This document shows, in pieces, positions 1 to 21,227 of a stretch of DNA of 21,227 nucleotides. The notes below the pieces were generated by a model that ran no database searches, was not told the DNA's origin, and saw only the letters and a list, made by a program, of their open reading frames with translations. Made by a program: the position numbers and the translations under genes. The DNA comes from a virus. The stretch spans positions 1 to 21,227 of IMG/VR virus record IMGVR_UViG_3300013004_000219; one strand, 5' to 3'. Every line of letters starts with the position of its first letter. Positions within the stretch are counted from its first letter, which is position 1.

Positions 1-355
1 CAACCGAAGCGGCACGATTCAATCTCATTTTGATTTTGTTCTTACCTCTTTCAGATTTGTAGCCTGAATATATGTCCTTTCTGCTTTGTGAACCCCCTTT
101 ACCATCGAATACTACGATTACTCTTGTAGGGTTTAGTGTACGGATGGCGTAGCCGATACTTTTTAAAGTACCGACTATTCCTCCAATATGGTCACCATTC
201 TCATTAAGATTAGGTGCGGTTGACCAAGAACGAATGAAGGTATTAAGACCATCAATTACTAAGGTTTTTGAATTACGATGTAAATCACCGAAACCTTTAT
301 GTTCTTCATCTATTTGTTTTAGTATATCTAAATACTTCTTATTAATCTGACTCAT
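1..355 (-). CDS. 5'-3' exonuclease, FEN/PIN-like (RNase H-like), 5' part only
   Basis: This is the N-terminal 118 codons of a gene that runs off the left edge. The frame starts at the ATG at 355 and overlaps the end of the recombinase gene by 14 bases. Seen: a FEN-type metal-site signature LVIDGLNTFIRSW (residues 32-44, Asp35) and VIVVFDGK (79-86, Asp84), followed by the basic SRKDIYSGYKSER segment (91-103). This spacing is typical of the N-terminal domain of phage and Pol I 5'-3' exonucleases such as T4 Rnh, which removes RNA primers and trims flaps during lagging-strand synthesis. Position after SSB and recombinase fits a replication/recombination operon. The catalytic acidic cluster further on and the helix-hairpin-helix region lie outside the window, so activity cannot be judged. 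The family call is fairly safe; the T4 Rnh equivalence is inferred. Confidence 0.82.
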   Translation of the reverse strand, partial: MSQINKKYLDILKQIDEEHKGFGDLHRNSKTLVIDGLNTFIRSWSTAPNLNENGDHIGGIVGTLKSIGYAIRTLNPTRVIVVFDGKGGSQSRKDIYSGYKSERGKNKIKMRLNRAASV

Positions 356-1454
356 TTGCTTCGTCCGTTGTAACTTCAACTTCTTCCGAATTGGAATTTG
401 TGTTTGATTTATATTGTAAAATTTGTGCCTCACATATTCTACGATATATTTGGTCTTTTAATTCATCACTCTCTAACATCTTAGGGAAATCTTTAGATTG
501 AAATTTCATAATCTCTCCCGTATCGATATCGGTATATTCATACCAAGCACCACCTTGCTTTACGATTTTTGAATCTTTCATAACCGCTAACCAACCTCCG
601 TAGTTATCAATACCTCTATCAAAGAAGATATCGAAATCTGCGTGTCGTAATGGTGGTCCCATACGATTTTTAATAACCTGTGTACGAACTTTGATACCAA
701 CGATTCTATCACCAACTTTAAGTTGACCCATACCCTTCAATCTCAATCTAACAGAAGCGTGAAATGCTAATGCTTTACCACCCGATGTTGTCCAAGGGTC
801 GCCAAACATTGCGTTCATCTTTTGTCTTAACTGATTTGTGAATATTAAAGCAATCGATTGTCTACCAATCATATTGGTAATCTTTCTCATTGCTTTGGAA
901 ATGATAATAGCTTTACCAGTCGCAAAACCATCTTTATCATAATCAGCTTCTAATTCTAATTTTGTTGATGCTGCTGCTACTGAATCTACTACGATTGTAA
1001 CTAATCTATCTTTATCACCCGTTCTTACTTTTTCAATAATTGTTTCACATGCTTCAAAGATACCTTCAACAGTATCAACTGAAACATATAGGAGTTTTGA
1101 AATATCTACCCCAATTGCCTCTAAAAATTCTCTACTAACTGCGGTTTCCGTATCAATCAATACTGCTACTCCACCTTTCTTTTGGGTTTCGGCAAGGAGA
1201 TGGGCGGAGAGCAGAGATTTTCCACTCTGCTCTAAACCCGTAATCTCAGTAATACGACCAACTGGCAATCCACCATAAGGACGATTGGAAATTGCTACAT
1301 CCAACATTGCGTTACCCGTAGATAACCAATCTTTAACATTTGTAGGGGCGTCGCCTCCTTCATCTGTCAGGAAGTATGCAATCTTACCATCCTTATTTTG
1401 TTTGTTTAGAGAATCGGCAAGTAAACTTGCTAAATCTTCTTCTCTTTTTGCCAT
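342..1454 (-). CDS. recA: RecA/UvsX-like strand-exchange recombinase
   Basis: This 370-aa ATP-dependent recombinase should form filaments on single-stranded DNA and drive homologous pairing in phage recombination-dependent replication and repair. Seen: Walker A GLEQSGKS (residues 73-80), the acidic IDTET segment (100-104) where RecA carries its DAEHA motif, Walker B LVTIVVDS (151-158), the FTNQLRQK segment leading into DNA-binding loop L2 (205-212) and the DPWTTSGGKAL motif (219-229). The C-terminal GGAWYEY resembles the GAWYSY of RecA. The tail is acidic and Asn/Ser/Glu rich (about 348-370), as in RecA and UvsX. Length is near that of bacterial RecA. It follows the SSB gene by 14 bases and overlaps the exonuclease gene, so the three are probably co-transcribed. 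The sequence reads closer to RecA than to T4 UvsX, but the neighbourhood is that of a T4-type uvsX. Confidence 0.95.
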   Translation of the reverse strand: MAKREEDLASLLADSLNKQNKDGKIAYFLTDEGGDAPTNVKDWLSTGNAMLDVAISNRPYGGLPVGRITEITGLEQSGKSLLSAHLLAETQKKGGVAVLIDTETAVSREFLEAIGVDISKLLYVSVDTVEGIFEACETIIEKVRTGDKDRLVTIVVDSVAAASTKLELEADYDKDGFATGKAIIISKAMRKITNMIGRQSIALIFTNQLRQKMNAMFGDPWTTSGGKALAFHASVRLRLKGMGQLKVGDRIVGIKVRTQVIKNRMGPPLRHADFDIFFDRGIDNYGGWLAVMKDSKIVKQGGAWYEYTDIDTGEIMKFQSKDFPKMLESDELKDQIYRRICEAQILQYKSNTNSNSEEVEVTTDEANESD

Positions 1455-1468
1455 TGTAACTGGTTTAA

Positions 1469-2326
1469 TTAGTTGTTAAATAAATCATCGAATGCCGATG
1501 CTACATCATCTTTTGGTTTTGGAGCTGCTTTAGGAGCTTCATCTTCCCAAGGTAAATCACCACTAATATCAGATGTTCCACCCAATCCAATTGATGATTG
1601 TGGTGCTACTTTAGCAGGTTGTGCTTTAGGAGCTTCCAATGCTTCGTTTACAGGGTTACCTGTTCCGTTTGCAGGTGCTGATGGATTTAACCAATTCTCT
1701 AATACACCTTTTAACTCATCATAAGATAATTCAGAATACAATTCCGTAATTTCTTTTTGAGATTCCAACATTTGTTGAACCTGAGCCGCATCATCTAAAA
1801 TTTTAGAAGTTGCAGGTTTAACTCTGATTGTAGTTGTTGGATAAGCTGCATTTGATTCTTCAGCCGATACTACTTCCAATACGATATCTCTACCAGAAGT
1901 TGGGTCAGTAATATCTCCGTAATCCGGGTCAGCGATGTAACCTAAGATGTCCTGATAAACAGTCTTACCGAATCCCCAAAACTTAACACCTTCGTTCTCC
2001 TTACCTCTTACGATAACGGGTGCAAATGTTCTTAATTTTGGCTCCATCTTCTTACCTGCTTTCCAATCATCAGTGTCTCCTGTGCGTTTTAACTTTTCAG
2101 CAAACTCTACGATAGGGTCAGGTCTTCCAAATGAAATTGGAGATAGATAAGTTTTGTTGTTAATATTGTAGTGAAAATACAATTCGATGAAAGGATTATC
2201 CTTATTGAATTTGTAAGGTACTAAACGGATTTGAGATTTTCCGTTTGCCGGTTTCCAAATTGAATCCGACTTCTTTGTGTTGTTTTGGAGAGAGCTAAAT
2301 CTCTTCAGTGCTAATGAAATGTCCAT
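1469..2326 (-). CDS. gp32-like single-stranded DNA-binding protein
   Basis: This 285-aa protein probably coats single-stranded DNA at replication forks and recombination intermediates and recruits partners through its acidic tail. Seen: a short N-terminal basic segment, a core rich in aromatic and basic residues (about 24-170, with IWKPANGKSQIRLVPYKF near its start) that fits an OB fold, a low-complexity Pro/Ala/Gly linker (about 213-265) and an acidic end, DDVASAFDDLFNN, as in phage and bacterial SSBs. The region contains no Cys/His cluster, so the zinc site of T4 gp32 seems absent. It is the first gene after a host-type promoter (box at 2427-2458) with a leader of about 95 nt, and is followed 14 bases later by the recombinase. 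Function is inferred from architecture and context. Confidence 0.82.
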   Translation of the reverse strand: MDISLALKRFSSLQNNTKKSDSIWKPANGKSQIRLVPYKFNKDNPFIELYFHYNINNKTYLSPISFGRPDPIVEFAEKLKRTGDTDDWKAGKKMEPKLRTFAPVIVRGKENEGVKFWGFGKTVYQDILGYIADPDYGDITDPTSGRDIVLEVVSAEESNAAYPTTTIRVKPATSKILDDAAQVQQMLESQKEITELYSELSYDELKGVLENWLNPSAPANGTGNPVNEALEAPKAQPAKVAPQSSIGLGGTSDISGDLPWEDEAPKAAPKPKDDVASAFDDLFNN

Positions 2327-2426
2327 TGCTTTTTTTGTTTTAAGTTTTAGAAAATTGTTTTTAAAGTTGAGGTTTATATCGATATATTCCTATATCTAAA
2401 TATAACCTTTTTGCTTTTTGTTATAA
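2327..2426 (-). promoter_or_regulatory. Structured AU-rich 5' leader of the SSB gene
   Basis: The stretch between the predicted start of transcription (about 2423) and the SSB ATG has no ORF but has two inverted repeats. GATATA-TTCC-TATATC lies at 2381-2396, a perfect 6-bp stem with GGAA loop on the transcribed strand. TATAAC...GTTATA lies at 2401-2425 around an A-rich loop. The rest, down to the start codon, is A/U-rich and unstructured, with UUUAAA- and CUUAAAA-like runs. T4 gene 32 controls its own translation through a leader with a pseudoknot and a run of UUAAA repeats. This leader has a similar general design, but a pseudoknot is not evident by eye. Confidence 0.45.
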
Positions 2427-2458
2427 CAAATATACGACTATTTTTTGGATTTTCCAAA
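2427..2458 (-). promoter_or_regulatory. Bacteroidota-type promoter for the SSB-recombinase-exonuclease operon
   Basis: On the minus strand TTTG (2455-2458) is followed after exactly 20 bases by TATATTTG (2427-2434). This matches the -33 TTTG / -7 TAnnTTTG consensus of the Bacteroidota housekeeping sigma factor. The -33 element directly follows the stop codon of the GHKL-nuclease gene. Transcription is expected to begin near 2423. Confidence 0.75.
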
Positions 2459-4024
2459 TTAAATAGCGAAGAATTGTAAAGAATTTACCCAAGCTATATC
2501 AATGTTTGAAATAGCTATGTTTATACCAAAAAATTCATTAAAATCCTTAATTTGTTGGTCAAATTGAGGGTTTTTTACTGGTGATACGAATATACCATTA
2601 TGGCACTTATAGTGAGCCATATATCGAACTAATTGGCCGGCTTCATCGCCTGCCCCCTTATCCTTCTTACCTTCGATAATCCATATAGGCTTATTCTCAT
2701 CTAAGTAATCATATATAACTCCATCAGGTGCACCAACTCCACATAGTGGTCTTATTTTAACTTGTTTATCGAAATCTTTTACACCATATGCTCTCTTAGT
2801 AGTATCATCGTTCTTTAATCTTTCAAAGAACTTATCCATATATTTGTTCTCTGAAATAGCAGGTGTTAAAGATGTACTTCTTTCATAAAAATCAATTTCA
2901 TCTAATTTATCATTTACTGCTTTTATGATTTGCTTATATCTCTTAGTTTTCTTAACACCACTTTTTAATGCAGTATAATCTAACCCTTCTTCTACTTCTA
3001 AAAGAATACCATGTCTTTCATTTCGAGAACTCTTTTTATCTAAATTCCATTCCAATATTTTACCTCTCATACCCAATGCAATACCACTAAATTCGTCGCC
3101 ATAACTCCAAGGAGAATTTGCATACTTCTTAGGGTCATATAACGCATCTTTTGTATTATTGAATGTTTCGGTTACTGTCAATGGATGCGGTTTATGCCAG
3201 CATGTAAGATATGCTCTAACATCAGGATATCCTTCAACTACCAATTGTAATTTATCTAAAATTGGAGAATTTTCTCCCAATCCATTTGTAGTATTTATGA
3301 TTCGCTCAGGATTAGACATCAATGGTTTATATGCAATACATTCATGTGACCAAAGAGTATTATTTGGTTTTGTATAATTAATGCTGATATTTAGGAACTC
3401 ATTTAATAATTGTGGATATGTTGATTCAATCTTAGAACAAAATTTATCAAAATCTTTTTTATCAGTCCAATTTCTAATCATTTCTGAGCAATTCTTTATC
3501 TTTATTAAAGTACCACTCTCATATTGAGGAAAATCAATTCCTGTATATTCATCTAATACAAATTCTAAATCTTCTCTTGCATCAGTATAATCATTGATTC
3601 TTAAAATGTATGCAGGATTGTTTTTTGTTTTAGTAATTATGTAATCCAACTCACCTAATGCAAACAATACTACTTTCATACCCATACCCATTCTTGATAA
3701 TCTAAGTTTACCAGCGTTTACACTTTTACCATAGTTAAATGCATCAGCGATAGAATGTATAGGTATACCAATTGAATTATCCAATATTTGAATAAAAGAG
3801 TTATCCCCATCGTAGTTTATTCTAACATCTACTCTGATAGGAGTTTTTGGTTTTTCATTTGGGATTGGATTATCTATTAATTCGCAAATTAATGTTTCCA
3901 AATCATGTCCAACCGCACCAATCTTTTTTGCGGCATCTACTGAAATACTTGGTTTAAATGTAACCAATTTAGTACTCATTGTTCTTTGTTTGTTTTTTAC
4001 AATTTTTAATTCAGGTGTAATCAT
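2459..4024 (-). CDS. GHKL (MORC-like) ATPase fused to a PD-(D/E)XK nuclease-like domain
   Basis: The 521-aa protein carries all four Bergerat-fold ATP-binding motifs: N-box CELIDN (47-52, Asn52 as Mg ligand), DNSIGI (82-87), the Gly lid LSRMGMGMK (109-117) and ESGTLIKI (169-176). A middle region with a Lys-rich loop (354-364) may be the S5-like transducer domain. The C-terminus shows a restriction-nuclease-like pattern: PDG with Asp434, IIEGKK with Glu451-X-Lys453, and QLVRY (464-468), the helix after the active site common in PD-(D/E)XK enzymes. Prokaryotic MORC/MutL-like ATPases linked to restriction systems share this general design. A second in-frame ATG at residue 16 could be the true start. 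It lies 21 bases after the glycosyltransferase gene and shares its promoter. Biological role is unknown: DNA discrimination, host DNA degradation and repair are all possible. Confidence 0.7.
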   Translation of the reverse strand: MITPELKIVKNKQRTMSTKLVTFKPSISVDAAKKIGAVGHDLETLICELIDNPIPNEKPKTPIRVDVRINYDGDNSFIQILDNSIGIPIHSIADAFNYGKSVNAGKLRLSRMGMGMKVVLFALGELDYIITKTKNNPAYILRINDYTDAREDLEFVLDEYTGIDFPQYESGTLIKIKNCSEMIRNWTDKKDFDKFCSKIESTYPQLLNEFLNISINYTKPNNTLWSHECIAYKPLMSNPERIINTTNGLGENSPILDKLQLVVEGYPDVRAYLTCWHKPHPLTVTETFNNTKDALYDPKKYANSPWSYGDEFSGIALGMRGKILEWNLDKKSSRNERHGILLEVEEGLDYTALKSGVKKTKRYKQIIKAVNDKLDEIDFYERSTSLTPAISENKYMDKFFERLKNDDTTKRAYGVKDFDKQVKIRPLCGVGAPDGVIYDYLDENKPIWIIEGKKDKGAGDEAGQLVRYMAHYKCHNGIFVSPVKNPQFDQQIKDFNEFFGINIAISNIDIAWVNSLQFFAI

Positions 4025-4045
4025 ATATTATGTTTTAAATTTTAA

Positions 4046-5377
4046 TTATCCAATCCACTCATATCCATTCTTAGTGAATTTAATCTCAGGAACCTCTCTT
4101 AGAGCGTTCCTATAAGTGTTCCATTTGATTCTAACTCCCCATCCCATATATTTTAAGATATCTTCTTTTGTAACGAATCCTTTGGTTTTAATGTGTTCTT
4201 TTATTTTACCCAATGATTCAGTATCACTCATTACTTTCAAATCAAATACATTCTCCCAGCTATTAAACCATTTGGCAATTCTTTCATTCCAAACCATATT
4301 CTTAGCCAATTCGGTTGTATCGTATGTAATTGGATTATCTAGCATCTCATTGAATTTTTTGATGAAATCTTCTCTACCATCATACAAATATGGATACGGG
4401 TCAGTTGCCACACTAACCATCTCAGGATAACATAAACCATTTGGAAGTAAATAAGGACATCCTACTGAAAAACCATCAGTTGTTGAAATACTCCAAGCTG
4501 AATATGTTTGGAATGTACCTACACCAAATTTAACTTTAGATAAAAAATTCATATACTCATCTCTGCCAGTTAATTTAACTCTCTCATTCCAAGGCCTGTC
4601 GATTTGTGCCAATGTAGTATATACTTTGAAATCTTGCCTTGTTTCCCAAATTTCATCAACACATTTTACAAACCATTCCCATCCGGTATAGCCTGCATCT
4701 CTATGATTAAAAATTACAGTCTTGTCCGTATAGTCAGATACATTACGGGGATTGACTCTATCAACTCCCAAATAATGGGGTTGGATGATATTTTGTAACT
4801 TATCCAATACATCTTGGTTATAATGTTTCGCTGCATGTTTAATTGTAAGTTGTTTTAACCAATCACTATTAACACCACATTCATCCATTTGTAGTAAACC
4901 TGCTACTGATGCATCCAACATATTTTTTGCATATGGAGCATTTTCAGGTACTTCGAACCAATGTGAGTATCCAATAATTTTTGGTGCTATGTTTGTATTA
5001 TTAAATATACAATTTGCTATTTGATTTGTATGTTCTGGTAAATGTGTATAAATGATATCCCAATCGTTTCTTTTCCAATCTATAATTTTCATAAATTGTG
5101 TCGAATCAAAATGAGTACGCATTTGATTGATATATGTAGGTAAGGCGTAAATCCTTTGCTCTACATTTGGAAAGTTTAATGATTTAACAAATTCAGGTAT
5201 AAGAATTGTAAAGTGAATTTTCCATCTTTCACTCATAAAAGGAATAACTCTACGAAGTACTTCTACTAATGAATCGGCTTCTAAGTTATCTCTGAATGTA
5301 TAATTTCCATAAATCAATATTTTATAATCATATTGCTCGGTTTCATACTTATCTACTAAAAATTTACTAATATCCAT
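4046..5377 (-). CDS. GT-B glycosyltransferase with C-terminal winged-helix-like tail, possible DNA glucosyltransferase
   Basis: This 443-aa protein looks like a GT-B (GT4-like) glycosyltransferase. The N-terminal lobe begins with YDYKILIYGNY (16-26). The C-terminal lobe begins near VIFNHRDAGYTGWEWF (221-236) and contains LTGRDEYMNFLSKVKFGVG (269-287) and SAWSISTTDGFSVGCPYL (293-310), the latter where retaining enzymes hold the sugar-nucleotide donor. Residues about 386-443 form a separate module, with TKEDILKYMGWG (403-414) and a closing FTKNGYEWIG, that looks like a winged helix and could bind DNA. Neighbours are an Nmad1 protein upstream and a GHKL-nuclease downstream. A DNA-base sugar substrate is therefore plausible, but a cell-surface or other acceptor cannot be excluded. 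Its promoter at 5382-5413 predicts an almost leaderless mRNA. Confidence 0.72.
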   Translation of the reverse strand: MDISKFLVDKYETEQYDYKILIYGNYTFRDNLEADSLVEVLRRVIPFMSERWKIHFTILIPEFVKSLNFPNVEQRIYALPTYINQMRTHFDSTQFMKIIDWKRNDWDIIYTHLPEHTNQIANCIFNNTNIAPKIIGYSHWFEVPENAPYAKNMLDASVAGLLQMDECGVNSDWLKQLTIKHAAKHYNQDVLDKLQNIIQPHYLGVDRVNPRNVSDYTDKTVIFNHRDAGYTGWEWFVKCVDEIWETRQDFKVYTTLAQIDRPWNERVKLTGRDEYMNFLSKVKFGVGTFQTYSAWSISTTDGFSVGCPYLLPNGLCYPEMVSVATDPYPYLYDGREDFIKKFNEMLDNPITYDTTELAKNMVWNERIAKWFNSWENVFDLKVMSDTESLGKIKEHIKTKGFVTKEDILKYMGWGVRIKWNTYRNALREVPEIKFTKNGYEWIG

Positions 5378-5381
5378 ATTA

Positions 5382-5413
5382 CAAATATAACACTTATTTT
5401 TGACAATTCCAAA
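5382..5413 (-). promoter_or_regulatory. Bacteroidota-type promoter for the glycosyltransferase/GHKL-nuclease operon
   Basis: On the minus strand TTTG (5410-5413) lies 20 bases before TATATTTG (5382-5389). Only 4 bases separate the -7 box from the ATG at 5377, so the transcript should have almost no leader. The -33 box directly follows the stop codon of the upstream Nmad1 gene. Confidence 0.75.
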
Positions 5414-5764
5414 TTATTTTGCCCATTTTCCTCTATTCACCAATTGTGAAATAACAGAATATACTGCAAGGTCTTGGTAAGTATCTTCAATCGATTCACC
5501 TACTTCATCCGGCTGACCTAATACAACCATTTGTTTTAATCTATTAATTTTATCGTTCTTTCTAAACCATAATCCACTCAAAGATAATTTAATATCTTCT
5601 TTAGTAGCCAATGGTGTTCCTACTGAAATATTACCAGGTCCGTAGTTTCTTTGTTTCTTACAAAATGTGGTATACATTTCATCTAAAATGTTCTTAAACT
5701 CTTCACAGGTTTGAGGATAGGTTTCTTCGCAATATTGAATTGCACTCATTTCTTCTTTATTCAT
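5414..5764 (-). CDS. DUF1599/Nmad1-like nucleotide modification associated protein
   Basis: This 116-aa protein is predicted to be mostly helical. It fits the DUF1599 pattern (nucleotide modification associated domain 1): an N-terminal helix ending in FCKKQRNYGPGN (34-45), a central KEDIKLSLSGLWFRKNDKI (about 55-73) and the acidic GESIEDTYQDLAVYSVI (about 89-105). Members are found in phages next to genes for modified bases or nucleotides. The acidic helix recalls all-alpha NTP pyrophosphatases, so a nucleotide-handling role such as clearing or providing a modified dNTP pool is reasonable. No reaction is established for this member. The gene lies 9 bases after the 100-aa ORF, with two in-frame stops between, and shares the AAATAAGTTATG start junction with two other genes. 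Confidence 0.68.
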   Translation of the reverse strand: MNKEEMSAIQYCEETYPQTCEEFKNILDEMYTTFCKKQRNYGPGNISVGTPLATKEDIKLSLSGLWFRKNDKINRLKQMVVLGQPDEVGESIEDTYQDLAVYSVISQLVNRGKWAK

Positions 5765-5773
5765 AACTTATTT

Positions 5774-6076
5774 TTAATTTTTCCAAAATTGATACCATCG
5801 TTTCTTTTTAACTTCCGGCTTTGCAAATGGGTGTGTATTATCCCAAATGTTTACTGAACCACCATATCTTACTGACATCATTTGCATAAATAATTGATGA
5901 TACTCAGATGGTATATTTCCAAAGTCAGCTGTTATTTTAACATCTAAAATTACTCTGGTTCCTTCATCTGCTATTAATTTTAAATAATCATGCATTTCAA
6001 CAATAGTACTACTTTTTATTGTTAAATGTGAACCATCCCCAATATGGAATTCTCCTTCTTTTTGCTTTGGTGCCAT
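5774..6076 (-). CDS. Hypothetical protein, 100 aa
   Basis: I do not recognise this protein. It has a short charged N-terminus, a likely beta segment around HLTIKSSTIVEMHDYL (17-32), a second around TRVILDVKITADFG (40-53), and a basic, aromatic C-terminus KKKRWYQFWKN (90-100) that could contact membrane or nucleic acid. No signal peptide or membrane helix is visible. It follows the 41-aa ORF with a TAAGTTATG stop/start junction and sits two genes after the promoter at 6503-6534. It is ended by two consecutive in-frame stop codons. It is very probably translated because spacing on both sides is tight, but its role is unknown. Confidence 0.7.
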   Translation of the reverse strand: MAPKQKEGEFHIGDGSHLTIKSSTIVEMHDYLKLIADEGTRVILDVKITADFGNIPSEYHQLFMQMMSVRYGGSVNIWDNTHPFAKPEVKKKRWYQFWKN

Positions 6077-6079
6077 AAC

Positions 6080-6205
6080 TTATTTTTTTAATCCCCACTT
6101 TTTTTCTAACATATCGTAATATCGTTTATGCTTTCTCTCATTGTATAGGAAATACACTAAATGGATATCACACCAAAGTTCGATTTTTTTAAATAACTTT
6201 TTCAT
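6080..6205 (-). CDS. Small basic hypothetical protein, 41 aa
   Basis: This short ORF runs from the ATG at 6205 to a TAA at 6080 and fills what would otherwise be a gap. It overlaps the end of the 102-aa ORF by 17 bases and is followed after 3 bases by the start of the 100-aa gene. The protein is rich in Lys, Tyr and Trp. It begins MKKLFKKIELWCDIHLVYFL and ends YDMLEKKWGLKK, so it could form one amphipathic helix. No family is recognised. Support comes from the compact operon fit and the A-rich sequence before the ATG. It could be a non-functional remnant. Confidence 0.55.
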   Translation of the reverse strand: MKKLFKKIELWCDIHLVYFLYNERKHKRYYDMLEKKWGLKK

Positions 6206-6497
6206 TGTTTTGTATTTTAGATTTGATTGTTTGTCCTAATGCGCATGTTTCATACTCCTCATATTCAATTAGAGTTTGAATGTTTTCATCAATAAGTTCT
6301 AAGAATTCACTTTTATTAACGGATAGTGATATACATACGAGTCCACCGATAGTAACTTTAGCAAATGTTACTTTTTTCTTTTTCTTTTCTATTCCGTATG
6401 CAATTGCCTCAATGATAGCTTTAGATATTTCCTTTCGATGTGTTTCGAAGATATCTTGTGGGTTTGGGGTATGTATCTCTAATACTTTGAATTTCAT
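6189..6497 (-). CDS. Hypothetical protein, 102 aa
   Basis: I do not recognise this protein. I chose the ATG at 6497 rather than the GTG at 6503 because the GTG falls within the -7 promoter box. Residues 1-10 (MKFKVLEIHT) and the region around VTFAKVTIGGLVCISLSVNK look like beta strands. Between them lies a helical stretch, ISKAIIEAIAYGIEKKKKKV, with five consecutive lysines. The C-terminal half is acidic (ELIDENIQTLIEYEEYE). It is the first gene of the 6497-5414 group that ends with Nmad1, so it is probably expressed early with those genes. Its role is unknown. Confidence 0.72.
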   Translation of the reverse strand: MKFKVLEIHTPNPQDIFETHRKEISKAIIEAIAYGIEKKKKKVTFAKVTIGGLVCISLSVNKSEFLELIDENIQTLIEYEEYETCALGQTIKSKIQNNEKVI

Positions 6498-6502
6498 ATT
6501 CA

Positions 6503-6534
6503 CAAATATAAGAAATAATATTTACTTTTCCAAA
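6503..6534 (-). promoter_or_regulatory. Bacteroidota-type promoter for the 102-aa to Nmad1 gene group
   Basis: TTTG (6531-6534) and TATATTTG (6503-6510) on the minus strand are separated by 20 bases. The -7 box ends 5 bases before the ATG at 6497, again predicting a leaderless or nearly leaderless mRNA. The -33 element lies inside the last codons of the upstream 135-aa gene. Confidence 0.72.
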
Positions 6535-6929
6535 TTTTCCGTATTAAAACTTTTGAAAACTTTAGTTGGTATTTTTTTATATCCTATATTCGATGTAGTC
6601 AATATGCAATTTCTGAATTCTTCCCAATCAATTATATAAGAATTATCCAATTGTCCGCCTGTTTTTGATTTAACTACTTCGTTAAGAGCGTTAATAGTGT
6701 ATATTGTATTCGATTGTTTCTTTCTATGTACTAATATTGTTTTCCATTCGGAATCAATAGCAGATGAACCTTTCTCCACATTAAAAGTAATGAAGGCTTC
6801 TTCAGGTCTTAGTTTACTTTCTAAGATGAAAACATTTGGGTTTGTTAGTATGTAACTTCTTAATATAAAGCTAACCGATTTTTCTAACTCTTCCTTTGTC
6901 GTAAATAGGCAAAGTAGTTGTGTGTTCAT
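6522..6929 (-). CDS. Hypothetical protein, 135 aa
   Basis: This is an uncharacterised protein with an even, globular composition. It begins MNTQLLCLFTTKEELEKSV. It has a middle segment SEWKTILVHRKKQSNTIYTI (about 59-78) and a C-terminal half with DWEEFRNCIL (about 101-110) and a basic end KKIPTKVFKSF. No catalytic motif, signal peptide or membrane helix is apparent. Its start codon overlaps the stop codon of the 720-aa gene (TAATG at 6927-6931), so translation is probably coupled to that protein. I have an impression of similar small proteins beside structural genes in T4-like phages, but I cannot name the family. Confidence 0.75.
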   Translation of the reverse strand: MNTQLLCLFTTKEELEKSVSFILRSYILTNPNVFILESKLRPEEAFITFNVEKGSSAIDSEWKTILVHRKKQSNTIYTINALNEVVKSKTGGQLDNSYIIDWEEFRNCILTTSNIGYKKIPTKVFKSFNTENLEK

Positions 6930-9091
6930 TATGCTAATCCATTTTTTCGTTTAAAACATTCAATCGTGTCCTTATCCCATTTATAAACGGTGTTAAATCT
7001 ACCATTTGCACCGGTTTTACTTCTCTGTCTTTTTTCTCCAATTTTAATTTTTTGCTTTTTATCATTTAAGAAATATGCAATTCTAACAGAACCTGTAATT
7101 TGATTTTCTTTTGATAATTGAAACTCTTCTTTTGTAGAACCAAACTTTCTAATAAAATCATCCATATTATTTGTATTCATACATTGTGAAATAATATCAT
7201 TATTAATGACACCTTTACCACATACAACTTCAAATAAACCATTATATGCAAATACACCGTGCTTATCACCCATTGCACCTCCCATATGGAATTTATCTAT
7301 AAAGTTCGTAGCATCCATATAATCTCCCAATCCAACTTTACCACCTTTGATTCCTATTTGTATGTTGTTCATCTTGTTCAATACTTTTCTTTCAATTGCT
7401 ACTGAACGCTTTCTGATATCATCAATTTTTTGTGCAACCAATGGGTCTAGTCCAAATCTACTTTTTAATCTTGCAATTATCTCAGCTTCTTTACTTGTAA
7501 ATGTAGTTTTTGGAGAACCTGCTTTTGTTACATATGCAGTTTGCTCTTCAGGAGACATTGATGAAAATTTTAAAAATTGAGTTACTGCTTCAGCCGGAGT
7601 TTCTGCGTTAAATGGCTTACCCATATATTTTTTAATAACCCCATCATAATATGCTTGAGGATTAGCACCACCACTTAAAGTTTTAAATTGATTTATAACA
7701 TCTTTAACTGGCATTTTTAACATTTTTTTAGCAGGTTCAGCTCCAACTGATTTTAGTTCAGCTTCTATTGCATTTAATGTTTTTGTTTGCGTATCTATAA
7801 AAGTTTTTATTTTTTCAGCATCTGCTTTTTTCATTTTACCCGTCTGAACCAACTTATCAATTTGGTCTTTCTTTATACTACCTTCTTTTTGAAATGATGA
7901 TTGTGCAACAATTGCTTCAAATGAATCTTTATCTGATGTGAATTTAATCATTAAATCACCAGTCTTTGAATTATATGCAAATTGAGAAGTATCTGATGGG
8001 TTTGCGCCACCACCGCCTGCTGCAACTAATTGTAATGCAATATTTTTTGGTATTTCAGTTCCATCTGGTCCGAATATTTTATTAGATTGCCTAACCATAT
8101 CGGCTTGTTGGGATTTACCACCTTCATCTCCAAAAAAACCATTTATTGTACAATCTTCTTCTTTCCAACCATTTGCTTGTATTCCTTCTTTTATCTTCTT
8201 AGCTTTAATTAATCCACCATTGGCTGCAACCATTAATCTAGATAATTGTCCATCGGATAATTTATCAAACTTACCTTTACCTGATGCTTTAAACTCTCTT
8301 AATTCTTTAGCTGATATACTTGGTACTTTATCTTGCTGTCCGGCAATTCCTCTCTTATCTGCGGCTTCTAATAACGAACCACCTTTTAAGTTATCGTATA
8401 AGTGTGAAACGGCTGATACTAAATCGGTTTTATCGTTCTCCAATGCCCACTCACATACATCACATGAACCATTTTCATTTAACATTGAACCAGCGTTACC
8501 TGGTGCTGCTCCTGCATCTTCTTCGCTTTCGGATTTATGATATCCTTTAGAATAAAATGAATCTCTACTTTGACCTGCTTGAATACTAATTCTATCTATT
8601 TCAGATTTTATTTTAGTTAGATTTTTTATTTTACTTGAGCCATCTCCATCATTTGATTGTGTATCATTTCCAGGAAATACATTTGCACCACCACCACTTA
8701 CACCAAATGTATTTGGTCCTTGCTGAGCTGGAATTTCTTCTGGTTCTTCGTTTCCAAATGTACCATTCGATTTTGCTTTCTTTATTTGAGCAGTAGTTGC
8801 TTTATCGTGCACCGATGCATTAAAGTTTGAAGTTTTTACAGGATATACTGAACCACTCTTTTTATTAACAACAATGGTAGTATCGTTTCCTACAATTTTT
8901 TTAGGTTTAGCTTCATTTAAATATGAAAAATACACTCTAGCTTTTTGAGCAAGATGTGCTGCATCTGAAATGCCATTCTCTCTCAGTATATCAATCAATT
9001 GATTAACATGAGATTCTTTAGTTAAATCTGGTATACCACCCTCTACTCTATAACTTAACTCCGATAAGATTTCTTTAAAATTTGGAATCAT
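6929..9091 (-). CDS. Large hypothetical protein, 720 aa, probably virion-associated
   Basis: No family is recognised with confidence. Residues 1-60 (FKEILSELSYRVEGGIPDL, then a helix ending near FSYLNEAK) look like a compact helical domain. Residues 65-205 are low complexity, rich in Gly, Asn, Ser and acidic residues. A CDVC pair lies at 210-213. The middle contains GGGGAN and a beta-rich segment around SKTGDLMIKFTSDKDSFE, a pattern I associate loosely with large virion proteins of T4-like marine phages. The remainder is helical and Lys-rich, with a basic end. It follows the 274-aa gene by 4 bases and is coupled to the 135-aa gene. The candidate late promoter upstream of the 274-aa gene suggests late expression. 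A structural or injected role is inferred, not shown. Confidence 0.6.
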   Translation of the reverse strand: MIPNFKEILSELSYRVEGGIPDLTKESHVNQLIDILRENGISDAAHLAQKARVYFSYLNEAKPKKIVGNDTTIVVNKKSGSVYPVKTSNFNASVHDKATTAQIKKAKSNGTFGNEEPEEIPAQQGPNTFGVSGGGANVFPGNDTQSNDGDGSSKIKNLTKIKSEIDRISIQAGQSRDSFYSKGYHKSESEEDAGAAPGNAGSMLNENGSCDVCEWALENDKTDLVSAVSHLYDNLKGGSLLEAADKRGIAGQQDKVPSISAKELREFKASGKGKFDKLSDGQLSRLMVAANGGLIKAKKIKEGIQANGWKEEDCTINGFFGDEGGKSQQADMVRQSNKIFGPDGTEIPKNIALQLVAAGGGGANPSDTSQFAYNSKTGDLMIKFTSDKDSFEAIVAQSSFQKEGSIKKDQIDKLVQTGKMKKADAEKIKTFIDTQTKTLNAIEAELKSVGAEPAKKMLKMPVKDVINQFKTLSGGANPQAYYDGVIKKYMGKPFNAETPAEAVTQFLKFSSMSPEEQTAYVTKAGSPKTTFTSKEAEIIARLKSRFGLDPLVAQKIDDIRKRSVAIERKVLNKMNNIQIGIKGGKVGLGDYMDATNFIDKFHMGGAMGDKHGVFAYNGLFEVVCGKGVINNDIISQCMNTNNMDDFIRKFGSTKEEFQLSKENQITGSVRIAYFLNDKKQKIKIGEKRQRSKTGANGRFNTVYKWDKDTIECFKRKNGLA

Positions 9092-9095
9092 TTTT

Positions 9096-9920
9096 TTATC
9101 TTTTTCGTTTAATTAACGATTTTAGTCGAATTGTAGATTCTTTAAGTTCACTACTTTTTGAAAATTTAGCTTTTAATTTATCATAGATAGGTTGAAATTT
9201 ATCTATACTCATTTCGCCTTTTAATAACTTTTGAATTTCAGGCATTTTCATTAAAGCCTTTGTAACTTTATAAGCCTGTTGTGGTTCTAAATCAGTATCA
9301 CCAGTAAGTGCATCATAATTAGGTTCAAAGTATGGTTCACCATTTGAATTTGCAAATACGATTGAAAATTTACCATCATTGTTTGGACTTCCTACTGATA
9401 AACTGATAAAATTATCTTCATCATTATAATCTGCATCTTTAGAAACGATTGTCATAGGGCCTTCCCAACCACCCATACCACCACTACTTTCACGAGTAGT
9501 TTCAAATCCATTACCTCTTAAATTTAAGTCATCTTCAAGTGCTTTTTCTACTTTGCTCAATCTATCCGATGTAAGTCTTACATCTGAACCTTCTCCATCG
9601 TTATCATCATCTTCTTCAGAATCTTCATCATCGGAATCAATATATCCTTGTGTATCACTATATTCATCATCTTTCCAATATTCAGTATCATCGTATTTAG
9701 ATTTTTCTTTACCAAATACCGAACCACCTGTATCTTTACCAAATACTGAACTTCCTTTTACTGGTTCAGATTTTTGAGCCGCTTGACCGGCAGTTGTAAC
9801 TTTACCTGCAATCGTTACCTTAGTGGTAGGTCTTAATTTGTGTTGTTTATTATAATCATCAAATGCGTCCTGATTTCTAAAATCAATTTCTTTTAGGGGA
9901 ACTAGGTTTACTAATTTCAT
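9096..9920 (-). CDS. Hypothetical acidic protein, 274 aa, probably virion-associated
   Basis: I do not recognise the family. The N-terminus (1-45) is LVNLVPLKEIDFRNQDAFDD followed by a Thr/Lys-rich segment. A near-duplicate SVFGKDTG / SVFGKEKS occurs at about 58-73. Residues about 75-113 form a strongly acidic tract (Asp/Glu/Ser/Tyr). A compact domain follows with SLSVGSPNNDGKFSIVFANS and a helical basic C-terminus ending LKSLIKRKR. The acidic middle and basic end suggest interaction with DNA or a basic partner inside the capsid. It is preceded by a candidate late promoter (9954-9962) and followed 4 bases later by the 720-aa gene, so the two probably act together. A role as head core or internal protein is only a guess. 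Confidence 0.62.
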   Translation of the reverse strand: MKLVNLVPLKEIDFRNQDAFDDYNKQHKLRPTTKVTIAGKVTTAGQAAQKSEPVKGSSVFGKDTGGSVFGKEKSKYDDTEYWKDDEYSDTQGYIDSDDEDSEEDDDNDGEGSDVRLTSDRLSKVEKALEDDLNLRGNGFETTRESSGGMGGWEGPMTIVSKDADYNDEDNFISLSVGSPNNDGKFSIVFANSNGEPYFEPNYDALTGDTDLEPQQAYKVTKALMKMPEIQKLLKGEMSIDKFQPIYDKLKAKFSKSSELKESTIRLKSLIKRKR

Positions 9921-9953
9921 ATTGTGCTTGTTTATTCCTATATAATTATATGA

Positions 9954-9962
9954 TATAAATAT
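9954..9962 (-). promoter_or_regulatory. Candidate late promoter box ATATTTATA
   Basis: ATATTTATA on the minus strand lies 33 bases before the ATG of the 274-aa gene, in the gap after the DNA polymerase gene. No TTG is present at the -33 position. It is the most distant from its gene of five similar boxes. Confidence 0.4.
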
Positions 9963-9968
9963 AATTTT

Positions 9969-11228
9969 CTAATCTATTACTACTAAATTGTTGTAATTAC
10001 TTCCTTCATATGCACGAATGGGGAATCCACCCTCCTCCATTATGGTCGGCAAATGATTTAAAATCTCATCCCTTTCGCTAGGATGTGTATCTATAAGGAA
10101 CGCATCATAAGTATAAAGTACCATTTTCGATTTTTTATCACTCAGATAATCTAACACCTTTGGTATCTTCATATAGTTCACTTCAGTTTCTAATGCCTGA
10201 AGAAGATAGTTGAATACCTTTTGTTCAGTCGCTCCCTCAATTTTTGAGAAATGTATTTCCCTCTTATAAAGAGGCGTCGTCAAACGACCGGAGATTACGA
10301 ACTTTTGGTATAATTCCCTTATGTACTTTTCTACTTCTCTAAAGAATGGAATCCCCCTAGCGTTATCATCTAACCCCCCATAAAGGTAAGTAAATGTTAT
10401 CTTCTTTGCCGTTTCGTAATCACACCCATATAAATCCGCTAAGTGTTGGTGAGCGGTAATCCCTTTTGGAAATTCGTATCGAATCATTTTGGCAATCAAA
10501 CGAATGTGATATGATTCATAATCGAATTGTAAAAGAGTACCATCCCCAAATCTACTAACGAATAGTTCCCTACTCCCATCACCCTTATTTAAGGCAGAAT
10601 AGTTTACATTGAGATGTCTATTGGAAGGTCTACCCGTAGTTGTGTATGGATTGTATTGTGTGTATACCTTACTATCCCTAATGTAAGCCGGATTGAAGCT
10701 GAAACTATCAATAAATTTTTCTTCTTCGACTTGTACCCCAGCCCCCTCCAGCCTCCCTAATTCTTTTATGGAATCTGAATAAATACGATACCAACTCTGT
10801 CGATTTTGTATATCAGGAATTCGTTTTAAAACCTCATACCATTTCACCAAAGGGATACAATCATTCAGTTCTATATAGTCGCTTCTATGCCCCTTAAAAA
10901 CCTCAACAGCGAACTCATTGAATATGAACGACTTACCATATTCTTCAAAGTAGACCCACTCATAATCCAATCCTTTTGATTGAATATAGCGATTACCTAA
11001 AACAAGGGTATTTTCGTTACAAAGTTTGTGTATTGGGAATTGAGAAACCGAACCGGCATCTATGTGTTGGAAATTTAAAATAAAATCCGTATCTTTGGTT
11101 CGTATGTATACAAACGAAATAGGAAACATCAACTCATGTCCCTTTGGGGAACTCCATACCGGCACCACTAATGTGATATCCTTTGGATTGAGTAATTGTA
11201 AATCGGTATTTGACTCTATTAGGTTCAT
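9969..11228 (-). CDS. Short divergent family A DNA polymerase
   Basis: This 419-aa protein has the palm/fingers motifs of Pol I. Seen: TTGRPSNRHLNVNYSAL (about 197-213), matching the TGRLSSxxPNLQNIP motif. Motif A is QFDYESYHIRL (catalytic Asp236, Arg243). Motif B is AKKITFTYLYGG (Lys275, Phe279, Tyr283). Motif C is YTYDAFLID (Asp375). The two metal-binding Asp residues are kept. The steric-gate Glu of motif A is replaced by His241, and the usual VHDE of motif C reads TYDA. Residues 1-180 show no clear 3'-5' exonuclease motifs, and the protein is far shorter than Klenow-type enzymes. The ATG at 11228 is preferred over a TTG nine bases upstream that lies in the promoter. It is flanked by virion genes, and its base use looks less AT-rich than theirs. 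Confidence 0.8.
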   Translation of the reverse strand: MNLIESNTDLQLLNPKDITLVVPVWSSPKGHELMFPISFVYIRTKDTDFILNFQHIDAGSVSQFPIHKLCNENTLVLGNRYIQSKGLDYEWVYFEEYGKSFIFNEFAVEVFKGHRSDYIELNDCIPLVKWYEVLKRIPDIQNRQSWYRIYSDSIKELGRLEGAGVQVEEEKFIDSFSFNPAYIRDSKVYTQYNPYTTTGRPSNRHLNVNYSALNKGDGSRELFVSRFGDGTLLQFDYESYHIRLIAKMIRYEFPKGITAHQHLADLYGCDYETAKKITFTYLYGGLDDNARGIPFFREVEKYIRELYQKFVISGRLTTPLYKREIHFSKIEGATEQKVFNYLLQALETEVNYMKIPKVLDYLSDKKSKMVLYTYDAFLIDTHPSERDEILNHLPTIMEEGGFPIRAYEGSNYNNLVVID

Positions 11229-11234
11229 AGAGTA

Positions 11235-11265
11235 CAAAGATAATAAAAAAAATTGAGATTACAAA
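11235..11265 (-). promoter_or_regulatory. Bacteroidota-type promoter for the DNA polymerase gene
   Basis: On the minus strand TTTG (11262-11265) and TATCTTTG (11235-11242) are 19 bases apart. The ATG at 11228 begins 6 bases after the -7 box, so the leader is absent or only a few bases long. The -33 element lies in a small inverted repeat just after the upstream gene. Confidence 0.65.
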
Positions 11266-11278
11266 ATATTATTTGTAA
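11244..11278 (-). terminator. Weak AT-only hairpin with T-run, possible terminator
   Basis: TTACAAA and TTTGTAA (11259-11278) form a 7-bp stem over the stop codon of the 124-aa gene. A run of eight T residues follows six bases later on the minus strand (11245-11252). The stem has a single G-C pair and the T-run is not adjacent, so it would be inefficient. It overlaps the polymerase promoter and may be only promoter sequence. Confidence 0.25.
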
Positions 11279-11643
11279 AATTGTAATATGTTTGGTAGGT
11301 ATAAACTGATGTTCTTTATACTGCTAACTGCCAAACTGATTGCTGCTTTGTTTGAAGTTCTTACTCCCATATCATCTATCCCACCATCATTTTTATAAAC
11401 AACATCCAATGGGCCTGAAATTCTCCATTTAACATCTCCTACTTTCCAAAACGGATTTGTTTTTAACTCATCATGCGTTTCTTCACTTATTTCAAAAACA
11501 TTACCATTTTCATCATTTGCTCTTTGGCAAAAGTATCTTCTAATGAATCCAACTGAATAATCTGAATTAGTTGGGGTTGGTACAATTGTTTGAGGAATTT
11601 GTATAGTAAAAATTTCTAAGTTGTTTGCTATATTCGTATACAT
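11269..11643 (-). CDS. Hypothetical protein, 124 aa, end of baseplate operon
   Basis: No family is recognised with confidence. The protein begins MYTNIANNLEIFTIQIPQTI. It has a conserved-looking core DYSVGFIRRYFCQRANDENG (about 28-47), a turn NPFWKVGDVKWRISGP (about 63-78) and a C-terminus predicted to be helical (ISLAVSSIKNISLYLPNI). No signal peptide is seen. It starts 5 bases after the 767-aa hub-like gene stops, so it is probably translated with the baseplate proteins and may be a small baseplate or tail component. It is the last gene before the polymerase unit. Confidence 0.7.
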   Translation of the reverse strand: MYTNIANNLEIFTIQIPQTIVPTPTNSDYSVGFIRRYFCQRANDENGNVFEISEETHDELKTNPFWKVGDVKWRISGPLDVVYKNDGGIDDMGVRTSNKAAISLAVSSIKNISLYLPNILQFYK

Positions 11644-11648
11644 AGTAA

Positions 11649-13952
11649 TTATTTATTAATTCTAAAAGCAGCTTCTAAAGTTGTTTTCCAACCATCAGTT
11701 CCTACAGAATGCTTTGTATTTGTAATTTGAAATACACCGATTTGATTATAAATTTCAGGCACACCATCTATTTTAAAATATTCTCCACAACTAAATCCGC
11801 TCATACCATCGATAGTGATAGTAATTTCAATTGGAGTTAAACTACTTCTTTGTTCCTCAACGGCAGTACCTATTGATTTTTTTATAAATTCACCATCTGT
11901 ATAAATTAATGTTTTTGAAGTATTTTTATCAAATTTGAATTTTATAGATTTTTCTTCAATAAGTTCTGTTATACTTTTAGCTTCATTTGCTTCGGCTTTT
12001 TCAGGTTCAGTAGTTGTTCTTTTTTTAACAGCATCTTCCCAATTTTTTTCCAATGCTTTTAAATCAATTTTATTAATTGAATAGTATCCATCTGCATTAC
12101 TAAATAATGAATTATCAAAATTTTTGTAAGCACTTTCAGGTAAAGGTATTTTTACATTTGGGTCAGCTGGCGTTTTAGGGTCAGGTGCAGGTAATTCTTT
12201 TAATGATTCTACTAAAAATCTTTGAGAATTGAATATTGTTCTACCGGCTACTAAATTGCTCATTTCAAAATTAAAACTAAAATCTCTAACTATTGATTTT
12301 ATAGTAGTAGGTTTAAATCTATAAATTCTATCAGCTGGCGGATTTGAGACATTTATACTTTTTATATCTAATATACCTGCACTTGAAACTTCAACTACAC
12401 TACCTCTTATTAATCTAAATAATCCATATGAGTTTGTATTTAATATTTTTAATATACCATCTATGAAATCTAATCTAGTATAAGATGCTCTCCAAATTTG
12501 TACAATCGTTTTGTATTTTATAAATATGTTTAAGGCATTTCCGTTTCTTAAATCACTCTTATCTACAAGTGGATTTATTTCTATTTCTCCTATACCATTT
12601 GCGTTAGGCATTGTAACCTTTCTAGATTCCTCAACTGAATATCCATTTATCGAAGCAGTTTCTGGTTTATCGGAAATTGATACAACATTACTTTCTTTAC
12701 TTCCTTTTACAGGTGCTACAAATTTAACCAAATTTTTATTTGGAAATATCACATCTTCTGATGATGATATTAAGTTTTTATGTATTTTAATAGGAATAAA
12801 TTCTTCTTCATTACCATTTACTTTATATGTTGGTATATTAAATTTAAAAGTATTTTCATCATATCCTTTTGAATCATTTAAAGAATAATTCATTAATATT
12901 TTTAAAATAAATCGTAAAGAAATATATGATTCTAAAGAAGATGTTTCATCTTTTTTTGTGTCATTTACTTTACCCCAGTTAAAAAATTCATTTTGCCATT
13001 CATCTTTTGTTATATCAAGCTTATTTAAATTTAAATCGGATATCAATAATTCTTTCCATTGAGTAAACTCATCTGGCTTATTTTTATCATTAACTTTTAC
13101 CTTAGAGTCGGTATTACCAATATTGATTGGAATAGCTAATGACATTTGATTTCCTTGAGATATCTTTATTTGAACAGGATATGTACCATCTGCATCAATT
13201 GAAAATGAATAGTCTATAACTTTTCCGGCTACCATATCATATGTACCTCTACTTTTTTCAATATGCTTTTGAAATAATTTAAGAGATGTAGTATTAAATC
13301 TATAAAAGTCAGAAAATTTATCTACAAAAGTATTATAATCTGTTTTATTAATTAGTTGGTCTTTTACTTGAGATGTACTTGTAAATGCTACTTGAGCTTC
13401 TGAATTTTTTGATGTATCTGTAGAAAACTTCTTTCTATCCAAAGTACTATCCCCATATTCAAGTAAAACATTCATACCTGGCTTACAAAAAAACAATTCA
13501 AACATTTCAAATTGCTTTAAGGTAAAACATCTAAGATTTACAGTGGCAGTTTTTAATGTATTATTTGCACCATCCGTATCTATATCAATTGATTCTATAA
13601 TTGGTATAGAAACTCTTCTATTTGATTCACCTTCAACTTTAATTTGTGTACCAAAAAAATCAGTACCAACTATGGTTTCTTTAGTCTGATAATTTAAATC
13701 TCTATCGATTTCATTTCTAATTATACATCCATAGTATTGATTAGATGCGGGTGTTGTTCCGGCTATTAAATCTTTAAACTTTTTGGTTTTTGATTCAGCA
13801 GTATCATCTTTTGCATCAGTTTTAACAACCAATGCTCCGGATGCCATTATTGCCCAAGGCATTCTTAGATTTGTATCATTTGGAGTTTTTTCTCTATCCT
13901 GTAATACATCTACCATCCAATCTTTTAATGGTGCTAAATAGGGAAATGGCAT
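11649..13952 (-). CDS. Large baseplate hub-like tail protein, 767 aa
   Basis: The protein probably forms part of the central baseplate hub of the contractile tail. Seen: an N-terminal domain with TVNLRCFTLKQFEMFELFF followed by PGMNVLLEYGDS (about 138-168), a pattern I associate with hub or tube-like domains of phage tails. A long central region is rich in Lys, Asn and Ser. The C-terminal domain (717-767) has GEYFKIDGVPEIYNQIGVFQ then ITNTKHSVGTDGWKTTLEA, which resembles the ends of gp27/gpD-type hub proteins. No lysozyme or peptidase motif was found, so cell-wall lysis must lie elsewhere. It follows the LysM-like wedge gene with a 3-base gap at an AAATAAGTTATG junction. The general role is likely; the precise T4 counterpart is uncertain. 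Confidence 0.68.
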   Translation of the reverse strand: MPFPYLAPLKDWMVDVLQDREKTPNDTNLRMPWAIMASGALVVKTDAKDDTAESKTKKFKDLIAGTTPASNQYYGCIIRNEIDRDLNYQTKETIVGTDFFGTQIKVEGESNRRVSIPIIESIDIDTDGANNTLKTATVNLRCFTLKQFEMFELFFCKPGMNVLLEYGDSTLDRKKFSTDTSKNSEAQVAFTSTSQVKDQLINKTDYNTFVDKFSDFYRFNTTSLKLFQKHIEKSRGTYDMVAGKVIDYSFSIDADGTYPVQIKISQGNQMSLAIPINIGNTDSKVKVNDKNKPDEFTQWKELLISDLNLNKLDITKDEWQNEFFNWGKVNDTKKDETSSLESYISLRFILKILMNYSLNDSKGYDENTFKFNIPTYKVNGNEEEFIPIKIHKNLISSSEDVIFPNKNLVKFVAPVKGSKESNVVSISDKPETASINGYSVEESRKVTMPNANGIGEIEINPLVDKSDLRNGNALNIFIKYKTIVQIWRASYTRLDFIDGILKILNTNSYGLFRLIRGSVVEVSSAGILDIKSINVSNPPADRIYRFKPTTIKSIVRDFSFNFEMSNLVAGRTIFNSQRFLVESLKELPAPDPKTPADPNVKIPLPESAYKNFDNSLFSNADGYYSINKIDLKALEKNWEDAVKKRTTTEPEKAEANEAKSITELIEEKSIKFKFDKNTSKTLIYTDGEFIKKSIGTAVEEQRSSLTPIEITITIDGMSGFSCGEYFKIDGVPEIYNQIGVFQITNTKHSVGTDGWKTTLEAAFRINK

Positions 13953-13955
13953 AAC

Positions 13956-14258
13956 TTATTTGTTTATTTTTTGTAAATCTGTCAATATTGCGTTTATATC
14001 GGATGGTATTCTAAGTTGAACTCCTTCTTCTACATAAAATGTTGCATCGTTTATATTATTAGCAGTTGCTATAACCCACCACAAATTCTGGTCTCCATAA
14101 TATTTGTGTGCTAATAAATCTAATCTATCACCAGCTTCTGATATAATGTACATATCAGTATCTTTGGCTTTCACTTTTGGATATATAGTTGATTCCAAAT
14201 ACTGCTTATTTGTTTCTTTTGTTTTTAATACTTCGCTGTATGTATATCTGCTTGCCAT
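13956..14258 (-). CDS. LysM-like baseplate wedge protein (gp53-like)
   Basis: This 100-aa protein has a LysM-type fold signature at about 36-86: MYIISEAGDRLDLLAHKYYG, then DQNLWWVIATANNIND, ending in VQLRIP. In tail proteins of this kind (T4 gp53, P2 gpX and relatives) the LysM-like module holds baseplate or tube parts together instead of binding peptidoglycan. The N-terminal 30 residues are basic and helical. Position between the tail/baseplate junction protein and the hub-like protein is the expected one in myovirus tail operons. It starts 5 bases after the preceding stop. The gp53 assignment is by motif and context. Confidence 0.75.
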   Translation of the reverse strand: MASRYTYSEVLKTKETNKQYLESTIYPKVKAKDTDMYIISEAGDRLDLLAHKYYGDQNLWWVIATANNINDATFYVEEGVQLRIPSDINAILTDLQKINK

Positions 14259-14263
14259 AATTA

Positions 14264-15862
14264 TTATTCTTCCGGTGGTAATACTAATTCCTCTTCTACG
14301 ATTGCCTGCTCTCTTATTTTCGCGTTAATTGATTCTCTGATTTTCTGTCTACTAGCTTCAACTTCAGCTCTAGCAGTAGCAGTTGCATACCCCAATCCAT
14401 CAAAATTATATCTATATACTTTCGTATCAGATTTTGTTAAATGGTCATCTAATTTAGGATTTTCAATAATTTTCATTGAGAATGAAACATTTATAACACT
14501 TGGATATAATTGAACAGCTTCACCATTTCCAACCATATTGGGGTCGGTTGTTGACCAACTAGTCGCATCATCTATTGAAAATGATAAACTATCAACAAAT
14601 CCAAATATTTTATCATATAATCCATTGATTGATAATTCTATTAAATTTGGAGAAAATGCCAGAGCAACATCTTTACCTGAATATTTTATGTGAGATACCT
14701 CACTAAATGGGAATGTTAATTCTTTTAATGAATTTAAATTTGAAATCATACTTTGTTTGGATAATTCATCCAAATAATACATTTTAAATTCAAACTTTAA
14801 ACTTCTTTCTACACCTTGATAACGATATACATTAAAAGGTGAACCTATATATTTAAAATTACTCCATTCAGGTGCAATATCTTCACTAATACCACTTATT
14901 GTTGCAGGAAATAATAAAGTATGAGCCGTACCATATGGTTTTATTTTGATAAAACTTGCTCCTAATTTAGAATTATTTAATTTTTTATCTAAATCTTTAT
15001 CATCAAACACAATACCATCTTGTAATATATTTCTATTAAAAGAATCTAAATTTATATATCCGCTATTAGAATCTCTTTTCATAGCTTTATTGGCTATGTA
15101 TTGAGTTTCTCCTGTAAATTTATTAGAAGTTGCAGTATATGTTGTAAAATATTCTGAATTTTTAACATTACCTTTTGTAACATCTCCATCTCCCGATTTT
15201 ATTCCACCTGCATATAATTTACCAGCCTTACCTTCTTTTGTTTCAGGCTTTTTATTTTGTTTTCTATTTTTAGTTAAAGTTTTGGTTATTGCTTTACCTA
15301 TTGCTTTTTTAGCTGCACTAATTCCAGCTCCAATTGCTTTAGTACCAATTTGATTTAAATCTCCCTTTAATATACCCGATAGTGCGTTAGCGCCCATTGG
15401 AGCTTTACTTACTAAATAATCCGTATCAGCTTCAACTGCATATCTTAGACCTGTATGGTCTCCAACTTCAGTAGGCAATGTGCCTTTACTAACAGGTGCT
15501 GAATTTTTATTGTTAAATATTGTATCTGAAGGTCTATTTGCTGAACCACCCATTAGCGAACCTAAGTTCAATAGCGGTGGTTTTTTTGATGGGTCTTCGT
15601 TGTATCTAGCTGATGTAGTTGCTAAACTTCTAGGAGGGTCTACTGTACCTTTAAGAGATATTCTCGGAGTATCAGTACCATATATTAATGGTGGAGTTAC
15701 TAATTTTTTATAGAATAATACTCTTGGTCCGTTTGGATTAGCTTCTGCTTTGACAAAATCCATTATCTTACCACCCAAACCTTTGTTCTTGTGGCCACCA
15801 TCCCAAATGGTAACATCTTTATCACCACTTGCTTTTTTAAATAAATCTAAGATTGTTGGCAT
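14264..15862 (-). CDS. Tail tube/baseplate junction-like protein, 532 aa
   Basis: This protein is probably a baseplate or tail-tube cap component. Seen: a long Gly/Lys/Ser-rich N-terminal half, probably flexible, with a basic Ala-rich segment GTKAIGAGISAAKKAIGKAI (173-192). The folded C-terminal domain contains FPATISGISEDIAPEWSNFK (318-337), then YRYQGVERSLKFEFKMYYLD (346-365) and LNSLKELTFPFSEVSHI (376-392). This last arrangement recurs in baseplate proteins such as gp48/gp54-like tube initiators, but I cannot assign a specific one. The Ala/Lys segment resembles the repeat region of the tape measure encoded just upstream, suggesting a shared or contacting region. A candidate late promoter lies 20 bases before the start. 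The C-terminal tail is Glu-rich (EEELVLPPEE). Confidence 0.65.
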   Translation of the reverse strand: MPTILDLFKKASGDKDVTIWDGGHKNKGLGGKIMDFVKAEANPNGPRVLFYKKLVTPPLIYGTDTPRISLKGTVDPPRSLATTSARYNEDPSKKPPLLNLGSLMGGSANRPSDTIFNNKNSAPVSKGTLPTEVGDHTGLRYAVEADTDYLVSKAPMGANALSGILKGDLNQIGTKAIGAGISAAKKAIGKAITKTLTKNRKQNKKPETKEGKAGKLYAGGIKSGDGDVTKGNVKNSEYFTTYTATSNKFTGETQYIANKAMKRDSNSGYINLDSFNRNILQDGIVFDDKDLDKKLNNSKLGASFIKIKPYGTAHTLLFPATISGISEDIAPEWSNFKYIGSPFNVYRYQGVERSLKFEFKMYYLDELSKQSMISNLNSLKELTFPFSEVSHIKYSGKDVALAFSPNLIELSINGLYDKIFGFVDSLSFSIDDATSWSTTDPNMVGNGEAVQLYPSVINVSFSMKIIENPKLDDHLTKSDTKVYRYNFDGLGYATATARAEVEASRQKIRESINAKIREQAIVEEELVLPPEE

Positions 15863-15882
15863 TGATAGTATATTCTATTTAC

Positions 15883-15891
15883 TATAAATAT
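15883..15891 (-). promoter_or_regulatory. Candidate late promoter box ATATTTATA
   Basis: GATATTTATAGTA on the minus strand lies 20 bases before the ATG of the 532-aa tail gene, in the short gap after the tape measure. No -33 TTG is present. Confidence 0.45.
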
Positions 15892-15911
15892 CCTTTAAGA
15901 AAATTTATGAA

Positions 15912-18719
15912 TTATTTCTTAGGTCCTGCTGGTGAATCCGGGTCACCACCTCTTGTGTTTTCTTTATATCTATCAAATGCGTATGCTACTTTCTTACCAT
16001 CAATAGAAACTGAAACATCTCTCTTACCTTCAAATGTAGCAACAGTCAATGCTTCAATTGTTTTTGTTAGATTAATAAGAGCCTTTGTATTTGTATTTAA
16101 TGTTTTTAATTCAGTAGTAGTAGCGGCTGTATTTATCATAGTTTTATGAGTTCTATCAACTACTCTTTCCAAATTACCACTCATATATGTTAACTTATCT
16201 TGCATCCATTTTTCGGATGCTTTTGCAGCTTGAACTACTGATGTTCCACCTGTTTCTGCAACTGCTTTTGTAGCCGCTACTGCGGTTGGAGTTGCTGCTG
16301 CTACGGCTTTTGTTGGAGTTGCTGCCGCTTTTGGTGGAGTTGCTGCCGCTTTTTTATCAAACGCTCCCATATCTTTAGCTGCTAATGCGGTATCTATCCC
16401 TACCGATGCAGCCGTTCCAATTCCTGGAATAGTGCCAGCTGCACCGGAAGCTAATTCCATAGCCGCTCCGGCATAATCACCATCCATTAATCTTGATAAT
16501 CCAAATCCAACACCTGCTAATAATCCGATTACTGGTATTTTTTTCAATAAAGATTTACCTACTGCTTTTGCTCCAACCTTTGCTACAGTTTTTGTACCAA
16601 CTTTTCCTGCTGTTTTTGCTGCCGTTTTTCCTGCTGTTTTTCCTGCGGTACTTGCTACTGTTTTTCCTGCAGTAGTAGCTGTTTTACTTGCCACTTTAGT
16701 TCCGACTTTTTTAGCTATTATTCCTTCTATCTTACCACCCAACGCATTCCCAACTACCCCACCTAATATAGCACCACCTGCTGAAATTAAATTCTCAGTA
16801 AATGCTCTTTCGGTTGCTAATTGATTTGTTTGTGCAATTGCATTGATGTATGCTTGTGTACTTTGAAATGCCTTCGTAATTTCTGCATTCAAATTAGCTT
16901 GCTTAACCGCTTGGTCAGCCAATGCATTTTGATATGTTTTATATCCATCTGAAGTTAAATAAGCTTCAGTTATTTGTTGTGATAGTTTTGCATCAACAAT
17001 TGCTTGGTCAGCAGATATTTGTGCTTGTTGAGATGCAAGGGATGCTTGTGCATTTGTACTTCTTTGTAAAAAACTCTTATTACCAGCTCCTGCATTTCCT
17101 GCTTGCAAATCTCCACCACTTCTGCCAGTATTGGTAGCCACCTTAGATAATGTAGATAAATCCATACCACCCAATGCGGATGATAATTGTTGCTGTTGGA
17201 ACATATCCATACTCTTAGGGTCTAACCCTTGAGCTTGTAATGATTTTAGTGCACCTTCGGTATCACCACTAGCAAACTTAGCTCTTACTTCTGAAAGGTC
17301 TACATTCTTACCTAACATAGCTGATAACTGCATTTCGGCCTTAATACTATCTTGATAGTTTAATACCATACTTTGCCCAGCTTTTGCTATATCTCCAAAC
17401 TTAACACCTAATGTTTTTGCAAATGTAATTTGTTTTGCTAATGCGGATGTACTTTTAATCTGATATCCTAACATATCTTTAGATGATTCAGCCATTTCCG
17501 ACATCAATCCACCTAAATTTATCTTAGCGCTATCAGCCATAGCTCTCAACCCTTCTTGCATATTGATAGCGGATGATTCACTTAAACCATCCATTCGCAT
17601 AAATGCTTCACTAATTGATGCAATACTTTCTTCAGATTGACCGGTTCTAGCAGCCATTATAGCCATATCAGCTCCAACCTTCGCACTGGACATTTTACCC
17701 GTTGCATCAGCGGCGGCACTCATTGCACCGGCTACTCTATCGGCACCAATCCCAGCCATTTGCATTTGTGCGGATGCATACCCTACACCACCAATTGCGT
17801 TACCAAAGAATGCAGTTTTAGAAGCCGCTGAGAATTCAGCTGCTGCACTTTTCATAGTTGCTGAAAACTGATTAGCGGCTCTTTGTTGAGCATAAGCCGC
17901 ATCTATTGTTAATCTATTTACTTCATTAGCACTATCTATTCTTGATTGGTTAACTTCCATACCAATCTTCTTATCAATAAACCTTCTTTCACTTTCGATA
18001 CTACCAACTTCTTTGGCTCTATCTATTTCAGTTTGCTTTATATCATTTCCAGCTTGTATTGCTGCCGCAAGTGGGGCTCCAAAATAATTAGCGGCTAGGC
18101 CTCCAATTGCGGCACCTAACGCAACAATTGCTAACTTTGCACCTTTTGCATCCTTATTAGCAATGTTTTTTAAAGCTCCAGATATTTTATCCATTACAGG
18201 AATACCACTACTTCCCAACTCATCAAGAGCTGTACCAAGTTGTTCCATCCTTTCTTCGGATTTCTTTGCAGCTTCGGCGAATGATTTCATCTCATTCCCC
18301 ATTTTGTTCAAAGTGCTTACCGTTCTTTTTGCTGATTTGTTGGAAGTGTCGATTGCACTTACTACCTTCTCATAGCTCTTATAACTTTCTTGTACAGCTT
18401 TATTGTACTCCTCTTGAGTTATATTACCTTTCTTTAATTCTAAATTACTTTCTGCAATAGTTTGCTTACTCTTTTTATAAGCTTCAGCTGCTGCATATAT
18501 ACTTTTCTTATGTTTATCTTCTAAATCCGTTGCATTATCAATCTTATCAGCAATACTACCAACTAATGTTTTAGTTGCTTCTAATTTTTTATTGATTAAG
18601 CCGTATATATCACTTTGTTTACCTAAAGTATTGGTAATGCTATTCAGAGCACCTTCGTACTCATCAAAATCTCTTAGAGAGTCTGTATTTAAACCACCCT
18701 TACCTTTACCTTTAGCCAT
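15912..18719 (-). CDS. Tail tape measure protein
   Basis: The 935-aa protein sets tail length and is packed in the tube before ejection. Seen: long Ala/Lys/Glu/Gln-rich helices with coiled-coil character (about 20-180 and 225-330), hydrophobic stretches at 195-221, near AGGAILGGVVGNALGG and near LLKKIPVIGLLAGVGFGL, and two low-complexity zones: Lys/Thr/Ala/Gly repeats (about 677-725) and Ala/Thr/Pro/Lys repeats (about 790-824). At the usual 1.5 angstrom per residue it predicts a tail of about 140 nm. It is the largest gene here and follows the tail chaperone region, the classical order. No peptidase or muramidase motif is visible. The C-terminal domain has DVSVSIDGKKVAYAFDRYK, likely the baseplate-facing end. 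Confidence 0.9.
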   Translation of the reverse strand: MAKGKGKGGLNTDSLRDFDEYEGALNSITNTLGKQSDIYGLINKKLEATKTLVGSIADKIDNATDLEDKHKKSIYAAAEAYKKSKQTIAESNLELKKGNITQEEYNKAVQESYKSYEKVVSAIDTSNKSAKRTVSTLNKMGNEMKSFAEAAKKSEERMEQLGTALDELGSSGIPVMDKISGALKNIANKDAKGAKLAIVALGAAIGGLAANYFGAPLAAAIQAGNDIKQTEIDRAKEVGSIESERRFIDKKIGMEVNQSRIDSANEVNRLTIDAAYAQQRAANQFSATMKSAAAEFSAASKTAFFGNAIGGVGYASAQMQMAGIGADRVAGAMSAAADATGKMSSAKVGADMAIMAARTGQSEESIASISEAFMRMDGLSESSAINMQEGLRAMADSAKINLGGLMSEMAESSKDMLGYQIKSTSALAKQITFAKTLGVKFGDIAKAGQSMVLNYQDSIKAEMQLSAMLGKNVDLSEVRAKFASGDTEGALKSLQAQGLDPKSMDMFQQQQLSSALGGMDLSTLSKVATNTGRSGGDLQAGNAGAGNKSFLQRSTNAQASLASQQAQISADQAIVDAKLSQQITEAYLTSDGYKTYQNALADQAVKQANLNAEITKAFQSTQAYINAIAQTNQLATERAFTENLISAGGAILGGVVGNALGGKIEGIIAKKVGTKVASKTATTAGKTVASTAGKTAGKTAAKTAGKVGTKTVAKVGAKAVGKSLLKKIPVIGLLAGVGFGLSRLMDGDYAGAAMELASGAAGTIPGIGTAASVGIDTALAAKDMGAFDKKAAATPPKAAATPTKAVAAATPTAVAATKAVAETGGTSVVQAAKASEKWMQDKLTYMSGNLERVVDRTHKTMINTAATTTELKTLNTNTKALINLTKTIEALTVATFEGKRDVSVSIDGKKVAYAFDRYKENTRGGDPDSPAGPKK
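16560..16690 (-). repeat. Degenerate tandem repeat inside the tape measure gene
   Basis: The plus strand shows recurring GTTTTTCCTGCT-like units with one- or two-base changes. They encode degenerate AGKTA/AKTAG/KVGTK motifs. The repeats keep the reading frame and probably grew by slippage. Repeat number would alter tail length slightly. Confidence 0.6.
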
Positions 18720-18740
18720 TAATGATTAATATAGAGTAAA

Positions 18741-18989
18741 TTAATAATTCTTTTTCAAAAAGTCATCTACTTTATCCGTAGATAAATTACTTGCTTTTAA
18801 ATCTCTTTTAGCAGAACGCAAAGCGGATTCCATATCCTTATCCCATTTAGACCAATAATCTGCTAATTCTGGATCTTTTTTTCTAATATTAGCTATAAAT
18901 TTATCTTCAGTTCCTTCAGCTTTTGCATTAAAGAACATAGAAAACAATTTATCTAATATAGCTATTTCAGTTATTATTTTTTTAGACAT
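18741..18989 (-). CDS. Small tail-module protein of unknown function, 82 aa
   Basis: This helical, highly charged protein lies between the tail chaperone region and the tape measure gene. It begins MSKKIITEIAILDKLFSMFF. The middle DPELADYWSKWDKDMESALR reads as an amphipathic helix, and the end is KVDDFLKKNY. No family is recognised. Position suggests it helps tape measure folding or tail assembly. It has its own candidate late promoter (19012-19020) overlapping the stop codon of the upstream frame, and the tape measure ATG follows 21 bases after its stop. Confidence 0.7.
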   Translation of the reverse strand: MSKKIITEIAILDKLFSMFFNAKAEGTEDKFIANIRKKDPELADYWSKWDKDMESALRSAKRDLKASNLSTDKVDDFLKKNY

Positions 18990-19011
18990 GAAATTTTGTT
19001 TATATTTTTAT

Positions 19012-19020
19012 TATAAATAT
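19012..19020 (-). promoter_or_regulatory. Candidate late promoter box ATATTTATA
   Basis: GATATTTATAATA on the minus strand lies 22 bases before the ATG of the 82-aa gene and overlaps the TGA of the upstream frame. No -33 TTG is present. Confidence 0.45.
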
Positions 19021-19307
19021 CATCTTCTTCTTATTTTCGAAGAATTGTTTGTCTTTGTATTAGCTTTTTCAATAGTTTCGTTCTCTCCTTCTTTAGCTTT
19101 AAGCAATTCTCTCCAATAAAATTCTCTTAATTTAATAGGCATACTATACAAATCTCCCCAATTAAACCCTCCATTGGAAAAATACAACATTTGAAAAATC
19201 TTTTGATGTAGGCCTACAGAATAGTTACTCGGAAGGATAAAAAAAGTCAACCCCAAATGGGATTCGGAGAGCCTCCTTCTCACCGGTGAATGGAGATTCG
19301 TAATCAA
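19020..19307 (-). CDS. Overlapping second frame of the tail assembly chaperone, probable frameshift extension
   Basis: The frame is open from about 19310 to a TGA at 19020 and overlaps the end of the gp26-like gene by 83 bases. It has only a TTG as possible start inside the overlap. The first ATG is at 19190 and would give 56 aa. It encodes YSVGLHQKIFQMLYFSNGGF, then WGDLYSMPIKLREFYWREL and a charged Lys/Asn-rich tail. This aromatic/MPxxxRxFY pattern is what I expect at the C-terminus of gp26-type proteins, after an FFWP-like motif. That motif is present as FFYP in the first frame and FFILP in this one. A +1 (or -2) shift in the overlap would join them into one 337-aa protein. Independent translation from 19190 is the alternative. 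Confidence 0.6.
   Translation of the reverse strand: MITNLHSPVRRRLSESHLGLTFFILPSNYSVGLHQKIFQMLYFSNGGFNWGDLYSMPIKLREFYWRELLKAKEGENETIEKANTKTNNSSKIRRR
19225..19250 (-). other. Candidate programmed ribosomal frameshift site
   Basis: Seven consecutive T residues on the minus strand (19239-19245) are read as TTT TTT T in the gp26-like frame. The stop codon TAA lies at 19225-19227, preceded by TCC GAG. A +1 slip on the T-run, or at GAG-TAA-C, moves ribosomes into the overlapping frame. A -1 slip meets a TAG after about ten codons, so it is not productive. Confidence 0.45.
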
Positions 19308-20034
19308 ATGTTAAATCCAAATCAGGAGTTAAAGATGACATATACTTTCGTAATGCCTTTGAATCTCCAGCTAATAATCTATTTGATACAAAGTTACTGA
19401 TATAACCCAAATCTCTATTACCATCTACCTCTACAATAATTCTTCTATATCTTGCAGTAATTTCATTTCCTTGTTTCAATGTTTTCTCACTAGCTTCCAC
19501 ATCTTTATTAATTGAGATTTCATCGCCATGCGTTAACAATTTGAATTTAATTTGTGATTTTGAAACGGGAAGAGTAAAATCATACTCATTTCTTCTATTT
19601 AAAACGGATTCATCAACTTCTTTAATTTTTATATTAGATAAGTCAATTGTAACCTCAGTTGGTACACCTTCCGCTGGGTCTGTTACTGTTACCGCATATT
19701 CAGGTCCAAATGCTAAAACTCTCGATGATATTAAAATGGCATTTTTATCTCCTATTAATAAATCATCTATTCTTACACCTGGTTCTACTACTACCGATTC
19801 CAATAGTTTATCTAAGTGAATACCTTTTTTAATCAAATTCGTAGAAGTAAGAATATCTTCTTCTTTTGCAGTCATTAATTTGATTGTAATTTCTCCTTTT
19901 GATAACGGAGAATGTTCAGGATAGCATAAACCTTTTGATGGTAAGCTGATAACCTCTGTTGGGAATGGGTACGATTTTGGTGAGCTTTGCTGACCCAATC
20001 CTCTTGTAACTTTTTGTTCTAATTTTTCTTCCAT
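19225..20034 (-). CDS. gp26-like baseplate/tail assembly chaperone, 269 aa
   Basis: The protein matches the T4 gp26-type tail assembly family. Seen: EVISLPSKGLCYPEHSPLSK (about 28-47), then ITIKLMTAKEEDILTSTNLI (about 49-68), a DDLLIGDKNAILISSRVLAFG segment split by short turns, THGDE, a long helix before ARYRRIIVEVDGN, and LLAGDSKALRKYMSSLTPDLD (about 220-240). The end is VDFFYPSE, then TAA. The Cys pairs found in many relatives are absent. Its place just before the tape measure gene is that of tail assembly chaperones. An overlapping frame carries what looks like the missing C-terminal part, so this stop may be bypassed at some rate. A terminator and a candidate late promoter lie in the 92-base gap upstream. 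Confidence 0.82.
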   Translation of the reverse strand: MEEKLEQKVTRGLGQQSSPKSYPFPTEVISLPSKGLCYPEHSPLSKGEITIKLMTAKEEDILTSTNLIKKGIHLDKLLESVVVEPGVRIDDLLIGDKNAILISSRVLAFGPEYAVTVTDPAEGVPTEVTIDLSNIKIKEVDESVLNRRNEYDFTLPVSKSQIKFKLLTHGDEISINKDVEASEKTLKQGNEITARYRRIIVEVDGNRDLGYISNFVSNRLLAGDSKALRKYMSSLTPDLDLTFDYESPFTGEKEALRIPFGVDFFYPSE

Positions 20035-20052
20035 AATAACTTAATGTTTGTA

Positions 20053-20061
20053 TATAAATAT
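20053..20061 (-). promoter_or_regulatory. Candidate late promoter box ATATTTATA
   Basis: ATATTTATA on the minus strand lies 18 bases before the ATG of the gp26-like gene, just after the terminator at 20070-20099. A second overlapping TTATTTATA lies at 20063-20071. Adjacent terminator and box make a new transcription start here likely. Confidence 0.45.
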
Positions 20062-20069
20062 ATATAAAT

Positions 20070-20099
20070 AAAAAAAGGAGAACATTTCTGTCCTCCTTT
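20070..20099 (-). terminator. Rho-independent terminator after the 68-aa gene
   Basis: On the minus strand AAAGGAG-G-ACA / TGT-T-CTCCTTT forms an 11-bp stem with one G-U pair, closed by a GAAA tetraloop and followed by a run of seven T. The G-U pair becomes an A-C mismatch on the plus strand, so the terminator acts in the minus direction. Confidence 0.88.
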
Positions 20100-20126
20100 C
20101 TACTAAACACTACGAAAATTTATATT

Positions 20127-20333
20127 TTAATAATTAGATTTCCAAGAATAAATACCTCTTAAATCTAATGCCAGAGTTGCCTCACTATATCGAGTTTCAC
20201 TCACCAATCCATGCCAAGCCCAATAATCCCAATTGGTTTTGTGTGGGTCATTATGCCCGTTGAACTCTGCCATCGCAATTAAGAAATCAACATACTCAAC
20301 CACATTCATCGCAACAATTTCTTCGTTTTCCAT
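20127..20333 (-). CDS. Small hypothetical protein, 68 aa, independent transcription unit
   Basis: I do not recognise this protein. It begins MENEEIVAMNVVEYVDFLIA and has a Trp/His-rich centre around HNDPHKTNWDYWAWHG (27-42), followed by TRYSEATLALDLRGIY. It is acidic at the start, soluble in appearance and without signal or membrane helix. It sits between the tail tube and the gp26-like chaperone but has its own promoter (20357-20387, host-type with -35-like TTGACTT) and its own terminator (20070-20099), and the tube gene ends in another terminator. This layout is that of a moron: an added gene expressed apart from the surrounding late genes. A host-interaction role is a guess. Confidence 0.7.
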   Translation of the reverse strand: MENEEIVAMNVVEYVDFLIAMAEFNGHNDPHKTNWDYWAWHGLVSETRYSEATLALDLRGIYSWKSNY

Positions 20334-20356
20334 ATCTTTATCGTTTTATTACATAG

Positions 20357-20387
20357 TAAATATACTATATTTCACTCTAAAAGTCAA
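20357..20387 (-). promoter_or_regulatory. Host-type promoter for the 68-aa gene
   Basis: On the minus strand TTG (20385-20387, within TTGACTT) and TATATTTA (20357-20364) are 20 bases apart, the spacing seen at the other host-type promoters, with A in place of the last G. The -7 box lies in an inverted repeat ATAGTA/TACTAT (20354-20369). The leader would be about 20 nt. Confidence 0.6.
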
Positions 20388-20436
20388 GCTTTTTATGGAT
20401 TATTTTTAAAATTTGGAATCATTCTAAATAAGACAC

Positions 20437-20465
20437 AAAAAAGGGATGTATTTCTACACCCCCTT
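20437..20465 (-). terminator. Rho-independent terminator after the tail tube gene
   Basis: On the minus strand AAGGGGGTGTA and TACATCCCTTT pair with two G-U pairs around a GAAA tetraloop and are followed by a T-run. It lies 32 bases after the tail tube stop codon and should isolate the highly expressed sheath/tube genes from the 68-aa gene. Confidence 0.88.
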
Positions 20466-20496
20466 CTTAATTATTTTAAAGTTTACCTATTAGAGA

Positions 20497-20985
20497 TTAG
20501 TACTCAAGGATTGCGTAATCATAAGTTAGAGTTAAAGATATTGAAAGTGGGTCATTTGAAGCCCAATCCAATTCACCAAAGTTTGCTGAAGAAATGAATG
20601 CTCCTTTAAGAGTCCATTGTTCAACTTTATCACCTACTGGTCCTAATAGATAGAATGTAATGTCTTTCTTATAGAAAGCTGCATATCCATCTCTACCTGT
20701 GATAGATTCGTGTGATTGTCTTACCCACTCCATCACTTGCTGAGCGCCTGATGGAACGATTGGGTCATAAAGAGTGATTTCAACATCATCCCAATTGGAT
20801 TTTCCTTTAATCTTTCTCTTTACATTTATATGGTCTAACTCAACTATCTCTGAAGTGAAAGTTGGTCTTGCTGCGGTTTTAATTATATATGATTCTATAC
20901 CATCGATTTCCATAATAAATCGGTTACCCAACTTTGGTTCGAAGTTCGTATAAAACATTTTGTCAAACTCTAATACTTCTGGCAT
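20497..20985 (-). CDS. Tail tube protein (T4 gp19-like)
   Basis: This 162-aa protein is close in length to T4 gp19 (163 aa), which stacks as hexameric rings to form the inner tube of the contractile tail. Seen: GNRFIMEIDGIESYIIKTAA (21-40), ELDHINVKRKIKGKSNWDDV (49-68), ITLYDPIVPSGAQQVMEWVR (70-89) and the C-terminal WTLKGAFISSANFGELDW. These give the beta-barrel with a central helix typical of the gp19 family. It directly follows the tail sheath gene, as in T4, and is closed by a strong terminator, as expected for a major virion protein. A candidate late promoter lies 26 bases before the ATG. Confidence 0.93.
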   Translation of the reverse strand: MPEVLEFDKMFYTNFEPKLGNRFIMEIDGIESYIIKTAARPTFTSEIVELDHINVKRKIKGKSNWDDVEITLYDPIVPSGAQQVMEWVRQSHESITGRDGYAAFYKKDITFYLLGPVGDKVEQWTLKGAFISSANFGELDWASNDPLSISLTLTYDYAILEY

Positions 20986-21011
20986 CTTTTTGTCTATTTA
21001 ATTGTTTCTAT

Positions 21012-21020
21012 TATAAATAT
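21012..21020 (-). promoter_or_regulatory. Candidate late promoter box ATATTTATA
   Basis: GATATTTATAATA on the minus strand lies 26 bases before the ATG of the tail tube gene and 12 bases after the sheath stop codon. No -33 TTG is present. Confidence 0.45.
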
Positions 21021-21032
21021 CTAATTTCTAAA

Positions 21033-21227
21033 TTATCCGTTAAAAGCTGCTCCAGTTGGTAAGATGTTGAAGTCAATTTGAATGAATTCAGCTGTCTTAG
21101 TTGGTTGTAAGAAGATAGAACCTTTCATAATGTTTCTATCAATTACATCAGGAGTGTTATTAGTATCATCCATTACAACACGGAATGCGTACAAACCTTG
21201 TCTTTGTTGGATTGATTCTAAATAAGG
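21033..21227 (-). CDS. Tail sheath protein (T4 gp18-like), C-terminal 64 residues
   Basis: The gene enters from the right edge, so only its 3' end is seen, closing with TAA at 21033-21035. The translated end reads GLYAFRVVMDDTNNTPDVID followed by a KGSIFLQPTKTAEFIQIDFN segment and TGAAF. This is the characteristic C-terminal domain of contractile tail sheath proteins, including the TNNTPDVIDR motif and the FIQ strand that takes part in the inter-subunit sheath mesh. The tail tube gene follows 47 bases later, the T4 order. The assignment is firm despite truncation by the window. Confidence 0.93.
   Translation of the reverse strand, partial: PYLESIQQRQGLYAFRVVMDDTNNTPDVIDRNIMKGSIFLQPTKTAEFIQIDFNILPTGAAFNG

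Follow-up and report, generated by a model that had tools for sequence, protein, structure and literature searches.

A gene for an ATPase fused to a nuclease, lying directly upstream of the replication genes of a tailed phage, raises the question of what its product is and on which DNA it would act. The window, i.e. the whole stretch of DNA analysed, is a virus record of 21,227 bases from an uncultured T4-like freshwater phage. The T4-like landmarks UvsX, gp32 and a DNA polymerase A-type protein were identified in it with Pfam and PHROGs, and the isolated phage nearest to it by UvsX is Microcystis phage Mel-JY01 (54%). An earlier note had described at 2459-4024 a GHKL ATPase joined to a PD-(D/E)XK nuclease in a phage replication/modification region. 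The open reading frame is real and intact over 521 codons on the minus strand, a strand which that note had left out, and the plus strand is closed by many stops. The replication/modification setting is supported as well. All features discussed below are listed in Table 1. Elsewhere in the window, positions 6929-9091 encode an unannotated 720-aa protein that is strongly mosaic among close relatives (24-92% identity); its version in the relative L001 carries an HNH-like stretch, LDHHIPYSNAG.

Table 1. Position, strand and supporting evidence of the features of the window
Feature	Position	Strand	Evidence
Predicted GHKL-S5 ATPase + PD-(D/E)XK nuclease, 521 aa	2459..4024	minus	ORF, Pfam, conservation, fold, NucS match
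Domain split of the same protein: ATPase/transducer, residues 26-384; nuclease, about 390-510			
GHKL ATP-site motifs, E48 (N-box) to T172 (G3)	3509..3883	minus	near-invariant in 37 members
Predicted nuclease active-site stretch E392...D434...E451-x-K453...Q464...Y468	2621..2851	minus	conservation, NucS profile
Predicted GT-B glycosyltransferase (GT), 443 aa, winged-helix-like tail about 385-443	4046..5377	minus	Foldseek, Pfam of homologues
Putative Bacteroidota-type promoter TTTG-N20-TATATTTG, ahead of the genes for GT and GHKL-nuclease	5382..5413	minus	consensus from PMC6847099
Similar promoter repeat, immediately behind the stop codon of the GHKL-nuclease, upstream of gp32	2427..2458	minus	
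DUF1599 / nucleotide-modification-associated domain 1 protein, upstream insert boundary	5414..5764	minus	Pfam PF07659 E 7e-5
gp32-like single-strand DNA binding protein, downstream insert boundary	1469..2326	minus	Pfam gp32 E 1.6e-16
UvsX/RecA recombinase, adjoins gp32	342..1454	minus	Pfam RecA E 1.5e-60, PHROG UvsX

The 521-aa protein had no match in PHROGs or PADLOC, and a single-sequence, profile-free scan of genome contigs with it gave no match either, so that an alignment query was needed. Relatives were gathered by a chain of searches leading from a Priestia plasmid protein to the viral contig L010 and on to the fecal phage contig L123. The last step of the chain yielded 42 loci in bacterial and archaeal genomes, and most relatives are full-length with the same two-part build. 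The ATPase motifs and the nuclease catalytic residues are kept across bacteria, archaea and phages. All four Bergerat ATP-site motifs pointed out in the earlier note are present, namely ELIDN (48-52), DNSIGI (82-87), GMGMK (113-117) and SGT (170-172), the first glycine of the usual DxGxG being a serine here. In an alignment of 37 members, E48 is found in 35 rows, D82, G86 and T172 in 36 each, and G113, G115, K117 and the S5 lysine K354 in all 37. Pfam HATPase_c_3 matches residues 42-139 (E 9e-8). The AlphaFold2 model calculated from the same 37-row alignment has a mean pLDDT of 78 and is good over residues 26-384, which superpose on SMCHD1 (Z 24.2) and on MORC3 (Z 23.9, 295 residues, 2.8 A). 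A structure search with the whole model listed GHKL-S5 proteins only, because this one domain fills the list. That residues 26-384 form a MORC/SMCHD1-like GHKL-S5 module is thus well supported. The MORC S5 motif GhXhhpXXRhl reads G314...K322-I-L in the window protein, with a lysine at the position where 33 of the 37 members have the arginine, the rest of the motif being judged by eye.

The pattern D...ExK...QxxxY noticed previously near the C-terminus is no chance resemblance: among 30 aligned C-terminal regions, D434 is conserved in 30, E451 in 29, K453 in 30, Q464 in 29 and Y468 in 28, and the homologues have thus not lost Glu451 or Lys453, a loss that would have spoken against a nuclease. 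An additional upstream residue, E392, is kept in 27 of the 30. Compared with the PDB, the profile of these 30 rows matched NucS (2vld, E 4.3e-7), EndoMS (5gke, 1.3e-3) and Cas4 (0.013), and individual family members matched Pfam NucS_C, Cas4, HSDR_N_2 and PDDEXK_9. The model is poorer here, with residues 424-438 below pLDDT 50, and because of this weak segment the strand bearing D434 is absent from it. The two-part fold expected for the protein is therefore seen in the model for the ATPase part and by sequence profile for the restriction-fold part, which is weak in the model. In the full-length MAFFT alignment the catalytic Asp column falls on D439, and on D434 in the C-terminal-only alignment, the phage-only alignment and pairwise BLAST; D434 is the preferred candidate. 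A NucS-like PD-(D/E)XK endonuclease domain is well supported by these profiles, and the proposed fusion of a GHKL ATPase to a PD-(D/E)XK nuclease holds by motifs, fold and NucS profile. Its nuclease domain is homologous to the NucS C-terminus; it differs from NucS/EndoMS in that the N-terminal DNA-binding domain of NucS is not present, its place being taken by GHKL-S5.

This architecture is itself already known. Iyer, Abhiman and Aravind described in 2008 the paraMORC3 proteins, in which GHKL and S5 are followed at the C-terminus by a restriction-fold nuclease bearing E-D-ExK; they occur sporadically among bacteria and archaea, a subset of them standing alone without conserved neighbours (PMC2292703). 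The window protein has the GHKL motifs, the S5 domain with K354 and the restriction-fold domain with E-D-ExK, and from its sequence we assign it as a phage-encoded protein of paraMORC3 type. It differs in being phage-encoded and GT-linked, and its identity is about 26% or less to all but near-identical copies. VcSduA, a GHKL Shedu of type I-D, shares the N-terminal GHKL ATPase and C-terminal PD-(D/E)XK nuclease in a single gene; it is anti-phage, and mutations of its ATPase and of its nuclease each abolish defence (PMC12137116). Its nuclease, unlike that of the window protein, is SduA_C/DUF4263. Shedu membership was rejected: none of the 37 members matches PF14082 at E 0.05, and the family HMM, even with E values of up to 10 allowed, did not recover the GHKL-SduA_C protein L189. 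Aligned by profile with Shedu nucleases, the family reached an hhalign probability of only 46%, though the catalytic residues align. T4 rIIA is also a phage GHKL ATPase with an extra C-terminal part (PMC7824862); kinship with it is unsupported, the family profile giving no HMMER match and hhalign 17.8% over 76 columns. Membership in MZA was likewise discarded, NCBIfam giving weak GHKL matches only (such as MzaB, E 5e-4, cut-off 850 bits). The GHKL proteins of MT836521 and Marinobacter sit in Dcm/Vsr restriction clusters, in MT836521 also with Z1, DUF4420 and AIPR; they are not the closest kin because they have no C-terminal nuclease match.

The genomic position was surveyed on 80 relatives collected via UvsX, in which the order polymerase, small genes, DUF1599, gp32 and UvsX recurs. 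In 42 relatives lacking the GT, the DUF1599-gp32 junction is empty and measures 128-176 bp, and 3 further GT-less relatives hold small unrelated inserts there; the GT-GHKL insert is absent in all 45 GT-less relatives with a readable junction. In L001, which bears both GT and GHKL-nuclease, DUF1599 and gp32 are 3087 bp apart. In both L001 and the window this gap consists of two genes, the 443-aa GT and the GHKL-nuclease, and the window retains about 132 bp ahead of gp32, the length of an empty junction. By this sequence comparison, the GT and the GHKL-nuclease form a two-gene cassette inserted together between DUF1599 and gp32. The region has a second insertion spot between gp32 and UvsX, occupied in L019 (2-430) and L020 (2409-3008) by a homing-endonuclease-like gene.

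The cassette is bracketed by similar promoter sequences, one before the GT and one after the GHKL-nuclease stop, and these repeats may be a route of cassette exchange. Promoters of the Bacteroidota type, with a consensus taken from PMC6847099 and the form TTTG-N17-21-TANNTTTG, number 5 in the window against 1.4 expected from shuffling, and 4 of the 5 precede genes on the coding strand. Because of this excess and this placement, the host of the phage is likely a member of the Bacteroidota. The -7 element of the promoter before the GT ends only 4 nt ahead of the start codon, for which reason the GT may lack a leader or have its true start further downstream.

The best Foldseek matches of the GT are MshA, BshA and the glycosyltransferase of phage HY126, with a model pLDDT of only 61; its homologue in L124 matches Glyco_transf_4 and that in L238 matches Glycos_transf_1. 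These best fold matches include small-molecule transferases. A GT-B fold is thus predicted, from a weak model. Its C-terminal tail has a weak winged-helix likeness (TFIIE_beta E 0.079). Since both the model and the tail match are weak, it is from the neighbouring genes that we infer an action of the GT on DNA. Thymidylate-synthase homologues, a sign of hydroxymethyl-base precursor synthesis, were present in no more than 1 of the 14 records searched.

The gene beside the GT proved to be exchangeable. At DUF1599-gp32 the slot can be seen in six contigs that have the GT, and all six hold either the GHKL-nuclease or a GmrSD_N/DGQHR-HNH protein. In L090-L092, the GT shares 98-99% identity with the window GT and the GHKL position is taken by a protein of 551-581 aa that carries a DGKHR motif and looks HNH-like at its end; L011, with a UvsX 96% identical, likewise has this slot type. 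These DGKHR proteins are linked by hhalign (90%) to a slot family including L221 (GmrSD_N E 3e-9, weak HNH). Relatives of the type IV enzymes GmrSD/BrxU/GrwAB thus occupy the slot beside the GT in sibling phages (L221); they are a separate protein family, not homologous to the GHKL-nuclease. The earlier note had described the gene and had missed what we regard as the strongest clue, its co-arrival with the GT and the nuclease exchange beside it. The same clue bears on a role in repair or recombination, in which a fused MutL-like ATPase and NucS/EndoMS-like nuclease would treat mismatches or branched DNA together with gp32 and UvsX. The gene is directly upstream of these two, its nuclease is nearest to NucS/EndoMS, and the MutL scheme does combine GHKL with a nuclease (PMC2292703). 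We nevertheless give repair the smallest likelihood of the readings considered here: the gene is missing from the 45 GT-less relatives at this junction, close relatives carry GmrSD_N/DGQHR-HNH instead, no MutS was seen, and the DNA-binding domain of NucS is lacking.

Two other arrangements of GT and slot were found. In one, the GT lies ahead of DNA polymerase B, and GIY-YIG or GmrSD_N/DGQHR proteins come after it, the GIY-YIG ones matching the homing endonuclease phrog_314 (E 2e-12). In the other, the order is DruA, slot, GT and HD protein. Tallied by hand, with contigs and not independent events as the unit, about 21 of some 48 contigs have no gene in the latter slot, which is otherwise filled by GmrSD_N/DGQQR (7), the GHKL-nuclease (4), a family of 605-691 aa (7) or, more rarely, ParB-like proteins (2), a DPPY methyltransferase (1) and other genes. 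Because many of these DruA-GT-HD loci have no slot gene, the GT needs no nuclease partner. Members of the 605-691 aa family (L213, L245, L246, L254, L258, L259 and L262) have no Pfam or PHROG match; by eye, an HNH-like DGH...G pattern lies at their end.

From these comparisons, the slot adjoining the GT is hypervariable for predicted restriction-type nucleases. It might alternatively be an insertion hot spot, in which a homing-endonuclease-like selfish nuclease spreads into nuclease-free siblings with the GT as co-transferred cargo. The GIY-YIG and HNH proteins in the slot and the similar promoter repeats around the cassette fit such an origin, as does the knowledge that phage nuclease genes mark exchange boundaries beside replication genes (PMC10448857). 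It is nonetheless improbable in our view, as GHKL-PD(D/E)XK, GmrSD_N-HNH, ParB-like and DPPY methyltransferase proteins are restriction-type and untypical of homing families, and the GT stays with the nuclease at different genomic places.

It was the window and L124 that first hinted at the pairing of GT and nuclease, which a scan for the GT and a separate GHKL scan then served to check. L124 and L125 have the two genes in another genomic place than the window, downstream of a Mom pair: their GHKL-nuclease shares 26% identity with the window protein (E 2e-36), and the gene after it encodes a homologue of the window GT (29%, E 1e-39). In L124 the GHKL stop overlaps the GT start, and DNA polymerase B lies downstream of the two genes. 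The two genes are neighbours again in L243/L249 and in L226/L263, where a TET-associated glycosyltransferase (TAGT, PF20691, E 1e-18) lies between them. An independent scan with the phage GHKL-nucleases alone recovered 8 contigs, all 8 GT-linked. The GT-linked GHKL-nucleases form one clade, with support 95/97 including the longest branch and 100/98 without it. Their dN/dS is about 0.05 between L124 and L125 (dN 0.009, dS 0.178) and about 0.27 for L243/L249, values indicating purifying selection. A candidate modification gene and a nuclease gene are thus inherited together: they share one insertion between DUF1599 and gp32 and neighbour each other again in three more lineages of phages. Within L226 (4609-6198), the N-box (KEIVNN) and G1 (DDMTGW) are degenerate and the nuclease residues intact, so this member is possibly ATP-independent.

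This linkage is what weighs on the reading of the protein as a stand-alone anti-competitor nuclease, similar to Shedu I-D/VcSduA, carried as phage cargo independently of a GT that would be a mere neighbour, and recognising invading DNA by some feature, for instance its ends or its replication intermediates. VcSduA does act alone (PMC12137116), the GT is frequent without a slot gene, and the cellular relatives, mostly lone genes with few near R-M genes, have no constant partner: among 115 neighbours, 4 match a type IV restriction model and 2 a type II methylase. Yet all phage-clade GHKL-nucleases found adjoin the GT or are one gene away from it, in several gene orders, a linkage which hitchhiking does not readily yield. 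The other viral and cellular members tested are without a GT; for those outside the phage GT clade (L010, L123, L126-L128, L006, L143 and L144), no GT, Mom or DruA homologue was found within the fetched stretch. We consider a stand-alone role unlikely. The GHKL-nuclease gene of L010 (2538-4043, on a phage contig) is flanked by two serine recombinase genes, which suggests that it is cargo of an integrative element.

Further modification genes accompany the GT. Mom genes in tandem (PF25680, E as low as 1e-47) adjoin it in L095, L100/L201 and L101/L202 and are near it in L124. Mom was not found within the window, and 5 long contigs of its phage group, without a GT at gp32, hold 1-2 copies. Mom pairs were located in L095 (1096-2935), in the L124 contig (1176-2601) and in records G003, G004, G011, G012 and G014; they lie downstream of UvsX in relatives of the window, whereas other phages have them immediately ahead of GT and DNA polymerase B. 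The TAGT family (PF20691) includes an enzyme thought to attach the second glucose to T6 DNA (PMC13390438). The islands of GT and slot also contain Mom, DruA, TAGT and DNA polymerase genes. DruA-like proteins are regular GT neighbours, as in L105 (653-1846, PF14236 E 5e-22), L096 (3755-4978) and L124 (9169-10374); DruA is a defence-named protein (Druantia), here in a phage replication/modification region.

The explanation that we prefer, and to which we give about an even chance, is that the GT, perhaps with Mom, marks the phage DNA and that an ATP-gated nuclease attacks host or rival DNA marked differently. The GT, possibly atop a Mom-type acylation, would place a self mark on phage DNA. By analogy with MORC and VcSduA, ATP binding would close the GHKL dimer on DNA, and the closed dimer would license the C-terminal nuclease, whose cutting would be metal-dependent as in NucS and restriction folds. 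The target would be DNA with no self mark or a wrong one, whether host chromosome or competing phage, and the nucleases rotating beside one GT would be swappable weapons under the same or a similar immunity mark. It is from this gene context that we infer both the coupling of marking to cutting and the substrate of the GT. Weighing against mark-then-cut are the slotless GT loci, the homing-like GIY-YIG genes, the degenerate GHKL of L226/L263, the weak GT model with its small-molecule transferase matches and the failure to find Mom in the window. A comparable logic has been read in jumbo phages, where Mom fused to restriction-fold nucleases is predicted to protect self and attack other (PMC7824862). 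Phage-borne base modification and a restriction-fold nuclease are again combined for predicted self-protection and attack on host or rival DNA, on one polypeptide there and in separate genes here (Mom pair, GT and interchangeable nuclease).

In the searchable literature, two things appear to be undescribed and new: a phage paraMORC3 clade tied to a GT, and the rotating nuclease slot beside that GT. In its broader form, which we hold at somewhat less than an even chance, the proposal is of a modular R-M-like weapon, borne by tailed phages that infect aquatic bacteria, with a constant modification core and one interchangeable nuclease cassette. The core would be the Mom pair, the GT and sometimes TAGT, the MORC-like ATPase-nuclease would be one type of cassette, and the weapon would serve to destroy host or rival phage DNA lacking the right mark. 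If this is true, hypermodification of phage bases would be both a shield and the component that gives immunity within an exchangeable weapon system, whose nucleases would be of the restriction-type kinds known from bacterial defence. The two-gene system would then offer a small, concrete case for the control of a nuclease by a MORC-type ATPase, and would bear on how self is distinguished from non-self DNA in phage-phage conflict.

Follow-up and report, generated by a model that had tools for sequence, protein, structure and literature searches.

In an uncultured phage, the gene for a predicted glycosyltransferase (GT) adjoins the gene for a predicted ATP-driven nuclease of the GHKL type. Pairing of the two is strongly supported: in each of the 10 contigs that show the relevant side, the GT either adjoins the GHKL gene or is one gene removed from it, and these contigs belong to five lineages. 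We put the probability of the following explanation as a whole at roughly 0.5: the pair would form a movable part of a locus for hypermodifying phage DNA, and its nuclease would spare the phage's own marked DNA. The GT would put a sugar on phage DNA, and Mom-like or DruA-like enzymes, whose genes lie at other places in related genomes, would probably alter the accepting base beforehand. The GHKL protein would use ATP to cut unmarked DNA, of the host or of a rival phage. The slot beside the GT (the gene in it is called X below) is exchangeable, being filled in related phages by DUF262-HNH, ParB-HNH, GIY-YIG-ParB or other nucleases, or by none.

The features at issue in the 21,227-nucleotide stretch analysed (the window) are as follows.

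5414..5764, minus strand: Nmad1/DUF1599-like gene, 116 aa (open reading frame), a neighbour from the conserved replication block
5382..5413, minus strand: Bacteroidota-type promoter (TTTG-N20-TATATTTG) upstream of the GT-GHKL pair
4046..5377, minus strand: GT of predicted GT-B/GT4 fold, 443 aa (open reading frame, family profile and model)
4046..4225, minus strand: GT tail at the C terminus (roughly residues 385-443), a possible winged-helix domain (TFIIE_beta at E 0.079, and model)
2459..4024, minus strand: GHKL ATPase fused to a PD-(D/E)XK nuclease motif, 521 aa (open reading frame, Pfam and alignment)
3608..3901, minus strand: GHKL (HATPase_c_3) domain, residues 42-139 (Pfam and invariant residues)
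2621..2734, minus strand: PD-(D/E)XK motif region, G431, P433-D434, E451-x-K453 and Q464xxxY468 (invariant in five of five sequences)
2427..2458, minus strand: Bacteroidota-type gp32 promoter, the right-hand boundary of the inserted GT-GHKL pair

The three adjacent genes listed in an earlier sequence-only reading are all present as open reading frames on the minus strand, where the order of transcription is Nmad1, GT, GHKL, gp32, uvsX. That reading gave the GT and GHKL genes one common promoter, and a Bacteroidota-type -33/-7 element does lie between Nmad1 and the GT (5382-5413, minus strand), upstream of the pair, with the GHKL gene starting 21 nt past the GT stop. Six such sites were observed in the window, against 1.21 expected. 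A host-like promoter and a location in the replication region would also suit a host-takeover or counter-defence enzyme that acts independently of the state of the DNA; given that GHKL stands with one and the same GT family in all 10 visible contigs, we consider this highly improbable.

Nmad1 had been read as the third member of a single cassette. Its product scores 23.5 bits against PF07659, slightly below the Pfam curated cutoff of 25, and matches PHROG 1485 at 6.3e-15. Among the best 80 of 412 relatives, gp32 follows Nmad1 in 79, whereas the neighbourhood contains a GT in 4 and a GHKL gene in 1. The rarity of the GT beside Nmad1 places Nmad1 outside the cassette, and we rejected it as a member; it is part of the conserved replication block of the phage. 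Thus, when co-occurrence of the three genes was checked, Nmad1 dropped out and the GT-GHKL pair stayed. Searched against the PDB, a six-sequence Nmad1 profile gave one match, to the ParM fusion 4xhp at E 0.095, to which we attach no meaning.

The N-terminal part of the GHKL protein matches HATPase_c_3 in Pfam (9.1e-8) and carries the N, G1 and G2 motifs, with E48, N52, D82, G86, G113, G115 and K117 invariant in five of five aligned sequences. At the C terminus is a PD...ExK...QxxxY motif, of which P433, D434, E451 and K453 are invariant in the same number of sequences. The best PDB matches of the A8 profile are MORC3 and MORC4 (E 3.6e-4 to 1.4e-3). These data agree with the ATPase-nuclease named in the sequence-only reading and point to a MORC-like GHKL ATPase joined to a predicted PD-(D/E)XK nuclease. 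The structural model, consulted for an S5 domain after the ATPase and for a restriction-enzyme-like fold, is poor (pLDDT 53.5, with the PD-(D/E)XK part below 70), so the nuclease assignment rests on the motifs. Together with its relatives, at 22-29% identity, the protein makes up five lineages. Ratios of dN/dS (Nei-Gojobori) are about 0.05 for the GHKL genes of L200/L201 and 0.26 for those of L172/L177, and about 0.03 and 0.08 for the GT genes of the window paired with L006 and L016; by this sequence measure, both genes are under purifying selection.

Five bacterial and archaeal proteins match the ATPase part only; read by eye, their C termini look HEPN-like rather than PD-(D/E)XK. In L157 and L159, bacterial GHKL relatives lie near genes that by eye resemble DNA methyltransferases. 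MORC-type GHKL ATPases are encoded in restriction-modification operons of bacteria, the MORC/paraMORC operons, in which, as here, a GHKL ATPase stands beside DNA modification and nuclease genes (PMC2292703). The window version differs from these in being phage-borne, in having ATPase and nuclease motif on one chain, and in having a GT rather than a methylase as its partner.

No Pfam family matches the window GT significantly; among 21 members of its own family, five match Glycos_transf_1, the best at 2.7e-5. The AlphaFold model of the window GT (pLDDT 89.1) matches GT4 enzymes and has a GT-B fold (VIA-align Z 26.1, rmsd 3.4, 332 residues to 7qsg), with Z > 20 for all 50 PDB entries listed. We therefore predict a GT-B/GT4-type enzyme. 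Viral fold matches include glycosyltransferases of phage SP-15, and T4 AGT and BGT are not among the 50 matches listed in either PDB fold search, an absence that carries no weight. In Pfam the tail matches TFIIE_beta only (E 0.079), and it is modeled as three helices and a short strand pair; on these grounds the tail may plausibly bind DNA. Of 26 records, 19 have a GT, and each of these has a single copy.

The GT4 fold is generic and uninformative on whether DNA is the substrate. It would equally fit an enzyme that modifies a protein or an envelope glycan, with the nuclease close by because both sit in a shared accessory region, and in L188-L190 the GT follows nucleotide-sugar genes. Against this, the GT is repeatedly linked to Mom, DruA and DNA polymerase B, and its linkage partners in L138/L141 include a TET-associated GT. 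We infer that DNA is the substrate and regard a non-DNA target as very unlikely.

Counts of GT loci are based on 90 loci, many of them near-copies and hence non-independent; the best 80 of 351 GT relatives were kept, and L142, a 41-aa GT fragment, was left out. A Mom or DruA-like gene occurs within 8 kb of the GT in 61 of the 90 (Mom in 23, DruA-like in 52). The distance between uvsX and Mom comes to about 7.4 kb. As regards Druantia, no DruA profile match lies within 8 kb of the window GT. The window record stops short of the place that Mom and DruA occupy in relatives, so the base-supplying enzyme of this phage is unseen. As had been noted from the sequence, no hydroxymethylase or TET/JBP gene was matched among the 20 open reading frames of the window that were scanned (PHROGs; first 10 also Pfam). 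In 16 related records, the thymidylate-synthase-type hydroxymethylase PF00303 is present in G010 and absent from the other 15; all are fragments, so the absence falls short of proof. We set the hydroxymethylase route aside on these counts. Given the Mom-like and DruA-like genes found with the GT, the base may come from a Mom-type modification instead of hydroxymethylation. DruA was also considered as a distant Mom, but hhalign gave no significant match between their alignments (P 0.053 over 40 columns).

GHKL queries retrieved the window-type loci, L138/L141 (where one TAGT gene separates GHKL from the GT), L172/L177 and, by these queries alone, L152 and L200/L201. An immediate X neighbour is present in 36 of the 90 GT loci, 30 with a nuclease-type assignment to one of several unrelated classes: 8 GHKL, 10 GIY-ParB, 5 DUF262-HNH, 5 ParB-HNH, 1 endonuclease VII and 1 ParB-nuclease. 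The GIY-ParB assignment comes from a match to a PHROG, Pfam giving E values of only 0.13-0.35; the ParB-HNH and ParB-nuclease assignments rest partly on motifs read by eye. The other six X genes (L127, L171, L173, L174, L176 and L180) have no nuclease assignment. Where X lies upstream of the GT, the two are often translationally coupled: most of these pairs overlap by 1-8 nt or are 0-15 nt apart, and gaps of 83-220 nt separate them in L134, L171, L172 and L191. Exchange is seen directly at the Nmad1-gp32 site, where GTs that are 98-100% identical are followed by either GHKL or ParB-HNH. One GT family beside interchangeable nucleases in related phages suggests a viral mark-and-destroy system. 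No immediate X is present in 54 of the 90 loci, some of which end at a contig edge; the GT therefore works without X, which counts against our explanation.

The main rival holds that X genes are free-standing homing endonucleases, which spread by cutting X-less relatives at the site, the GT being a mere flanking gene. Presence or absence of X at a single junction is the typical pattern of such elements, the GIY-ParB class matches a homing-endonuclease PHROG (6.9e-10), and in L019 a GIY-YIG/NUMOD3 gene lies between Mom and the GT. In phage T4, segA separates uvsX from beta-gt, mobB neighbours alpha-gt, and segG neighbours gene 32 (PMC2988022). However, the window GHKL protein has no GIY-YIG, HNH or LAGLIDADG catalytic domain in Pfam or PHROGs, and neither it nor four tested ParB-HNH proteins match any PHROG homing-endonuclease family. 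The GHKL gene adjoins the GT on either side, at differing loci; in the records searched, GHKL, ParB-HNH and GIY-ParB genes each occur once, at the GT; and other inserts at the Nmad1-gp32 site are, by eye, not nuclease-like. We consider homing unlikely.

Alternatively, X could be a type IV-like nuclease that targets rival phages whose DNA is modified in another way, for instance by Mom/DruA but without this sugar. GmrSD attacks glucosylated DNA, and DUF262-HNH proteins occupy the same slot in L126 and L134 (GmrSD_N at 6.8e-9 and 3e-9); the slot proteins of L209 and L211 are placed with them because they resemble these two. Some related phages have Mom and DruA together with another GT, which is short. 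The window protein is instead a GHKL-PD-(D/E)XK protein with no GmrSD_N (DUF262) match in Pfam at E up to 1, and we regard this alternative as unlikely.

Among other known systems, T4 is similar in having sugar-marked DNA and nucleases beside its GT genes (PMC2988022). It differs in that its nucleases are of other families and that a PF00303-type hydroxymethylase is absent from 15 of the 16 records related to the window. The predicted Mom-REase fusions of jumbo phages, whose nuclease is described as attacking DNA of the host or of superinfecting phages, likewise join phage-borne DNA modification to a nuclease; in the window, by contrast, the nuclease has a gene of its own, which is exchangeable and linked to a GT, and the accessible text does not name the GHKL and DUF262 classes (PMC7824862). 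This was the only close case in the literature searched, where an arrangement of a GT with a swappable nuclease was not found.

Nucleases that spare marked DNA have a precedent in T4 EndoII and EndoIV. As in restriction-modification, putative modification and nuclease genes are linked in 10 of 10 visible GHKL contigs; classical sequence-specific systems, in contrast, do not swap nucleases beside a constant partner, which counts against our explanation. PADLOC gave no match for the four window proteins tested. For ten proteins of related loci, slot proteins of L126 and L006 matched NsnA (6.4e-15 and 1.3e-6) and a DruA-like protein matched DruA (1e-21), the remainder being weak or without a match. 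Plasmids yielded no match for the window GHKL protein.

Returning to the movable GT-nuclease unit, a more specific form can be offered tentatively: one shield, many swords. A widespread family of phages would keep one DNA-hypermodification pathway, made up of Mom/DruA and a GT whose tail binds DNA, and would swap unrelated nucleases in the slot next to the GT, all blocked by the same sugar; in the window, the MORC-like ATPase clamp would test DNA for the mark before the nuclease cuts.

Linkage to the GT hints at novel sugar-bearing bases, and five of the proteins (the window GT and GHKL, L195 GT, L200 GHKL and L152 GHKL) have no match in 50,697 phage records. If our explanation is true, phages carry restriction-modification-like weapons of their own with interchangeable effectors. 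It would then be testable how phages compete within one cell, why hypermodified bases pay beyond evasion of host enzymes, and by what route MORC-type ATPases acquired the ability to read marks on DNA.

The window, an IMG/VR record of 21,227 bases, comes from a T4-like phage and carries gp32, a UvsX-like recombinase, and baseplate and tail-tube genes (Pfam, PHROGs). It contains six Bacteroidota-type promoters (consensus TTTG-N18-22-TAnnTTTG), against 1.21 expected and a maximum of 4 in shuffled sequences. Because of this excess, and because the nearest isolate match to a Mom protein (putative DNA modification) of related loci is from Polaribacter phage P12002L, the host is likely a member of the Bacteroidota. 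A 720-aa protein (6929-9091) has its first ~40-220 residues kept in many relatives, and the remainder is highly variable. The genes of interest are, in minus-strand order:

5414-5764, minus strand: Nmad1, nucleotide-modification-associated domain (first)
4046-5377, minus strand: glycosyltransferase, GT (second)
2459-4024, minus strand: GHKL ATPase and putative nuclease (third)
1469-2326, minus strand: gp32 (fourth)
342-1454, minus strand: uvsX (fifth)

Searching viral contigs with GHKL queries led to a set of 11 contigs, the window included, in five lineages: the window with L002, L003 and L004; L138 and L141; L152; L172 and L177; and L200 and L201. The GT adjoined the GHKL gene, or lay one gene off, in all 10 contigs where the GT side was visible; L004, in which that side lies beyond the contig end, was left out of the count. 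In the window type and in L152 the GT came first (GT-GHKL), in L172, L177, L200 and L201 second (GHKL-GT), and in L138 and L141 third (GHKL-TAGT-GT), where TAGT matched PF20691 (1e-18). Since L152, L200 and L201 were retrieved by GHKL queries only, the linkage is no artefact of GT-based searching. The two genes form a real pair, linked far more closely than chance adjacency would allow, which bears out this part of the three-gene cassette proposed by the sequence-only reading. In L138, the gene run that holds the GT also has, close by, a gene for a TET-associated glycosyltransferase (PF20691) and one resembling 2OG-Fe(II) oxygenases (PF13759), at 7198-7983 and 10100-10750; in L152, a 534-aa methyltransferase-like gene (1799-3403) lies upstream of the distant pair.

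Nmad1, the proposed third member, does not belong to the cassette. Among the best 80 of its 412 relatives, the downstream neighborhood held gp32 in 79, GT in 4 and GHKL in 1; Nmad1 is a phage backbone gene. The gap between Nmad1 and gp32 serves as an insertion site. By eye, its cargo in other contigs includes a deaminase-like gene (L102 3410-3865; L113 943-1386), a dehydrogenase-like gene (L070 909-1532, also L071 and L073) and an uncharacterized 365-aa gene (L051 10367-11464). In the window, the inserted block follows immediately on the Nmad1 stop, has a promoter of its own (5382-5413) and ends ahead of the gp32 promoter (2427-2458). At this site, the GTs of L002, L005, L006 and L007 are 98-100% identical to that of the window, and the accompanying putative nuclease gene, X, encodes a GHKL protein in L002 and a ParB-HNH protein in L005-L007.

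X directly adjoins GT in 36 of 90 distinct loci, with GHKL one gene off in 2 more. A nuclease type was assigned to 30 of the 36, and the other six have no assignment.

Nuclease types of X genes adjoining GT
GIY-YIG-ParB: 10 of 30; PHROG homing endonuclease, 6.9e-10
GHKL: 8 of 30
DUF262-HNH: 5 of 30; GmrSD_N, 6.8e-9 and 3e-9
ParB-HNH: 5 of 30; protein alignment, motif by eye; weak GmrSD_N (0.02) for L016
Endonuclease VII: 1 of 30; 1.6e-7
ParB-nuclease: 1 of 30; ParB_N, 0.0093

The remaining 54 of the 90 loci, some ending at a contig edge, had no directly adjoining X, and many DruA-GT-HD loci clearly lack one (DruA being another putative modification gene). In two relatives of the window phage, G009 and G011, DUF262-HNH-like genes sit between DruA and a short GT; the corresponding locus of G008 has no X. 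Upstream of GT, X is often coupled to it (1-8-nt overlap or 0-15-nt gap), with gaps of 83-220 nt in L134, L171, L172 and L191 (the L172 value reflects a truncated ORF call). Downstream of GT, X is 82-178 nt away, except for the 21-nt gaps of the window and L002. The slot is exchangeable, and its putative GHKL-PD-(D/E)XK effector is unusual.

The window GHKL protein combines the ATPase domain (Pfam) with a C-terminal PD...ExK...QxxxY motif. Both motif sets are invariant in an alignment with the proteins of L172, L177, L138 and L152, which are 22-29% identical to it. The first PDB matches of the five-sequence profile were MORC3 and MORC4 (E 3.6e-4 to 1.4e-3). The dN/dS values of ~0.05 (L200/L201) and ~0.26 (L172/L177) indicate purifying selection on GHKL genes. 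Bacterial and archaeal GHKL proteins (L155-L159) have C-termini that look HEPN-like by eye, and the L157 and L159 genes have DNA methyltransferase-like neighbors.

The window GT had no significant Pfam match; Glycos_transf_1 was matched by 5 of 21 aligned relatives. Its predicted model (pLDDT 89.1, pTM 0.86) matched the GT4 enzymes MshA and BshA (Foldseek) and a mannosyltransferase (VIA-align, Z 26.1). When compared with predicted viral proteins, the model best matched an uncharacterized phage protein (40% identity), and two phage SP-15 glycosyltransferases ranked 20 and 48. The predicted fold is that of a GT4-type glycosyltransferase, and fold alone cannot demonstrate DNA as the acceptor.

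Of 90 loci, 52 had a DruA-like gene within 8 kb of GT, 23 a Mom-like gene, and 61 at least one of the two (representative Pfam matches, PF14236 at 3.4e-20 and PF25680 at 2.6e-44). Ten records of 40 kb or more were selected through Nmad1. Mom and DruA were both present in the three with GT (G008, G009 and G011), and six of the seven GT-less records had neither; the seventh, G010, has Mom, and its sequence ends at the slot (one-sided Fisher P 0.033, records not independent). A thymidylate-synthase-type hydroxymethylase (PF00303) turned up in one of the 16 records scanned for it. The Mom-Mom-DruA-GT locus of G008 starts ~7.4 kb beyond the uvsX end. The window ends 341 bases past uvsX, and therefore the base-modifying step of its phage is out of view. 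L193 and L195 carry four to five consecutive Mom-like genes after GT. Nucleotide-sugar genes precede GT in L188 (6182-8004; GDP_Man_Dehyd/epimerase and RmlD-like), L189 (C-methyltransferase) and L190, hinting at a phage-made sugar donor.

In the best-supported reading, GT would complete a DNA hypermodification of the phage, and X would be a nuclease that the phage can tolerate, its own DNA being marked. The constancy of GT against a changing X points to nucleases with little sequence specificity, every one of them blocked by a single mark, instead of classical site-specific pairs. The main rival is that X genes are homing endonucleases. T4 sets a precedent, in that free-standing endonucleases adjoin uvsX/beta-gt, alpha-gt and gene 32 there (PMC2988022), and L019 has a homing-type GIY-YIG/NUMOD3 gene (646-1518) between Mom and GT. 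However, neither the window GHKL nor any of the four ParB-HNH proteins scanned gave a hit to a PHROG homing family, and X was single-copy and at GT in the records searched (GHKL, 3/24; ParB-HNH, 3/26; GIY-ParB, 1/26).

The concept of a phage that modifies its own DNA and attacks DNA lacking the modification is not new, since it was predicted for the Mom-REase fusions of jumbo phages (PMC7824862). MORC-type GHKL ATPases are known from bacterial restriction-modification operons (PMC2292703). New here is the form that the phage-borne pairing of putative modification and putative nuclease takes, with its GHKL-PD-(D/E)XK effector and exchangeable slot.
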